A stretch of DNA of 64,000 nucleotides from Sphingobium sp. (GTDB taxonomy: Bacteria > Pseudomonadota > Alphaproteobacteria > Sphingomonadales > Sphingomonadaceae), in assembly GCA_035196065.1 (NCBI GenBank), contig CP136575.1, forward strand, positions 1,900,769 through 1,964,768. Direction: 5' to 3'. Made by a program: the position numbers and the translations under genes. The notes beneath the pieces are model-generated. The model had not been told where the DNA came from. It did no database searches and was given only the letters and a program-made list of their open reading frames with translations. Shown one piece after another: positions 1 to 64,000 of this stretch. The stretch's first letter is position 1. Each line of letters starts with the position of its first letter.

Positions 1-354
1 GCCAAGGATATGATCATCATCAATGGCAAGAATTATTGGCCGCAGGATATCGAATGGGCGGTCGAACAATTGCCGGGTTTCAAGGCCGGAGATATCGCGG
101 CTTTCGCTGTCACCAATGGTGGTGAGGAAACCCCGGCTGTGCTCGTGCAGTGCCGTACGTCCGATGAGAGTGAGCGCGCGAAGTTGCGCGAGCAGATCAA
201 GGACAAGGTCCGTTCGGTGACGGGGATGAATTGCTTGGTTGAATTGGTGCCGCCTCGCACCTTGCCGCGGACCAGTTCGGGCAAGTTGAGCCGCGCAAAA
301 GCTCGCAATCTGTATCTGTCGGGCGAGATTCAGCCTTATGCGATTGCTGCCTGA
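1..354 (+). CDS. Acyl-AMP ligase / acyl-CoA synthetase, C-terminal fragment
   Basis: The frame is open from the first base, so only about the last 117 residues of a longer protein are present. The reading NGKNYWPQDIE followed later by PRTSSGKLSR matches the C-terminal lid subdomain of the ANL superfamily (fatty-acyl-AMP ligases and acyl-CoA synthetases). In that family the lysine of the SSGK motif contacts the adenylate, and it is present here. The enzyme would activate a fatty or other carboxylic acid with ATP. Substrate cannot be told from this part. The fatty-acyl-AMP ligase (FadD32-like) subgroup is favoured by the NYWPQDIE wording, but this is inference. The next gene starts 70 bases later on the same strand. 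Confidence 0.8.
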   Translation, partial: AKDMIIINGKNYWPQDIEWAVEQLPGFKAGDIAAFAVTNGGEETPAVLVQCRTSDESERAKLREQIKDKVRSVTGMNCLVELVPPRTLPRTSSGKLSRAKARNLYLSGEIQPYAIAA

Positions 355-423
355 ATAGATCTTAAGTTGGTTTCTGAACGGGGCGCTTACGATTAAGTAA
401 GTTTCGGCAGTTATGCCGCACCT

Positions 424-2778
424 GTGAGCAAGCAAGAATCATCGGGCGACCTGCCAAGGGACATTTCGGCAAAGGCATTGCTGGGCTTTGACGCGCCCAG
501 CGGTATCGAAACCGCGCAACTTTTCGAAATCCAGGCGCGCAGCCTGCGCGACCGCAGCGGTGCGCAGCTTGCAGCGACGGTGATATCCGGCGCGCTGATC
601 GTGGCGATTGCGTTCGACACAGCCCCCTATTGGGCCTTGGCAGCGTGGGTCGCGGCACTCATCGGCTGCAGCATCCTCATTCTCTCGCGCCGTTCGCCAT
701 TGGGTTATTTTGAATCCGGACAGGCGCGTCAGCGCGATTTCCTGCTGATCGGCCGCCATTCGGCAATTGGCGGCGCGGTGTGGGGCGCGGCACTTCCTTT
801 CCTTGGTAGTTTTGGCGCCATGCCCCAATGGCTGGGGATATGGTCAGTCAACCTCGCCATGATGGTGTTCGCCTCGCTTTTACTTCCCAGCCTTCCCATT
901 GCCGGGACGGCCTTTGTCGCCGCCGCAACCATGGGCGGTGTGGCTGGCTGGCTGGTCAATGGTGAAATCTACCTCGCGCTGGCCAGCGCTGCGCTCGGCG
1001 GCTTGATGGCTGTGGGCGTTTTGCGCAGCGCAAAGGCGCAGGTGCTTTACGAATTGGCGAGCAATGTGCTCCACGAAAAATCCGAAACTGTCAGCCTGTT
1101 GCTGCGCGAATTTGAAGATAGCGGCGCAGACTGGTTGTGGCAGACCGATACCAGCCGCTGCGTCAGCCATGCCAGCCCGCGCTTCGCCTTTGCGCTGGAG
1201 GCAGAGCCCAAGGCGATTGAAGGCCAGCCCTTGCTGAAACTGATCGCCGGTGACGCTTGGGATACCGGCCGCTATCCCGAAGCACTGCATGATTTGGCTG
1301 ATCGGTTGAAGCGCCGTGAGGCCTTTTCCAACCTGATCGTCCCTGTCACCATCAATGGCGTGCGCCGCTGGTGGGAATTGTCCGCATCTCCCCGCCATGC
1401 CGAAAATGGCAGTTTTCTAGGCTTTCGCGGTGTCGGATCGGACGTGACGGAACAGCGCGAATCGGCAGAGAAAATCTCGCACCTTGCGCGTTTCGATACG
1501 CTGACGGGGTTGCCCAATCGTCTGCAACTTACCGAGGCATTGGGACAGGTGCTTGCCGACGCGGATCAATGGCGCCGTCGCTGCGGCTTCATGATGATCG
1601 ACCTCGACCGGTTTAAGGCGGTCAATGATACGCTTGGCCATCCGGTCGGCGACCGGCTGCTCGCACAGGTGGCAAAGCGGCTGAAGATGATCATGTCGGC
1701 GAACGAATTGTGCGGCCGTCTGGGCGGAGACGAGTTTGCGGTTGTGCTGAAGGATGCATCGGACTCAACTTATGTCGCAAGAGTCGCCAAAAAGATCATC
1801 GAAACGCTGTCCAAACCCTATGAGGTCGATCAAAACACGCTGTATATCGGTGCGAGTGTCGGCAGTGCGGTAGGCCCGGTAGACGGGCGCACAGTTGAAT
1901 TGCTGATGCGCAGCGCCGACCTTGCCCTTTACCGTTCAAAGGATGATGGCGGTAACACGCATCATAGTTATCAGCACAAACTGCATGCCAGCGCGGAAGA
2001 GCGCCGCGTGCTGGAATTTGAACTGCGCAATGCGCTGGAACGCAACCAGTTCCACCTTGAATATCAGCCGGTGGTTGAGGCTGACGACGGCCATGGCATT
2101 ACCGGTTTTGAAGCTTTGTTGCGTTGGAATAACCCCAAATTCGGCAATGTTTCGCCGGCGAAATTTGTTCCTGTTGCAGAAGAAGCCCGGCTGATCGTGC
2201 CGATTGGCGCATGGGTGCTGCGCCAGGCCTGTTCGGATGCGATGCAATGGCCTGAAACGATCAAGGTCGCGGTAAACGTATCGGTCGACCAGCTAACCAG
2301 CCCGGCCTTCGTCGAAACAGTGGTCCAAGTGTTGCACGATACCGGCCTTCCTGCGTGGCGGCTGGAAATCGAAGTCACCGAGAGCATTTTTGTTCGCGAC
2401 GGCGGGCTCGCGGTGCAGGTTCTGGATCGTCTTCGCAAACTGGGTATCAAATTGTCGCTCGACGATTTCGGCACCGGCTATTCCTCGCTCGGCTATCTCA
2501 GCAATATCCGTTTTGACACGATCAAGGTCGACCGCAGCTTTGTGACAGGTGCGGCCAAGGCCAAGCCGGAATGTATCGCGATCATCCGTGCTGTGGTCGC
2601 CATGGCCGACGCGCTGGACATTGCGACGACTGCAGAGGGCGTCGAGAATGAACAGGAATTGCAGATGATCCAGCAATTTGGCTGCGACAAAATCCAAGGC
2701 TATTATTTCGGCCGGCCGATGGTGTTTTTGGATGCTTGCGCGCTGTTCGGATTACCAACCCGCCGTGAGGTCGGTTAA
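424..2778 (+). CDS. Membrane PAS-GGDEF-EAL cyclic-di-GMP enzyme
   Basis: A 784-residue protein starting at GTG. Residues about 45-200 hold several hydrophobic segments (a membrane sensor region), followed by a PAS-like domain (about 230-345), a GGDEF diguanylate cyclase domain (GGDEF at 434-438) and an EAL phosphodiesterase domain (EAL at 563-565). Both output domains look catalytically intact: the EAL part keeps EVTESIF, DDFGTGYSSL, KVDRSF and AEGVE motifs. The allosteric RxxD inhibitory site expected nine residues ahead of GGDEF reads SANE, so product inhibition is probably absent. It likely makes and/or degrades cyclic-di-GMP at the inner membrane in response to an unknown signal, affecting motility or biofilm growth. 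The start is not well fixed, because there is no clear ribosome-binding site before the GTG. Confidence 0.88.
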   Translation: MSKQESSGDLPRDISAKALLGFDAPSGIETAQLFEIQARSLRDRSGAQLAATVISGALIVAIAFDTAPYWALAAWVAALIGCSILILSRRSPLGYFESGQARQRDFLLIGRHSAIGGAVWGAALPFLGSFGAMPQWLGIWSVNLAMMVFASLLLPSLPIAGTAFVAAATMGGVAGWLVNGEIYLALASAALGGLMAVGVLRSAKAQVLYELASNVLHEKSETVSLLLREFEDSGADWLWQTDTSRCVSHASPRFAFALEAEPKAIEGQPLLKLIAGDAWDTGRYPEALHDLADRLKRREAFSNLIVPVTINGVRRWWELSASPRHAENGSFLGFRGVGSDVTEQRESAEKISHLARFDTLTGLPNRLQLTEALGQVLADADQWRRRCGFMMIDLDRFKAVNDTLGHPVGDRLLAQVAKRLKMIMSANELCGRLGGDEFAVVLKDASDSTYVARVAKKIIETLSKPYEVDQNTLYIGASVGSAVGPVDGRTVELLMRSADLALYRSKDDGGNTHHSYQHKLHASAEERRVLEFELRNALERNQFHLEYQPVVEADDGHGITGFEALLRWNNPKFGNVSPAKFVPVAEEARLIVPIGAWVLRQACSDAMQWPETIKVAVNVSVDQLTSPAFVETVVQVLHDTGLPAWRLEIEVTESIFVRDGGLAVQVLDRLRKLGIKLSLDDFGTGYSSLGYLSNIRFDTIKVDRSFVTGAAKAKPECIAIIRAVVAMADALDIATTAEGVENEQELQMIQQFGCDKIQGYYFGRPMVFLDACALFGLPTRREVG

Positions 2779-2959
2779 TCGCGAATGCCACGATCGCATG
2801 AGTAGCGTTTCGGGTTCATGGCTGCATGACGAATATCGCTTTGCCGCACACCGCGCGCGTCTGGACCGCATGATGAATGCGTTTCGCGCAACTATTCATC
2901 GGGCAGACAGGTTTTGATCAACAGGCTCTTGGTGACACCCCGTCAGCAGGAGAATATAT

Positions 2960-3829
2960 ATGCGTTGCAGCACAAACGGAACGGGATTGCTGGCAATGGC
3001 TGCGGTCGCAACCGCGCTTGCCTTTCCCGTCAGCCTTTCAGCCCAGTCGCAAAATCCCGACCCCATCATCGTCGATGGTGCCGTCCAGTCCCAGCCTGCA
3101 GCGCTGGTGAAGGGACCGGAAATCAAGGGCGTGATTACTGCGCGTAGCAATGATCGGTTGCAGATCACGACGGCCGATGGCCAAAGCACAATTGTCACTT
3201 TTGATGCCAATACGCGCATTCGCACCAGCGGCGGCCTTTTCGGTGGCCGAGGCAAGCTGGCGCAGGATTCGCTGCTCAACGGTTTGCCGGTTACGGTGAA
3301 GACCTGGCAGTCGGGCAACGGGCTGATCGCCAACCAGATCAGTTTCCGCAATGGCGACCTGAAAACCGCAACGATGATCCGCAACGGCACTGCGCAGCAA
3401 TTTGCCGAACAGACAGCGGCGACCGAGGCGCTGCGCGGACGCATGGGCGATATCGACAAATATAATATCAAAGGCACGACCAACGTCTATTTCGATACCG
3501 GCCAAGCGGTGCTCTCATCCCAAGCCAAGGCAGAGCTATGCTCTGCGGCAAGCCAGGCCGAGGCAACCGACAATGCGCTGTTGCTGGTGGTCGGCTATAC
3601 GGACTCGGTCGGCAGCGAGGAATATAACCAGACACTCAGCGAGAAACGAGCGGCCCGTGTTATCAATCATCTGCAGCAGCAGTGTCGCTGGAAGCCCTAT
3701 CGGATGCTGACCCCGACAGGCATGGCCGAATCCGATCCATTGGCGAGCAATGACACCGAAGAAGGCAAGGCGCAGAACCGCCGGGTTTCCGTCAATGTGC
3801 TGGTCAGCAAAAGCGTCGACGGAATCTGA
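2960..3829 (+). CDS. OmpA-family outer-membrane/periplasmic protein
   Basis: A 289-residue exported protein. Residues 1-29 form a signal peptide ending ...PVSLSAQS. The middle part (about 45-135) resembles a small beta domain of unknown name. The C-terminal 115 residues form an OmpA/MotB peptidoglycan-binding domain: NVYFDTGQAVLS, then GYTDSVGSEEYNQTLSEKRA, and a final NRRV. The conserved Asp of GYTDS and the Arg of NRRV, which bind diaminopimelate in this family, are present. It probably tethers the envelope to peptidoglycan. A CAGGAG ribosome-binding site precedes the ATG at good spacing. The gene ends just before a strong GC-rich hairpin shared with the convergent hydrolase. Confidence 0.85.
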   Translation: MRCSTNGTGLLAMAAVATALAFPVSLSAQSQNPDPIIVDGAVQSQPAALVKGPEIKGVITARSNDRLQITTADGQSTIVTFDANTRIRTSGGLFGGRGKLAQDSLLNGLPVTVKTWQSGNGLIANQISFRNGDLKTATMIRNGTAQQFAEQTAATEALRGRMGDIDKYNIKGTTNVYFDTGQAVLSSQAKAELCSAASQAEATDNALLLVVGYTDSVGSEEYNQTLSEKRAARVINHLQQQCRWKPYRMLTPTGMAESDPLASNDTEEGKAQNRRVSVNVLVSKSVDGI

Positions 3830-3837
3830 TATGCATG

Positions 3838-3867
3838 CGGGGTGAGGGGGGCGCCCCTGTCACCCCG
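3838..3867. terminator. GC-rich hairpin between convergent genes
   Basis: Perfect 8-bp arms (CGGGGTGA at 3838-3845, TCACCCCG at 3860-3867) with an inner GGGG/CCCC pairing form a very stable stem between two convergent genes. There is no T-run, so termination in either direction is an inference. The stem includes the stop codon of the minus-strand hydrolase. Confidence 0.45.
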
Positions 3868-4822
3868 CCGCAGAATTTGCGGAAAGCCAGGCGCGAACGT
3901 CCGAAGCACTTTGTTCGGCGGTCTCTTCCATCGGAAGGTGGCCAATCCCTTTATAGATGTGCGTTTGATTGTTCGGGTAAATGCGCCCGAACCATTGGGC
4001 GGCACTCACCGGAATCAGCTTGTCTTCGTCACCCCACAGGATGAGCGCCGGAATGGCCCTTGTGGCCGCACCGATATCCTTTTCGGCAATCGGCGTACGC
4101 GGGGTGCCGAAACGTTTCAGCGTGGCTTCACGATTGCCCGGATGGCGGAGCAATTCCCAATATTCATCAATCTCTGCGGGCGTAACCACCGCCTTGTTGC
4201 TGACGCTGCCATCAAGGCTGCGCTCGATCAGGCTGCGCGGAGTGAGGATTGTGGCCAATTGGTTGACGCCGGGCATCGCCGCAAGGCGGAAGCCGATGGG
4301 AAGTTGGCGCGGCTTGGCATCGGGTGCGCCCGATGGATCAACCAGGATCAGGCCGGCAAGCTTTTCGGGATGGGCCACCGCATAGGCATGGCTGATTCCG
4401 CCACCCATGCTGTTACCGCCCAAGTAGAAACGGGTCAGGCCGCGATTGCGCGCGACACGGTCTACGGCATCGACATAGGCGGCCACGCTATAGTCGCCCT
4501 TGGGGTGCGGACCGGTAAGGCCATGCCCCCATTGATCGAAACGGATGATCCGATAATCCTTGCCCAGCCGGTCGACCCATTGCTGCCATGTATGGAGCGA
4601 GGCGTTGGAGCCGTGCAAAAGGATGATCGCGGGCGCATCTTTTGGCCCTTCGTCGCGTAGGTGAACGGTGAGGCCGTCGCCCAGATCGACAAATTCGGAT
4701 TCGGCATTTGCATATTTTGTGCGCAGATCCTTTACGGGAACATCAGCGGCATAGCCCCAGAATATGATCCCCCCGATTGCGACGATCAGGAAAAAGGCGA
4801 GGCCTTTCAAGAATCTGCGCAT
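3860..4822 (-). CDS. Alpha/beta hydrolase with N-terminal membrane anchor
   Basis: With the chosen start the protein has 320 residues. Residues 5-24 form a hydrophobic anchor or uncleaved signal, so the enzyme probably faces the periplasm. The fold markers are an HGS oxyanion region (70-72), the nucleophile elbow GGNSMGGG with Ser138, an acid residue in WGDEDKLIP, and the histidine in GIGHLPMEE. These make a complete Ser-Asp-His triad. Substrate is unknown; the sequence resembles general esterase/lipase-like hydrolases. The open frame extends 28 codons further upstream, but ATG 4822 is preferred because AAGGGGGA lies upstream and the membrane segment then begins at the N-terminus. Confidence 0.8.
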   Translation of the reverse strand: MRRFLKGLAFFLIVAIGGIIFWGYAADVPVKDLRTKYANAESEFVDLGDGLTVHLRDEGPKDAPAIILLHGSNASLHTWQQWVDRLGKDYRIIRFDQWGHGLTGPHPKGDYSVAAYVDAVDRVARNRGLTRFYLGGNSMGGGISHAYAVAHPEKLAGLILVDPSGAPDAKPRQLPIGFRLAAMPGVNQLATILTPRSLIERSLDGSVSNKAVVTPAEIDEYWELLRHPGNREATLKRFGTPRTPIAEKDIGAATRAIPALILWGDEDKLIPVSAAQWFGRIYPNNQTHIYKGIGHLPMEETAEQSASDVRAWLSANSAAG

Positions 4823-4921
4823 AATGTTTTTCCCCCTTTTGCGGCCAGCCGTAAAGCGATGCCTTTGTTGCGGCCGATGGTAATGCAGAACGGACGTCAA
4901 CGCCATGTTCTGTGTCGGCAG

Positions 4922-5269
4922 TTACAAAATCTCATGCACCTTGTCTTGAGGGCGGCAGAGGCGGACACCTTTGTCGGTTTCGACAAAGGGGCGCTCGACA
5001 AGGATGGGCTGCTTCGCCATTTCATCAAGGATGCGCTCGCCATCAGCGCCGTCGATCAGGCCCAACTCCTCAGCAGGCGAGCCCCGGGTGCGCAGCGCCT
5101 CACGCGGGGATAAGCCGGCATCGCGGAACAACTGCTCCAGCTTTTCCCGAGTGAACGGTGTCTTCTTATATTCGATAACGGTCAGGTTGATGTCCGGCGT
5201 TTCCTGAAGAATGGCCATCGTCTTGCGCGATGTACCGCAATCGGGATTGTGCCAGATGGTTGCTTTCAC
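4922..5269 (-). CDS. ArsC/Spx-family thioredoxin-fold protein (glutaredoxin-type arsenate reductase)
   Basis: A 115-residue protein beginning at GTG 5269, behind an AAGGA ribosome-binding site; the longer open frame to 5479 is non-family sequence. The start reads KATIWHNPDCGTSRKT, which contains the HX3CX3R active-site signature of the ArsC family with its redox Cys. The C-terminal half has the expected VERPFVE segment before the conserved Arg. Family members reduce arsenate using glutaredoxin, but many chromosomal homologues (YffB, ArsC-like) have no proven arsenic role. This gene is not in the arsenic operon found 6 kb away and sits divergent to an iron-regulated receptor. Its true substrate is therefore open. 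Confidence 0.82.
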   Translation of the reverse strand: MKATIWHNPDCGTSRKTMAILQETPDINLTVIEYKKTPFTREKLEQLFRDAGLSPREALRTRGSPAEELGLIDGADGERILDEMAKQPILVERPFVETDKGVRLCRPQDKVHEIL

Positions 5270-5383
5270 GACGAATTCCTTTTTACTTTCCCTTTCCCCC
5301 GCGCAAGCAAGAGGGGGCATGTGCGTCGTTGATATTGGCATTTCAAAAAAGTTCAACCAGATGTCCTTTTTGCATTTGCAACT

Positions 5384-5402
5384 GATAACGATTCTCAATA
5401 GG
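5384..5402 (+). promoter_or_regulatory. Fur-like box 1 upstream of TonB receptor
   Basis: GATAACGATTCTCAATAGG agrees with the 19-bp Escherichia coli Fur consensus at 13 of 19 positions by eye. It lies about 50 bases before the receptor start and 115 bases before the divergent ArsC-like gene, so it might affect both. The match is read from sequence; binding is inferred. Confidence 0.6.
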
Positions 5403-5416
5403 GAGGCTTTGGGGAT

Positions 5417-5433
5417 TTGAGAATCTTTCTCAA
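5417..5433 (+). promoter_or_regulatory. Fur-like box 2, perfect palindrome
   Basis: TTGAGAA-TCT-TTCTCAA is a perfect 7-bp inverted repeat with a 3-bp centre, of the GAGAAT/ATTCTC style seen in Fur sites. It lies 20 bases before the receptor ATG. Together with box 1, it suggests iron repression of the receptor. Confidence 0.65.
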
Positions 5434-5453
5434 TAAGGGCTGTAGAAGAGACG

Positions 5454-7565
5454 ATGACGATGTTGCGAGTTTCGGGCATTTCCGCCCTTGCGCTTTGCGC
5501 CGCATTGGCGGTCCCGGCCCAGGCCTATGAATATGGTGGTGAGTTGGGCGACCAGTGTGAAGACTGTCGCGCGATCATCGTTACTGGTGCATCTACGGGC
5601 TATGTCGCGCAGGATATCGTCACCGCCACCAAGACCGACACCCCGTTGATCGACGTGCCGCAGACGATTCATGTCGTCACCCGCGAACAGTTGGACGATC
5701 AGGCGCATTACAGTCTTGGAGAAGTGCTCCGCTATGTCCCGGGAACCACGGTGGGGCAGGGTGAAGGCAATCGCGACCAGATCACGCTGCGCGGCCAGAA
5801 TACCACCGCTGATTTCTTCCTCGATGGCGTGCGCGACGATGTGCAATATTATCGAGGGCTATATAATGTCGAGCGTGTCGAGATATTGAAAGGCCCTTAT
5901 GCGCTGATCTTCGGGCGCGGTGGCGGTGGCGGCATTATCAATCGCGTGCAGAAAACGCCGGTTGCCGATGAAAGCTTTGGCAGCGCGCGCAGCAGCCTCA
6001 ACAGCTTTGGCGGCTGGGATGTGTCCGCCGATATCAATGCCCCATTGGGCAGCCGGGCGGCCATAAGGTTGAACGCGACCTATGAGGCGATGGAAAGCGA
6101 CCGCCGCTTTGTCGATGGGCGCCGCTATGCCTGGAACCCCTATCTTGCCGTGGATCTTGGCAATGATTGGAAGTTGGGGCTGTCCTACGAATATGTGAAT
6201 GATGAGCGCGTGCCCGACCGCGGCGTGCCATCAGTCGCAGTCTCAGGCAAGGCAAACGCCCCGTTGCGCGGCTATGACCGGCTGTTTTTCGGTGTCCCCG
6301 GCATCAACCGTTCCACTCTGGAGGCGCATGTCGCCAAGGCACGGCTCGACGGGAAATTGGCCGATAATCTCAGCTTCACCGGCACATTGCTCTATGGCGA
6401 TTATGACAAATTCTATGTCAATGTTTACGCCAATGGCCCCGTTAACTTGGCCAATAACAGCGTGCAGCTTGATGCCTATTCGGACCCGACCAAGCGCGAA
6501 AATCTGATCGGTCAGGCAAATCTGATCTGGGAGGTCGCGACCGGCGCGGTTGAACATAAGCTGTTGTTCGGCATTGAATATGGTGATCAGCAGACGCGCA
6601 ACAATCGCCGCCTGCCGGCCTTCATTCCGGGCCGGACGTTCAGCCTTGCTAACCCGGTTTACCCCGCGGTTGCGATGACTACACTGTCGCGCGATACCGT
6701 GTCGCAGGTGCAATTTGTCTCGGCTTACATGCAGGACCAGATCAGCATCGGCGATCATTTCGATGTGGTGGCGGGCTTGCGCTTTGACCATTTCGAAATT
6801 GATGGCGTCGATTTCATTCCTGCGGTCGACCGGCCCTTTGCGCGCAGCGATGACAAGATCAGTCCGCGCCTTGGCTTGATCTGGAAACCGCAGGAAAATG
6901 CGTCCGTTTATGCCAGCTTTAGCCGGTCTTTCCTGCCACGGTCTGGCGACCAGTTCATCTCGCTATCGACGACGACGCAAAATCTAGCGCCCGAAAAATT
7001 CACCAATTATGAAATCGGCGCCAAATGGGATATCCGCCCCGATCTTAATGTCACGGCGGCGCTGTTTCAGTTGGATCGCAGCAATGCGACCACGCCCGAT
7101 CCGGCCAACCCGCTGACGACGATCAATATCGGCGAAACGCGGATAAAGGGGCTGGAACTGGCTGTTACCGGTAAGCTGTTGCCCGGCTGGCAGATGAGCG
7201 CCGGCTACACCCTGCAAGACGCCAAATTGCGCGGAAATGATTTCGTCGCGCTTGGCCAGGTGCCAAAGCACCAGCTATCGCTGTGGAACCGTTATGACGT
7301 CAATGATGCCGTCGGTATCGGCCTTGGCATTATCCACCAGTCGAGCCAGTTCGCCGCAATCCGCACCAGCGCGACGACAACCCGGCTTCCCGCCTTCACT
7401 CGCGTCGATGCGGCCTTGTTTTATGACATTAGCGAGAATGTGCAGTTGCAGGCCAATGTCGAAAATCTTTTCGACACGGACTATTTCGCCGATGCGCATA
7501 ATAACAATAACATCACACCGGGCGCACCGATCAATGGCCGGGTAACGGTAAGGGTCAAGTTCTGA
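5454..7565 (+). CDS. TonB-dependent siderophore receptor
   Basis: About 703 residues. A signal peptide (roughly 1-24, ending PAQAYE) is followed by a plug domain (IDVPQTIHVVTREQL, LRYVPG, RDQITLRG, FLDGVRDD, VEILKGP, IINRVQK) and a 22-strand-type beta-barrel ending in aromatic VRVKF, as required for outer-membrane insertion. The plug motifs resemble catecholate siderophore receptors of the Fiu/CirA/BfnH type. The siderophore itself cannot be assigned. Two Fur-like boxes lie directly upstream, so the gene is probably induced under iron shortage. ATG 5460 is an equally possible start. No TonB, ABC importer or siderophore biosynthesis gene is nearby, so it would work as an isolated scavenging receptor. 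Confidence 0.9.
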   Translation: MTMLRVSGISALALCAALAVPAQAYEYGGELGDQCEDCRAIIVTGASTGYVAQDIVTATKTDTPLIDVPQTIHVVTREQLDDQAHYSLGEVLRYVPGTTVGQGEGNRDQITLRGQNTTADFFLDGVRDDVQYYRGLYNVERVEILKGPYALIFGRGGGGGIINRVQKTPVADESFGSARSSLNSFGGWDVSADINAPLGSRAAIRLNATYEAMESDRRFVDGRRYAWNPYLAVDLGNDWKLGLSYEYVNDERVPDRGVPSVAVSGKANAPLRGYDRLFFGVPGINRSTLEAHVAKARLDGKLADNLSFTGTLLYGDYDKFYVNVYANGPVNLANNSVQLDAYSDPTKRENLIGQANLIWEVATGAVEHKLLFGIEYGDQQTRNNRRLPAFIPGRTFSLANPVYPAVAMTTLSRDTVSQVQFVSAYMQDQISIGDHFDVVAGLRFDHFEIDGVDFIPAVDRPFARSDDKISPRLGLIWKPQENASVYASFSRSFLPRSGDQFISLSTTTQNLAPEKFTNYEIGAKWDIRPDLNVTAALFQLDRSNATTPDPANPLTTINIGETRIKGLELAVTGKLLPGWQMSAGYTLQDAKLRGNDFVALGQVPKHQLSLWNRYDVNDAVGIGLGIIHQSSQFAAIRTSATTTRLPAFTRVDAALFYDISENVQLQANVENLFDTDYFADAHNNNNITPGAPINGRVTVRVKF

Positions 7566-7575
7566 TTTCGGCGCT

Positions 7576-7595
7576 CTCCCTCGCGCTTGAGGGAG
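7576..7595. terminator. Inverted repeat between convergent genes
   Basis: CTCCCTC (7576-7582), a 6-base loop and GAGGGAG (7589-7595) form a perfect 7-bp stem between the receptor gene and the carbonic-anhydrase gene. There is no T-run. Its sequence type (C-rich/G-rich arms around GCGCTTG) resembles the larger palindrome at 16812-16833, so it may belong to a dispersed intergenic repeat family. Confidence 0.4.
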
Positions 7596-7603
7596 GGGAG
7601 CGA

Positions 7604-8182
7604 CTATTCCAAACCCGCCACCGCCTCGTCATGGGCCTTGCCGTTCTGGACATAATGGGCGACGCCCATGCGCATGCCGACCAACGCAGGTTCGGGCAAT
7701 TCGCGCACCAACTTCGCCGGGCGACCGACCCATAATTCTTTGGGCCCGATCGTCTTGCCTTCGGGCAGCAGCGCGCCCGCGCCCAGCATGCCGTCTTCTT
7801 CCACCGTGCAGCCGTTCATGACAATCGCGCCAAGGCCGATGAAACCGCGATTGCCGATCGTGCAGCCATGGATCATTGCCATATGGCCGATCAGCACATC
7901 GTCGCCGATGATCGTGGGATAGCCATCAGGTGCCCCGGGCATCGGGCTGTCACAATGGACGATGCTGCCGTCCTGAATATTGGTACGGGCGCCGATGACG
8001 ATGCGGTTGGAATCGCCGCGCAGCACGCAATTATACCAGATGCTCGCCTCCGGTCCGATGGTGACATCGCCGATGATCCGGCATCCCGGCGCGATGAAGG
8101 CGCTGTCGTCAATCTCCGGGGTTTTGCCCTTGAACGGTATGATGGTGACGTCAGGGCGGTGTTTCGGGGTGGTGTGGTTCAT
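7604..8182 (-). CDS. Gamma-class carbonic anhydrase family protein
   Basis: A 192-residue left-handed beta-helix protein with hexapeptide repeats (for example GDVTIGPEASIW, IGARTNIQDG). The three zinc ligands of the gamma-carbonic anhydrase family are visible at His76 (GSIVHC), His100 and His105 (IGHMAMIHG). It probably binds a metal and may hydrate carbon dioxide, although many family members (YrdA, PaaY, CaiE types) have little or no activity. Its start codon overlaps the stop of the upstream MFS/spermidine synthase gene by ATGA, so the two are likely translated together. Cytoplasmic, as there is no signal peptide. Confidence 0.87.
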   Translation of the reverse strand: MNHTTPKHRPDVTIIPFKGKTPEIDDSAFIAPGCRIIGDVTIGPEASIWYNCVLRGDSNRIVIGARTNIQDGSIVHCDSPMPGAPDGYPTIIGDDVLIGHMAMIHGCTIGNRGFIGLGAIVMNGCTVEEDGMLGAGALLPEGKTIGPKELWVGRPAKLVRELPEPALVGMRMGVAHYVQNGKAHDEAVAGLE

Positions 8183-10473
8183 CGCAATATCTTCCAGAAT
8201 GACAGATAGGGCAGGACAGAGGCATAATCATCGGTCCAGCGATTGTCCGACCGTGGCGGTTCAAGCCTGATCCAGCGATCGGGATAATAATAGGCAGGGC
8301 GTTTGTCATAAACCCGACCGGTCAATTGCGCGAGACGGGCAGGGTCGGGGCTCATCGCGACCCATTGTGACGCGCGCATCCCCTTGTTGGTCAGCATTTC
8401 GGGTGGGCTGTCAAACCGCAGCGCCGCCGTCCATCCGCCTGCCTTGGCTTCTGCCGCGATCACCGGATCCAGATCGAAATAACGGTTCGAGATGTGGACG
8501 AGCAATATGCCATCGGGCTTCAGTGCGCGGCGATAGACGGCAAACGCCTCTTTGGTCAGCAGATGCAGCGGGATCGAATCCGATGAAAAGGCATCGATTG
8601 CCAGCAGGTCGAACTTGCCCTTCGGCTGTTCTGCCAAAGTGAGACGGGCATCGCCTATATGCATGCCCGCATCGGGAGCGCATTTTTCAAGGAAACTGAA
8701 AATCCGCCGCTCGCGTGCAATTTCAACAACCAGCGGGTCAATTTCGAAGAAATCCCAAACCTGTCCGGGTTTTTTGTAGCAGGCGAGCGTGCCGGTACCG
8801 AGGCCGACCATGCCCACCTTTGCACCGGGGCCGAACAGTTCCTCAGCGCGGCGCGATGCAATGCCTATGCCCGAATTGGCGCCATAATAGCTGATCGGCA
8901 AGGTCGGTTCATTCAGCAACTGCATGCCATGCATCGTGGTGCCATGGCTGAGCCAGCGGACCTGGGCCGTATTATCCTGGCTGATGGTATAGGTGCCGAA
9001 ATAGCTGCGCATCCGTGCGCCGCTGGCGCTCAGCTCGATATTGCTCCAGCCGCCATTGGCGATCATCCCGGCTGCAACAACGACCATCAGCGCCAGCCTG
9101 CGCCCGGTGACAAAGGTGCCGATGATGAGGATTATCGCGACCAATGCGGTTTTCATCCGGCTGCCTTCGCTGCCAAATGTCATGCCGACATAGGCGGCAA
9201 GCCCAAGGGCGCCCAATGCGAGGATCATCGCCGCAAATGTCCAGCCGCGCTTTCCGAATGTATCTTCCTCGCCAAGGTCGAACAGCCGGAATTGCGGCAG
9301 CAGCGCGGCGGCAGCGACCAGCAATATCGGATGTTCCCAAGTCCAGTTGAACAGCAATGGCGCGACGATCGCGCAGAAAAAGCCGCCAATCACCCCGCCC
9401 ACCGACATCATCAGGTAAAATTCGGTCAATTGGGCCGGATCGGGGCGGGTGCGATACATTTCCGAATGAAGCGCAACGGCGATCACGAAAAGCAGCGCGA
9501 TGCTGACCCCGGCGCCAACATAGGCGGCCTTGCCCCATATCACGAAGATCATTGCCCCGCCGATCAGCAGCACGGTCGGCGCAATGCGGGAAATGATATC
9601 GGCAAGTAGTCGGTTGTCGGCAAAGGCGACCGAAAAGCTCAACAGATAGAGGCCAAGCGGGATCACCCAGATCAGCGGCATCGCCATCAGGTCGGTCGTC
9701 ATGTGCGACGTGGTGGAGAGCATCAGGCCCGAAGGCACGGCGGCGAGGGCGATCCAGTAAAGCCGCTGCCGCCATGCAATCGGGGGCAGGGCGGCGATTG
9801 CGCCTTGGGCATCGGTCGAAGATTTTACGTCGGCGCCATGATCGCCGCTGCGCCAGATTGCCCGCGCGCAAACCAGAACGAGCAGGAACAGCAACAGGTA
9901 AAGACCGCTCCACAGCCAGGTCTGGCCGGCAATGGGCATCGCTGGTTCGACTAATATCGGATAGGCGATCAGCCCGCCGAAACTGCCAAGGTTCGATGCT
10001 GCGTAAAGGGCATAAGGTTCTCCTTTATTGCCCGCGAGGCCGAACCAGCGCTGCATCAGCGGTGCTTGAGCCGCCACGGCAAAGAAGAGCGGCCCAATGG
10101 AGGCGAAAAGCAGCCATGGTACCCAGAATATCGGCGAGCCATCTGCGGGAATGGCAAAGCTTGCCAGTCCGATGGGCAGCCAGAGCGCCGCCACCAACAA
10201 CACGCCAATATGCACCATCGCCTGGCGCTGCGGCGTTGTGCGGGACAACCGGTGGGCATAGGCATAGCCTGCGAGCAGCAGGGCCTGATAAACCAGCATC
10301 GCGCTGTTCCAAACTGCCGGTGCCCCGCCCAGCTTGGGCAGCGCCATGCGCGCGATCATCGGTTGCACCAGGAAGAGCAGGAAACTGCCCGTCAAAATCG
10401 TGATGACGAACAGTGCGCGACCGCCGATGCGATCCTTCGCCTGTGTTACCCCTGTTGTCGATTCTGCATCCAT
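8179..10473 (-). CDS. Fused MFS-like membrane / spermidine synthase-like protein
   Basis: 764 residues. The first roughly 480 residues carry about a dozen hydrophobic segments. The C-terminal part is a spermidine-synthase/methyltransferase-type Rossmann domain, with VGLGTGTLACYKKPGQ (nucleotide-binding loop), FFEIDPLVVEIA and AIDAFSSDSIP. This architecture is annotated as fused MFS/spermidine synthase in many proteobacteria, but its reaction is not established. No S-adenosylmethionine decarboxylase gene (speD) is in the window, so aminopropyl transfer is not supported by context. The gene overlaps the GNAT gene upstream by 28 bases and the carbonic-anhydrase-like gene downstream by 4, giving a three-gene operon. 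Confidence 0.85.
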   Translation of the reverse strand: MDAESTTGVTQAKDRIGGRALFVITILTGSFLLFLVQPMIARMALPKLGGAPAVWNSAMLVYQALLLAGYAYAHRLSRTTPQRQAMVHIGVLLVAALWLPIGLASFAIPADGSPIFWVPWLLFASIGPLFFAVAAQAPLMQRWFGLAGNKGEPYALYAASNLGSFGGLIAYPILVEPAMPIAGQTWLWSGLYLLLFLLVLVCARAIWRSGDHGADVKSSTDAQGAIAALPPIAWRQRLYWIALAAVPSGLMLSTTSHMTTDLMAMPLIWVIPLGLYLLSFSVAFADNRLLADIISRIAPTVLLIGGAMIFVIWGKAAYVGAGVSIALLFVIAVALHSEMYRTRPDPAQLTEFYLMMSVGGVIGGFFCAIVAPLLFNWTWEHPILLVAAAALLPQFRLFDLGEEDTFGKRGWTFAAMILALGALGLAAYVGMTFGSEGSRMKTALVAIILIIGTFVTGRRLALMVVVAAGMIANGGWSNIELSASGARMRSYFGTYTISQDNTAQVRWLSHGTTMHGMQLLNEPTLPISYYGANSGIGIASRRAEELFGPGAKVGMVGLGTGTLACYKKPGQVWDFFEIDPLVVEIARERRIFSFLEKCAPDAGMHIGDARLTLAEQPKGKFDLLAIDAFSSDSIPLHLLTKEAFAVYRRALKPDGILLVHISNRYFDLDPVIAAEAKAGGWTAALRFDSPPEMLTNKGMRASQWVAMSPDPARLAQLTGRVYDKRPAYYYPDRWIRLEPPRSDNRWTDDYASVLPYLSFWKILR

Positions 10474-11015
10474 GCTGTGCGATCAATGCGATAGGTGACA
10501 TGCCTTAGCAATGGGCTATCTGCCGGAACGTCGGGATGATCGAAATCGAGACGCGGGTCATGCGCCATGCCGACCCGTTCCATCACCGCGCGACTGCGGT
10601 GGTTGTCGGTGTTGGTGATCGCCCAAACCGCGTCATCCGCCAGATGCTCGAACGCCCATTGCACCGATGCCAGCGCCGCCTCTGTCACATAGCCCTTGCC
10701 CCAGGCCGCAGGCGTCATCCGCCAGCCTGCCTCTGGCATTTCATGGATCGAGGTGCCGGGCCGGCCCCGGATGATCCCGCACCAACCGATCAATTGCGCG
10801 TCCTCTTTGCGCTCCATCGCCCAGAAACAATGGCCCTGATCCGCCTGCATCCGATGCATCCGCCGTACCAAATCGGCGACCTCATCACGGCGCATCAACG
10901 GGCCAAGCGTTTCCATAACCACCGGATCGGAACAGATGGCGTGAAAGGGATCAATATCCTCCTCGCGCCAGTCGCGAAGGATGATGCGAGGGGTTTCAAT
11001 GCGGAATAAGGTCAT
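10446..11015 (-). CDS. GNAT-family N-acetyltransferase (RimJ/RimL type)
   Basis: 189 residues. It begins FRIETPRIILRDWREEDIDPF, the usual opening of the RimJ/RimL acetyltransferase group, and the acetyl-CoA loop region reads AAWGKGYVTEAA followed by NHRSRAVMERVGM. It should transfer acetyl from acetyl-CoA to an amine, perhaps a protein N-terminus or a small molecule; the acceptor is unknown. It is first in the operon with the MFS/spermidine-synthase fusion (28-base overlap), which makes a polyamine-type acceptor conceivable but unproven. It is divergent from arsR. Confidence 0.82.
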   Translation of the reverse strand: MTLFRIETPRIILRDWREEDIDPFHAICSDPVVMETLGPLMRRDEVADLVRRMHRMQADQGHCFWAMERKEDAQLIGWCGIIRGRPGTSIHEMPEAGWRMTPAAWGKGYVTEAALASVQWAFEHLADDAVWAITNTDNHRSRAVMERVGMAHDPRLDFDHPDVPADSPLLRHVTYRIDRTAWMQNRQQG

Positions 11016-11027
11016 GCGCGCGCTCGT

Positions 11028-11055
11028 GGCCTATTTTTTTCTATGCGGATAGGCC
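11028..11055. repeat. Inverted repeat in the GNAT/arsR divergent region
   Basis: GGCCTAT (11028-11034) and ATAGGCC (11049-11055) form a perfect 7-bp stem around a T-rich loop between the divergent GNAT and arsR genes. It may be an operator or leader hairpin of the GNAT operon. No protein is assigned to it. Confidence 0.35.
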
Positions 11056-11120
11056 TTCGTTTCGTCAAAGTTTGTCATTTTGATAAATGCCGAAATGAGC
11101 TTGCGTTTGCACTCAATATC

Positions 11121-11148
11121 CTTCATTTCGACTTTTAACGAAATGAAG
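11121..11148 (+). promoter_or_regulatory. Perfect inverted repeat before arsR, probable ArsR operator
   Basis: CTTCATTTCG (11121-11130) and CGAAATGAAG (11139-11148) are exact reverse complements separated by 8 A/T-rich bases, ending 8 bases before the arsR ATG. ArsR-family repressors bind imperfect dyads of this size near their own start. Autorepression relieved by arsenite is the likely role, inferred from position and symmetry. Confidence 0.7.
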
Positions 11149-11156
11149 GGGGCGAA

Positions 11157-11498
11157 ATGCAGGCCTATAATGCTGTCGAAGCGCTGGGCGCGCTTGCGCA
11201 GGAACATCGGCTGGCGCTGTTCCGGTTGCTGGTGCAGGCCGGAGAAGGCGGAATGGCGGCAGGCGCGATTGCCGATGCATTGGCAATTCCCAATTCATCA
11301 CTGTCTTTCCATCTAGCCCAGCTGAATCGTGCTGGTTTAATCCTGCAGGAACGCCAGCACCGATCACTGATATATCGCGCCAATTATCCGGCAATGAATG
11401 CGTTGGTCGCCTATCTTTTGGAAAATTGTTGTGAAGGCGCAGACTGTTCGATCGCGATCCCGTGCGCGCCCCTGCAAAGCGAGGGGAAAGCAGCATGA
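11157..11498 (+). CDS. arsR: ArsR-family arsenite-responsive repressor
   Basis: 113 residues. A winged helix-turn-helix spans about residues 8-75 (IADALAIPNSSLSFHLAQL is the recognition region). The C-terminal tail carries Cys91, Cys92 and Cys97 in the order NCCEGADC, with a further Cys103. A vicinal pair plus a nearby third Cys near the C-terminus is the As(III) site type known from the Acidithiobacillus ferrooxidans ArsR, not the CxC site of the plasmid R773 repressor. The gene leads the operon arsR-arsC-aqpS and lies just behind a perfect inverted repeat, so it probably represses its own operon until arsenite binds. Confidence 0.87.
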   Translation: MQAYNAVEALGALAQEHRLALFRLLVQAGEGGMAAGAIADALAIPNSSLSFHLAQLNRAGLILQERQHRSLIYRANYPAMNALVAYLLENCCEGADCSIAIPCAPLQSEGKAA

Positions 11499-11559
11499 AG
11501 CGGCTGCATAGCCCGCCGCGCCCTGAATGGTGGATAATTGCACAGAAAGGGAATGGGTG

Positions 11560-12054
11560 ATGATCAACATCTTGGTATTGTGCACAGGCAATTCGGCGCG
11601 AAGCATTTTGGGTGAGGCCATGATCAACCAATTGGGTGCGCCGCAAATCCGTGCGTTCAGCGCGGGGAGCAAACCCAAAGGCGAACCGCATCCCGGTGCG
11701 TTACGGCTCTTGGCCGCCAAATCTATCGATACCGCTGATTTCCGATCCAAAAGCTGGGATGAATTCGCCATTCCCGGTTCTCCGATGATCGACATTGCAT
11801 TGACGGTGTGCGGAAACGCTGCCGGAGAAATCTGCCCGCTTTTCACTGGAGCCCCCATTCGTGCGCATTGGGGTTTGCCTGATCCTGCCGATGTAGGCGG
11901 CAGTGTCGCCGAAGTTGACGCGGCCTTTGCCGAAACCTGGCGCTTTCTGGAAATGCGTGTGAAAGCCATGATTGGATTGCCACTCGAGCAAATGGAGCCG
12001 CGCGATATTCAAATGAAATTGAACGCAATCGGGAAAATGGAAGGAGCGGCATGA
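11560..12054 (+). CDS. arsC: Low-molecular-weight phosphatase-type arsenate reductase
   Basis: 164 residues when started at ATG 11560, behind AAAGGGAAT; the open frame extends 11 codons further but those are not family-like. ILVLCTGNSARS is the CX5R phosphate-binding loop of LMW protein tyrosine phosphatases, with nucleophile Cys. Two further cysteines in TVCGNAAGEICP correspond to the redox relay cysteines of thioredoxin-coupled ArsC, so it should reduce arsenate to arsenite rather than dephosphorylate proteins. The GLPDPA segment supplies the catalytic Asp. Stop and start codons overlap with aqpS (ATGA), so reductase and channel are probably made together. Confidence 0.87.
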   Translation: MINILVLCTGNSARSILGEAMINQLGAPQIRAFSAGSKPKGEPHPGALRLLAAKSIDTADFRSKSWDEFAIPGSPMIDIALTVCGNAAGEICPLFTGAPIRAHWGLPDPADVGGSVAEVDAAFAETWRFLEMRVKAMIGLPLEQMEPRDIQMKLNAIGKMEGAA

Positions 12055-12704
12055 TCAACCGGGCTGTATGCGCCGAGGCGGTCGGCAGTTTCTTTTTGTT
12101 CGCGACTGTGATCGGTTCCGGAATCATGGCAGCCAATCTGTCGCAGGGGAATTTGGCCATTGCCCTGTTGGGAAACACTATGGCGACCGCCGCCATACTT
12201 TTCGTGTTGATTGCGATTCTCGGCCCGGTGTCAGGCGCGCATTTCAATCCGGCGGTCAGTCTGGTTGCTGCTTGGCGGGGTGAACTGTCTGTCCGACTGC
12301 TATTTGCCTATATCGGCGCGCAGCTGCTATTTGGCATCATGGGGGTTTGGGCCGCGCATCTTATGTTCGAAATGCCGGTGCTGCAGCTTTCGACCACAGC
12401 GCGAACCGGTCTGGGGCAGTGGCTGGCAGAGGCGATTGCGACGTTCGGCCTGATATTGACAATATTGGGTACGGTTCGTCACCGGGCCGAATGGGTGCCG
12501 GCCAGTGTGGCCTTATACATTACCGCTGCCTATTGGTTCACCTCCTCCACCAGTTTTGCCAACCCGGCGATTACCATCGCGCGCAGCTTGACCGATAGTT
12601 TTTCAGGAATTGCGCCTTTTGACGTACCGATGTTCCTATTGGCACAGCTGGTCGGTGCCGCCTGCGCAGCGGCTGTAGCGCGTTTCCTGTTCGACAAGGT
12701 GTAA
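12051..12704 (+). CDS. aqpS: Aquaporin / aquaglyceroporin, probable arsenite channel
   Basis: 217 residues with six hydrophobic segments and both channel motifs: HFNPAVS (NPA at 66-68) and FANPAITIAR (NPA at 171-173, selectivity-filter Arg at 178). This is a complete MIP-family channel. In Sinorhizobium meliloti, AqpS lies in the ars operon and conducts arsenite outwards down its gradient after ArsC reduction; the same pairing here suggests the same job. No ArsB or Acr3 pump is present in the operon. The symbol is by analogy of context and family. It overlaps arsC by 4 bases and is followed by convergent hemB. Confidence 0.85.
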   Translation: MINRAVCAEAVGSFFLFATVIGSGIMAANLSQGNLAIALLGNTMATAAILFVLIAILGPVSGAHFNPAVSLVAAWRGELSVRLLFAYIGAQLLFGIMGVWAAHLMFEMPVLQLSTTARTGLGQWLAEAIATFGLILTILGTVRHRAEWVPASVALYITAAYWFTSSTSFANPAITIARSLTDSFSGIAPFDVPMFLLAQLVGAACAAAVARFLFDKV

Positions 12705-12744
12705 CGGACCGGCGCGCGAAACGCGCACCCTTCGCTTGGTAAAC

Positions 12745-15395
<2,651 letters not shown>

Positions 15396-15637
15396 TACGA
15401 CCCTGTATCCCCCGTTTACGGCCGGGCTTTTTGACCTTTGTCGATTGTAATCAGAAATGGTTAAAGTCAAATTGAGAAAGACTCATCACGGCTCCATCTG
15501 CGCCGCACCGTGCAAATATGCCGATGGCGGGCGATGCACGGCCCGGCCAGGCGCATCTGGGCCGCCAATAATCACTGTCCTACATCCCCGCCGATGCGAT
15601 ATCTGGCCTGCCTTTTCACCCGCCAAGGAGAAGGCGC

Positions 15638-16798
15638 ATGGCCCAAGACATTATCGCTGCAGGCGCGGATCCGGCCCCACGGCAAGACCCGCTGGATCTT
15701 GATGGCATCCTTCCGCCCGAATTGTCCTTCACCCCCGTCACCACCAAAAGCGGACGGCAGAAATTCCTGCCTGAATTGCAGCGCAAATTCATCCAGGCGC
15801 TGTCGATCACTGGCAGCGTCACCCTTTCGGCGCGCGCGGTCGGCATGTCGATCGGTCAAGTCTATGGCGTTAAAAATGGCCCGCGCGCCGAAAGCTTTGG
15901 CACGGCATGGGAAAAGGCGATCCAGATTGGCGGCTATCGCGCCCGCGATACGATTGTCGATCATGCGATCAACGGCACGCCCGAATATTTTTACAAGGAT
16001 GGGCAACTGGTTGGCGAACGCCGCCATTTCAATCTGCGCGCGATGCAATGGGTCGTCACCCATGTCTTGCCGCATTTGGGGGAGGGGGCAGGCGGCCTTT
16101 CCGCGCAAGGCGTTATGCCCGCCAGCCTTAAGAAATTGAAAGAGGCATGGCGCGCCGAATGCCGAAAGGAGTGGGAGGAAGAGGCCGCCGCACAAGAGGC
16201 GGAACTGCTCGCCCGATATCAGGCCGAACAGGAAAGCGTATCGGCAACACAGGCCCGTTTCCTGAAGAAATATCAGGGCAAGGTGCGTGAGGAATATTAT
16301 TTCCGCGCCGAAGGAAACAGCATCGCCGCCGATTTCGCACTGCGCCAGCTCGCCTTGTTAGAGGTGGTGATGGATGTCGGCGGGATCAGCCATGATCTGA
16401 TCCGCGATCATTTCCACAACGCCCCTTATGGCGGCCCATGGAGCACAAGGATCAGCCGTGCGCTGGAAGATGCCCGGCATGAAGCATGGGCCAAGGCGGT
16501 GGAGGAAGAGGCGCGCCACCGTGCGCGCGATGCGCAAGACGCGCTGCCCGCACGCCCCGCGCCGGATGCACAGCACGACCCCGGCAGCGCAGCGCCTGTG
16601 CCAGCAGATTCCTATGCCCGCCCGCGCATGCCCTTTTATTTGAATGAAGAGGATATGGTGAAAGACGAAGTCGCCCGCACGCGGCTGAACTGGCTATCCG
16701 GCGATCACAGACAACGCGCCGCCGCAGAGGCGGAGTGGCGAGCAAACCGGCGGATCGAGAGTGAGGAGCCGGGGGAAGGGGATACGTTTTTGCCTTAG
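15638..16798 (+). CDS. Hypothetical protein with terminase-small-subunit-like helix-turn-helix
   Basis: 386 residues behind a strong AAGGAG site. Residues about 45-75 (LQRKFIQALSITGSVTLSA, then RAVGMSIGQVYGVK) look like a helix-turn-helix of the kind found in phage terminase small subunits. Residues 165-215 are strongly helical and charged (EEEAAAQEAELLARYQAEQ), probably coiled coil. The C-terminal quarter is Ala/Pro/Arg rich and low in complexity. I do not recognise a named family. No other phage genes are nearby, so it is either a domesticated phage DNA-binding protein or a sphingomonad-specific regulator. Its base composition looks like its neighbours. Confidence 0.75.
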   Translation: MAQDIIAAGADPAPRQDPLDLDGILPPELSFTPVTTKSGRQKFLPELQRKFIQALSITGSVTLSARAVGMSIGQVYGVKNGPRAESFGTAWEKAIQIGGYRARDTIVDHAINGTPEYFYKDGQLVGERRHFNLRAMQWVVTHVLPHLGEGAGGLSAQGVMPASLKKLKEAWRAECRKEWEEEAAAQEAELLARYQAEQESVSATQARFLKKYQGKVREEYYFRAEGNSIAADFALRQLALLEVVMDVGGISHDLIRDHFHNAPYGGPWSTRISRALEDARHEAWAKAVEEEARHRARDAQDALPARPAPDAQHDPGSAAPVPADSYARPRMPFYLNEEDMVKDEVARTRLNWLSGDHRQRAAAEAEWRANRRIESEEPGEGDTFLP

Positions 16799-16811
16799 GG
16801 GTGAACCCGCC

Positions 16812-16833
16812 CCCCTCCCGCTTGCGGGAGGGG
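16812..16833. repeat. Perfect intergenic palindrome (terminator or dispersed repeat)
   Basis: CCCCTCCCGC (16812-16821), TT, GCGGGAGGGG (16824-16833) is a perfect 10-bp dyad lying between two convergent genes. It has no T-run. The CCTCCCGCTTGCGGGAGG core is typical of short palindromic elements scattered between genes in sphingomonad genomes; that is recollection and needs a genome search. It could also stop transcription from both sides. Confidence 0.55.
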
Positions 16834-16847
16834 ATGGGGGAGGGCAA

Positions 16848-17030
16848 CTACCTAAGCTTCGCCAAAACAATCCCATCCGCCTTGGCGCGATCTTTGACCG
16901 ACTCCTCGCTGCGGGTCAGCGCCTTGGCGATGGCCTTGAGCGCCATGCCTTTTTTCGCCAGCGTGTGGAGCTTGTCGATCTCCGCTGCGGTCCATGGTTG
17001 CTTGTGCCGCTCGAAGATCGTCTTGCCCAT
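16848..17030 (-). CDS. Small SANT/Myb-like helical protein
   Basis: 60 residues: a trihelical unit, with PWTAAEIDKLHTLAKKGMA followed by LKAIAKALTRSEESVKDRAK. The pattern (Trp-Thr start, hydrophobic-helix periodicity, ALTRSEESVKDRA as possible recognition helix) resembles SANT/Myb or GcrA-like DNA-binding domains. It is basic overall. Its ATG overlaps the lepA stop codon (TAATG), so it is translationally coupled to lepA. Function unknown; a small DNA-binding or ribosome-related accessory protein is an inference. The gene is followed by a perfect palindrome that probably ends the transcript. Confidence 0.75.
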   Translation of the reverse strand: MGKTIFERHKQPWTAAEIDKLHTLAKKGMALKAIAKALTRSEESVKDRAKADGIVLAKLR

Positions 17031-18847
17031 TACTCTTCACCCATCCGCAGCGCAGCGATGAAGGCTTCTTGTGGGATGGAGACGGAACCATATTCGCGCA
17101 TCCGGGCCTTGCCCTTTTTCTGCTTTTCCAGCAGCTTTTTCTTGCGGCTGATGTCGCCGCCATAGCATTTTGCGGTCACATCCTTGCGCAGTGCGGCGAT
17201 GGTTTCGCGCGCGATGATCTTGCCGCCAATCGCGGCCTGGATCGGGATTTTAAACAAATGGCGGGGGATCAGGTCTTTCAACCGTTCGCACATGCCGCGG
17301 CCGCGCGCTTCGGCGGTGCTGCGGTGCACGATCATGCTCAGCGCGTCGACAGGATCGCCATTCACCATGACGCTCATCTTCACCAAATCGCCCTCGCGAT
17401 GGCCGATCTGATGATAGTCGAACGACGCGTAACCCCTTGAAATACTTTTCAAACGATCATAAAAATCGAAGACGACTTCGTTCAATGGCAATTCATAGCG
17501 GAGCATTGCGCGACCGCCAACATAGCTCAGATCCTTCTGGATGCCGCGGCGATCCTGGCACAATTTCAATATGCCTCCCAGATATTCATCAGGGCAGTAA
17601 ATTGTCGCATCAATCCAGGGTTCCTGAATCTCCTCAATCCGGTTCACATCCGGCATATCCGCCGGATTGTGCAGTTCCATTTCGCGCGCATCTTCGGTTT
17701 TCGAACGGCCGAGTTTCAACTTATAAACCACCGATGGCGCAGTGGTGATCAGATCAAGATCATATTCGCGGCTAAGCCGTTCCTGAATGATTTCAAGGTG
17801 GAGCAGGCCCAGAAAACCGCAGCGAAAGCCAAAGCCCAAGGCCGCGCTGGTTTCCATTTCGAAACTGAACGATGCGTCATTCAACCGCAATTTGCTGATG
17901 CTTTCGCGCAGCTTTTCAAAGTCCGCAGCATCGGTGGGAAACAGTCCGCAAAACACGACTGGCTGCACTTCCTTAAAGCCCGGCAATGCTTCGGCTGCCG
18001 GCCGCTTGGCATCGGTGATGGTATCGCCGACACGGGTCTGCGCGACTTCCTTGATCTGCGCGGTGATGAAGCCGACTTCGCCCGGCCCGAGTTCGGGAAG
18101 CGTATCGATTTTCGGCCGGAATGCGCCAACGCGATCGATCAGGTGGAGCGTGCCCGCCTGCATGAACTTTATCTGCTGGCCCTTTTTGATCACGCCATCA
18201 ATCACGCGGATCAGGATGACGACGCCCAGATAAGGATCATACCAGCTGTCGACCAGCATCGCCTTTAACGGGGCGTCGCGATTGCCCTTGGGCGGCGGAA
18301 TGCGGGTGACGATCGCTTCCAGGATTTCGTCAATGCCGATCCCCGATTTGGCGGATGCCAGCACGGCATCGTCAGCAGGAAGGCCGATGATTTCCTCAAT
18401 CTCTGCCTTTACCTTTTCGGGTTCGGCCGCGGGCAGATCGATCTTGTTGATGACGGGCACGATCTCATGATCATGTTCAATCGACTGGTAGACATTGGCG
18501 AGGGTCTGCGCCTCTACGCCTTGCGCTGCATCAACGACGAGCAATGCGCCTTCACAAGCGGCAAGGCTGCGCGAAACTTCATAGGCAAAATCGACATGGC
18601 CCGGCGTGTCCATCAAGTTGAGGATATAGGGCTTGCCGTCTTTTGCGGTATAATCAAGCCGCACCGTCTGCGCTTTGATGGTGATCCCGCGTTCTTTCTC
18701 GATCTCCATATTATCGAGGACCTGCGCGGACATTTCGCGATCGGACAGGCCACCTGTGCGTTGAATCAAACGGTCGGCCAGCGTCGACTTTCCATGGTCG
18801 ATATGCGCGATAATTGAGAAATTGCGGATCTGCGAAAGTTCGGTCAT
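17030..18847 (-). CDS. lepA: Translation elongation factor 4
   Basis: 605 residues, the normal length. The GTPase domain is complete: G1 [11 protein letters not shown]3 DTPGHVDF, G4 NKIDLP. The LepA-specific C-terminal domain is present ([22 protein letters not shown]). LepA acts on ribosomes, promoting back-translocation or initiation quality control, and associates with the membrane. The start ATG is supported by [20 protein letters not shown]. It ends by overlapping the start of a 60-aa SANT-like gene. Confidence 0.97.
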
Positions 18848-18856
18848 GCGCGGCCC

Positions 18857-19378
18857 CTAGCAGTGGGCGGCAATTGCTTCAAGCGCGGCCCGAAACCGCA
18901 TGTCTCCTTCGCCTTGGATGAGCGCAAATGCGACCTTGCGATCGATTAGCTCGGCTTTGCATAGCTCGAAAAAGTGACGCCTTTCCTCGCGCTTTGCATA
19001 AACGCGCAGACCATCATCGACAAAGGGCAAGTCGATGTCGAGCAGCAGGTAAAGATCGGCATAGCCTTCAAACGTCTCGAACCATGGATCGCTCCGCCCG
19101 AACATCATTTGCGCCCAGACCTCGGTAATAAGCGGATCGGTGTCGAACAGAACAAGGGGTGCCCCCAATTCGCTCGCCCGAATGGCCGCTCCCCGGTTCA
19201 TCGCATGTTGCGCCTCTGCAATATGGACAAGTTCGGCCATGCCGATGTCGGTGCCGTGCGCCTCGCAATAGGCGCGGCCATATTCGGGGACCACCTCGCA
19301 GCCGAAATGCGCGGCTAGGCGGGTGCCAAGGGTCGACTTGCCCGTGCTTTCCGGACCGTGCAGGCAGATGCGTTTCAT
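18857..19378 (-). CDS. NadR-like AAA ATPase / probable nicotinamide riboside kinase
   Basis: 173 residues from ATG 19378. MKRICLHGPESTGKSTLGTRL is a P-loop (Walker A GPESTGKS) typical of the ribosylnicotinamide kinase domain of NadR, and VVPEYGRAYCEAHG and LFDTDPLITEVWAQMMFG match that group closely. It lacks the nucleotidyltransferase and HTH parts of full NadR. It probably phosphorylates nicotinamide riboside to NMN after import by the adjacent PnuC (ATGA overlap of the two genes), giving an NAD salvage unit. The upstream extension of the open frame lies inside pnuC and is not used. Confidence 0.82.
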   Translation of the reverse strand: MKRICLHGPESTGKSTLGTRLAAHFGCEVVPEYGRAYCEAHGTDIGMAELVHIAEAQHAMNRGAAIRASELGAPLVLFDTDPLITEVWAQMMFGRSDPWFETFEGYADLYLLLDIDLPFVDDGLRVYAKREERRHFFELCKAELIDRKVAFALIQGEGDMRFRAALEAIAAHC

Positions 19379-19938
19379 GCCGTCGCTTTCCGGGCGCGCT
19401 GCCATTCGACTAGCCCGGCAATCGCGAGCGCGAGGAAAATCACATAAAGTCCGGCAGTCAGATAAATGCCTTTGGCAATGTAGAGCGGGATCGACACCAG
19501 ATTTACCGCTATCCACCACCACCAATTTTCAAGATAGCGGCGTGTCATCAATATCTGCCCCGCGACCGAAAGCATCGCGACCGATGCATCCCAATAGGGC
19601 ACGGTGGCATCGGTCATCCGGGACATGAATGTGCCCCATAGTGCGATCGCCATGGCGGAACCACATAGCCATGCATAAAGGCCGACTTTGCCAAGGCGTT
19701 CGACGACGACTTCGCCGGCGTTTGCACGGTTGCGGTTCCATGCCCACCAGCCATAGATATTGACGGCAAAGAAGAAGATTTGCAGTCCGGCATCGCTGTA
19801 GAGTTTCAAATCGCGAAAAATGAAAAAATAGAGGGTCACCATCGCCAGCGCGAAGGGATAGTTCCACACAGACCGGCGGATGATCAGCACGATGTTCGCA
19901 ATGCCCAGCAGCACCGCAGCGATTTCAACTAGGGTCAT
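19375..19938 (-). CDS. pnuC: Nicotinamide riboside transporter PnuC
   Basis: 187 residues, nearly all membrane-embedded (about seven hydrophobic segments). The PnuC hallmarks WNYPFALAMVTLYFFIFRD, VNIYGWWAW and ENWWWWIAVNLVSIPLY are present. PnuC proteins carry out facilitated diffusion of nicotinamide riboside, trapped inside by phosphorylation. The kinase gene overlaps its stop codon, and its own ATG overlaps the stop of the hydrolase upstream. ATG 19938 gives the family N-terminus MTLVEIAAVLLGIAN; a longer frame to 20043 is shadow sequence. No NAD-responsive riboswitch was noticed before the operon. Confidence 0.9.
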   Translation of the reverse strand: MTLVEIAAVLLGIANIVLIIRRSVWNYPFALAMVTLYFFIFRDLKLYSDAGLQIFFFAVNIYGWWAWNRNRANAGEVVVERLGKVGLYAWLCGSAMAIALWGTFMSRMTDATVPYWDASVAMLSVAGQILMTRRYLENWWWWIAVNLVSIPLYIAKGIYLTAGLYVIFLALAIAGLVEWQRARKATA

Positions 19939-20861
19939 TTCTGCAGCCAGTCGGTCATGATCCGGTTCACCTTGTCGGGCGCGTCCTGCTGCACCCAATG
20001 CGAAATTCCTGGCAATCTGTGTAGTGTGAGATGGGGTATCCACTGTTCCATGCCGTCCAGAAGGTGGATATCGAGCGCAAGATCATTCTCCCCCCAGATG
20101 ACCAGCGTCGGCACCCAAACCGAAGCATCGCCCAGATCTCTATCGTCAGCATAGCGCATCAACGCGCGGTAATAGTTGAGCATGGCCTGCATTGCGCCCG
20201 GCAGTTGTGCGGCCTTTGCATAGACATCGAGATCGGATTTGGCGAAGCAATCCTTGTGCGCGGCACTTTCGAAAAAGGCGCGTCTCACGGCCTTGGCATC
20301 ATTGGCCAGGAGCATTTTTTCGGGAACGAAAGGCAACTGGAAAAAGAAGATGTACCAGCTTTTCCGCAATTGCCGCCAACGCTTCAATTCGCGCTCTGCA
20401 CATTTAGGGTGCGGCACATTCATGATGACGAGGCGGTCGATCGGGCGAATCTGACGGATTGCAAACATCCATGCAATCACTGCACCCCAATCATGGGCAA
20501 CGATCATGATCTCTTCCGCCGGATACTCGGCCTTGGCTGCATCGATTAGTGTGCCGACATCTTCCAGCAGATTATGCAATCGATAAGCGGCAATGCCATC
20601 CGGCCTGTCGCTCATGCCATAGCCCCGTAAATTGGGTGCCCAGACGCGCCAGCCCTGTTCTGCCAGCAGCGGCATCTGGTGTCGCCACGAAAAATTCAGT
20701 TCCGGAAATCCATGCAGCAGGATGGCGAGTTTTGGAGATCGGGCCGTGCCCGCCTCTGCCAGTTCGAAGCGGAGGCCATTGGCCTCTATAAAGCGCTGTT
20801 GGATGCCTGACGCAGGATCTGGCGACCAAGAAAAAGACTTGTCTCGAGAAGGAACTGGCAT
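19935..20861 (-). CDS. Epoxide-hydrolase-like alpha/beta hydrolase
   Basis: 308 residues. The HGFPE oxyanion motif (50-54) and a nucleophile elbow VAHDWGA with Asp124 in place of Ser identify the epoxide hydrolase/haloalkane dehalogenase branch. The catalytic His lies in GISHWVQQDAP, and WGENDLALD supplies the acid. It probably hydrolyses an epoxide or ester; substrate unknown. It is the first gene of a three-gene set (hydrolase, pnuC, NadR-like kinase) joined by 4-base overlaps, but there is no obvious chemical link to nicotinamide salvage. The start has a weak ribosome-binding site. It is divergent from phaC. Confidence 0.83.
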   Translation of the reverse strand: MPVPSRDKSFSWSPDPASGIQQRFIEANGLRFELAEAGTARSPKLAILLHGFPELNFSWRHQMPLLAEQGWRVWAPNLRGYGMSDRPDGIAAYRLHNLLEDVGTLIDAAKAEYPAEEIMIVAHDWGAVIAWMFAIRQIRPIDRLVIMNVPHPKCAERELKRWRQLRKSWYIFFFQLPFVPEKMLLANDAKAVRRAFFESAAHKDCFAKSDLDVYAKAAQLPGAMQAMLNYYRALMRYADDRDLGDASVWVPTLVIWGENDLALDIHLLDGMEQWIPHLTLHRLPGISHWVQQDAPDKVNRIMTDWLQK

Positions 20862-20994
20862 GGATGCGGTTTATCGGGCGGATTGCGCAGCGTCCAGAGC
20901 AAGTGGTGCCATTGCCGATTCCTGCAAATCACGATGATTGACGTGCCTTGCCCTGCTGTGCATTCTGCTGAGGAGAGGTAGAGGAGAGGCGCTC

Positions 20995-22734
20995 ATGACT
21001 GAAAAGAAAAGCAAAGAGAAATCTGCGGGTAAGCGCAAATCAGGCGCCACCTCATTTCCTGCATCCGCTTTCGATGCTGCCAATGATGCGACCATGGCGC
21101 TGGGTCCGCTAGCAGGTTTAGCGCGGGAGGATTTCGCCGGCGCCGTCGGCGTCATGCTGCGTCAGACAGCCGCTAATCCAAGCAGTGCGTTCAAGGCGGT
21201 TACCGGATTTACCGACGACGCCGTGAAGATAATGACCGGAAAATCGGATCTGGCACCCGATCCGAAAGACAAGCGTTTCATGGATCCGGCATGGACCTTC
21301 AATCCCTTTTTCAAAGCGGGCGCGCAATATTATCTAGCAGTGCAAAAGGGGATCAAAGGTTGGATTGATGAGCTTGACCTTGATGCGCTGGAGCGGGATC
21401 GCGCCAATTTTGTCAGCCAGATGGTGATCGATGCACTGTCGCCAACCAACACGTTAATCGGAAATCCGACGGCCCAAAAACGGCTGGTAGATTCGGGTGG
21501 CCTAAGCCTCATCAAAGGTTTGCAGAACGCCTATAATGATCTGGTCCATAACGATGGCATGGTCAGCCAGGTCAACAAGAAACCATTCAAGCTGGGCGAA
21601 AACATCGCCACGACGCCGGGCAAGGTGGTTTATCGCGATGAGCGGTTCGAGCTGATCCAATATGCTCCCGCAACCGACGAAGTATATGCCATTCCGCAAC
21701 TCACCATCCCGCCGCAGATCAACAAGATGTACATCAACGATCTGTCGCCCGAAAAGTCGATTATCAAATGGCAAATTGCCCACGGCTTTCAGACGTTCGT
21801 GATCAGTTGGCGCAACCCGCAGGAAGAACAGGGCATCTGGGGCATGGCGGAATATGTCGATTCCTGCCGCAAGGCTATTGACGTTGTATGCGAAATCACG
21901 GGCAGCAAAAAGATCAACGTATCCGGCGGCTGTTCGGGTGGCCAGACAATGTCGGTGTTGTGTTCGAAACTGGCGGCCGAAGGCGATGATCGGATCAATG
22001 CGATTACGATGATGGTCTGTGTACTGGAACCAAAGCCCGGCGATACAGAGGCAAGTTCGATGGTCAGCCAGAATGGCATTACGCTGGCGAAGCAACGCGC
22101 CGCAAAGAAAGGCGTGATTGAGGGTAACAGTTTAGCGCGCGGCTTTGCATGGCTGCGCCCGAATGACCTGATCTGGAACTATGTGATCAACAATTATCTG
22201 CTCGGTGATGACCCGCCAGCCTTCGACATCCTCTTCTGGAATGCGGATGCGACCAATTTGTCGTCAAGCCTGCTTGGAGATTTCCTAGAACTGTTCGAAG
22301 CCAACGCTTATGCACAGCCGGGCACATTCGAAATTGCCGAACACACGCTTGATCTTACAAAAGTGAAGGGTGACCTTTTCGTTCTTGGCGGAACCACCGA
22401 TCACATCACGCCTTGGCAGGCCTGCTATCGTTCGACACAATTATTTGGATCGAAAAATGTCGAGTTTGTTCTGAGCCAGGCAGGCCATATGCAGGCAATT
22501 TTGAACCCCCCGGGAAATCCCAAGGCCAAATATTGGCGCAACAGTAAGGGCAGGCCGCCTGCCGATGTAAAGGCTTGGATGAAGGGGGCAGAGGAAAATG
22601 CAGGCAGTTGGTGGCCATTCTGGACCGAATGGCTGGGCGAACGGTCAGGCAAGAAACTGAAAGCACCCGAAAGCTGCGGCAGTAAGGCGCATCCTCCCAT
22701 GGAACCAGCCCCTGGTCTTTACGTTCTGGATTGA
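20995..22734 (+). CDS. phaC: Class I poly(3-hydroxyalkanoate) synthase
   Basis: 579 residues from ATG 20995, behind GAGGAGAGG; the open frame upstream is not family-like. The lipase-like box GGCSGG places the catalytic Cys at 313, the acid is in GTTDHITPW, and the His is in QAGHMQAILNPP. The length and the N-terminal MDPAWTFNPFF segment fit class I synthases, which polymerise 3-hydroxyacyl-CoA (mostly C3-C5) into storage granules. The N-terminal 30 residues are Lys/Ser rich. It is followed after 86 bases by an intracellular depolymerase gene, so granule synthesis and breakdown are coded together. No phasin, phaA or phaB is present in the window. Confidence 0.95.
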   Translation: MTEKKSKEKSAGKRKSGATSFPASAFDAANDATMALGPLAGLAREDFAGAVGVMLRQTAANPSSAFKAVTGFTDDAVKIMTGKSDLAPDPKDKRFMDPAWTFNPFFKAGAQYYLAVQKGIKGWIDELDLDALERDRANFVSQMVIDALSPTNTLIGNPTAQKRLVDSGGLSLIKGLQNAYNDLVHNDGMVSQVNKKPFKLGENIATTPGKVVYRDERFELIQYAPATDEVYAIPQLTIPPQINKMYINDLSPEKSIIKWQIAHGFQTFVISWRNPQEEQGIWGMAEYVDSCRKAIDVVCEITGSKKINVSGGCSGGQTMSVLCSKLAAEGDDRINAITMMVCVLEPKPGDTEASSMVSQNGITLAKQRAAKKGVIEGNSLARGFAWLRPNDLIWNYVINNYLLGDDPPAFDILFWNADATNLSSSLLGDFLELFEANAYAQPGTFEIAEHTLDLTKVKGDLFVLGGTTDHITPWQACYRSTQLFGSKNVEFVLSQAGHMQAILNPPGNPKAKYWRNSKGRPPADVKAWMKGAEENAGSWWPFWTEWLGERSGKKLKAPESCGSKAHPPMEPAPGLYVLD

Positions 22735-22820
22735 CGCTTGCGTAACGCTTGCTGCTTGCTATGCTGCAGCGCAACAAAATCGGCGGACGGCCTGATGTCC
22801 GGACGAGCAGGGGAACTTAG

Positions 22821-23651
22821 ATGAGCAAGCGAGGCGCGCCGCGTTTCAGCATGGAACAGGTTGATGGTCGCAGTTTGCGTGTCGCACACTGGCAGGCAGA
22901 GGATAAAGGCGACAAGCTGCCTTTGCTGTTTTTCAACGGCATCGGCGCCAATATCGAAGCGATGGCGCCGCTCGCCGAAATGTTGCCCGATCGGGATTTT
23001 CTGACCTTTGACATGCCGGGCGTCGGCGGTTCACCAGAGCCGTTCATTCCTTACAATGCCTGGATGATGGGACGGATTTCGGAACAGCTTCTCGACCGTT
23101 ATGACATGAATCAGGTCGATGTCATGGGAGTCAGCTGGGGTGGCGCGATGGCGCAGCAATTCACCCTGCAGAACGGACCTAGGGTACGCCGGCTTATCCT
23201 TGCCGCGACCACAGCCGGGATGCTGATGGTACCCGGCAACCCTAAGGCGCTGGCGAAAATGGCTGACCCTCGGCGCTATATGGATCCCGACTTCATGCGA
23301 AAGCATTTCAATACCTTGTACGGTGGAAGTGATGATGGTTCCGAAGGCCATATCGGGCGGATCAAACCACCGTCAAAGACAGGGTATTTTTATCAGTTGA
23401 TGGCGATGATGGGCTGGACCAGTGCACCCTTTCTTCCCTTCATGAAGCATGAAACGCTGATCATGATGGGCGGTGACGACCAGATTGTACCTTTGGCCAA
23501 TGGCCGTTTCCTGCAGATGCTCATCCCGAACAGCGAATTGTTCGTGATTGAGGATGGCGGTCACCTGTTCATGCTCAGCCATGTCGAGGAGAGCATCGCT
23601 GCGATCCGTGCTTTTCTCGACAAACCCAAATATGAACGCAAGGCCGCTTAA
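22821..23651 (+). CDS. phaZ: Intracellular poly(3-hydroxyalkanoate) depolymerase
   Basis: 276 residues of alpha/beta-hydrolase type. LLFFNGIGANIEAMAPL and FDMPGVGGSP match the medium-chain-length PhaZ of Pseudomonas (which has about 283 residues). The nucleophile is Ser105 in GVSWGG, the acid lies in GGDDQIVPL, and the His is in DGGHLFML. It lacks a signal peptide, so it acts on granules in the cytoplasm. The ATG has AGGGGAAC upstream. Its place after phaC supports the role. Specificity for short or medium side chains cannot be told. Confidence 0.85.
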   Translation: MSKRGAPRFSMEQVDGRSLRVAHWQAEDKGDKLPLLFFNGIGANIEAMAPLAEMLPDRDFLTFDMPGVGGSPEPFIPYNAWMMGRISEQLLDRYDMNQVDVMGVSWGGAMAQQFTLQNGPRVRRLILAATTAGMLMVPGNPKALAKMADPRRYMDPDFMRKHFNTLYGGSDDGSEGHIGRIKPPSKTGYFYQLMAMMGWTSAPFLPFMKHETLIMMGGDDQIVPLANGRFLQMLIPNSELFVIEDGGHLFMLSHVEESIAAIRAFLDKPKYERKAA

Positions 23652-23657
23652 AGCGGG

Positions 23658-24407
23658 TTAGACCCGTGCGGCGGTTTCTTTGCAGGTTTTGATTTCTGCG
23701 GGCGTAGGGGCGGCGCTATCACGCTCGAACCGGGCAAAATAGGCGCCGACTTCGGGCCGCTCTTCAAATTCCATTAGTCGGTAACCCACTGCGGCAAATT
23801 CGCAGAAAAGCAGCTTTGGCGGCATGCCATGCTGGCTGGTCGGCCTGTTGCGATCGACGACAATAATCTGCCCCCGGGGTTTTAACGCATCACGCATCCG
23901 CCAGGTGAACGCATAGGGCTCGGTCACTTCATGGTACATATGGACAAGGAAGATGCGGTCAAAACTGCCCTTGGGCAGGCGCGGATCATCGATCCCACCT
24001 TCCTTGATTGCGACGTTGTCCAGCCGGTCTCTGGCGATGCGTTCGCCTAGACGCTCCAGCGCGCCACGGTTGATGTCCTGTGCAAGGACACGCCCCTTCG
24101 CGCCAACCCGGCTGGCGAGACGTACCGTGTAATAGCCTTCACCCGCCCCGATGTCCGCCACCGTCATACCAGGCGAAATTGCTGCCCAGTCCATCAGCTT
24201 GGTGGCTTCGCCTGCTTCATCGCGTGCTGCCTCGGTTGAAAACTGTGTATCGCCTGACGCTGCAACTGCACGATCGGGACGGGGAAATGCCTGAGCGGTT
24301 TCGGGCCGGTCGCTGGTGGATCCGGTCGGCTTGCACCCTGTGCCCAACAGGATCAATGCAGCGAGTATCGCAAGGGAAAGGACATTTTTGCACTCGGCCG
24401 CCGTCAT
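23658..24407 (-). CDS. Exported class I SAM-methyltransferase-like protein (probable lipoprotein)
   Basis: 249 residues from ATG 24407. Residues 7-24 are hydrophobic and end in LLGTGC, a lipobox-like site with Cys25 (-3 is Gly, so not ideal). The rest is a class I methyltransferase fold: VADIGAGEGYYTVRLA (SAM-binding motif I), VLAQDIN, and LVHMYHEVTEPYAF. The family is often annotated as methyltransferase even though S-adenosylmethionine is not known in the periplasm, so its function outside the cytoplasm is unclear. It might bind another ligand. Upstream frame extension to 24617 overlaps the divergent gene's promoter and is not used. Confidence 0.78.
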   Translation of the reverse strand: MTAAECKNVLSLAILAALILLGTGCKPTGSTSDRPETAQAFPRPDRAVAASGDTQFSTEAARDEAGEATKLMDWAAISPGMTVADIGAGEGYYTVRLASRVGAKGRVLAQDINRGALERLGERIARDRLDNVAIKEGGIDDPRLPKGSFDRIFLVHMYHEVTEPYAFTWRMRDALKPRGQIIVVDRNRPTSQHGMPPKLLFCEFAAVGYRLMEFEERPEVGAYFARFERDSAAPTPAEIKTCKETAARV

Positions 24408-24548
24408 GGTTCTTGCATTAGGCGTTATTTGCAGCAGCGAAAAGTGCTTTCGACCTGAAATCAGCCAATTGCATTTGCGTCTACCCCGCTTATGCTTCGT
24501 ATCTGGAGAGTGCCGGTTACTGGCCGGAGCAAGTCGAGGAGGTAGCGC

Positions 24549-25856
24549 TTGCGTCATATAGCGATTATCGGTTCGGGTCCGGCAGGATATTACACTGCCG
24601 AAGCAGCGCAGAAACAATTTGGCGACGAGGTCAGGATCGACGTGATCGATCGGCTACCGGTGCCCTATGGCCTGATCCGCTTTGGCGTTGCTCCGGATCA
24701 TCAATCGATCAAGGCTGTTTCCAAGCGCTATGAAGGCGTTGCCCTGTCTGACAATGTCCGTTTTGTCGGTAATGTCATGGTCGGTCAGGATATTGCAGTT
24801 GATGAATTGCTGGGGATATATGACGCAGTAATCCTTGCCACTGGTGCGCCGGACGACAGGCAGCTTGGCATAGCAGGGCAGGATTTACCGGGTGTTTTCG
24901 GCAGCGCGGCCTTTGTCGGCTGGTATAATGGCCATCCCGACTTTGCCGATTTGGAGCCGCCGCTGGATGGCCGGCATGTCGTGATCATCGGCAACGGTAA
25001 TGTTGCGTTGGATGTTGCACGAATTCTTTCCAAAACACGCAGCGAACTTGGGGGTTCAGATATTGTCAGCCACGCGCTCGACATGCTCGAAACAGCCAAG
25101 ACCGAAACGGTGACGATATTGGGCCGTCGCGGGCCGCACCAGATAGCCATGACGCCAAAAGAATTGGGCGAACTTGGCCACCTAAGCCGGGCCGCGCCTT
25201 TCGTCGATCCGACCGACCTGCCCGATATCGGTGCCGACATCCTTCTTGAGCCTGGCATGCGTAAATCAGTGACGCATCTGCGTGAGTTTGCCGCCATCCC
25301 GCCACGATTTCTGGACGAAAAGCCGATATCAATTGAATTTGATTTTTTCGCGGCTCCGGTCGCGATCGAAGGTGAAGGCAAGGTCGAACGGATTATCATC
25401 GAACGAACCGCGCTCGACAATGATTTACGAAGCATAGGCACGGGTGAGACCTATGAAGTAGACTGCTCAATGGTGATAGCATGTATCGGCTATCAGACGC
25501 CCTCTATTGACGGCGTTCCTTATGAACATGGCCGTGGTCGCTTCGCCAATGTCGACGGGCGCATCCTGCCGGGGTTATATTGTGTGGGCTGGGCCCGACG
25601 AGGCCCTTCAGGCACAATCGGCACTAACCGGCCAGATGGCTATATGGTGATCGAACAGGTCGCCGCTGATATCAAGGATGGCAGCGGCAAGGCCGGTCGC
25701 TCGGCGCTGGATGCCCTGCTGGAAAAGCGCGGCGTGCAGATTGTCAAATTTTCAGACTGGAAGAAGATTGAGGAAGCGGAGGTTGGCCGGGCACGCGAAG
25801 GTGCCCCGCGAGAAAAATTCGTACGCATAGAGGATATGATCCGCGCCGCGAACTAG
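24549..25856 (+). CDS. Ferredoxin-NADP+ reductase, adrenodoxin-reductase type
   Basis: 435 residues starting at TTG 24549, supported by GAGGAGG nine bases before and by the family start RHIAIIGSGPAGYYTAEA. The FAD-binding GSGPAG, the NADP-binding GNGNVALDVARIL, and GRRGPHQIAMTPKELGEL with GWARRGPSGTIGTNR are typical of FprA of Mycobacterium and mitochondrial adrenodoxin reductase. It passes electrons between NADPH and a ferredoxin, for example for cytochrome P450s or Fe-S assembly. No ferredoxin or P450 gene is adjacent. Cytoplasmic. The weak start codon may lower expression. Confidence 0.9.
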   Translation: MRHIAIIGSGPAGYYTAEAAQKQFGDEVRIDVIDRLPVPYGLIRFGVAPDHQSIKAVSKRYEGVALSDNVRFVGNVMVGQDIAVDELLGIYDAVILATGAPDDRQLGIAGQDLPGVFGSAAFVGWYNGHPDFADLEPPLDGRHVVIIGNGNVALDVARILSKTRSELGGSDIVSHALDMLETAKTETVTILGRRGPHQIAMTPKELGELGHLSRAAPFVDPTDLPDIGADILLEPGMRKSVTHLREFAAIPPRFLDEKPISIEFDFFAAPVAIEGEGKVERIIIERTALDNDLRSIGTGETYEVDCSMVIACIGYQTPSIDGVPYEHGRGRFANVDGRILPGLYCVGWARRGPSGTIGTNRPDGYMVIEQVAADIKDGSGKAGRSALDALLEKRGVQIVKFSDWKKIEEAEVGRAREGAPREKFVRIEDMIRAAN

Positions 25857-25868
25857 GATTGTTCCGCG

Positions 25869-27149
25869 CTAGATCGCCAGCGAAATGGCGTGGATTACTA
25901 GGCCTGCGACACCGCCTACCAGCGTACCGTTGATGCGGATGAACTGCAGGTCGCTTCCTACGGCATTTTCGACGCGATCGGTGATGGTCTGCGCATCCCA
26001 GCCGCCAATTGTTTCCGAAACCAGGCTGACGATATTGTCGCCATAATTTTCTGTCGTGCCGACAATGGCGCGTCTTGCGAACTGGTTGATCTGGCGTTTG
26101 AGACGTGCATCTTCCTGCAACGTACCACCCAATTTGGTCAGTGCTTCGCCAAAACTGCCGGCAAGCGCTGCATCCGGATTACGCGCAGCTTTTAGCAAAG
26201 CATCGCGTCCTTGGCCCCATAGTCCGTCGATCCATTTTGCGAATGCCGGATTGCGCAGCAGTTCTTGCTTCCACAAATTGACCTTTGCCTGCAATTCGGG
26301 GTCGTGCCGGAGATTGTGAGACAGTTTTTCAAGTCCTTCCTCTCCCTTTTCACGCAAGGGGTGATCGGGATCTTCCGCCATGTCACCAAGCAGCTTTTCA
26401 AGGCCGGTGACAATGGCATTGGCAAGGCGATCATCAAGGCCCGTCCAGCGCATGATCGTTCCCGCGCGCTCTTCGACCATGGCACGGATGACATGCTCAT
26501 TGGCTTCCAGCGTTTTGGCGGCCCAAGCGATAATCCCATCCAGTACCGGGAGGTGCCGTCGCTCCTTGATCATGGCGGCGAGCAATTGGCCGAGCAGCGG
26601 CGCAATATCCAGTTTCTCAAGCTGAGTGCGAACCGCGCTTTTAGCGATACCGCCAAGGCGTTCGTCGTCCAGAGATTCGACAATGTCACCCAACAAGCGC
26701 GACGCTCCCATGCGCATCCGGCCTTCGCCCGAACCCGGCGTTGCAAGGAAGCGGCCCATTGCGCCGGACACATCCATATTGCGTATACGTCGCGCCACAA
26801 TGCGCGTGGTTAGGAAATTGGTGCGCAAGAAATTGGCTAGTGTCCGACCAAGCCGTTCTTTGTTGTTGGGAATGATCGCTGTATGCGGGATGGGAATGCC
26901 TAAAGGATGCCGGAAGAGCGCTGTAACGGCAAACCAATCCGCCAGTCCTCCGACCATGCCAGCCTCGGCAAAGGCAACAAGAAACCCCCAACCGGGGTGA
27001 ACATTGCGCTCAAGATGCAAGCCTGCGACGAACAAAAAGGCCATCAGTATCAGTAATGCGGTTGCGATCCGCCGCATTTTCAAAAGCTCTGCGTCACGCC
27101 ATAGATAGCGATCCCGTTCGGACTGTCCGAGCTGGCTGACCGGCTTCAC
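25869..27149 (-). CDS. DUF445 (YjiN-type) membrane protein
   Basis: 426 residues. There are two N-terminal hydrophobic segments (about 27-46 and 52-75), with GGLADWFAVTALFRHPLGIPIPHTAIIP, the signature stretch of DUF445, a long helical middle part, and a final hydrophobic segment at the C-terminus (GTLVGGVAGLVIHAI). Function is unknown; the family is found in many Gram-negative bacteria. GTG 27149 gives an N-terminus of family length; ATG 27077 is an alternative. It follows convergently on the reductase and lies directly upstream of no other gene in an operon. Confidence 0.85.
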   Translation of the reverse strand: MKPVSQLGQSERDRYLWRDAELLKMRRIATALLILMAFLFVAGLHLERNVHPGWGFLVAFAEAGMVGGLADWFAVTALFRHPLGIPIPHTAIIPNNKERLGRTLANFLRTNFLTTRIVARRIRNMDVSGAMGRFLATPGSGEGRMRMGASRLLGDIVESLDDERLGGIAKSAVRTQLEKLDIAPLLGQLLAAMIKERRHLPVLDGIIAWAAKTLEANEHVIRAMVEERAGTIMRWTGLDDRLANAIVTGLEKLLGDMAEDPDHPLREKGEEGLEKLSHNLRHDPELQAKVNLWKQELLRNPAFAKWIDGLWGQGRDALLKAARNPDAALAGSFGEALTKLGGTLQEDARLKRQINQFARRAIVGTTENYGDNIVSLVSETIGGWDAQTITDRVENAVGSDLQFIRINGTLVGGVAGLVIHAISLAI

Positions 27150-27185
27150 AACATCACCCGCTGCGAGGTGCCAAAATGGCCATTG

Positions 27186-30100
27186 CTATTCGGCAGGTTG
27201 CAATCCGCCGGGCAGGGCGGCTGGTCCGGAAGGAGGGTGGGCGGAACCTATCGAATCATTGCGGCGATTGTCTTCGTCGTCATCGCCCGGTTGGAAAGTA
27301 AGAAGGTTGCGGCGCAGCCAGGGGCCAACCCGCTTTTCAACGCCATCGGCAAGGCTGAAGCCAGCGGGAACGATCAAGAGTGTTAGAAGCGTGGACAAGG
27401 TTAGACCGCCGATCACCACGGTGCCCATCGGCGCACGCCATGCGCCATCGCCCGAAAGCGATATTGCAGTCGGAATCATACCGGCAGTCATCGCGACAGT
27501 GGTCATCACGATGGGCTGCGCACGCTTATGCCCCGCCTCCATGATGGCCTGATATTTTGGAATGCCGCGCTCCATTTCCTCAATGGCAAAGTCGATGAGA
27601 AGGATTGAGTTCTTGGCGACGATACCGAACAGCATCAATATCCCGATATAGACGGGCATCGATTGCGACTGTCCTGCAAGAGCCAATGCGATCAGCCCGC
27701 CCAGAGGTGCAAGTGCAAGCGAACTCATGTTCACCAGCGGTGACATGAAGCGCTTGTAAAGTAGTACAAGGACCGAAAACACCAGCAGAATGCCTGAAAC
27801 CAGTGCGATCGAGAAGTTTGCGATCATTTCCTGCTGCCATTCGTCCTCACCAAAAGGATCATTCGACACGCCAGTGGGCAGGTTCTGCATGATCGGCAGC
27901 TTGTTAATCGCTTCCTGCGCGGTGCTTTTGACAACGCCCGGGGGCAAGTCGGCGCCCACGAAAATACGGCGGTTCTGCTTGTAGCGCTGGATCGAGGTAG
28001 GGCCTGCGCCAAAGCTGATGTCGGCAACGCGTTCGAGCGGCACCGAGCCGCCATTGGCGGTCGGAACAGGGAGATTGCGAATGGTCGAGAGGTCACGACG
28101 CGAAGCTTCGGGCAGCATCACCCGAATGGGAACCTGCCGGTCAGTTAGCGAGAATTTTGCACTGTTCTGATCGATATCGCCCTGCGTTGCGATCCGAATT
28201 GTCTGGCTCAAAGAAGCAGTCGTTACACCCAGCGAAGCCGCGAGTTCAGTGCGCGGACGGATGATGATTTCCGGGCGCTTCAAGTCGGCCGCGATGCGCG
28301 GTGCAACCACCACATCGAGTGTTTTCATCTGTTCGACCAGCGTGTTTGCTGTCGCCTCCAGCAGCTCAGAATTTGAACCCGAAAGCATGATGTTGATGGG
28401 TCTGCCGGTTCCGCCTCCGGGGCCGCCACCCATGCTCGCGAAGGATACCCGTGCATCGGCGATTTTTTGGAGGGCAGGCGTTAGTTCACGTTCGAATTCC
28501 ATGCTCGAACGTTCACGATCTTTCTTGAGCGTGATGAAGATACGCGCGTTGCCCTCGTTGATGCGGGCAAGTGCAGTTTCGACTTCTGGTTCGCGGCGAA
28601 TGACATCGGAAACCTCATCTGCCACAGCCTCGGTCTGACGCAATGTCGTTCCGGGCACCATTTCGATGCGGACTTGGCTGAAATCGGAATTTGTGTTCGG
28701 GAAAAATTGCATGGGGATCACTGCGAACATGACGCCGGTGAGGGCGAGCGCAACAACCCCAATGCCAACCATCCACATGCGATGATCAAGAAAGACGCTT
28801 ACAAAGTTACGCCGCATGCTCCGCCGCGTGCCTTGTGCACGATAGGCCTTCGCCTTGCGCTTATCGAGTGTCCAGCCCAGAATCTTCATGTAAATGTCCA
28901 TGAGACGGCCTGCGCCATGCTCTTCCTCGCCATGCGCCTTCAGGAAATAGGCTGCGACCATTGGTGTGATCATGCGCGCGACGGCAAGGCTCATCAGCAC
29001 CGAGACAACAACGGTCAAACCGAAGTTCTTGAAGAACTGGCCGGAAATGCCGGGCATCAGGCCAACAGGCAGGAACACAGCGACAATAGAAAATGTCGTT
29101 GCGACAACTGCGAGCCCGATTTCATCTGCTGCATCAATTGACGCCTGGTAGGCTGACTTGCCCATGCGCATATGCCGCACGATATTCTCAATCTCAACAA
29201 TCGCATCATCGACAAGGACACCTGCGACCAACCCGAGCGCAAGTAGTGAAATGGAGTTGAGGGTAAAGCCTAGCAGATCCATGAACCAGAAGGTCGGGAT
29301 TGCGCTGAGCGGGATAGCGATCGCCGAAATGATCGTTGCGCGCCAGTCTCGCAGGAACAGGAAGACCACAACAATTGCCAGCAGCGCGCCTTCAATCATC
29401 GCAGCCATCGAACTGCGATACTGACCCTTGGTATAATCAACGCTGGTGAATAGGCGGGTGACCTTGATCCCCGGATTTTCCTTTTCAATCTGCTGCAGCC
29501 GTTCCCAAGCGCCATCATAGACCGACACATCGGACTCGCCGCGTGCACGCGTGATCCCGAAAGTAACGACCTGCTTGCCATTAGCCTTGCCTAAAGACCG
29601 TTGCTCACCATAGGAATCGCTGACATCCGCAACATCCGAAAGCTTTACAGATTTGCCGCCACCAAGGGATATCCGGGTTTGCGAAAGATCATAAGCGGTT
29701 GCGGCGTTCCCCAAAATGCGAACAGATTGGCGCGATCCAGCGATTTCAGCGCGTCCACCGGTGGCATTCAGATTGACCTGACGGAGGACGTTGTTGATCT
29801 GCGCCGCGGTGACGCCCATCGACTGCATCTTCGGAAGATTGATCGTTACGCGAATTTCACGGTCAACGCCGCCGGCGCGGGAAACTTCCGCCATGCCTTT
29901 AACGCCAAGCAAGCGCTTTGTGATTGTATCGTCGACAAACCAGCTCAATTGCTCGATCGTCATGTCATCCGCGGCAACCGCAAAATAGGCAATCGGATCA
30001 GACGACGTCTGCGCCTTGAATACCTGCGGTTCGAGAATTCCGTCCGGCAGTTCGCCGCGGACCTGATCGATCGCGTTTTTGACGTCATTGACCGCTTGGT

Positions 30101-30407
30101 TGATATCTTCGCCGATCTTGAACTCGATGACGGTATCGTTGCTGCCTTCACGCGCAGTCGAACTGATTGACTGCACTCCGCTGATCGTTCGGACCGCGGA
30201 TTCTACGCGTTGCGTAATCTGTGTTTCAATTTCGGTCGGTGCAGCCCCAGGTTGCGCGATGTTGACGATAACGATCGGGAATTCGATGTCCGGATCGTTC
30301 TGCACCTTCATTCCGCTGAACGAAACGATGCCGGCAAGGATCAGTCCGACAAACAGGACGATCGGGACGACTGGATTGCGTATCGACCAGGCGGAAATAT
30401 TGCGCAT
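27186..30407 (-). CDS. RND efflux permease (HAE1 type)
   Basis: 1073 residues, normal length. The N-terminus [21 protein letters not shown], about twelve membrane helices in two halves, and two large periplasmic loops show an HAE1-type multidrug permease. Helix 4 reads [22 protein letters not shown], containing the proton-relay Asp pair. It exports drugs, dyes or host compounds from the periplasm using the proton gradient. The adaptor gene is 25 bases upstream in the same operon. No outer-membrane factor follows, so it must borrow one encoded elsewhere. The C-terminal tail is Pro and Gly rich. Confidence 0.93.
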
Positions 30408-30432
30408 CGCGTTTCCTCTGTCTCAGGCCGGA

Positions 30433-31620
30433 TCAGCGCGCGATCACGCCGGGCTTGACGAGTCGGGGATTGACGGTTTCGTCAGGGTTGAGGAAGCCGC
30501 CAGCATAAGCGACGACGCGCTCATTGCCCGTAAGGCCTTCCTGAACGATCAACCCGTTCGGCGTCACGTCACCGATTTTAACCTCTCGACGGACCACCTT
30601 GTTCTTTGCATCGATCAGATAGACATAGCTTCCCTTCTGATCGTTCTGTACGGCAGATTCCGGAAGCAGCGGCGCGGTGGTAGAGCCGGCCTTGATTTCG
30701 ACATTGGCAAAACCACCCGGCTTCAGCGCACGATCAAAAGGCAGTGAAATGCGGGCGATGCCCTGGCGGGTTTGTTCGTTGATCATCGGCGCAATCTGCC
30801 AGATCGTGCCGTTGAAAACACGCTCTGTACCGACGGGGGAAACGCTGGCGGTAACGCCTGTCGAGAGGTTGGCAAGGTCGGCTTCGCCCAGTTGCGCCTG
30901 AAGTTCGAACTCGCCGCCTTGCGCAAGGCGGAACAGCATGCCGCTGCCTTGGCCAACGGTCTGGCCGGTTTCCACATTGCGTTCCAGAACAAAGCCGCCA
31001 ACCGGCGCGCGAATATCAAGGCGAGCCGTGCGGGCCTGCATTTCGCGCAGTTGGGCATCAGCTACGCCCAGCCGCGCGCGCGCGCTGTCACGGTTGGCAG
31101 TTTTGCGATCGACGTCAGTTTTGGAGACAAAGCCGCGTTCAACCAGTTGCAGTGCACGGTCGAGTTCATTTTGAGCGAGGTTGAGATCAGCCCGAGCAGC
31201 GTTGATTTGAGCCTGCATGCCCGCAATCTGCTGTGTTTGGACCGAACGTTCGATACTGGCGAGAACCTGACCCTGCTGAACCCAATCCCCGGCATCAACA
31301 TAGACGCGCAACACTTGGCCGCCTTCGCCGACGACCCCCACGGGAATTTCTCGGCGTGCGGCAAGAATGCCGGTCGCATTGATCTTACGCTCAACCACGC
31401 CGTTACCCGGTATGAGCACTGAAACCGTTTGAGCCTGCGACTGTTTGCCCTCAGCACCCGAGTCAGCACCGCTGCCGGCAAAAAAGAAATAATAGACGGC
31501 TGCGGCCAGCGCGATGACAACGACCAGCGCTACCGCAATGTTGCGACGCTTTTTGCTGTCGTCCAAGTCGCCGGAGCCGACATATCCATCGGCTGTTGAA
31601 ATGGTAGTTTCAAAGTTCAT
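30433..31620 (-). CDS. RND efflux periplasmic adaptor (membrane fusion protein)
   Basis: 395 residues from ATG 31620. One membrane segment (about residues 27-46) is followed by lipoyl halves (VGEGGQVLRVYVDAGDWVQQ and RAPVGGFVLERNVETGQTV), a helical hairpin (QAQINAARADLNLAQNELD), and beta-barrel and membrane-proximal domains. This is an HlyD/AcrA-family adaptor linking the RND pump to an outer-membrane channel. It precedes the permease by 25 bases. A good promoter (TTGCTA, 17 bp, TAATAC) lies about 60 bases upstream. No dedicated regulator gene is adjacent. Confidence 0.92.
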   Translation of the reverse strand: MNFETTISTADGYVGSGDLDDSKKRRNIAVALVVVIALAAAVYYFFFAGSGADSGAEGKQSQAQTVSVLIPGNGVVERKINATGILAARREIPVGVVGEGGQVLRVYVDAGDWVQQGQVLASIERSVQTQQIAGMQAQINAARADLNLAQNELDRALQLVERGFVSKTDVDRKTANRDSARARLGVADAQLREMQARTARLDIRAPVGGFVLERNVETGQTVGQGSGMLFRLAQGGEFELQAQLGEADLANLSTGVTASVSPVGTERVFNGTIWQIAPMINEQTRQGIARISLPFDRALKPGGFANVEIKAGSTTAPLLPESAVQNDQKGSYVYLIDAKNKVVRREVKIGDVTPNGLIVQEGLTGNERVVAYAGGFLNPDETVNPRLVKPGVIAR

Positions 31621-31677
31621 CGTCCGGTCCAATCGGATCGCCCTTCGGGAGATTCTGGTTTTTGTTTTTGACAGGCT

Positions 31678-31706
31678 GTATTAGGTAAATAAATCACCCA
31701 TAGCAA
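31678..31706 (-). promoter_or_regulatory. Promoter of the RND pump operon
   Basis: On the minus strand TTGCTA (31706-31701), 17 bases and TAATAC (31683-31678) give a good sigma-70-like promoter about 58 bases before the adaptor ATG. The upstream sequence includes GCTAGC-type half palindromes (around 31707-31731) that may bind a regulator. Computed by eye. Confidence 0.55.
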
Positions 31707-31806
31707 GCTAGGTTTACGTCCGTAGCTAGCGAACCTTAGCCGCTACGACGGCGCGAAAACATTAGAAAAAGCCACTGGACCAGAATTTTCGATGAACTGC
31801 ATCAGA

Positions 31807-31861
31807 ATGGCCGGCAATGCTCGACACTACCGGCCATAGATGTTCTACCCTAGAGTAGGGT
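31807..31861. terminator. Two hairpins downstream of the GlsB-like gene
   Basis: ATGGCCGG (31807-31814) pairs with CCGGCCAT (31830-31837), and ACCCTA (31847-31852) pairs with TAGGGT (31856-31861). Both lie just after the stop codon of the minus-strand GlsB-like gene and behind the divergent RND promoter. Neither has a T-run, so the terminator role is tentative. The 31621-31863 stretch holds no gene. Confidence 0.4.
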
Positions 31862-31863
31862 CT

Positions 31864-32151
31864 TCAGGTTGAAGGTGGTGTACCACCCTTGTTATTGCGG
31901 ACAATGCGATATCCGATCAGCAGGATAATTGAACCGATCACTGCGGCGATGAAGTCTGGGCCTTCGCCGGACGAATACCAGCCGGTCAGCCCGCCCAAAA
32001 GGCCCATCAATAGGGCACCGGCTATCCCAAGAATGATGGTGATGATAACACCGCCACCATCATTGCCAGGCATGAGAAATTTGCCAACCATACCGGCAAG
32101 GCCGCCGATGATGATCCAGCCGATCCAGCCATTTTCTGCAAAGAAATCCAT
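31864..32151 (-). CDS. GlsB/YeaQ/YmgE-family stress membrane protein
   Basis: 95 residues from ATG 32151, with AAGGAAGG before it. Three hydrophobic segments are rich in Gly (GWIIIGGLAGMVGKFLMPG, IITIILGIAGALLMGLLGG, AAVIGSIILLIGY), the pattern of the transglycosylase-associated protein family. These small inner-membrane proteins are linked to envelope or acid stress; the biochemical role is unknown. The longer frame to 32238 is rejected because its extra residues do not fit the family. Confidence 0.85.
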   Translation of the reverse strand: MDFFAENGWIGWIIIGGLAGMVGKFLMPGNDGGGVIITIILGIAGALLMGLLGGLTGWYSSGEGPDFIAAVIGSIILLIGYRIVRNNKGGTPPST

Positions 32152-32240
32152 ATGTTTTCCTTCCTTCCCGTTGAAGGAGGCATCGTCCGGTTTTCGGGTA
32201 ACGTAGGCAAGCGCAAAGTAACTGATTTTGGCGTGCAAAT

Positions 32241-32275
32241 GTAAAAAATGCTCCCGGCATTTCTACCGGGAGCAT
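32241..32275 (-). terminator. Rho-independent terminator after sciP
   Basis: ATGCTCCCGG (32248-32257) and CCGGGAGCAT (32266-32275) are perfect 10-bp arms, and on the minus strand the stem is followed by TTTTTTAC. It ends the sciP transcript. A shorter T-run on the plus strand side is not preceded by a plus-strand gene. Confidence 0.8.
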
Positions 32276-32300
32276 GGCTTTTTTGGACTGGAATTGCAGA

Positions 32301-32600
32301 TCAATATTTCTGCTGTCGCTCGTAAAGATCGCGATAATGCTGGATGCGTGTTACGCGCAGGCCCGGCATTCCCGAACGGTCAATTGCGCGCTGCCACGAC
32401 GCAAATTCTTCAAGTGTCAGGCCATAGCGTTCGCATACTTCACTGACCGAAAGCAGTCCGCCGTTAACTGCGGCCACGACTTCAGCCTTGCGACGCACGA
32501 CCCAGCGTGTCGTCGATGGCGGTGGCAGACTGTCGACCGTCAGGGGTTCGCCTAGCGGACCGATAACCTGCGCGGGGCGGATTTTCTGGTTTTCAATCAT
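32301..32600 (-). CDS. sciP: SciP, CtrA-inhibiting helix-turn-helix protein (DUF1153)
   Basis: 99 residues. VIGPLGEPLTVDSLPPP, then TTRWVVRRKAEVVAAVNGGL, then LSVSEVCERYGLTLEEFASW and a closing RVTRIQHYR match the DUF1153 family, of which Caulobacter crescentus SciP is the studied member. There it binds CtrA in G1 phase and blocks CtrA-activated transcription. Presence here implies that the CtrA cell-cycle circuit operates. It is separated from mnmA by one hypothetical gene, whose stop overlaps its ATG by 8 bases, and is followed by a clear terminator. Confidence 0.92.
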   Translation of the reverse strand: MIENQKIRPAQVIGPLGEPLTVDSLPPPSTTRWVVRRKAEVVAAVNGGLLSVSEVCERYGLTLEEFASWQRAIDRSGMPGLRVTRIQHYRDLYERQQKY

Positions 32601-32979
32601 TCTGTCCTCGATGTTCCATGCCCCGCAAAGCGCCCGGATATTCCGGCTGGTCCGAATCTAGGAAACTGTCTTTGCCATTCGCTGAAGCGTTTCGGTTAAC
32701 CGCGTCTTTATTGTTATCCGAAGCAAAGCCTTTGTCCGGAAAACCGGGAAGGAATGCGCCGCTAACAAAGCCGCGATCACGCTGCGAAAGCCCACTGAAA
32801 AACATGATCCGTCCAGCAATGCTGTTGCGATTTACCGAGGCAGGTGCTGGTACACCTGTTCCGGCGAGAGCGGTGGACCCGACCTGCCGATTGGCTGCAT
32901 TCGCAACCAACGCGGCATAACGCCCTCGCGCAGCATCCCTCGCGGATGGAGCATGATTATGTGGAAAATCCAGTTTCAT
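32593..32979 (-). CDS. Hypothetical protein preceding sciP
   Basis: 128 residues, polar and low in hydrophobic content, rich in Asn, Ala, Gly and Ser (VGSTALAGTGVPAPASVNRN, KDAVNRNASANGKDSFLDSD); probably largely disordered. I do not recognise it. Its reading frame runs into sciP with an 8-base overlap, which favours a real coupled gene. The alternative is that this is a leader region of sciP and the frame is accidental. The start codon has no clear ribosome-binding site. No signal peptide. Confidence 0.45.
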   Translation of the reverse strand: MKLDFPHNHAPSARDAARGRYAALVANAANRQVGSTALAGTGVPAPASVNRNSIAGRIMFFSGLSQRDRGFVSGAFLPGFPDKGFASDNNKDAVNRNASANGKDSFLDSDQPEYPGALRGMEHRGQND

Positions 32980-33036
32980 CGTCGACCGGATTACACACAG
33001 AGATATAACGTCTGGTAAAAAGGCGGTTCAAAAAGC

Positions 33037-33052
33037 GTTAGTCGAGGTTAAC
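33037..33052. promoter_or_regulatory. Possible CtrA-like site
   Basis: On the minus strand GTTAACCTCGACTAAC resembles the CtrA consensus TTAA-N7-TTAAC but has one base less spacing and a CTAA second half. It is between the sciP-operon hypothetical gene and mnmA. A weak match, kept because sciP is itself part of the CtrA circuit. Confidence 0.25.
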
Positions 33053-33145
33053 GGAAATTAGCATTTGCCACCTGATTTTCCGCTGTTTTCGGTCGAAATG
33101 CGGTCTGCGGTTCCCAAATCGGCAATTTCCGCCTATCGGGCGCAC

Positions 33146-34270
33146 ATGTCTGTTGATTTTTCTCCCGCCGATTTTCAACTGGGCGCCGACCTTCGGGGCA
33201 AGCGAATCGTTGTCGCCATGTCGGGCGGCGTTGATTCGTCGGTTGTTGCTGCGCTTGCGGCGCGTTCCGGTGCGGAAACGATTGGCGTAACACTGCAGCT
33301 TTATGATCATGGTAGCGCGGTCAAGCGCGCGGGAAGTTGCTGTGCGGGGCAGGACATTCGCGATGCGCGGTCCGTTGCCGACCGGTTAGGCATCAACCAT
33401 TATGTCTTCGACCATGAGAGTCGTTTCCGCGATTCCGTGATCGATCATTTTGCGGACGAATATATGCGTGGTCGCACGCCCATCCCTTGCGTGCGCTGCA
33501 ATATGGGGGTGAAGTTTACCGATCTATTCCGACTGGCAAAAGAACTGGGCGCGGATTGCCTCGCGACCGGCCATTATGTCAGACGGGTAAATGGAACGTC
33601 TGGACCTGAACTGCACCGTGCGCTCGATCCTGCGCGCGACCAGAGTTACTTCCTTTTCGCAACCACGATCGAGCAACTCTCTTATCTGCGCTTTCCACTG
33701 GGTGGAATGCCCAAGCCGCAGGTGCGGGCGATTGCGCAGGAACTAGGGCTCGTTGTTGCGAACAAGCCGGACAGTCAGGATATTTGCTTCGTGCCGGAGG
33801 GCGACTATGCATCGGTCGTTCGCAAGGTTCGGCCCGAAGCGGACAGCGATGGACCGATTGTCGATCTTCAAGGGCGAGAGCTGGGCCGGCACAAGGGCTT
33901 GATCCATTATACCGTCGGGCAAAGACGCGGTCTGGAGATAGGGGGCCTTGCCGAGCCCCTTTATGTTGTCCGGCTTGACCCTGAGAAGCAAGCTGTGGTC
34001 GTCGGACCGAAACGGGCGCTCGCAGTGTCGGCTGCCCGCATAATTGAGCCAAATTGGCTTGGCGCGGTTGAGGGCAGGGCGGTGATGGCTAAGGTACGCT
34101 CACTCGCAAAACCTGTGCCCGCAAGGATTGATGGCGAATGGCTGCGTTTTGATGCGGACGAATATGGTGTCGCGCCGGGGCAGGCGGCTGTGCTTTACGA
34201 TGGCGATCGTGTGTTGGGCGGAGGCTGGATCGAGGAAACTGCCTCCGCGCTGGCGGATATTGCCGCCTGA
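33146..34270 (+). CDS. mnmA: tRNA-specific 2-thiouridylase
   Basis: 374 residues from ATG 33146. The PP-loop SGGVDSS (26-32) binds ATP, and catalytic Cys115 lies in PIPCVRCN. A second conserved Cys is in [12 protein letters not shown], and [15 protein letters not shown] is a family hallmark. The enzyme puts sulfur on U34 of tRNA Lys, Glu and Gln. The longer frame (start TTG 33065) adds 27 residues that are not family-like, so the inner start is chosen. Cytoplasmic. It stands alone, with divergent sciP-group and convergent hypothetical neighbours. Confidence 0.93.
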
Positions 34271-34648
34271 TTAATCGATCGCGTCAATTTCGGCCTGATT
34301 AAGCTGCAAACAACCGAAACTTCCCCGACGCTCGGCATAGGCTTCTGCAAGCAGCGGGATAGAAGCGCGAATACGCTGATTTTCGTCGTCGGCGGATAGA
34401 CGCACCATTTCCATCCCCGGTTCGAAATCGCTTTCGCAGGAGGCAAGCTGTCGGCCTTCGATATAGCGGCAAGAGCAGGCAATATGTGCGCCATAGGAAG
34501 CGCCCAGTTTTGCCTGCGACTTGATGTGCGCAAAATTGAGGGCAAACCAAAGCCCCGCCAGCCCGATTAGCGCGGCGGCGGCATAGCCGATTTTCTTGCG
34601 CAGTGGCATCGGTATGTTCGCGCCGTGGTTTGAACTTGCGGTTGCCAT
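34271..34648 (-). CDS. Hypothetical membrane-anchored protein
   Basis: 125 residues from ATG 34648, chosen over ATG 34672 because AAGGA lies correctly before it. Residues about 20-39 form one membrane segment (IGYAAAALIGLAGLWFALNF); the rest (about 40-125) is periplasmic and contains four cysteines (ACSCRY, ASCES, FGCLQL), which may form disulphides. No family recognised. It is divergent to the serine hydrolase gene with 32 bases between starts, and its stop abuts the mnmA stop. Confidence 0.7.
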   Translation of the reverse strand: MATASSNHGANIPMPLRKKIGYAAAALIGLAGLWFALNFAHIKSQAKLGASYGAHIACSCRYIEGRQLASCESDFEPGMEMVRLSADDENQRIRASIPLLAEAYAERRGSFGCLQLNQAEIDAID

Positions 34649-34680
34649 TACATTCCTTCCTGGTGCATTCACCGTTCACG

Positions 34681-35814
34681 ATGCCTAGATTCAAACTGCT
34701 GTACCATGCAACTGCGATTTCATTCATGCTTTCGGCGTGCGGGGAAAATGCGGATGTCGATCCGCTGCCAGCGGGGCCCGGAATCGAAACAATTGCTGCT
34801 GATGCTGCGCCCGGCCAGGAACGGCTCCGCTCGGCTATCGCACCGTTTTTCGAGGACCCGGCGCTGGCGGAAACCCGTGCGCTTGTTGTGATGCAAGGCG
34901 GGCGGATTGTCGCCGAACGCTATGCATCTGGTTATGGTCCCGAAACCCGGTTGATCAGCTGGTCAATGGCAAAAAGCGTTACCGCAACGCTGGTCGGCCT
35001 CATGGTTGCCGACGGGCTACTCGTTCTGGATGATCCGGCACCCGTTCCCGAATGGTCAAGCCCGGGGGATCCGCGCGCAAAAATAACATTGCGGCAGTTG
35101 CTGCACATGGCGTCAGGCCTTGATCACACCGAAATGGCCGAGGGCGAAAAACAAATCTACGATGCAGATACCACAAGATTACTATTCCTCGATGGGCGCG
35201 AAAATGTCGCCAGTTATGCTGAGAAACGTAATCTTGAGGCCCAGCCGGGTGGCAAATTTGAATATTCGACGGCCACTACGCATATCCTTGTAGACATCAT
35301 GACACGGACATTGACCGACAGCCGGGATCCTGTCGTGCGCAAAAATACGATGCTCGATTATGCCCGTGGCCGTCTGTTTGAACCGCTGGGAATGAATAGC
35401 GCAGTTCCTGAATTTGATCGTAGCGGGACGATGCTGGGTGGAAGCATGATCCATGCAACGGCGCGCGACTGGGCCAAGTTTGGGGAATTTCTGCGTAACA
35501 ACGGCTCGGTCCGTTCGGCGCAGATCATGCCAACCAGTTGGGCCCGCTTCATGAAAGCGTCAAGCGCGACGGACGCAGCTTATGGCGGGCAGCTTTGGCT
35601 GAACAAGCGTCGGCCTGCGGGAAGCGACCAGGTGCTGTTTCCCGGTAAGGCCCCGTCGGATGTGTTTGCTGCGCTAGGCCATCTTGGCCAGTTCGTAATC
35701 GTTTCGCCGCAGCATCGGCTGACCATTGTACGCCTCGGCAAAACGCAGGACGACCAACTCGATCCGATCAATGATCAGTTGGCGAAGTTGATTGCAATTT
35801 TCCCGCGATATTGA
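34681..35814 (+). CDS. Class C beta-lactamase-fold serine hydrolase (lipoprotein)
   Basis: 377 residues from ATG 34681. The N-terminus ends in MLSACGEN, a good lipobox (Cys20). SMAKSVTATLVG holds the SxxK motif (Ser95, Lys98), and EYSTATTHIL supplies the Tyr motif. The third motif appears as a degenerate HLGQF rather than KTG. This is the esterase/beta-lactamase (EstB, penicillin-binding protein-like) group, often annotated as 6-aminohexanoate-dimer hydrolase-like. It probably hydrolyses an ester or amide in the periplasm; a true beta-lactamase role is unlikely given the missing KTG. It is followed by the convergent DUF3297 gene. Confidence 0.85.
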   Translation: MPRFKLLYHATAISFMLSACGENADVDPLPAGPGIETIAADAAPGQERLRSAIAPFFEDPALAETRALVVMQGGRIVAERYASGYGPETRLISWSMAKSVTATLVGLMVADGLLVLDDPAPVPEWSSPGDPRAKITLRQLLHMASGLDHTEMAEGEKQIYDADTTRLLFLDGRENVASYAEKRNLEAQPGGKFEYSTATTHILVDIMTRTLTDSRDPVVRKNTMLDYARGRLFEPLGMNSAVPEFDRSGTMLGGSMIHATARDWAKFGEFLRNNGSVRSAQIMPTSWARFMKASSATDAAYGGQLWLNKRRPAGSDQVLFPGKAPSDVFAALGHLGQFVIVSPQHRLTIVRLGKTQDDQLDPINDQLAKLIAIFPRY

Positions 35815-35820
35815 GGGGTG

Positions 35821-36096
35821 TCAGGCTTTGGCAACCGGTGCGTCGTCGCCTAGGTCTTCAAACCAGGCTTCAACCGGGCCCTTCAACATCAACTGCATGG
35901 GCTTTCCGTGACGATCACGACTTTTGCCGGCGGATACCTTGATCCAGCCTTCGGAAATGCAATATTCCTCGACCGTGGTCCGTTGCTGGCCCTTGAAGCG
36001 GATTCCGATGCCGCGCGAAAGTGCGGTTTCGTCGAAAAATTCGCTAAACGGGTGGATCGAAATCCGGTCGGGCGGCAGGTTGTTGCTGTCTGTCAT
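35821..36096 (-). CDS. DUF3297 family protein
   Basis: 91 residues. PPDRISIHPFSEFFDETALSR, then GIGIRFKGQQRTTVEEYCIS and EGWIKVSAGKSRDRHGKPM, closely match DUF3297, a small soluble conserved family of Proteobacteria with unknown function. No signal peptide. It ends six bases after the convergent serine hydrolase gene. No operon partner. Confidence 0.85.
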   Translation of the reverse strand: MTDSNNLPPDRISIHPFSEFFDETALSRGIGIRFKGQQRTTVEEYCISEGWIKVSAGKSRDRHGKPMQLMLKGPVEAWFEDLGDDAPVAKA

Positions 36097-36191
36097 TCCG
36101 CGCCTTTACCGTCCCGGCGCGGATTTTCAATAGGGGCTCAATCGAATGGCCACTTGGGCTTCACAAATTGCCGACGCGAAACAACCCCGTT

Positions 36192-36344
36192 TCAGTTCGT
36201 CACCGACGGTATGATCCACATTAGCGACATTGCGACAATCGCCAGAAACAGCGAAATGCCAAGAACATAGCGGACGCCATGTTCTTTCACACCGCCGCTG
36301 GCTTCGGTTTCTGTTAGTTCGTCATGATCATCTAAACGCTTCAT
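36192..36344 (-). CDS. 50-residue single-span membrane protein
   Basis: ATG 36344 opens a 50-residue frame: MKRLDDHDELTETEASGG, then VKEHGVRYVLGISLFLAIV and AMSLMWIIPSVTN. The first half is charged and the second is one membrane segment (about residues 26-46). AAGGA lies nine bases upstream. Charge distribution suggests the acidic N-terminus is cytoplasmic. It is in the gap between the DUF3297 gene and a secreted hypothetical protein, and is shorter than usual gene-finder limits. Function unknown; the clean composition and ribosome-binding site make it likely real. Confidence 0.7.
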   Translation of the reverse strand: MKRLDDHDELTETEASGGVKEHGVRYVLGISLFLAIVAMSLMWIIPSVTN

Positions 36345-36437
36345 GGTGCAGGGTCCTTCCCGAAACTGTCATCCAGAAGTATCAGAGCTATGTAGCAGCT
36401 TATTGGATCATTTGCGAATCGCTCGCAATATGCGCGA

Positions 36438-36671
36438 TTACAAGGCGTTAGGGTCGCAAAATTCGGCGAACGGGATCTGGATGTCGCGGGTCGGATCAAA
36501 GTTGGATTTGCGCACCTCAAAGCGAGTCGAGCCGATTTTCTTCACCGCGTCCATGCAAAGACTGACCAGTTTGCAAGGCTTGTCCTTGCCGACGATAAGG
36601 ACGCTGCTGTCATTGGCAAAAGATGGTGCGGCGCACGCACCCAAAGCGACAAAGGCGATAAACTCCTTCAT
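36438..36671 (-). CDS. Small secreted hypothetical protein
   Basis: 77 residues from ATG 36671. MKEFIAFVALGACAAPSFA is a signal peptide; the mature part of about 58 residues (SSVLIVGKDKPCKLVSLCMD, and a C-terminal Cys) has three cysteines and probably stays in the periplasm. The open frame extends far upstream over the divergent flavoprotein gene, but those residues are shadow. No family recognised. Confidence 0.65.
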   Translation of the reverse strand: MKEFIAFVALGACAAPSFANDSSVLIVGKDKPCKLVSLCMDAVKKIGSTRFEVRKSNFDPTRDIQIPFAEFCDPNAL

Positions 36672-36701
36672 GTTATTGCGATGCCATGCCAAGGGCGTGC
36701 A

Positions 36702-37910
36702 ATGAAAGCTGGAAATTATGATGCAATAATATTGGGTGCAGGCGGCGCGGGATTGATGGCTGCCTTGACAGCAGGGCAGCGCGGGCACCGCGTGCTGGTG
36801 ATCGACCATGCCTCTGGCCCGGGTAAGAAAATCCTGATTTCCGGTGGCGGCCGGTGCAACTTTACCAATGTGCACGCGACCAGCCAGAATGCGCAGGATC
36901 GCTATATTTCTGCCAATCCGCATTTCGCCAAATCGGCGCTGGGGCGTTATGAACCGCAGGATTTTATCGATCTTGTCGCGGCGCACGGCATCGCCTTTCA
37001 CGAAAAGACGCTCGGCCAGTTATTCTGTGATGGCAGCGCGCGGCAGATCGTCGCGATGCTGATGGATGAATGTGACAAGGCAGTCGCCATGGGTGGCCGC
37101 GTTGATTTTGCCTTCGGCCTTGATGTGCGCGCGGTGTCGCATGATGGCAGCAATTTTGCGGTCGCCTATGGCAATCTGTCCGCAAGCGCGCCGCGTTTGA
37201 TTGTTGCGACCGGTGGGCCAAGCATTCCCAAGATGGGCGCAACGGGCTTTGCCTATGATCTTGCGCGCCAATTTGGCCTGAAAGTTGTCGAGCCGCGGCC
37301 GGCATTGGTGCCGCTTACGCTGGGTGGTGACGATGTTTTGTTTCGCGAGCTTTCGGGCGTATCGGCAGAGGTGATTGCAGGTGCCGGCAAATCAGCATTT
37401 CGCGAAGCCGCACTTTTCACGCACAAGGGGCTGTCCGGCCCTGCCATTCTGCAAGCCAGCAGCTATTGGTCGAATGGTGATCCGATCCTGATCGATTTTC
37501 TGCCCGATGCCGATGCAGCCATGCTGCTCGCCGATGCCAAACGCGCCAATCCCCGTGCAACGTTGCGCTCGACGCTTGAACGGCATCTGCCTGCACGTCT
37601 GGCCGAGGCGCTGGCAGGGCAACTGGCAATGGCTGGTAATCTTGCAGATCAATCTGATCGCAAACTGGCGGATGCAGGCGCAAGGCTGGATAGCTGGATG
37701 TTCCACCCCAATGGCAGTGAAGGCTATGCCAAGGCCGAAGTCACCCGTGGCGGTGTATCCACTGACGGGTTGTCACAAAAGACGCTGGAAGCAAAAACGG
37801 TCCCGGGCCTCCATTTCATCGGGGAGGCCGTCGACGTTACCGGCTGGCTAGGTGGCTATAATTTCCAATGGGCCTGGGCGAGCGGTGTCGCCGTAGGCCA
37901 GGCCTTGTAA
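36702..37910 (+). CDS. BaiN/HI0933-family NAD(P)/FAD flavoprotein
   Basis: 402 residues from ATG 36702. GAGGAGLMAALTAGQRGHRV binds FAD, SGGGRCNFTNVHA is the diagnostic motif of the HI0933/YhiN (BaiN/RdsA) family, and GEAVDVTGWLGGYNFQWAWASG closes the protein. Members are conserved soluble oxidoreductases; one clostridial relative (BaiN) acts on bile-acid intermediates, but the general function is unsettled. It is divergent from the small secreted protein; ATG 36681 is an alternative start. Confidence 0.87.
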   Translation: MKAGNYDAIILGAGGAGLMAALTAGQRGHRVLVIDHASGPGKKILISGGGRCNFTNVHATSQNAQDRYISANPHFAKSALGRYEPQDFIDLVAAHGIAFHEKTLGQLFCDGSARQIVAMLMDECDKAVAMGGRVDFAFGLDVRAVSHDGSNFAVAYGNLSASAPRLIVATGGPSIPKMGATGFAYDLARQFGLKVVEPRPALVPLTLGGDDVLFRELSGVSAEVIAGAGKSAFREAALFTHKGLSGPAILQASSYWSNGDPILIDFLPDADAAMLLADAKRANPRATLRSTLERHLPARLAEALAGQLAMAGNLADQSDRKLADAGARLDSWMFHPNGSEGYAKAEVTRGGVSTDGLSQKTLEAKTVPGLHFIGEAVDVTGWLGGYNFQWAWASGVAVGQAL

Positions 37911-38035
37911 CAGACGTCTGGTATCTTCGGCTGGTCGCCTCGCAAGGGCGCTTCAGCAACTATCATCGATCATCAATGCATCATTTCGGCGCCCTGAGGG
38001 TTGGCATCGCCACCACAACAAAAAGGGATACCGAT

Positions 38036-38869
38036 ATGAAACGTCTCGGCTATCAAGCAATATTTGCGTCTGCCCTATTGGGCGTCGCCATTACACCCGC
38101 TGCAGCTCAGGATCCGGATGAACATTGGGAAGGCGCCTATATCGGAGGCTCTTTTGGGCTTGGTGCCCAAAATAATGACCGTGGCGAGACCATATTGTTC
38201 GACACCAATCTTGACGGAACTTTCGGCGACACTGTGTCGACGTCGACCAGCGCTGCGGCTTTCGCACCCGGATTTTGCAACGGCGCGGCGGTAGGGACAG
38301 CGCCTATCGACTGTCGCGGCGATCGTGACGGTCTCGAATATTATATCAGGGCCGGTTACGACGCTCAAAACGGCAATATGGTTTATGGCTTTTTGGTAGA
38401 TGGTGGCCGATCGGAATCCCGCGATAGCGTGAGTGCCTTCAGTTCGACCCCCGCATCCTACACTTTTACGCGAAAGCTCGACTATTCGCTCGGTGCACGT
38501 GCGCGCGTTGGTTATGCAGCACGCGGCGCCTTGTTTTACGTCACGGGCGGAGCGGCCTATGGCAAGATCAAAAACGGCTTCACTACGACCAATGCGGTCA
38601 ACAGCTTCGCAACCAGCGGTAAGAACAGCAGTTGGGGCTATAGCTATGGCGGTGGGGCCGAGGTGAAAATTGCCCGCAATTTCTCTATGGGCCTCGAATA
38701 TCTCTACACCAATTTCGTTGACGATAAATTTCGCGTCAATGTGGGTGCGGGCTCTGCGCCAGCAACCAATCCGTTCCTACTCATTAATCCGGCGGGAACA
38801 GCCATGCGCCGCAGTGACAGCGACTTTGATCAGCAGAACATCCGATTGACGGCTTCGCTGCGTTTCTGA
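38036..38869 (+). CDS. Outer-membrane beta-barrel protein (Omp25-like)
   Basis: 277 residues from ATG 38036, behind AAAAGGGATA. A signal peptide (MKRLGYQAIFASALLGVAI and TPAAAQ) is followed by alternating beta strands: WEGAYIGGSFGLGAQN near the start, a FCNGAAVGTAPIDC disulphide-type loop, and the terminal strand NIRLTASLRF ending in Phe, needed for the Bam machinery. This is the eight-stranded porin-like (OmpA-barrel/Omp25/31) class common in alphaproteobacteria. Role: surface structure, exact function unknown. A strong bidirectional terminator follows. Confidence 0.85.
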   Translation: MKRLGYQAIFASALLGVAITPAAAQDPDEHWEGAYIGGSFGLGAQNNDRGETILFDTNLDGTFGDTVSTSTSAAAFAPGFCNGAAVGTAPIDCRGDRDGLEYYIRAGYDAQNGNMVYGFLVDGGRSESRDSVSAFSSTPASYTFTRKLDYSLGARARVGYAARGALFYVTGGAAYGKIKNGFTTTNAVNSFATSGKNSSWGYSYGGGAEVKIARNFSMGLEYLYTNFVDDKFRVNVGAGSAPATNPFLLINPAGTAMRRSDSDFDQQNIRLTASLRF

Positions 38870-38889
38870 AGCTGCGATACTGGTAAAAC

Positions 38890-38919
38890 AAAAGGGCGCC
38901 GCACTGCGGCGCCCTTTTT
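38890..38919. terminator. Bidirectional rho-independent terminator
   Basis: AAAAGGGCGCCGC (38890-38902) and GCGGCGCCCTTTT (38906-38918) form a 13-bp perfect stem with a 3-base loop; A-rich and T-rich flanks supply T-runs on both strands. It serves both the barrel-protein gene and the convergent typA. Confidence 0.92.
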
Positions 38920-38923
38920 GATA

Positions 38924-40744
38924 TCAGGCCGCTTCCTTCTTCCGGCTGGCCTTCTTGCGCTCATGCGGGTCGAGTAGGGCCTTGCGGATGCGGATGTTTT
39001 TCGGCGTCACTTCGACCATTTCATCGTCATCGATATAGGCGATCGCCTGTTCCAGCGTCATGATCTTGGGCGGGGTGAGGCGGATGGCGTCGTCCTTGCC
39101 GGTCGAGCGGAAGTTGGTCAGCTGCTTCGACTTCATCGGGTTGACTTCAAGGTCTTCGGGCTTCGCATTCTCGCCGATGATCATGCCTTCATATAGCGCT
39201 TCGCCGGGCGAGACGAACAATATGCCGCGCTCTTCCAAGGGGCCGAGGGCGTATGCAACCGCTTCGCCATTGCCGTTCGAGATCAGCACGCCATTTTTGC
39301 GGCCTTCAATCGGGCCGCGATAGGGACCGTATTTTTCGAATAGACGGTTCATGATGCCCGTGCCGCGCGTGTCGGACAGGAATTCGCCATGATAGCCGAT
39401 CAGGCCGCGCGAGGGAGCGCTGAACGTGATGCGGGTCTTGCCGCCGCCCGAGGGGCGCATATCGGTCATTTCACCTTTGCGCAGCGCCATCTTCTCAACG
39501 ACGGTGCCCGAATGCTCATCATCCACGTCGATGACGACAGTTTCATAAGGTTCGGTGCGGTTGCCGTTTTCGTCTTCGCGATACAGCACGCGCGGGCGGC
39601 TGATACCGAGTTCAAAACCTTCGCGGCGCATCGTTTCGATAAGGACGCCGAGTTGGAGTTCGCCGCGACCGGCGACTTCGAACGAATCCTTATCTTCGCT
39701 TTCAGTGACCTTGATCGCGACATTCGATTCGGCTTCGCGTTCAAGCCGGTCACGGATCATGCGGCTGGTTACCTTGGTGCCTTCACGGCCCGCCATAGGG
39801 CTGTCGTTGACGGCAAAACGCATCGACAGTGTTGGCGGATCGATCGGCTGCGCCTGAATCGCCTCGGTGACAGAGGTGTCGGCGATGGTGTTCGATACTG
39901 TGGCCGTGGTCAGACCTGCGATCGAAATGATGTCGCCCGCGCTGGCTTCGTCGGTTGGCACGCGATCAAGCCCCTGGAAAGTCATGATCTTCGAGGCGCG
40001 ACCGGTTTCAATAACCTTGCCATCCATATCAAGCGCGTGGATCGGCTGGTTGACCTTCACCGTTCCCGACTGGACACGGCCAGTGAGGATACGTCCCAGG
40101 AAATTGTCGCGGTCGAGCAAAGTCACAAGGAAGGAGAAGGGGGCGTCCACCTCCAGAGCCGGCGGCGGCACATGCTCGACGATCTTCTTGAACATCGGAG
40201 TCAGCGTGCCTTCGCGCAAATCCGGATTTTCGTTGGCATAGCCGTTGCGGCCCGAGGCATAGAGCACGGGGAAATCAAGCTGCTCGTCGGTTGCGTCCAA
40301 TGAGACGAACAGGTCGAACACTTCGTCGAGCACTTCCTGGATGCGCTCATCGGGGCGGTCGATCTTGTTGACGACAACGATCGGGCGCAGGCCCAACTTC
40401 AATGCCTTGCCGGTCACGAATTTCGTCTGCGGCATCGCACCTTCGGATGAATCGACCAGCAGGATGACGCCATCGACCATCGACAGGATTCGCTCCACCT
40501 CGCCGCCAAAGTCGGCGTGACCCGGGGTGTCGACGATATTGATGCGCGTGCCTTCCCATTCCACCGAGGTCGGCTTGGCCAGAATCGTGATCCCGCGTTC
40601 TTTTTCCAGATCGTTCGAATCCATCGCCCGCTCTTCGACGCGCTGGTTATCGCGGAATGTACCGGACTGGCGGAAAAGCTGATCAACAAGGGTGGTCTTG
40701 CCATGATCGACGTGCGCGATGATGGCGATATTACGCAGGGACAT
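38924..40744 (-). CDS. typA: Ribosome-associated GTPase TypA/BipA
   Basis: 606 residues from ATG 40744 (the 27 extra codons upstream are not family-like). G1 [39 protein letters not shown] and NKIDRPD are complete. The C-terminal TypA domain follows (GPYRGPIEGRKNGVLISNGN, RKALLDPHERKKASRK). BipA binds the 70S ribosome and helps assembly or stress translation. Divergent from the SBF-type transporter. Ends at the strong bidirectional terminator. Confidence 0.96.
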   Translation of the reverse strand: MSLRNIAIIAHVDHGKTTLVDQLFRQSGTFRDNQRVEERAMDSNDLEKERGITILAKPTSVEWEGTRINIVDTPGHADFGGEVERILSMVDGVILLVDSSEGAMPQTKFVTGKALKLGLRPIVVVNKIDRPDERIQEVLDEVFDLFVSLDATDEQLDFPVLYASGRNGYANENPDLREGTLTPMFKKIVEHVPPPALEVDAPFSFLVTLLDRDNFLGRILTGRVQSGTVKVNQPIHALDMDGKVIETGRASKIMTFQGLDRVPTDEASAGDIISIAGLTTATVSNTIADTSVTEAIQAQPIDPPTLSMRFAVNDSPMAGREGTKVTSRMIRDRLEREAESNVAIKVTESEDKDSFEVAGRGELQLGVLIETMRREGFELGISRPRVLYREDENGNRTEPYETVVIDVDDEHSGTVVEKMALRKGEMTDMRPSGGGKTRITFSAPSRGLIGYHGEFLSDTRGTGIMNRLFEKYGPYRGPIEGRKNGVLISNGNGEAVAYALGPLEERGILFVSPGEALYEGMIIGENAKPEDLEVNPMKSKQLTNFRSTGKDDAIRLTPPKIMTLEQAIAYIDDDEMVEVTPKNIRIRKALLDPHERKKASRKKEAA

Positions 40745-40845
40745 TATCTTGCCTTTGGGAATAGGGGTGGTCAAAGCCACCGGATTGGGCGGGCCCTTAG
40801 CTGTTATTTCGCTGCGGCGCAACAAGCGTGCGATTCTGCAGGGCC

Positions 40846-41850
40846 ATGACGGGCCCGGTTGCCAGCCCGGCAGGACTGGTTCATCAGGCCGACATGATCG
40901 CCCGCCTGTTCCCCGACCGTTTTGTGCTGATGCTTTTGGGTGCGATACTGCTCGGCTGGCTGATGCCGGCGACGGGCGGCGCCTTGGATGTCGCGCAGCG
41001 GATAAGCAATGTCAGCATTTTTGCGCTATTCTTCCTCCACGGCCTGCGTTTGCCGCGCAAAGAGGTTTTAGCGGCGCTGAAAAGCTGGAAGCTGCAGGTG
41101 GGGATGCTGGCATTCACTTTCCTGATCTTTCCGCTTGCAGGCTGGGGCCTTGCGCAAGCGGCTGGGTCCTTGCTGCCAGTCGCGCTGCTTAGCGGGGTGA
41201 TGTATTGCGCGATGCTGCCCTCTACGGTGCAATCGGCGATCAGCTATTCCGCGATGGCGAACGGCAATATTGCAGGATCGGTTGTCGGCGCGGCGATATC
41301 CAATCTTCTTGGCATCATTGCTACGCCCTTGCTGGTCGCCGTCGTGATCGGGGCGGCAGCGGGCGTGTCGCTGCATAGCGAAACCATCATGCGCATTGCC
41401 ACAATGCTGCTATTGCCATTCGCGCTTGGCCAGATTGCCCAATCCTGGATGGGTGCATGGGCAGTTCGGCAGAAAAGGCTATTGTCCTTTTTCGACCGGC
41501 TTGTGATTGTGATTGCGGTCTATGTGGCCTTTGCCGCGGCAGTTGCCTCGGGCAGCCTTGCAGCGGTCGATGGTGGCACTTTGCTTGTTCTTACGGTGGT
41601 GATCGGGCTGCTGCTGCTTGCGGCCTTTGCAGGATCTTGGGCCCTCGGTCACCTTCTCGGCCTGGATCGTGCCGACCGCACCAGCCTGATCTTCGCAGGC
41701 GCGCACAAGAGCATCGCGACCGGCGCACCTATGGCAGCGATCCTTTTTGGCAGCGGCGCAGGGCTGATCCTGTTACCGGCCATCCTTTACCATATGGCGC
41801 AGCTTTTGGTTTCAGCCCCGATTGCGGCCCGACTGGCTAAAGGCTCCTAA
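40846..41850 (+). CDS. Bile acid:sodium symporter-family (YfeH-type) transporter
   Basis: 334 residues with about ten membrane segments. Gly-rich helices (MPATGGALDVAQRISNVSIF, SIATGAPMAAILFGSGAGL) and SYSAMANGNIAGSVVGAAISN match the SBF-like family (YfeH group). The substrate in bacteria is mostly unknown; bile acids, pantoate or arsenite carriers belong to related groups. ATG 40846 has CAGGG before it; GTG 40828 and ATG 40894 are other options. The gene is divergent from typA and runs 14 bases into the convergent ABC permease. Confidence 0.83.
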   Translation: MTGPVASPAGLVHQADMIARLFPDRFVLMLLGAILLGWLMPATGGALDVAQRISNVSIFALFFLHGLRLPRKEVLAALKSWKLQVGMLAFTFLIFPLAGWGLAQAAGSLLPVALLSGVMYCAMLPSTVQSAISYSAMANGNIAGSVVGAAISNLLGIIATPLLVAVVIGAAAGVSLHSETIMRIATMLLLPFALGQIAQSWMGAWAVRQKRLLSFFDRLVIVIAVYVAFAAAVASGSLAAVDGGTLLVLTVVIGLLLLAAFAGSWALGHLLGLDRADRTSLIFAGAHKSIATGAPMAAILFGSGAGLILLPAILYHMAQLLVSAPIAARLAKGS

Positions 41851-44329
41851 GCGCCTCTGCCGGACGCGCGGCGAGGATCGGCAGTGATCCTGCGATACCA
41901 AGGAGGAAGGTCAGCCCAGCCCCTCCCACAAGCGTCAGTGCCAATATCGCCGGGTCTGGGGCGAAATTGAAATCGAAAATCTGCACGACGACATACCAGG
42001 CCGCGCCCAACCCCAAGAGTAATGACAAAAGGCCGAGAATGACCGCGAGCAGACCATATTCAATCGCTTGCGCGCCCAATATCTGGCGGCGGGTCGATCC
42101 CAATAGCTTCAGGATCACACTGTCATAGATGCGCGACTGGCGCGCGGCGGCAATTGCGCCGACCAGCACCGCAATGCCTGCGAGGATCGCAATAGAGGCC
42201 GCCGCAGCGATTGCCTGCGCCATTTGCGTTAACAGGATCGACACTTGCCCCACAACTTCGCCGACTTCGATCAGCGAGGAGGATGGAAAGGCCGGGGGGA
42301 TAGATTTGGCAAGCCGATCCTGCGCGGCTTTATCGACCGTCAGCGTTGCCACCATGTTGTGCGGCGCTGCATCAAAGGTTCCGGGCGAAAAGACCAGCGC
42401 ATAGTTGAGGCCGAAATTTTCCCATTTCACTTCGCGGATCGAGGCGACTTTGGAGGCGATCTCTACCCCAAATACACTCACCGTCAGACTGTCGCCGACC
42501 TTGAGGCCCAGGGCGTCAGCGACATCCTTATACACCGACACCAACGGCGGACCGCTATAATCGGCGCCCCACCATTGACCTTCGGCAACAGCGCTGCCTT
42601 CGGGCACGGCGGCACTGTAGGTCAGCCCGCGATCACCCCGCAAAATCCATGCACCTTCCGGGATTTCGGAGAGGTCGGCGACCCGTTTGCCGGCAAATTC
42701 GACCACGGTACCGCGAAGGGCGGGGATCATGTTGATCTCGGCCTTGCTGTCTGCAGCGCGTACCATCGCTTCAAATTCGGCGCTGCGTTCACGCGGGATA
42801 TCCAGCGCGAAGAAACTCGGTGCCTTTTCGGGAACCTGCGTCCGGATTTCGCTGGTAATGCTTGTCTGGATGGCCGCCAGCGTCACAAACAGCGTCAGTC
42901 CAAGCCCCAAGGCGACGACAAGCGCGCGGGTCTGCGCGCCCGGCCGGTGCAGGTTTGTCAGCGCAAGGCGGGGAAGCGGGGCCTTGGGCCGCGGCAGGCG
43001 CCGGGCAATGGCTGCCAGTGCCCAAGCGAGCAGCGACAGCAGAAGCAGCAAGGCGAGCGCCGCCCCGATGAAGGCGAGCGAAAATAGCGGCTCACGCGCC
43101 GTCACAACGGCGAGCAGGACAATCGCCGAAATGGCTGCTGCAACCATCAGGACTGTGCGCCGGTCGGGTCGCTGGCCAGCCTCGACGACCGAACGGAACA
43201 ATCCCGCAGCTGGAACCGTGCGCGCCCGGGCCAAGGGGGGCAGGGCAAAGGCAAAGGCGATCATCAGGCCATAAAGCGCGCTGACTGCCAATGGGACAGG
43301 GTGGAATGAAAAGCCGGGAGCAACAGGCAATATGTCGCCTGCGACCCAGCCAATGACTTGCGGCATTAGGCTTCCAGCGGCCAGGCCCAGAATTATGGCA
43401 CCGAGCGCTACAGTGAAAATCTGCAACATATAGATGCGGAAGATGACGCTGCTGTCTGCCCCTGTGACTTTGAGCGTCGCAATGCTGGCGCGCTTGCTTT
43501 CCAAATAGCTGCCGACGCCGTTTCCGACACCGATTCCTGCGATCACCAGCGCAGCCAGACCGACCAGCGTCAGGAACTGGCCCATACGTTCAATGAAGCG
43601 GCGGGTGCCCGGCGCGCCATTCGATCGGTCGGTGATTTCCCATCCTGCAGTTGGAAAGGCGGCCTCAAGCCGCTTTGCAACTTCGGTCGGGTCAGCGTCG
43701 ACGGGCAGGCGGATGCGATACTTGCTTTCAAACATGCTGCCGGGCTGGATCAGGCCGGTGGAGGGGAGTGACGGCAACCCGATGATCGCGACAGGGCCAA
43801 CGGTAAAGCCTTCGCCAAGGCGATCAGGCTCTTCTGCAATGATCCCGTTCACGCGAAACGGAGCTTCGCCGAACCGCACGGTGCCGCCGGGCTTGATGTC
43901 CAACCGGTTGGCAAGCGACGGACCGATATAGATTTCGCCTGCGCCGGGCCCGCTGACCGTGCGTCCATCGGTAAGGCGCAATTTGCCATAAAGCGGATAG
44001 GCGCCATCAACCGCCTTTAGTTCGGCGAGCACGCTGTCGCTGCCAATCGCCATGGCCCTCAGGCGTACCGTGTCCGAAACCCTGCCTTCGGCGGCAAATG
44101 CCTGTTTCTCTGCGTCGGTTGCTTCGCGTTGTGCGATGCCGATTTCGATATCGCCGCCCAATATGGTCTGCCCGCGGCCGGCCAATTCCTCGGCTATGCT
44201 CGCCGTTAGGCTGCCAATGGCAGCAAGCGTGGCAACGCCCAGAAACAGGCAGACTGCCAGCAACCTAAGCCCGCGTATACGCGCTGAAAGGTCACGTCGG
44301 GCAATCCGCCACAGCGCAGAAAATTTCAT
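41837..44329 (-). CDS. ABC transporter permease (YbbP / FtsX-like, fused two-domain)
   Basis: 830 residues. An N-terminal membrane helix (RLLAVCLFLGVATLAAIGSL), a large periplasmic part, two FtsX-type membrane cores with about ten helices in total, and a C-terminal FtsX-like core (AQAIEYGLLAVILGLLSLL, ending LPILAARPAEALRSL). This is the YbbP type permease with the ATPase encoded next to it (4-base ATGA overlap at 44326-44329). In Escherichia coli YbbA-YbbP sits beside tesA, as here. The substrate is unknown; roles in lipid or lipoprotein export are suggested for relatives. Confidence 0.88.
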   Translation of the reverse strand: MKFSALWRIARRDLSARIRGLRLLAVCLFLGVATLAAIGSLTASIAEELAGRGQTILGGDIEIGIAQREATDAEKQAFAAEGRVSDTVRLRAMAIGSDSVLAELKAVDGAYPLYGKLRLTDGRTVSGPGAGEIYIGPSLANRLDIKPGGTVRFGEAPFRVNGIIAEEPDRLGEGFTVGPVAIIGLPSLPSTGLIQPGSMFESKYRIRLPVDADPTEVAKRLEAAFPTAGWEITDRSNGAPGTRRFIERMGQFLTLVGLAALVIAGIGVGNGVGSYLESKRASIATLKVTGADSSVIFRIYMLQIFTVALGAIILGLAAGSLMPQVIGWVAGDILPVAPGFSFHPVPLAVSALYGLMIAFAFALPPLARARTVPAAGLFRSVVEAGQRPDRRTVLMVAAAISAIVLLAVVTAREPLFSLAFIGAALALLLLLSLLAWALAAIARRLPRPKAPLPRLALTNLHRPGAQTRALVVALGLGLTLFVTLAAIQTSITSEIRTQVPEKAPSFFALDIPRERSAEFEAMVRAADSKAEINMIPALRGTVVEFAGKRVADLSEIPEGAWILRGDRGLTYSAAVPEGSAVAEGQWWGADYSGPPLVSVYKDVADALGLKVGDSLTVSVFGVEIASKVASIREVKWENFGLNYALVFSPGTFDAAPHNMVATLTVDKAAQDRLAKSIPPAFPSSSLIEVGEVVGQVSILLTQMAQAIAAAASIAILAGIAVLVGAIAAARQSRIYDSVILKLLGSTRRQILGAQAIEYGLLAVILGLLSLLLGLGAAWYVVVQIFDFNFAPDPAILALTLVGGAGLTFLLGIAGSLPILAARPAEALRSL

Positions 44330-44991
44330 GCGTCCACCACCAGGCCATCCTGCATGGATATTACGCGGTCGCAGCGCGCGGCCAGTGCGGGGTCGTGGGT
44401 AATCATCAGCAAGGTTGAACCCAATTCTGCGCGCCGTTCAAACAAAAGGTCCGCAATCGCTGCGCCGGTTATCCCATCGAGATTTCCGGTCGGTTCGTCT
44501 GCGAATATGATCTTCGGATGCGCGGCCATGGCGCGTGCTATCGCCACCCGCTGCTGTTCGCCGCCTGATAGTTGCGATGGATAATGGGTCAGGCGATGGC
44601 CCAGGCCGACCGCTTCCAATTCGGTTGCAGCGCGACCGAACGGATCGTCAATCCCGGCCAGTTCCATGGGTACGGCAACATTTTCCAGCGCGGTCATGGT
44701 CGGTAGCAAGTGAAAGGCCTGCAATACGATACCGATCCGCCCGCGCCGCGCCCGCGCCAGCCCGTCTTCGTCAAGCTTGGTAAAATCCAGCCCATCGACC
44801 TGCACGGTTCCGCCGCTTGCGCGTTCAAGCCCGGCCAGCACCGCCATCAATGAACTTTTCCCCGAACCTGACGGACCAAGCAGTGCAACGCTTTTGCCGT
44901 AAGGCACGTCGAGGTCGACGCCGCGTAATATGTGAACGGGCGCTTCGGAAGAACCAAGCGTGAGGGTGACATTCGACGCGCGGATTGCCAT
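44326..44991 (-). CDS. ABC transporter ATP-binding protein (YbbA type)
   Basis: 221 residues from ATG 44991. Walker A GPSGSGKSS, signature LSGGEQQRVAIARA, Walker B IIFADEPTGNLD and the H-loop histidine in MITHD are all intact. It belongs to the LolD/MacB-type group that pairs with FtsX-like permeases, and it overlaps the permease gene by 4 bases. A longer version from ATG 45036 would overlap the esterase promoter. It is divergent to the TesA-like gene with about 43 bases between starts, so both probably share a regulatory region. Confidence 0.9.
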   Translation of the reverse strand: MAIRASNVTLTLGSSEAPVHILRGVDLDVPYGKSVALLGPSGSGKSSLMAVLAGLERASGGTVQVDGLDFTKLDEDGLARARRGRIGIVLQAFHLLPTMTALENVAVPMELAGIDDPFGRAATELEAVGLGHRLTHYPSQLSGGEQQRVAIARAMAAHPKIIFADEPTGNLDGITGAAIADLLFERRAELGSTLLMITHDPALAARCDRVISMQDGLVVDA

Positions 44992-45034
44992 ATCCGCTTC
45001 ATTATTGATTGGGGCGTGCAAGGAAGGAACCCTC

Positions 45035-45715
45035 ATGCTGAAAAGACTAGCCCGATATGGGGCGTGTATAGCGCTTATCCAAGGGCTTGCCGCATGCGGG
45101 CAATCGCCCGTAGCGAACGAAGCCAAACAGGCTGAAAAGCCGGTGGAACAGGCGCAATATGACCAACTGGTCGTGGCTTTTGGTGACAGCCTTTATGCCG
45201 GATATCAGCTTGGCCCCAATGAAGGCTTTGCTCCGCAGTTGCAGGGGGCTTTGGGTTCAGCCGGTATCAATGCCCGCGTTCATAATGCCGGCGTTTCGGG
45301 TGATACCACTGCAGCAGGGCGCCAGCGTCTAACCTTCGTGCTCGATAATTTAGGCGAAAAGCCAGATCTTGTTGTTCTTGGCCTTGGAGGAAATGACATG
45401 CTGCGCGGCATCAAGCCGGAAGAGACGCGTACCAATCTGAAGGCGATGCTGGATGAACTGAAGAAGCGGAATATTGACGTGATCCTGACAGGGATGCTTG
45501 CGGCACCCAATCTGGGGCAGGACTATGCCCGCGCCTTTAATCCGATTTTTCCAGAGCTATCGAAAGCATATGGCGCCCCGCTTTATCCCTTTTTCCTCAA
45601 CGGCGTGGTCGCCGATAGTGCGCTGATGCTGCCTGATAATATTCACCCAAATGCCAAGGGGATAGCGAAGGTTGTCGCCGGAATTGCGCCGTTGGTCGAA
45701 GCGGAACTGAAATAG
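45035..45715 (+). CDS. TesA-like GDSL arylesterase/lysophospholipase (lipoprotein)
   Basis: 226 residues from ATG 45035, with AAGGAAGG upstream. The signal ends LAACGQS, a lipobox (Cys21). SGNH blocks are intact: VVAFGDSLYAGY (Ser), GVSGDTT (Gly), LGLGGNDML (Asn) and LPDNIHPNAKG (Asp, His). TesA-type esterases are periplasmic and hydrolyse esters and thioesters. The gene is divergent to ybbA-ybbP homologues exactly as in Escherichia coli, where the group is tesA-ybbA-ybbP. Confidence 0.9.
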   Translation: MLKRLARYGACIALIQGLAACGQSPVANEAKQAEKPVEQAQYDQLVVAFGDSLYAGYQLGPNEGFAPQLQGALGSAGINARVHNAGVSGDTTAAGRQRLTFVLDNLGEKPDLVVLGLGGNDMLRGIKPEETRTNLKAMLDELKKRNIDVILTGMLAAPNLGQDYARAFNPIFPELSKAYGAPLYPFFLNGVVADSALMLPDNIHPNAKGIAKVVAGIAPLVEAELK

Positions 45716-45824
45716 CTGTTGCGAAGGTGTATTAAAAAAATAACACACCCGTAGCGGATTTGCTTGAAATCACTTTATTGCCAATCCATCTTTCTCCCCA
45801 GCTTTCCCAACAGGAGGATCGACA

Positions 45825-47033
45825 ATGTCGACCGACACGCTGACTGCCACCGAAACCGAATTGAAGCTGACACCGCCTGATCCGGTTGCCGCGATCCAGG
45901 CCGAGCGCGCAGCTGGGCTGGTGCCCGTTGCCGACGAAGTGCAGACAAAACTGCAGGAAAAGGTCGAGGGATATATTAACGATCTGCTCGCACAGGATGT
46001 TAACAGCCCCGAATTCGGCAAGCGGGTCGATCAACTGACCAATATGGGTCGCAAGGAAATCATGGAGGCCGCAGGCCAATCCAACCGTTTCCTTGATCGG
46101 CCGATCCGGCAGATGGACGACCAGACCGGCGTGGGTGCGGATCTCGCCGAATTGCGGCGCACGGTTGAGGATCTTGATCCTTCCAAGCGCGGCAGCCTGA
46201 CGACCAAGCAGAAACTTTTCGGCATCATCCCCTGGGGTAACAAGCTGCGAAACTATTTCGACAGCTACCAGAGCGCGCAGGGCCATATCAGCGCGGTCCT
46301 CGGCCGGCTTGCCAATGGCAAGGATGAATTGCTGATGGATAATGCCGCCATCGACGTGGAGCGGCAGAATCTTTGGAAAGCGATGGGCAAGCTGGAACAG
46401 ATGATTGTCATTTCCAAACAGCTTGATGCCCGGTTGGAGGAAAAGGCCGCCGAACTCGAACTGTCGGATCCTGCCAAGGCAAAGGCGTTGCGCGAAACCG
46501 CGCTATTTTATGTGCGCCAGCGCCATCAGGATCTGCTGACGCAAATGGCAGTGACGGTCCAGGGCTATCTGGCGATGGACCTTGTGAAGAAGAATAATAT
46601 CGAACTGGTCAAGGGCGTTGACCGCGCCTCTACCACTACGGTTGGCGCGTTGCGTACCGCAGTCACGGTTGCGCAGGCGATGACGAACCAGCGGCTCGTC
46701 CTCGACCAGATCACCGCACTCAACACGACCACAGCGAACATCATCGATGGTACTGGCCGGATGATGCGGGAAAATACAGCCGCGATCCACGAACAGGCTG
46801 CGGCGGCGACGATTCCGCTCGAAACGCTCAGCCGGGCCTTCCAGAACATCTATGACACGATGGACGCCATCGACACATTCAAGGTCAAGGCGCTGGAAAG
46901 CATGAAGCAAACATCGGATGCGTTGGAAAAGGAAGTCGAAAAGTCGAAGGGCTATATCGCGCGAGCCGAGGGCCAGAATCAGGCAAAGCTTGCCGCACAG
47001 GATCCCGGCCTGTTGAGCGCGCTGGAGGCCTGA
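45825..47033 (+). CDS. telA: TelA/KlaA-family toxic anion resistance protein
   Basis: 402 residues behind ACAGGAGG. DLRPSKRG-like text appears as DLDPSKRGSLTTKQKLFGIIPWGNKLRNYF, a TelA hallmark, with a mostly helical, charged remainder (AAELELSDPAKAKALRE, ENTAAIHEQAAAATIPLETL). TelA homologues in Bacillus, Rhodobacter and IncP plasmids have been connected with tellurite or nisin resistance, but the mechanism is unknown. It forms a pair with the XpaC-like gene that starts two bases after its stop. Confidence 0.88.
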   Translation: MSTDTLTATETELKLTPPDPVAAIQAERAAGLVPVADEVQTKLQEKVEGYINDLLAQDVNSPEFGKRVDQLTNMGRKEIMEAAGQSNRFLDRPIRQMDDQTGVGADLAELRRTVEDLDPSKRGSLTTKQKLFGIIPWGNKLRNYFDSYQSAQGHISAVLGRLANGKDELLMDNAAIDVERQNLWKAMGKLEQMIVISKQLDARLEEKAAELELSDPAKAKALRETALFYVRQRHQDLLTQMAVTVQGYLAMDLVKKNNIELVKGVDRASTTTVGALRTAVTVAQAMTNQRLVLDQITALNTTTANIIDGTGRMMRENTAAIHEQAAAATIPLETLSRAFQNIYDTMDAIDTFKVKALESMKQTSDALEKEVEKSKGYIARAEGQNQAKLAAQDPGLLSALEA

Positions 47034-47034
47034 T

Positions 47035-47754
47035 TTGACCAGCCCAGCCTCGCAATCTGACGAAATCCTCCAAAGCGCGCGTCGATCGCTGCAAAATGTG
47101 CGGATGGGGCCGCCAATCGGCATGAAGTCGCGCGCGCTGCGCCGTGCCCATTTTTATGGGAAAGTTGCACGTGCGGCGATGGCGGTTGGCGTCTTGCTGG
47201 TTGGTGCAGGCATTGTCGGTGCGATTATTGACGGCATCGGTTTCTGGGGTGTGATGATCACCGGGGTGCTAGGTGCGGCGGCGGCCTATGTGTTGCTACG
47301 CTATCCCGACATGCCGATGCCGACGGTGGAAAGCCTGCGCCAGACCGATCTTGGCACGCTGGCGGGCAAGACGGAGATATGGCTGGAGGCGCAGCGGCCG
47401 GCGCTGCCTGCACCTGCCATCCCTATTGTCCAAGCGATTGGTCTGCGCCTTGATGCGTTGGCCTCCCAATTGCAGACGCTTGAAGAAACCAACCCCGCCT
47501 CGCGCGAAGTGCGCAAACTTGTGGGTGAACATCTTCCCGAGCTCATCAACGGCTATAAACGCATTCCGGAAACTCTGCGGCGGCAGGATAATGGCGGCAA
47601 GACGCCTGAACAGCAGCTGGTTGACGGCTTGACGCGCATCGATCGCGAGATTGAAACGATGACGAGCCAGATTGCGCGGGGCGAACTCGACAAACTCGCG
47701 ACACGCGAACGCTTTCTCGAAATTCGGTATGATGGCGCTGGGGAGACGGCCTGA
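47035..47754 (+). CDS. XpaC-like membrane protein partnered with TelA
   Basis: 239 residues from TTG 47035, two bases after the telA stop and behind a strong GGAGG site inside the telA end. Two hydrophobic segments (about 47-65 and 67-87) are followed by a helical cytoplasmic part. The pair resembles Bacillus xpaC-yaaN (5-bromo-4-chloroindolyl phosphate hydrolysis family, PF10112-type); similarity is judged by architecture and partner, not by detailed motifs. It may recruit TelA to the membrane. The start codon TTG and tight spacing suggest coupled translation. Confidence 0.7.
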   Translation: MTSPASQSDEILQSARRSLQNVRMGPPIGMKSRALRRAHFYGKVARAAMAVGVLLVGAGIVGAIIDGIGFWGVMITGVLGAAAAYVLLRYPDMPMPTVESLRQTDLGTLAGKTEIWLEAQRPALPAPAIPIVQAIGLRLDALASQLQTLEETNPASREVRKLVGEHLPELINGYKRIPETLRRQDNGGKTPEQQLVDGLTRIDREIETMTSQIARGELDKLATRERFLEIRYDGAGETA

Positions 47755-47765
47755 GGCCGGAATAA

Positions 47766-47839
47766 TGGTTCCCCGGTAAGGATTCGAACCTCAATAGACG
47801 GAGTCAGAGTCCGTAGTCTTACCGTTAGACGACCGGGGA
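47766..47839 (-). tRNA. tRNA-Gln (anticodon CUG)
   Basis: The minus strand folds as a full tRNA of 74 bases including CCA. The acceptor stem is TCCCCGG with CCGGGGA plus discriminator A, the D-arm reads GTCT/AGAC, the anticodon stem is ACGGA/TCCGT and the loop is CTCTGAC, giving anticodon CTG for Gln codon CAG. The T-arm carries TTCGAAT. CCA is encoded. A good promoter lies upstream. Confidence 0.95.
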
Positions 47840-47851
47840 ATGTGGGGGCCG

Positions 47852-47880
47852 CCATTAGGCAGAACGGGCCATGCTGTCAA
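47852..47880 (-). promoter_or_regulatory. Promoter of tRNA-Gln
   Basis: On the minus strand TTGACA (47880-47875), 17 bases and TAATGG (47857-47852) form a strong sigma-70-type promoter whose -10 ends 13 bases before the mature tRNA 5' end. Confidence 0.75.
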
Positions 47881-48009
47881 TGCGATCTGGCGATCAAAAT
47901 GATCCTTTCTTTGGCTGTGCTTGAAAATTTAATCCTTTCGCGGTAGAGCGGTGCCTAGGTACCGACCTCACCTTTGGTGGTCGGATAAAAGATAAGAGAA
48001 GTAACGGCC

Positions 48010-49176
48010 ATGGGCGATAGAATCGCACCATCGCCGCACAAGGGCGGAAAGGGCAAGGCTGCTCGAAAGAGAGGGCCAAACCGCCGGAAATCCGCCGATG
48101 CGGCACCAACGGGCGGAGCCTCGTGCGAAAAAAGCACGAGTAGCACTCCCAAATATTCTCACGACAATCGTTTTGATGGCTTTCCCGGTCGTGGAAGCTG
48201 GATCGGCAAAACCGCCTTTGCCGCACTCGATTTGGGGACCAATAATTGTCGCCTGCTGATTGCCCGTGCATCGCAGGATGGATTTACCGTTGTTGATGCT
48301 TTCTCGCGCGTTGTGCGCCTTGGCGAAGGGCTGGCAACGACCGGCAAGATGAGCGACGAGGCGATGGACCGTGCCATTGAGGCTTTGTCGGTTTGTGCTG
48401 ACAAGTTGAAACGGCGTAATGTCGTGCTTGCCCGTTCTGTTGCGACCGAGGCTTGCCGGCAGGCTGTAAACGGCGCGCAATTTATCGAGCGGGTCAAGAA
48501 GGAAACCGGCATCGTCCTTGATGTGATCAGCCCCAAGGAAGAGGCGCGGCTTGCCGTCATGGGGTGCCATGCCCTTCTTGAACCGGGTGAGGGGCCCGCG
48601 CTGATTTTTGACATTGGCGGCGGTTCGACCGAGCTGGTGCTGGTGTCGACCAATGGTCTGGTGCCCGAAATTCTCGATTGGGCCAGCGTGCCCTGGGGCG
48701 TGGTATCCTTGACCGAAAGCGAGCCGCTGGAGGGCGAAGACGATGTTGCGCTGGGCGATGCCTATGCGCGTATGCGCCGCAAGGTTTCAGATGCCTTCGC
48801 GCCCTTTGCGGCGCGCTTGCCGATAGGCGAAGGGAGCCACCGGCTTCTTGGAACGTCGGGTACGGTTACAACGCTTGCCAGCGTCTATCTCAAGCTGCAG
48901 TCCTATGATCGAAAGCAGATTGACGGCCTGCATCTGCCCACATCGGCGATGCGCGATATCAGTCAGGAATTGGCTGCCTTGCCGCCCAATGGGCGCGCGA
49001 AATTCCCGACGATTGGCCACGAGCGGTCGGATCTGGTGGTCGCTGGTTGTGCAATCCTGGAATCGATTTTCGACATTTGGCCGGGGGAACGCCTGGGCGT
49101 TGCCGATCGCGGTATCCGTGAGGGTATCTTGCGGGCCTTGATGGCGAGTGACGCCAAGCGTCGCGACCGGCGTTGA
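48010..49176 (+). CDS. ppx: Ppx/GppA phosphatase family protein
   Basis: 388 residues. After an unusual basic, low-complexity N-terminal extension of about 65 residues (KGGKGKAARKRGPNRRKSAD), the family begins FAALDLGTNNCRLLIAR. DIGGGSTE, SVATEACRQA and LLGTSGTVTTLASV give the ASKHA ATP/phosphate-binding fold. It should degrade exopolyphosphate or pppGpp; the two activities cannot be separated by sequence here. The N-terminal tail may bind polyanions. It is followed by rlmE after 19 bases, likely an operon. Confidence 0.87.
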   Translation: MGDRIAPSPHKGGKGKAARKRGPNRRKSADAAPTGGASCEKSTSSTPKYSHDNRFDGFPGRGSWIGKTAFAALDLGTNNCRLLIARASQDGFTVVDAFSRVVRLGEGLATTGKMSDEAMDRAIEALSVCADKLKRRNVVLARSVATEACRQAVNGAQFIERVKKETGIVLDVISPKEEARLAVMGCHALLEPGEGPALIFDIGGGSTELVLVSTNGLVPEILDWASVPWGVVSLTESEPLEGEDDVALGDAYARMRRKVSDAFAPFAARLPIGEGSHRLLGTSGTVTTLASVYLKLQSYDRKQIDGLHLPTSAMRDISQELAALPPNGRAKFPTIGHERSDLVVAGCAILESIFDIWPGERLGVADRGIREGILRALMASDAKRRDRR

Positions 49177-49195
49177 AGCACGAACGGAGCCTTTC

Positions 49196-49882
49196 ATGAC
49201 CAAATTCACCTTTGGCGGTAACCTTTCGGGCCGCAGCGTTACCGGCAAAGAGCGGGTGAAAACCGCAAAGCGGCGCACGGCGCAATCTGCTCGTTGGCTC
49301 GAGCGGCAATTGAACGATCCCTATGTCAAACGCGCCCATGCCGACGGCTATCGCAGCCGGGCCGCTTATAAGCTGATCGAACTGGATGAGAAGTTCGGTT
49401 TCCTGAGAGGCAAGAAGGCCGTGGTCGACCTTGGCATTGCGCCGGGTGGCTGGGCGCAAGTTGTCCGCAAACGTTTGCCCAATGCGCGTGTGGCCGGAAT
49501 CGACCTATTGCCGGTTGACCCGATACAGGGCGTCACCATCTTCGAGATGGACTTCATGGACGATGCCGCGCCCGATGCGCTGACTGACGCGCTGGGGCAG
49601 GCGCCAGACCTTATCATGTCCGATATGGCCGCCAATACCGTCGGGCATAAACAGACGGACCATTTGCGCACTATGGGGCTTGTAGAGGCTGCTACCGATT
49701 TTGCGGTGCAGGTGCTGCAGCCCGGCGGTGATTTTATCGCAAAGGTGTTCGCGGGCGGCACCGATCCTGAATTGCTAGCAATATTGAAGGCCAATTTCAC
49801 CACGGTGAAGCACGCAAAGCCGCCTGCCAGCCGCAAGGGATCGGTCGAATGGTATGTCGTGGCGCAGGGGAAGAAGGGCTAG
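49196..49882 (+). CDS. rlmE: 23S rRNA (uridine-2552 2'-O)-methyltransferase
   Basis: 228 residues from ATG 49196, which has CGGAG before it. The K-D-K-E catalytic tetrad is visible: Lys in SRAAYKLIELDEKF, Asp in MSDMAANTVGHK, Lys in FIAKVF, Glu in SVEWYV. SAM binding is VVDLGIAPGGWAQV. It methylates U2552 in the A-loop of 23S rRNA during 50S maturation. It overlaps the convergent DsbA-type gene by 4 bases at the stop codons. An N-terminal extension of about 30 residues precedes the family core (FTFGGNLSGRSVTGKERV). Confidence 0.93.
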   Translation: MTKFTFGGNLSGRSVTGKERVKTAKRRTAQSARWLERQLNDPYVKRAHADGYRSRAAYKLIELDEKFGFLRGKKAVVDLGIAPGGWAQVVRKRLPNARVAGIDLLPVDPIQGVTIFEMDFMDDAAPDALTDALGQAPDLIMSDMAANTVGHKQTDHLRTMGLVEAATDFAVQVLQPGGDFIAKVFAGGTDPELLAILKANFTTVKHAKPPASRKGSVEWYVVAQGKKG

Positions 49883-50691
49883 CCCTTTTTGCGTACCTTC
49901 TCGACTGCTGCCTTCAGCGCATCATAACCAACTGCGCCCTCGATCATTTGGTCGCCGATGAAGAAGGTGGGCGTTCCACCGAAACCGATTTGCTGCATCA
50001 TCGACAGATTTGCATCAAGCTCCGCCTTGATCTCGGCCGAGGCGGCGTCCTTTTCGGCTTGGGCGATGTTCAGGCCTGCACGGGCGGCGGCTGCTCGAAT
50101 GCTTTTCTCGCTCACCGGTCCGCCGGCAAAAAGGGCATCGTGAAAGGCTTTATACTTGCCTTGACGGGCCGCTGCTAAGGCCCAGCGCGCACCGTCGCGG
50201 CTGCTTTCGGCCAAGATCGGCACTTCGCGGAATATCACGCGAACATCTTTATTGCCTGCAATCAGGCGATCAATATCGGCCAAACTCGCCCGGCAGAAAC
50301 CGCAATTATAGTCGGTGAATTCGACAATCGTGATTGCACCATCCGGGTTGCCTGCGACTGCGCCGGGAAAAGCCTTGGTCAATGCGCCACCGGCGGATTC
50401 GACCCGCTGCAAAACTTCGCGTTTCTGGAGGATCTGCACTGCCTCGGTGATGATCTCCGGGTTTTCGAGGATATAGGCGCGAACAATGGCTTCGGTCGCC
50501 GCGCGCTCGCTCTTGCTGATCCCCGCCGCTGCAATAGCCGCCTCTGCGTCGGATGAAGCGTCAGCGGCGACGTCATTTGTGTCGGACGCGCTGTTGCCCG
50601 CGAAGAGATAGACGCCGACGGCGGCAATGATGAGTACAGCAATCAGGCCCAGAAAAAGGGGTTTTCGATTGCGATCTTTGGGCTGTTCCAT
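49879..50691 (-). CDS. DsbA-family thiol oxidoreductase (membrane-anchored)
   Basis: 270 residues. Residues 12-31 form an inner-membrane anchor, so the domain lies in the periplasm. FTDYNCGFCR holds the CGFC active site, and GTPTFFIG has the cis-Pro motif. The region before (TEAIVRAYILENPEIITEAV) is the additional helical domain typical of DsbA/ScsC-like DUF953-type alphaproteobacterial proteins. It probably oxidises or isomerises disulphides. It lies next to the M48 peptidase gene on the same strand and convergent with rlmE. Confidence 0.88.
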   Translation of the reverse strand: MEQPKDRNRKPLFLGLIAVLIIAAVGVYLFAGNSASDTNDVAADASSDAEAAIAAAGISKSERAATEAIVRAYILENPEIITEAVQILQKREVLQRVESAGGALTKAFPGAVAGNPDGAITIVEFTDYNCGFCRASLADIDRLIAGNKDVRVIFREVPILAESSRDGARWALAAARQGKYKAFHDALFAGGPVSEKSIRAAAARAGLNIAQAEKDAASAEIKAELDANLSMMQQIGFGGTPTFFIGDQMIEGAVGYDALKAAVEKVRKKG

Positions 50692-50739
50692 AAACTGAGC
50701 TTAGTTGATTTGACGCCGTGAAGCCACTGATATCGCCGA

Positions 50740-52113
50740 CTATCTTTGGCGTTTGGACAGTCTTTGCACTTGCGCTTCGGCCACCAGCTTTACATCTTGC
50801 GCGCGGATCCAGTCATTGGAATATTCGGGCAGGCCTGCCATCGCCTTGGCCGCATTGGGCAGCGCAAGTTGTGGCGCACCCATCATCAAATAGCGTTCGG
50901 CACTGGCCAATGCAGCGCGCGGTTCGTCCCCCAACGCCTGATAGACCACACCCAGCTGGTACCAGGCAAAGGGGTTATTATTGTCCCGTGTAACTGCCGA
51001 CTTCAGAACGCGCTCCGCCTCTTGCAACTTGTCAGGGTCTTCTGTTGCGATCAGTGCATGGCCCAGAATAGCCGCGATCAGGGGCTGGTTTCCGGTCAGT
51101 TCCGTTGCACGGCGTAGCGATGCCAGCGCCTCGGTCGGCTTTCCGGATTCGAGCAATATTTGGCCGCGTAGCTCAAGAAAATAAGGGTCATCGGGGTTTT
51201 TGGCTACCAATGCGTCGGCTTCGCGCAGCGCCTTGTCCGGATAGGCCGCCTTGTGCCAGGCATAAGCACGCGCATAATGGCCCGGCACAGTCAGGTCCGA
51301 TTCCGGATAATCGCGCAAAGTGGCATTGGGTTCGGCGATATAGCCGAGCAGTTTGGCCTTCACTCGCTTGAAGTCAGCCTCCCATTTCGGGTGTAAGGGC
51401 GCCTCCCATGCAGGGTCTGCCTTGTAGGTGTCTTCCAATACGGTGATGCGTTCACCCGAAAGCGGGTGGGTGCGATCATAGCTATCAGTCTGAGGGATGC
51501 CGAGGCGAAATTCAAAATTTTGCAGCTTTTTAAAGAAGCTGATTGACCCACGACCGCTAATGCCGGCCGCTGAAAGATAGCGCGCGCCGGATGCATCGGC
51601 GACGCTTTCCTGAACCCGGCTGAATGCGAGGAATTTGCCCAGTGCTGCCTGTTGGCCCGCCTGCATGATCGCCATGCCCGCTTCGCCTGCGCCGGCGGCG
51701 ACGGCTGCCGCTGCCAGAATCAGGCTGGCGATCGAGATATTGCCCGCCGCTTCGGCACCCTCGCTATAACGGATGACATGTCCGCCCTCGATGTGGCCAA
51801 GTTCATGCGCGATTACGCCCTGAACCTCATTCGCGGTTGTGGCCGCATGAATCAGGCCGGTATGTAGATAAACAGTCTGACCGCCGGCAACAAAGGCGTT
51901 GATCGATTTGTCGTTGATCAGGACGATATCGACATTGGCCGGTTCAAGCCCGGCCGCGCGGATCAGCGGTTCGGAAATTTCATCGAGAAAAGCCTCGGTT
52001 TCGGCATCGCGGAGGATCGACTGGGCATGGGCTGGCTGGAGTGCAATTGAAAAAAGCGCAAGCAGTGCCAGCAGGCGCGCAGTGAATTTTGCAGTTCCAG
52101 ATTTAGACAGCAT
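50740..52113 (-). CDS. M48-family periplasmic metallopeptidase with TPR domain (BepA-like)
   Basis: 457 residues from ATG 52113. A signal peptide (LLALLALFSIALQPAHAQ) leads to a zinc peptidase domain with HELGH (103-107), then a C-terminal TPR-like superhelix (ALREADALVAKNPDDPYFLE, AERYLMMGAPQLALP). It resembles BepA/YfgC, which degrades stalled outer-membrane proteins such as LptD. It probably guards outer-membrane assembly in the periplasm. The frame extends to 52230 but residues before ATG 52113 are not signal-like. It is followed by the DsbA-type gene, also linked to envelope folding. Confidence 0.88.
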   Translation of the reverse strand: MLSKSGTAKFTARLLALLALFSIALQPAHAQSILRDAETEAFLDEISEPLIRAAGLEPANVDIVLINDKSINAFVAGGQTVYLHTGLIHAATTANEVQGVIAHELGHIEGGHVIRYSEGAEAAGNISIASLILAAAAVAAGAGEAGMAIMQAGQQAALGKFLAFSRVQESVADASGARYLSAAGISGRGSISFFKKLQNFEFRLGIPQTDSYDRTHPLSGERITVLEDTYKADPAWEAPLHPKWEADFKRVKAKLLGYIAEPNATLRDYPESDLTVPGHYARAYAWHKAAYPDKALREADALVAKNPDDPYFLELRGQILLESGKPTEALASLRRATELTGNQPLIAAILGHALIATEDPDKLQEAERVLKSAVTRDNNNPFAWYQLGVVYQALGDEPRAALASAERYLMMGAPQLALPNAAKAMAGLPEYSNDWIRAQDVKLVAEAQVQRLSKRQR

Positions 52114-52205
52114 GGCTACGCTCTGATCGACGCCGGATGAATGACTGATGAAGCGTATAGGCCCGGCGCTGCAGATGCAATGCGCCGGGCCATATACCAG
52201 GCCCC

Positions 52206-54845
52206 TCAGCCAAAAGTGCGCTGCCACCAACCACGGCGTGGGCCGGACGTTTCATCGTCGGCTTCGGCCTCGTTTTCAGTCGCTGCAGCTTTCTTTGCAG
52301 AAGCGCGCGGCTTGCGTGTCCGCGTAGCGGGTGCTGCGGCAACTTCTTCTGCTTCCCCAGTTGCTTCGGCAGCAGGTTCCGCCGGAACGGGTGTTGCTTC
52401 ATCCGTGTCCGCTTTTGCCTTGCTGCGGCGACGTGGCTTGGGCTTTTCTTCGGTCGGAGCAGCGACGGCTTCGGCAGTCTGCGGCTCCTCAGCGACAGCC
52501 TCGGTCTCGGCAACAGCCTTGCTCTTGCGTCCGCCGCGCCGCGGCTTGGCAACCGCAGGGACGGCCTCTTCGGCTTCAACAGCAGGTTCAACTGCTACTT
52601 CTGCCGCATCTGCATTCGCATTTTCTGCAGTCGCATCAGCCGCCACATCGGCATCGGCTTTCCTGCGGCGACCGCGCGACCGGCTCGGTTTGGCAGCAAC
52701 CTCGCCTTGTTCGGGACCTTCGGCAACGGCGTCACCTTCCGGTTTGTCGCTAGCGACGACCTCTTCGGCTGCATTCTCGCCATCATTGTCGAGGGCAGGG
52801 CGGTCGTCACGATCGCGGTTGCGTCCGCCACGACGACCCCGACGACGGCGCTTGCGCTTTGCGTTGCGATCTTCGCGGCCACGATCATCCGCGCGATTTT
52901 CCTCGGCTTCGGCGTCCTCACCTTCAGCCTCATCCTCGAACTCTTCAACCTCGTCCTCATCATCATATTCGATGATAGGCGTCAGCAGTGTCGGGCGTTC
53001 GGGGCGGGGACCGGAAGCGGTGACAGCCATTTTCGCGCCTTCAACTTCGGCGTTCGGAAGTACTTCGACCTGAACATGATAACGGTCTTCGATCTCGGCG
53101 AGTTCGGTCCGCTTGTTGTTCAAAATATAGATTGCGGCTTCTTGGCTCGCCTGCAGCGAAATCTGGCTGCCATGGCCGCGTGCAGCCTCTTCCTCGATCA
53201 ATCGTAGCGCTGAAAGTGCCGAAGAAGATGCGGTGCGCACCAGTCCGGTGCCTTCGCAATGCGGGCACTGCCGTGTCGAGGCCTCGAGAACGCCAGTGCG
53301 CAACCGTTGACGGCTCATTTCCATCAGGCCGAAGCTTGAGATGCGCCCCACCTGGATGCGCGCCCGATCGTTTTTCAGGGCTTCCTTCATCGCCCGTTCG
53401 ACCTTGCGGGCATTGGAATGGTGATCCATGTCGATAAAATCGATCACGACCAGTCCTGCCATGTCGCGCAGACGCAGTTGTCGGGCTATTTCGCGCGCGG
53501 CTTCCAGGTTTGTCGAAAGCGCCGTCTGTTCAATCCCGTGCTCCTTGGTCGATCGTCCTGAGTTGATATCGATCGAAACGAGCGCTTCGGTGGGGTTGAT
53601 GACGATATAGCCGCCCGATTTCAGCTGGACGACCGGATTGTACATTGCATTCAGTTGGTCTTCGACGCCATAGCGCTGGAACAGCGAAACAGGGTCGGCA
53701 TAATGCTGCACCCGCTTTGCGTGGCTCGGCATCAGCAGCTTCATGAAATCCTTGGCGGCCTTATAGCCGTCGGTGCCTTCAACCAGAACATCATCAATGT
53801 CCTTGTTGTAGATATCACGGATAGCCCGCTTGATCAGGTCGCTGTCCGAATGGATCAGCATCGGTGCGGCTCCGCGCAACGTCCGCTCGCGGATTTCGTC
53901 CCACAGACGGGCAAGATAATCGAAATCGCGTTTGATTTCCGGCTTGGTGCGGGCAAGCCCTGCGGTGCGGATGATGCACCCCATGGTTGCCGGCAGGCTG
54001 AGATCGGAAATGATCGACTTGAGACGCTTGCGATCCGATGCGCTCGAAATCTTGCGGCTGATGCCGCCGCCATGCGACGTGTTGGGCATCAATACGCAGT
54101 AACGGCCTGCAAGGCTGAGATAGCTCGTCAACGCTGCGCCCTTGTTGCCACGTTCTTCCTTGACGACCTGGACCAGCAATACCTGGCGGCGATGGATAAC
54201 GTCTTGGATCTTGTAGCGGCGGCGCAGGTTCATGCGGCGGGCACGTGCCTCGTCGCTGGCCTTGGGCGCATTGCCGCGGCCGCCCTTTCCACGCCGGCGA
54301 CGATTGCCGCCGCGCCGACCGCGATCGCCATTATCATCGTCACCATTTGCGTCGGCGCCATTTTCGCCGTCCTCGTCGCCATGGGCTTCAAGGTCGGGTT
54401 CCTCGCCTTCGGACATGTCGATCGTGTCGATGCGGTCATCGCTGTCGACTTCGATGAAATCGGCGTCCTCGTCTTCGCGCATGTCCGAACGCATGATATC
54501 AGCCGGTTCGTCTTCCTCGGCTTCTTCCTGTTCGCGCAGTGCCGCTTCTTCGGCAGCTGCGGCAGCTTCCTCGGCGAGAAGGCGTTCGCGATCTTCCTTC
54601 GGAATCTGGTAATAGTCGGGATGGATTTCGCTAAAGGCAAGGAAACCATGGCGGTTGCCGCCATAATCCACAAACGCCGCCTGAAGCGACGGTTCAACGC
54701 GCGTCACCTTGGCGAGGTAGATATTGCCTTTTAGCTGTTTGTGTTCGGCCGACTCAAAGTCGAATTCGTCAATTACATTCCCGGTGACAACGGCGACCCG
54801 GGTCTCTTCCCGGTGGCGCGCGTCGATGAGCATACGCGTTTTCAT
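52206..54845 (-). CDS. rne: Ribonuclease E/G
   Basis: 879 residues from ATG 54845, behind GGAG. The S1 domain (GNIYLAKVTRVEPSLQAAFV) is interrupted by an acidic/basic insertion of about 130 residues (EEDEPADIMRSDMREDEDAD, RGGNRRRRGKGGRGN), then DRKRLKSIISDL, RNase H-like part, active-site Asp residues in VSIDINSGR and VVIDFIDMD, and the zinc-link CPHCEGTG. The long C-terminal tail (about 600-870) is Ala/Glu/Arg/Val-rich and disordered, ending WWQRTFG. The S1 insertion and tail are characteristic of alphaproteobacterial RNase E, the scaffold of the degradosome. It processes mRNA and rRNA. Confidence 0.95.
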   Translation of the reverse strand: MKTRMLIDARHREETRVAVVTGNVIDEFDFESAEHKQLKGNIYLAKVTRVEPSLQAAFVDYGGNRHGFLAFSEIHPDYYQIPKEDRERLLAEEAAAAAEEAALREQEEAEEDEPADIMRSDMREDEDADFIEVDSDDRIDTIDMSEGEEPDLEAHGDEDGENGADANGDDDNGDRGRRGGNRRRRGKGGRGNAPKASDEARARRMNLRRRYKIQDVIHRRQVLLVQVVKEERGNKGAALTSYLSLAGRYCVLMPNTSHGGGISRKISSASDRKRLKSIISDLSLPATMGCIIRTAGLARTKPEIKRDFDYLARLWDEIRERTLRGAAPMLIHSDSDLIKRAIRDIYNKDIDDVLVEGTDGYKAAKDFMKLLMPSHAKRVQHYADPVSLFQRYGVEDQLNAMYNPVVQLKSGGYIVINPTEALVSIDINSGRSTKEHGIEQTALSTNLEAAREIARQLRLRDMAGLVVIDFIDMDHHSNARKVERAMKEALKNDRARIQVGRISSFGLMEMSRQRLRTGVLEASTRQCPHCEGTGLVRTASSSALSALRLIEEEAARGHGSQISLQASQEAAIYILNNKRTELAEIEDRYHVQVEVLPNAEVEGAKMAVTASGPRPERPTLLTPIIEYDDEDEVEEFEDEAEGEDAEAEENRADDRGREDRNAKRKRRRRGRRGGRNRDRDDRPALDNDGENAAEEVVASDKPEGDAVAEGPEQGEVAAKPSRSRGRRRKADADVAADATAENANADAAEVAVEPAVEAEEAVPAVAKPRRGGRKSKAVAETEAVAEEPQTAEAVAAPTEEKPKPRRRSKAKADTDEATPVPAEPAAEATGEAEEVAAAPATRTRKPRASAKKAAATENEAEADDETSGPRRGWWQRTFG

Positions 54846-55298
54846 TTTTAATTCTCCAGGCCGCAAAGCGCGCTCCTCCAAGGGGGCGCTGGGCGGCGAT
54901 ATTCACTGAAAGTGGAACGACGTCGGCTGCCGCAGCAACGTCTGACATCGTGATTGGTGCGAATGTGTCTGCTCCATGGGCACCGCGGGCGCGTATCGCG
55001 CGGGCGTAATTTACCGCCAACACACCGTACCCCGAAAGGCCGGCGGAAGGGGAAATTTCATGCGACATGTAACATCAACCTGTATTTCTGCTGTCAGGCA
55101 AGGCTGACGGCAAGTGCGAAGCAAATGCATTCATAATGATACCTTTGCTAATTGCTAGTGCTAGCAGGCGGCTGCAGCATCGGCAAGTGCATCATCATAA
55201 TTTCTTGAAATGGCGCAAAAGGCCGGAAAGCCTGAACAGCCCGTTAACCGTTTCCGAAAACGCGATTTTTCGGAAGGGTGTTTAACGACGGTTTTATC
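54846..55298. other. Gene-free region between divergent rne and amidase genes
   Basis: No convincing gene is present. On the minus side it would be a long leader of rne: GCGCG-TAT-CGCGC hairpin (54989-55001) is one stem in it. A perfect dyad GCTAGTGCTAGC lies at 55154-55165, part of a TGCTA-repeated stretch (TGCTA at 55147, 55153, 55159). No confident sigma-70 promoter was found for either gene. In Escherichia coli the rne leader feeds autoregulation by RNase E; a similar arrangement is possible here but not shown. Confidence 0.5.
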
Positions 55299-56567
55299 AT
55301 GAATTTTATAACGTGCCCCAATTCTTGCTCGACCGACGCCCGTCTTTTGAGACATATAGGAGTCATGTCGGTTCTATTCTTTTTGGCCGCTGCTATGGTG
55401 CCCGGATCTTTACAGGCCGGCCGGATCGAAAATGTCGCTGCTGAAGGCAATGCAGTTACGATCAAATTTGACGATAATGTAGCCGAAGCAAAGCTGTTCT
55501 CGCTCACAGGGCCGGAGCGCATAGCCGTTGACATCAGCGGTGCTACTATTGCCGCCGGCGCGCCGATGGCCAGTGAATTCGGATCGATCCGCCAGGCACA
55601 ATTTTCGCCTGAGACCGCGCGGTTGGTTTTCGATCTAAATGGTCCTGCGGTCGTTTCCGATGCGCGTTTTTCTGCAGATGGCCGCAGCCTGACCATCGCT
55701 CTGCGTCCTGCCACCGAAAGCGAGTTTTCAGCAGCGTCGGCCCGGATGCCGCGTCGGATCGCTCCGATTGCGCAATTCCGTTCCGAACCGCCCAAGCGCC
55801 GTTATGAGGTTTCGGCCCCGATCGGTAAGGGGAATGCGCGCGGCTTGCCCAAAATCTCGGGTCCTGCCGACTCGCGTTTGCCGCTGGTGGTCGTCGATGC
55901 CGGGCATGGCGGCCATGACCCCGGTGCGATCAGCCCGGACAATGGCGCGCGGGAAAAGGATGTCACTTTGGCGATCGCCCGCGCAATCCGCGACGAACTG
56001 ACCAAATCAGGGCGCGTACGCGTGGCCCTGACCCGGGACGGCGATCGATTTCTTGTGCTGCAGGATCGTTATGGAATTGCGCGGCGCATGAATGCCGACC
56101 TGTTCATTTCCATTCATGCCGATGCCGCGGAAAACCGCGAAGCCCGCGGCGGTACAGTGTATACGCTTTCCGAGGTCGCCTCCGACCGGGAAGCGCAGCG
56201 TCTTGCTGCACGCGAAAACAAGGCGGATATCATCAACGGTGTCAATCTGGGTGGGCAGGATAATGAGGTCTCGTCGATCTTGATCGACCTGACCCAGCGC
56301 GAGACGATGAACGTGTCTGCCGGCTTTGCCAAATTGCTGTTGCGTGAAGCACGTCCCAATATGTTGCTGCGCGGTACTTCGCATCGATTTGCGTCTTTCG
56401 TGGTGTTGAAGGCGCCCGATACACCGTCGGTTCTGTTCGAGACCGGCTATATCAGCAATGCAGAAGATGCCGCCTTCCTTGCCTCACGCGATGGCCAGCA
56501 AAAGGTTGCCCGTTCGGTGTCGAACGCGATCCAGGCGCATTTTGCGCGGCGCCTTGCGCAAAACTGA
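55299..56567 (+). CDS. amiC: N-acetylmuramoyl-L-alanine amidase, AMIN + Amidase_3
   Basis: 422 residues from ATG 55299; GTG 55278 or ATG 55365 are other starts. A signal region (about 22-42) is followed by an AMIN domain (about 45-135, KLFSLTGPERIAVDISGA) and the Amidase_3 catalytic domain (about 200-420) with zinc ligands in VVDAGHGGHDPGA and FISIHADA, and the Glu in LFETGYISN. It cleaves the amide bond between peptide and glycan during cell separation. AMIN guides it to the septum. The symbol amiC is by architecture. dnaX follows on the same strand after about 55 bases. Confidence 0.9.
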   Translation: MNFITCPNSCSTDARLLRHIGVMSVLFFLAAAMVPGSLQAGRIENVAAEGNAVTIKFDDNVAEAKLFSLTGPERIAVDISGATIAAGAPMASEFGSIRQAQFSPETARLVFDLNGPAVVSDARFSADGRSLTIALRPATESEFSAASARMPRRIAPIAQFRSEPPKRRYEVSAPIGKGNARGLPKISGPADSRLPLVVVDAGHGGHDPGAISPDNGAREKDVTLAIARAIRDELTKSGRVRVALTRDGDRFLVLQDRYGIARRMNADLFISIHADAAENREARGGTVYTLSEVASDREAQRLAARENKADIINGVNLGGQDNEVSSILIDLTQRETMNVSAGFAKLLLREARPNMLLRGTSHRFASFVVLKAPDTPSVLFETGYISNAEDAAFLASRDGQQKVARSVSNAIQAHFARRLAQN

Positions 56568-56622
56568 CAACAGAGTGAATTAGACCTTCGACAAAATCGT
56601 CTGCCCGGCTTATCGGGATGCT

Positions 56623-58374
56623 ATGGACGATTCCACAGAACCCGGCCTGACTTTGCGTGATCCGGATATGCCGGACGATGCACTTGGCCTCGGTCTGCCT
56701 GCCGCGCCGCCGCCAGCTGCCGCTGCATCGCCCTATCGTGTACTCGCCCGCAAATATCGTCCGCAGAATTTCGCCGAACTGATCGGCCAAGATGCCATGG
56801 TGCAGACACTGGGCAATGCGATCAAGCGCGGCCGCCTAGCGCATGCCTTTTTGATGACCGGGGTGCGCGGGGTCGGCAAGACGTCGACCGCCCGCCTGAT
56901 TGCAAAGGCACTGAACTGCGTCGGATCAGATGGACAGGGCGGGCCGACAATCGATCCTTGCGGTGTCTGCGAACCCTGCCGTGCCATTGCGGAAGGCCGC
57001 CATATTGATGTGATCGAAATGGACGCGGCCAGCCATACCGGCGTCGATGACGTCCGCGAAATCATCGAAGCGGTTCGCTATGCGGCGGTATCTGCGCGCT
57101 ACAAGATATACATCATCGACGAAGTTCACATGCTCTCCAAAAATGCGTTCAACGCGCTTTTGAAGACGCTTGAAGAACCGCCAGCGCACGTCAAATTCCT
57201 GTTCGCCACGACAGAGGTGAACAAGGTGCCGATCACCGTATTGTCGCGCTGCCAGCGTTTCGATCTGAAGCGGATCACCGTCGAGCTGCTTGCCAGCCAT
57301 TTTACCGGAATTTGCGAAAAGGAAGGCGTAACGGCAGAGCCGGAAGCATTGCGCCTGATTGCGCAAGCCGCCGAAGGTTCGGTGCGTGATGGTCTTTCCA
57401 TTCTCGATCAGGCGATCGCGCATGCTGATTTGGCGGCTGACGATAGTGGTGCCGAAGCGCAGGTCGAGGCCGCGCAGGTCCGCAATATGCTTGGTCTGTC
57501 CGATCGGGCCGCGGTGCGGCGACTATTTGCCTTGCTATTGGAGGGTGAGGCGCAGGCCGTTCTTGCGGAGGCGCGCCAGCAATATCAGTTGGGGGTTGAG
57601 CCGGCAGCAACGCTTTCTGGCCTGTTGCGCGAAGTTCACTTGGTTACGCTGTGCAAGATTGGCAGCCCGTCGGACCCTACGCTTCCCCAAGAGGCGCGCG
57701 CGCAAATCGAGGAATGGGCGTCTGCCTTGTCCTTCCCAAAGCTGCACCGCCTGTGGCAATTGCTGTTAAAGGGGCATGAGGAAGTACGCCATGCAAGCCT
57801 GCCGCTAGAAAGTTGCGACATGGCGCTGCTGCGTGTGCTGCATGGCGCGTCGATGCCCGATCCGGGTGAGCTTGCGCGTTTGTTGCAGGAAGGCGCGGGC
57901 CATGCCGCTCTTGCGCCGGCACCGGCAACCACGGCCAACATTCACGCCGATAATGGATCAGCGCCTGCATCGCAGATTCCAGCAGATTTTCGCACGCTCG
58001 TCGATGCGCTTGATCGGGGCGGGCACCCCAATATAGCAGCAACACTGCATGATGTTGTCAGGATTGTGGATTATGCGCCGCCACGGCTTGCCTATCAATT
58101 GGCCGGCCCTGTTCATCAGGGATTTGTTTCCGAACTGAACGATGCTCTTTTCCGTGTCACGGGTGCGCGCTGGGAAACGGCGCAGGAGGCGGGAGACGCT
58201 GCGCCCAGTCTTTACGAGCAAGAACAGGCCGAGCGCGCGGCACATGACAGGGCGATCCTTGGATCCCCGCTTGTCATGGCTGCGCTCGCTGCCTTCCCCG
58301 ATGCGGAAGTGCAGGTCGAAGGCCGCAATATTTTTTCTCCCCATGAAGCAGAAGTCCGGAGCTTGAGAGCATGA
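56623..58374 (+). CDS. dnaX: DNA polymerase III subunit gamma/tau
   Basis: 583 residues. LARKYRPQNFAELIGQD begins the clamp-loader core; Walker A GVRGVGKTS and the zinc-binding set CGVCEPC are present, as are IIDEVHMLSKNAFNALLKTL and the arginine-finger region CQRFDLKR. The C-terminal tau part (about 380-583) is Ala-rich with a short conserved end, AEVRSL. It loads the sliding clamp at replication forks. ATGA overlap with ybaB at the end. No slippery sequence A-A-A-A-A-A-G was noticed, so a frameshifted gamma form is not supported. Confidence 0.95.
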   Translation: MDDSTEPGLTLRDPDMPDDALGLGLPAAPPPAAAASPYRVLARKYRPQNFAELIGQDAMVQTLGNAIKRGRLAHAFLMTGVRGVGKTSTARLIAKALNCVGSDGQGGPTIDPCGVCEPCRAIAEGRHIDVIEMDAASHTGVDDVREIIEAVRYAAVSARYKIYIIDEVHMLSKNAFNALLKTLEEPPAHVKFLFATTEVNKVPITVLSRCQRFDLKRITVELLASHFTGICEKEGVTAEPEALRLIAQAAEGSVRDGLSILDQAIAHADLAADDSGAEAQVEAAQVRNMLGLSDRAAVRRLFALLLEGEAQAVLAEARQQYQLGVEPAATLSGLLREVHLVTLCKIGSPSDPTLPQEARAQIEEWASALSFPKLHRLWQLLLKGHEEVRHASLPLESCDMALLRVLHGASMPDPGELARLLQEGAGHAALAPAPATTANIHADNGSAPASQIPADFRTLVDALDRGGHPNIAATLHDVVRIVDYAPPRLAYQLAGPVHQGFVSELNDALFRVTGARWETAQEAGDAAPSLYEQEQAERAAHDRAILGSPLVMAALAAFPDAEVQVEGRNIFSPHEAEVRSLRA

Positions 58375-58706
58375 AAAGCATCGAAGAAATGATGAAAGCA
58401 GCGCAGGAAGCCGCGCAAACCATCCAGAAGCAGATGGAAGAAGCACAGGGCAAGCTGGATACCATCGAGGTTGAAGGCGTGTCGGGTGGCGGCCTCGTCA
58501 AGGTGCGCGCAACGGCCAAGGGACGGATCATTGGCATTTCGATCGATGACAGCCTTGTTGTGCCTGCCGACAAGCAGATGATGGAAGACCTTATTGTCGC
58601 CGCTTTCAACGATGCGCGCGAGAAGGCGGATCTGGCCGGCAATGCCGAAATGGGCAAAATGACCAGCGGCCTGCCGCTGCCTCCGGGTTTCAAAATGCCT
58701 TTTTGA
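58371..58706 (+). CDS. YbaB/EbfC nucleoid-associated protein
   Basis: 111 residues. Small, helix-strand-helix: KSIEEMMKAAQEAAQTIQKQ, VKVRATAKGRIIGISIDDS, DLIVAAFNDAREKADL. The YbaB/EbfC family binds DNA as a dimer and lies next to dnaX in most bacteria, as here (4-base overlap). Usually recR follows, but here lon does, after a 116-base gap. Cytoplasmic. Precise role in this organism unknown. Confidence 0.95.
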   Translation: MKSIEEMMKAAQEAAQTIQKQMEEAQGKLDTIEVEGVSGGGLVKVRATAKGRIIGISIDDSLVVPADKQMMEDLIVAAFNDAREKADLAGNAEMGKMTSGLPLPPGFKMPF

Positions 58707-58748
58707 GGCGCTTTTCCCCAGCTTTTCTCCGATTCTGCCGGTTCCGCC

Positions 58749-58777
58749 GTTGAAAGCGTGAAAAAGGCGCTCATATT
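58749..58777 (+). promoter_or_regulatory. Possible sigma-32 heat-shock promoter of lon
   Basis: GTTGAAA (58749-58755), 14 bases, CTCATATT (58770-58777) resembles the RpoH consensus CTTGAAA-N13/14-CCCCATNT. It lies about 45 bases before the lon start, and lon is a heat-shock gene in other bacteria. Visual match only. Confidence 0.5.
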
Positions 58778-58822
58778 CACAACAAATGACCGCGCCGCCT
58801 TTCGGCGCGTTCCGGAGTGAAT

Positions 58823-61222
58823 ATGACCCTATCTATGCCCCTGTTGCCCCTGCGCGACATTGTTGTCTTTCCGGGGATGGTTGTGCCGCTTTTTGTGGGG
58901 CGCGACAAATCGGTCGTGGCTCTCGAAAAGGCGATGGCTGCAGACAAGGAGATTTTCCTTGTCACGCAGTTAGACCCTGCCGAAGACGATCCCGGTTATG
59001 ATGATCTTTACACCGTCGGCGTGTCGGCCACGGTGATGCAATTGCTGAAATTGCCCGATGGCACAGTTCGTGTGCTGGTTGAGGGCAAGCAGCGTGCAAA
59101 TCTGTTGCGCCTGCATGAGCGTTCGGCAGATTATGTCGAAGCCGAAATTGAAATGATTGGTAACGACCCGGTTGACGGGCCGGAAGCGACAGCTTTGATG
59201 CGTTCGATTGTCGAGCAATTCGAGAATTATTCGAAGCTGAACAAGAAGATACCAGCTGAAACCGCTGTCCAGCTTGCCGAAATTGACGATGCGGCCCAAC
59301 TGGCCGATGCGGTTTCTGCGAACATCAATCTCAAGGTTTCGGACAAGCAAGCGCTTCTTGTTGAAACCGATCCGCTCAAGCGGCTCGAAATGGCTTTTGC
59401 CTTCATGGAAGGCGAGTTGGGCGTATTGCAGGTTGAAAAGAAGATCCGTGGCCGTGTGAAACGGCAGATGGAAAAGTCGCAGCGCGAATATTATCTGAAT
59501 GAGCAGTTGAAGGCGATCCAGCGTGAGTTGGGCAATGCTGACGAAGACGGTTCGGATGAGTTGACCGAACTGCAGACCAAGATCGACACGCTGAAGCTTT
59601 CCAAGGAAGCAAAGACAAAGGCCCAGGCGGAAATCAAGAAGCTGCGTGGAATGGCACCAATGTCTGCAGAGGCAACGGTCGTGCGCAACTATCTGGATGC
59701 TTTGCTGAACATTCCTTGGGGCAAGAAATCGAAGCTCAAGCGCGATATAGCCAAGGCGCAGGAAGTTCTGGATGCAGACCATTTCGCTCTCGAAAAGGTC
59801 AAAGACCGGATCGTCGAATATCTGGCGGTGCAGGCCCGTACCAATAAGCTGAAGGGTCCGATTCTGTGCCTCGTTGGCCCGCCGGGTGTGGGTAAAACGT
59901 CGCTTGGTCAGTCGATTGCCAAGGCAACCGGCCGTGAGTTTATCCGGCAAGCGCTGGGCGGCGTTCGCGACGAAGCGGAAATCCGGGGGCATCGCCGAAC
60001 CTATATCGGTTCGATGCCGGGCAAGATTGCAAGCAACCTGAAGAAAGCGGGTACGATGAACCCGCTGTTCCTTCTCGACGAGATTGACAAGCTGGGACAG
60101 GATTTCCGCGGCGACCCCGCGTCGGCTCTGCTCGAAGTGCTCGACCCGGAACAGAACAGCAAGTTCAACGATCATTATCTGGAGGTCGACCTTGATCTGT
60201 CCGACGTGATGTTCGTGACGACGGCAAACAGCATGAATTTGCCGCAGGCATTGCTTGACCGCATGGAGATCATCCGGCTTGAAGGCTATACCGAGGATGA
60301 AAAGCTGGAAATCGCCAAGAGGCACCTTTTGCAAAAGCAGGTTGACGCTCATGGGCTGAAGCCGGGCGAGTTTGAGGTAAGCGACGATGCACTGCGTGAT
60401 CTGATCCGCTTTTATACCCGTGAGGCTGGCGTCCGTACGCTGGAGCGGGAGATTGCGAAGCTGGCACGCAAAGCGCTGCGCCGTATCTTGGAAGGCAAGG
60501 ACAAGGCTGTGACAATCACGCCCGAAAATCTTGCTGATTTCTCCGGCGTCCGCAAATATCGCCATGGCGTGGGTGAGGAAGAGAACCAGATTGGCGCGGT
60601 GACTGGTCTGGCATGGACCGAGGTTGGCGGCGAATTGCTGACGATCGAGGCGGTGACTGTCCCCGGCAAGGGCCAGATCAAGACGACTGGCAAGCTGGGC
60701 GAGGTGATGAGCGAATCGATCCAGGCGGCGCTTTCATTCGTGAAGGCGCGTGCGCCCACCTATGGGATCAAGCCATCGATCTTCAACCGTAAGGATGTGC
60801 ACATTCACTTGCCCGAAGGCGCTGTTCCCAAAGACGGACCATCGGCGGGTATCGGAATGGTCACGGCGATCGTCTCTACGCTGACCGGCAATCCAGTGCA
60901 TCGCGACGTCGCGATGACCGGTGAGGTGACGTTGCGTGGACGGGTGCTTCCCATTGGCGGTTTGAAAGAGAAGCTGCTGGCGGCGCTGCGTGGCGGTATC
61001 AAGACGGTCCTAATCCCGATGGAAAATGAGAAAGACCTCGCGGAAATTCCTGCGAATATCAAAGAAGGTCTGGAAATCATTCCGGTCAGCCATGTTGATG
61101 AGGTGCTGGCTCGGGCGCTGACTGAGCCGCTTGCGCCAGTCGAATGGACCGAGGCGGACGAATTGGCGGCATTGCACCCGCCAACCGCTGCGATAGGGCC
61201 GATCGCACCGGTAACGCACTGA
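58823..61222 (+). CDS. lon: ATP-dependent Lon protease
   Basis: 799 residues from ATG 58823 behind GGAGTGAAT. It holds the N-terminal substrate domain (LPLLPLRDIVVFPGMVVPLF), the AAA+ ATPase with Walker A GPPGVGKTS and RGHRRTYIGSMPG, and the S16 protease domain with Ser in PKDGPSAGI and Lys in GLKEKLLAALR. It degrades misfolded and regulatory proteins; in alphaproteobacteria this includes the replication initiator and CcrM. A strong terminator follows, and a possible heat-shock promoter precedes. Confidence 0.97.
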   Translation: MTLSMPLLPLRDIVVFPGMVVPLFVGRDKSVVALEKAMAADKEIFLVTQLDPAEDDPGYDDLYTVGVSATVMQLLKLPDGTVRVLVEGKQRANLLRLHERSADYVEAEIEMIGNDPVDGPEATALMRSIVEQFENYSKLNKKIPAETAVQLAEIDDAAQLADAVSANINLKVSDKQALLVETDPLKRLEMAFAFMEGELGVLQVEKKIRGRVKRQMEKSQREYYLNEQLKAIQRELGNADEDGSDELTELQTKIDTLKLSKEAKTKAQAEIKKLRGMAPMSAEATVVRNYLDALLNIPWGKKSKLKRDIAKAQEVLDADHFALEKVKDRIVEYLAVQARTNKLKGPILCLVGPPGVGKTSLGQSIAKATGREFIRQALGGVRDEAEIRGHRRTYIGSMPGKIASNLKKAGTMNPLFLLDEIDKLGQDFRGDPASALLEVLDPEQNSKFNDHYLEVDLDLSDVMFVTTANSMNLPQALLDRMEIIRLEGYTEDEKLEIAKRHLLQKQVDAHGLKPGEFEVSDDALRDLIRFYTREAGVRTLEREIAKLARKALRRILEGKDKAVTITPENLADFSGVRKYRHGVGEEENQIGAVTGLAWTEVGGELLTIEAVTVPGKGQIKTTGKLGEVMSESIQAALSFVKARAPTYGIKPSIFNRKDVHIHLPEGAVPKDGPSAGIGMVTAIVSTLTGNPVHRDVAMTGEVTLRGRVLPIGGLKEKLLAALRGGIKTVLIPMENEKDLAEIPANIKEGLEIIPVSHVDEVLARALTEPLAPVEWTEADELAALHPPTAAIGPIAPVTH

Positions 61223-61240
61223 GCAGTAACGCGATTTTTG

Positions 61241-61280
61241 AAAGGAGGCGCATGGCTGAAAAGCCCGCGCCTCCTTTTTT
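61241..61280 (+). terminator. Rho-independent terminator after lon
   Basis: AAAGGAGGCGC (61241-61251) pairs with GCGCCTCCTTT (61267-61277); the stem is followed by T residues to 61280. It ends the lon transcript, leaving the HU gene with its own promoter. Confidence 0.9.
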
Positions 61281-61402
61281 ACTCGGGCTCGCACATGCCT
61301 TCTGCCCATAGCTTTGGTCGGTTCGATTTGTCGGTTCGAAGCACTTATCGACAGAATATGCGTAAAATCGCGAAAATGCGCGGTTTCGTGCCGATTTTTC
61401 CT

Positions 61403-61431
61403 TTGACACGATAGGTGTTATCCTCCTTAGT
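61403..61431 (+). promoter_or_regulatory. Possible promoter of the HU gene
   Basis: TTGACA (61403-61408), 17 bases and CTTAGT (61426-61431): perfect -35, weak -10, about 75 bases before the HU start. The 61281-61506 stretch otherwise holds no gene. Confidence 0.4.
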
Positions 61432-61506
61432 CGAGGTCCGGACCGGCTGCGATTCAAACGCGGAGCAAGGTTCAGATGTTTTATAATGAGAGGGGGATCC
61501 CGAAAT

Positions 61507-61779
61507 ATGAATAAGAATGATCTCGTCGGCGCCGTTGCAGATGCAAGCGGTCTCAGCAAAACCGATGCGGGCAAGGCTGTGGAAGCAACCTTTGACGCCA
61601 TCACCAGCGCCCTGAAAAGTGGCGGTGAAGTTCGCCTTGTCGGTTTCGGCACCTTTGCAGTTGCAAAGCGCAAGGCTTCGACCGGTCGCAACCCGCGCAC
61701 TGGTGAAGAGATGAAGATCCCGGCTTCGAACCAGCCCAAATTCAAGGCTGGCAAAGCTCTCAAGGATGCCGTGAACTAA
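61507..61779 (+). CDS. hupB: DNA-binding protein HU
   Basis: 90 residues from ATG 61507, with AGGGGGAT upstream. MNKNDLVGAVADASGLSKTD, VGFGTFAVAKRKASTGRNPR and TGEEMKIPASNQPKFKAGKA show a complete HU protein with the DNA-gripping arm (RNPRTGEE). It compacts and bends DNA without much specificity. It is next to lon, a common arrangement in proteobacteria. Only one HU gene is present in the window. A terminator follows it. Confidence 0.96.
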   Translation: MNKNDLVGAVADASGLSKTDAGKAVEATFDAITSALKSGGEVRLVGFGTFAVAKRKASTGRNPRTGEEMKIPASNQPKFKAGKALKDAVN

Positions 61780-61801
61780 GCTTCACGCATTGGCGAAAAC
61801 A

Positions 61802-61835
61802 AAAGGCGGGCCCGCAAGGGTTCCGCCTTTTTTTT
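61802..61835. terminator. Rho-independent terminator shared by hupB and the SOS-like gene
   Basis: AAAGGCGG (61802-61809) and CCGCCTTT (61823-61830), followed by more T residues to 61835 on the plus strand; the minus strand shows TTTTGTTTT after the stem. It probably serves both convergent genes. Confidence 0.85.
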
Positions 61836-61846
61836 GTTCGAAAAAT

Positions 61847-62098
61847 TCAGGCTACCCGGGGAAGTTGGAACGCAAAGCTCCGCTGGTGAGCTTCTGTCTC
61901 CAGCGGATTGACCACGACCAGCCTAACCCGTTGTCCGGTGTAACGGACTTTGCCGACGCGGATCACACGCTCCGCAGCTTTGCCACGCGATGCGAGCACT
62001 TCTTCAATCCGCGAGCGATATTGCCCCATAGTGAGGGCGATTGCATAAGCTGAAAACAGAAATGCTGTGACGAACAGTGAGGCGACGAGCAGCGACAT
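61847..62098 (-). CDS. Small membrane protein, probable LexA-regulated
   Basis: 83 residues from ATG 62098, behind GGAGAATA. Residues 1-24 form one hydrophobic segment (MSLLVASLFVTAFLFSAYAI), followed by a basic, soluble part (RSRIEEVLASRGKAAERVIR, GKVRYTGQRVRLVVVN) that is probably cytoplasmic. I recognise no domain. The promoter on the minus strand has a perfect TTGACA -35 and, over the spacer and -10, the box GTTC-N7-GTTC of alphaproteobacterial LexA. Induction on DNA damage is therefore likely. Size and topology recall SidA, an SOS-induced inner-membrane cell-division inhibitor of Caulobacter, but similarity in sequence is not evident. A housekeeping membrane protein is the alternative. 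Confidence 0.75.
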   Translation of the reverse strand: MSLLVASLFVTAFLFSAYAIALTMGQYRSRIEEVLASRGKAAERVIRVGKVRYTGQRVRLVVVNPLETEAHQRSFAFQLPRVA

Positions 62099-62123
62099 TA
62101 TATTCTCCGAAATCTCTTATCTG

Positions 62124-62157
62124 GAACCAATGTTCTATATATGTTCTGTTCTGTCAA
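62124..62157 (-). promoter_or_regulatory. LexA-type operator with -35 hexamer
   Basis: Plus-strand GTTC (62132-62135), TATATAT, GTTC (62143-62146) is an exact match to the alphaproteobacterial SOS box GTTC-N7-GTTC. A third GTTC follows at 62148-62151, and GAACCAATGTTC (62124-62135) adds an inverted GAAC-N4-GTTC. On the minus strand TTGACA (62157-62152) is a perfect -35, placing the box over the spacer and -10 of the small membrane-protein gene 34 bases downstream. Confidence 0.8.
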
Positions 62158-62234
62158 CAACAAATTTTGTGGTTGTGCAGGCGGGCATGGGTCGATTACG
62201 GCCAGTTAAACCAATTCAGAGGGGAAATGGGCTC

Positions 62235-63647
62235 ATGGGTATCGCTAAATTTATGATTGCGGCAGCGGCGGCTGTCGTTGCAACAGCCAGTGCGCAGGCG
62301 CAGGAATTACGCCCCGATCAGGCGGAGTTCCGCGAGTTATATGCCGAACTGGTGAACACCAACACCGCATTTTCGAACGGCAATTGCACCATTGCGGCCG
62401 AGCAATTGGCCAAGCGCATGTGGGATGCCGGCTATAGCAAGGATGATGCAAGGGTCATCGTCGTTCCCGGCTTTGAACGCGAAGGCAATCTTGTCGCTAT
62501 TCTGCAGGGAACCTCGAAAACGCTGAAGCCGATGCTGTTGCTGGCACATATCGATGTGGTCGAAGCCAGGCGCGAGGATTGGACACGCGATCCCTTCACG
62601 CTGGTGGAAGAAGACGGTTTTTTCTACGCCCGTGGCGTGGCTGATGACAAGGCGCAGGCCGCCATGTGGATCGACAGCCTGATCCGCCTGAAAAAAGAAG
62701 GTTACAAGCCAAAGCGCACGATCAAACTTGCGGCGACATGTGGTGAGGAGAGTAATGCTGAGGCGCTGAACGGTGCGGAATGGCTGGCGCGGAACATGCC
62801 AGATGCGATTTCGGCCGAGTTTGCCCTGAACGAGGGCGGTGGCGGCCGCGTCGACAAAAATGGCAACCGTCAATTTCTGGCCATGCAGGTTGGTGAAAAG
62901 GCCACCCGTACCTTCGACCTTCAAACGACCAATCCGGGCGGCCACAGTTCGGTGCCCCGACCTGACAATGCTATCTACGATCTGGCCGAGGCCGTGGTTG
63001 CCATCAAGAATCTCGGTTTCCCGGTTCAACTCAATGCGACCACCCGGGCCTTCCTGCAGCAATATTCGGCCACCGCACCCGCAGCTGCGCAAAAAGCCAT
63101 CGCTGATCTGCTGGCAGATGAGAGCAATGTTGCAGCGGGTGGCATTTTGTCAGCCGAGCCGGTGATGAATGCCACTTTGCGCACGACCTGCGTCACGACA
63201 ATGTTGGAGGCCGGCCATGCCGCCAACGCCCTTCCGCAACGCGCGAAGGCGGTGGTCAACTGCCGTATCGTTCCGGGTATGTCGACCGAGGAGACCCAGG
63301 CTGCGATCGAAAAGGCCATTGCCAATCCGCGCGTCAAGGTAACGCTTCGCAAGCCGCATCGCCCGATGGCGGTGGCACCGCCACTCGACAAGCGCATCAT
63401 GGACCCAGCGATGAAGGTGGCAGGCGAAATGTTCCCGGGCGTGCCGCTGATTCCGATCATGGCTACTGGTGCGACCGATGCAACGATGACAGCACTGATC
63501 GGCATTCCGACCTATGGCATCCCCGGCATTTTCTATGAAGCCGATGGCGGCGGTGTGCATGGTCTCAATGAACGGATCCGGACGAAATCAGTCTATGACG
63601 GCCGCGATTATCTGCACCGGTTGGTGAAGCTTTACGCGGAGAAATGA
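62235..63647 (+). CDS. M20/M28-type zinc peptidase (secreted)
   Basis: 470 residues from ATG 62235; earlier codons are not signal-like. The signal peptide is MGIAKFMIAAAAAVVATASA with QAQ. The M20 metal and catalytic residues are visible: LLLAHIDVVEA (His, Asp), GVADDKAQ (Asp), TCGEESNAE (Glu pair) and a late His in GGVHGLNERI. The central dimerisation domain (TTNPGGHSSVPRPDNAIYDL) is present. It probably cleaves peptides or acylated amino acids in the periplasm. Substrate unknown. It is divergent to the LexA-boxed gene and might also be influenced by that operator, about 90 bases upstream. Confidence 0.88.
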   Translation: MGIAKFMIAAAAAVVATASAQAQELRPDQAEFRELYAELVNTNTAFSNGNCTIAAEQLAKRMWDAGYSKDDARVIVVPGFEREGNLVAILQGTSKTLKPMLLLAHIDVVEARREDWTRDPFTLVEEDGFFYARGVADDKAQAAMWIDSLIRLKKEGYKPKRTIKLAATCGEESNAEALNGAEWLARNMPDAISAEFALNEGGGGRVDKNGNRQFLAMQVGEKATRTFDLQTTNPGGHSSVPRPDNAIYDLAEAVVAIKNLGFPVQLNATTRAFLQQYSATAPAAAQKAIADLLADESNVAAGGILSAEPVMNATLRTTCVTTMLEAGHAANALPQRAKAVVNCRIVPGMSTEETQAAIEKAIANPRVKVTLRKPHRPMAVAPPLDKRIMDPAMKVAGEMFPGVPLIPIMATGATDATMTALIGIPTYGIPGIFYEADGGGVHGLNERIRTKSVYDGRDYLHRLVKLYAEK

Positions 63648-63655
63648 TTGCGTGC

Positions 63656-63689
63656 CCCGGCAGGCTTGGTTTCAGGCGTGCCGGGTTTT
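63656..63689 (+). terminator. Rho-independent terminator after the M20 peptidase
   Basis: CCCGGCA (63656-63662) and TGCCGGG (63679-63685), followed by TTTT (63686-63689). Ends the peptidase transcript before the rpsB promoter region. Confidence 0.8.
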
Positions 63690-63802
63690 CGCCATTAGCG
63701 GAAAGCCAGTTGTTTCCCGCCCAGATGTTAGTGACCTTGGTCGCCGGGCCGATTTTGGCTGTTCCGCAAGCAATATCGGCAGGGCAGTATTGACGTCGAT
63801 AC

Positions 63803-63831
63803 TTGACCTTTTGGTCGACTCCCGCTAACCG
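63803..63831 (+). promoter_or_regulatory. Possible rpsB promoter
   Basis: TTGACC (63803-63808), 17 bases, TAACCG (63826-63831): good -35, poor -10. It lies about 105 bases before rpsB, so the leader could hold S2 autoregulatory structure. The GACC-TTTT-GGTC dyad (63805-63816) overlaps the -35. The 63690-63935 stretch holds no gene. Confidence 0.35.
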
Positions 63832-63935
63832 CGCGGCCATTCCACATGGAAGGCGCACATACCGGTGCCTGACGCAGTCTTAGGGCCAGTGTCGGGTTCT
63901 TGCCTTTCAGAGGACAAACCGGAAGGAGAAAGACT

Positions 63936-64000
63936 ATGGCGGCACCTGTCGTCACCATGCACCAATTGCTTGAGGCCGGAGCACATTTCGGCCACCAGAC
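63936..64000 (+). CDS. rpsB: 30S ribosomal protein S2, N-terminal fragment
   Basis: The last 65 bases encode MAAPVVTMHQLLEAGAHFGH and then Gln-Thr; the window ends there. QLLEAGAHFGHQT is the near-invariant S2 start. GGAAGGAGAAAGACT gives a strong ribosome-binding site. S2 sits on the 30S subunit and in many bacteria shares an operon with tsf, which would lie beyond the window. Confidence 0.95.
   Translation, partial: MAAPVVTMHQLLEAGAHFGHQ

Follow-up and report, generated by a model that had tools for sequence, protein, structure and literature searches.

Outside the gammaproteobacteria, the DNA-damage-induced division inhibitors SidA, ChiZ, SosA and YneA are small membrane proteins that act late in division (PMC13396833; statements attributed here and below to published work refer to the accessible portions of the cited papers). 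The helix of YneA binds TM7 of FtsW, and low-confidence AlphaFold 3 models place SidA, ChiZ and SosA on FtsW too (PMC13396833). The LexA boxes of Caulobacter have the form GTTCN7GTTC (PMC12700426).

The gene described here is preceded by a box of this form and encodes an 83-residue protein near the end of the window, i.e. the whole stretch of 64,000 nucleotides that was analysed. The best explanation of this gene, to which we give about even credence, is a LexA-repressed, short-lived single-span checkpoint inhibitor of sphingomonads. The absence of SulA, on which the sequence-only reading had built part of its case, was borne out for this genome, in which PF03846 found no match, the control search being positive in E. 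coli. With SulA missing from its own genome, the small protein is a candidate for how sphingomonads stop division after DNA damage.

Locus, promoter and LexA box

The small gene is encoded on the minus strand and comprises the following features:

61808..61823, plus strand: terminator-like hairpin where hup and the small gene converge (one found; shuffles give 0.5 on average)
61847..62098, minus strand: open reading frame of the small protein, 83 aa, stop codon included (read from the sequence, the relatives and a dN far below dS)
61850..61858, minus strand: C-terminal Arg-Val-Ala, local form of the ...AA end of the family and candidate degradation tag (from the family ends and the host ssrA tag)
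61850..61987, minus strand: basic tail, residues 38–83, predicted to be disordered (low pLDDT; tails of the family net positive in 83/84)
61988..62017, minus strand: short juxtamembrane helix, residues 28–37 (AlphaFold2; conserved I and A-L positions)
62021..62095, minus strand: N-terminal membrane helix, residues 2–26 (AlphaFold2; conserved face F9, A12, S16 and I20 in the numbering of this protein)
62105..62108, minus strand: ribosome-binding site GGAG of the small gene (by eye)
62124..62127, no strand assigned: inverted half-site GAAC (read in the sequence)
62132..62146, no strand assigned: LexA box GTTCTATATATGTTC (GAACATATATAGAAC on the gene strand), exact GTTCN7GTTC, conserved before homologues
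62148..62151, no strand assigned: extra half-site GTTC (read in the sequence)
62152..62157, minus strand: -35 element TTGACA (TGTCAA on the forward strand), 5 nt before the box, with the same spacing in the five closest relatives

Read along the gene strand, TTGACA-N5-GAACATATATAGAAC is followed after 33 nt by the ATG, with GGAG preceding the start. The gene hup (Pfam Bac_DNA_binding), itself preceded by lon (named by eye), converges on the small gene, and a divergent M20-family peptidase gene lies upstream, followed by rpsB (by eye) at the end of the window, which places rpsB 1.8 kb from the small gene, behind the peptidase gene. The peptidase gene (62235–63647, plus strand) shares its intergenic region with the box, and a similar divergent gene is found in the five closest relatives; in this clade LexA might control the peptidase gene as well.

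The open reading frame is coding, as third codon positions vary most and dN stays far below dS between close relatives. Among the five closest relatives dN amounts to 0.07–0.22 and dS to 0.8–1.7, indicating a coding gene under purifying selection; between the gene itself and these five, dN ranges from 0.30 to 0.36 and dS is mostly saturated. The 83-residue protein with one N-terminal membrane segment, as originally proposed, thus agrees with the frame and with the helix that AlphaFold2 places at residues 2–26.

The promoter postulated in the sequence-only reading needs a correction in its -10 half. TTGACA is perfect as a -35 element, but the hexamer at the 17-nt spacing, AACATT, makes a poor -10, and a consensus sigma-70 scan of 61760–62300 found no promoter. 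The exact alphaproteobacterial LexA box behind the -35 element was found as described, at 62132–62146. The extra GTTC and the inverted GAAC said to flank it are both there, yet neither is kept in the five close relatives.

The number of such boxes carries no information. GTTCTATATATGTTC is the only exact GTTCN7GTTC in the 64-kb window, where shuffles give 1.62 on average, and 79 exact sites in the whole genome compare with 93 for the reversed control pattern. Since neither window nor genome is enriched, the box count was dropped as evidence, and conservation of the box before homologues was used instead.

Twenty of the 79 sites, located in 19 stretches, were inspected; they had been picked for A/T-rich or T-ending cores and represent a non-random sample, in which nine sites adjoin SOS or SOS-like genes. 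Boxes precede recA (two boxes), lexA, uvrA and rmuC, all confirmed by Pfam, a RadA-like gene (Pfam ATPase and zinc-ribbon domains; named by eye), ruvA (by eye) just after ruvC (Pfam), and imuA (by eye), followed by an ImuB-type gene with an IMS domain. The other 11 sites include a radical-SAM gene, an S24 repressor, an unknown gene and positions within unrelated coding frames.

Several of these stretches deserve mention in their own right. The 15-mer of the small-gene box recurs at the ninth of the SOS-adjoining sites, before a frame that, by eye, resembles a umuD fragment (L001, 1501–1844). A 245-aa protein without Pfam match (L016, 1529–2263, plus strand) begins 28 nt from the first base of the exact box GAACAAAGATAGAAC and is a candidate for another SOS gene. 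A repressor with HTH and S24-peptidase domains (Pfam) stands behind the exact box GTTCCGCATCTGTTC (L012, 1584–2252, plus strand) and is either of phage type or a second LexA-like regulator. In the case of the radical-SAM protein (Pfam; L008, 391–1506, minus strand), the longest frame starts inside the exact box (GAACATATAAAGAAC). For comparison, the SOS genes induced in Sphingopyxis granuli include lexA, recA, radA, dinG and the imu operons; the accessible portion of that report makes no mention of the small gene among its SOS data (PMC6472365).

Relatives and conservation of the box

A single-sequence search found 13 proteins among 5.8 billion and matches in 7/99 genomes, giving the impression of a genus-restricted family, which was corrected by profile searches. 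Profile A2 matched 41 of the 45 genomes of the genus at 45 places, and an exact box lies upstream of the homologue at 41 of these places (six read singly and the other 39). The four places without an exact box are G010 (L033), whose box has one mismatch, and one of two tandem copies each in G012, G022 and G035. The five closest relatives retain TTGACA, the 5-nt gap and the box, two of them (L023 and L026) with a box that differs from that of the present gene by one base within the 7-nt core.

The tandem copies in G012, G035 and G022 (L047, L049 and L067) are about 600 nt apart; in each pair one copy carries the box at -133 to -136, and its partner lacks an exact one within 200 nt. Furthermore, 14 genus leaders (among L036–L066) contain a G+C-rich hairpin about 20–41 nt before the start codon, ahead of an AAAGGA site. 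This hairpin belongs to genus members with a longer leader and a box near -90; it is not claimed as a conserved structure, its five pairs being weakly supported and three of them showing two-sided changes.

Beyond the genus, profile A3 matched 23 of the 298 family genomes, and its 16 matches outside the genus all show an exact box at no more than 250 nt as well as a final A. Profile A4, built from 14 of these 16 proteins and eight genus proteins, extended the family to 94/298 genomes and 34/91 genera, with 95 places. Ninety of these were fetched and scored; among the other five (G035 twice, G010, G166 and G227) three are boxed and two are not. An exact box lies within 250 nt upstream in 85 of the 90 fetched loci, and the same 85 combine it with a final A and a length of 60–110 aa. 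The 90 include five loci of the genus, among them the present gene; 80 of the remaining 85 are boxed. L117, on a short contig, has its box at -96 and ends in AAA.

Homologues without the box, which would have spoken against the original proposal, proved to be the exception (five of 90). One of the five loci begins at a contig edge (L170), one has a one-mismatch candidate box (L173), and one is a genuine-looking homologue without exact box (L163). The last two, L179 and L180, are probably chance matches with long unrelated frames and were retained in the denominator.

In the fetched family loci, used as background, the box occurs in only 20 of 3370 overlapping 260-nt windows, and the reversed motif stands upstream in 1/91. 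TTGAC precedes the box by at most 30 nt in 76/80 family loci, as opposed to 142/4000 random places. As the presence of a box played no part in the choice of proteins for A4, the box represents independent evidence. The comparative support for LexA control of a single-span membrane protein, the core of the sequence-only reading, is therefore strong, and the small gene is, judged from these comparisons, almost certainly under LexA control.

Profile A5 was built only from boxed loci, so that no box count was made on its matches. It found 84 of 247 genomes of the order, all but one in the same family, and 5 of 389 genomes of the class, one of them outside the family with stops inside the frame. 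The matches outside the family in G383 (a 317-aa frame, E 8e-4) and G689 (stops inside the frame) are put down to chance.

The gene occupies a mostly fixed address. Its usual divergent neighbour is rpsB, recognised in 71 of the 90 family loci, and pssA or psd was recognised by sequence motif in 79 of them. Given this divergent arrangement, and given that the small gene and the M20 gene flank the box in the present clade, the box might serve rpsB or the peptidase gene, the small frame being a passenger. This is highly improbable, as the box accompanies the small gene even at loci in which rpsB or the peptidase gene is missing or distant: in part of the genus (L044, L036 and L050) rpsB is about 700 nt from the box; in genus g110 (L078, L079 and L164) adk is the neighbour, rpsB was not seen, the box lies at -172 to -183 and the protein has 104–107 aa; and in the present clade the neighbours are hup and the peptidase gene. 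In addition, the gene strand carries GAAC-N7-GAAC in 80 of the 84 loci with a box, and TTGAC closely precedes it in 76 of 80. Because the neighbourhood changes while box and protein stay, the neighbours are not necessarily functional partners of the protein.

The arrangement can also be recovered with rpsB as the sole bait. From the best 80 of 578 titled genome records, two with less than 900 nt upstream were left out, leaving 78. The arrangement was scored mechanically (a frame of 45–130 aa with a hydrophobic start and a box within 260 nt), so that the start codon may be wrong in places. A box was present in 70 of the 78 records and a box with a small N-terminally hydrophobic frame in 67, of which 66 end in A. 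The titles among these best 80 include Sphingobium, Novosphingobium, Sphingomonas, Sphingopyxis, Erythrobacter, Porphyrobacter, Tsuneonella, Altererythrobacter and Croceibacterium, a few records being MAGs with a broad or evidently wrong title.

For a comparison between the family and its surroundings, 50 rpsB loci were drawn, of which L230 and L316 were left out; 2 of 22 genomes gave no rpsB. In 20 family genomes lacking a listed profile match, 15 loci are boxed, 14 show the full arrangement and 13 end in A, whereas outside the family the box is found in 1/28 genomes and the full arrangement in 0/28. The genome sets of the separate searches overlap, and the counts are not additive. Since 14 of 20 genomes without a match still have the arrangement, the profiles miss members and absence by profile is weak evidence. 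Within the sensitivity of these searches, the protein family appears to be confined to the Sphingomonadaceae in the GTDB sense, as judged from record titles. The single-span protein recurs, conserved and behind a LexA box, in Sphingomonas, Sphingobium, Novosphingobium, Sphingopyxis and relatives of Erythrobacter, for the most part at one chromosomal site. Ordinary homology searches barely detect it; it can be traced by combining promoter, address and C-terminus.

Membrane helix, topology and C-terminal end

Family members evolve fast and are mostly 65–105 aa long. The AlphaFold2 model of the present protein (37 rows; mean pLDDT 69, pTM 0.35) has low confidence everywhere after residue 37, and the first three blocks of ten residues reach mean pLDDT values of 90, 96 and 83. 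That the N-terminus forms a membrane helix is practically beyond doubt. In the A5 family alignment, conservation along the helix has a 100-degree periodicity, with a peak above that of all shuffles (0 of 5000 as strong). The conserved face is formed by F10, A13, A/S17 and I21 in alignment numbering and continues to I32 and L36. Such one-faced conservation would fit a helix with a fixed partner and gives no indication of the partner's identity.

A conserved face would suit any membrane partner. The protein might thus be a LexA-controlled membrane regulator of another process, serving as adaptor or as brake for phospholipid synthesis, given its psd-pssA neighbours, for a membrane protease such as FtsH, or for envelope growth. 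The frequency of pssA or psd (79/90) and rpsB (71/90) beside the gene would agree with this, and HigX provides an example of an SOS-controlled membrane protein that need not act on division (PMC13384398). We consider this explanation unlikely, although it keeps some weight; the neighbourhood varies, with hup and peptidase genes in the present clade and adk in three loci, and box and protein persist.

A small single-span peptide under LexA control also recalls the SOS-induced membrane toxins of the TisB/DinQ type, which would depolarise the membrane and slow growth or make persisters; DinQ is an SOS-regulated toxic single-span peptide of E. coli (PMC3567139). However, the family members, 65–104 aa in length, combine a long basic tail with a conserved helix face and so look like proteins with a partner, which makes a toxin improbable.

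The orientation of the protein was assessed from its charges. No Lys or Arg precedes the helix in any of the 84 members scored, and the tails are net positive in 83 of them (mean 9.2 K/R vs 3.0 D/E). The positive-inside rule relates charge to membrane topology and predicts, from the uncharged N-terminus and the positive tail, an N-out/C-in orientation. Charges nearly cancel over the 20 residues that follow the helix (mean 2.2 K/R vs 1.8 D/E), which leaves the far tail and the uncharged N-terminus as the basis of the prediction. A cytoplasmic C-terminus is thus probable.

Apart from its C-terminal end and scattered Arg residues, the tail shows little conservation. A final A is found in 87 of the 90 fetched family loci and AA in 83; of 703 long frames in these loci, spurious ones included, 42 end in AA. 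Neither this end nor the conserved helix face nor the spread across the family featured in the sequence-only reading. Most members end in R-A-A-A; the present protein ends in RVA, not AA. Among 53 members ending in AAA there are 12 different versions of the final 12 bases, with varying alanine codons, and the constraint is therefore probably on the protein, although the DNA variation is limited. The host tmRNA tag is ANDNEALALAA. SsrA tags commonly end in LAA, with LVA as a used variant; ClpXP is their main reader, and ClpAP, Lon, FtsH and Prc recognise them with low affinity (PMC9382460). In Caulobacter CtrA, C-terminal alanines are needed for removal by ClpXP (PMC4433202). An ssrA-type end, i.e. 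LAA/AA or a variant such as LVA, is hence the rule in the family, the RVA of the present protein coming closest to LVA. From this resemblance, the -AA end is likely to represent a degradation tag.

If the C-terminus were periplasmic instead, the same inhibitor could have its -AA end read by a periplasmic C-terminal protease (Prc/CtpA), in the way put forward for SosA and YneA. The near-balanced charge just after the helix would permit this orientation, CtpA acts on SosA and YneA (PMC6851548; PMC13396833), and Prc recognises the ssrA tag, if with low affinity (PMC9382460). The lack of positive charge before the helix throughout and the net positive tails favour the C-in orientation, and a periplasmic end is accordingly thought rather unlikely.

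Proposed function and comparison with described inhibitors

The small membrane proteins described here constitute a new family. As had been stated from the sequence alone, they belong to no described one. The present protein has no Pfam match, and the 12 Pfam families listed at E 0.1 for a set of 59 members do not include LysM. No NCBIfam model scored above its cut-off for eight proteins, no PHROG family was found for 37 members, and the PDB holds no relative. Pfam matches of single members to unrelated families (E 0.004–0.1) and two NCBIfam matches far under their cut-offs were ignored. The best phage match, a Sulfolobus virus glycosyltransferase (30 per cent identity, E 7e-3), was judged to be chance. 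Database entries that bear names read hypothetical or uncharacterized protein, and among the matches listed in a search of open-licence literature (titles and the starts of abstracts) there was nothing on a sphingomonad division inhibitor or membrane protein of the SOS response.

From the box, the position of the promoter, the helix with its conserved face, the C-terminal rule and the extent of the family, all read from sequences, we infer induction, topology, proteolysis and a target in the divisome, which the following course of events would connect. Upon DNA damage, RecA would trigger self-cleavage of LexA, thereby opening the promoter whose -35 element abuts the LexA box. The small protein would insert by its single N-terminal helix in N-out/C-in orientation and dock with the conserved helix face on an inner-membrane partner, most likely the septal wall-synthesis complex (FtsW/FtsI/FtsN). 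The docked protein would hold division until repair is done. Once LexA returns, the basic unstructured tail with its ssrA-like -AA end would allow fast removal by ClpXP or FtsH.

The role as division inhibitor is plausible by analogy with SidA, YneA, SosA and ChiZ and in view of the missing SulA. The chances that the division machinery is the target appear balanced, and no feature favours FtsW over another membrane partner. More tentatively, these proteins could be an undescribed, fast-evolving SOS checkpoint family, widespread within one large family of bacteria, in which the tail, unlike that of YneA and SosA, lies inside and the imitation of the ssrA tag acts as a self-timer, so that division resumes shortly after the return of LexA without a dedicated protease; we lean slightly against this extended version. 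If it were true, the -AA end would join both halves of the checkpoint, induction and recovery, in one small gene.

SulA of E. coli is likewise an SOS-induced, short-lived division inhibitor; it differs in being a soluble inhibitor of FtsZ that is removed by Lon. YneA of Bacillus and ChiZ of Mycobacterium are SOS-induced single-span inhibitors as well. However, they carry a LysM domain outside the membrane, whereas the sphingomonad family lacks LysM and its predicted topology is opposite.

SosA of Staphylococcus aureus is a single-span SOS-induced division inhibitor of 77 aa whose C-terminus governs turnover (PMC6851548). In contrast to the sphingomonad family, for which the charge rule predicts the opposite, C-in topology, the C-terminus of SosA is outside; SosA is a proposed substrate of CtpA, its gene adjoins lexA, and the accessible portion of the report mentions no ssrA-like end (PMC6851548). 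That YneA and SosA are oriented the other way round and depend on their outer part to be active, while the sphingomonad tail is poorly conserved, speaks against the checkpoint inhibitor proposed here.

Two proteins of Caulobacter crescentus were also compared. SidA is a LexA-controlled inner-membrane protein of an alphaproteobacterium (PMC12700426). At 29 aa, SidA, which interacts with FtsW (PMC4211646), is much shorter than the present protein of 83 aa and differs from the family, mostly 65–105 aa long with a basic tail and an -AA end; this comparison is by description only. DidA is a single-span protein of 71 aa that acts on the late divisome (FtsN) and is SOS-independent (PMC4211646), whereas the sphingomonad family has a conserved LexA box. 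In control, size and single span, the family resembles the class formed by SidA, ChiZ, SosA and YneA.
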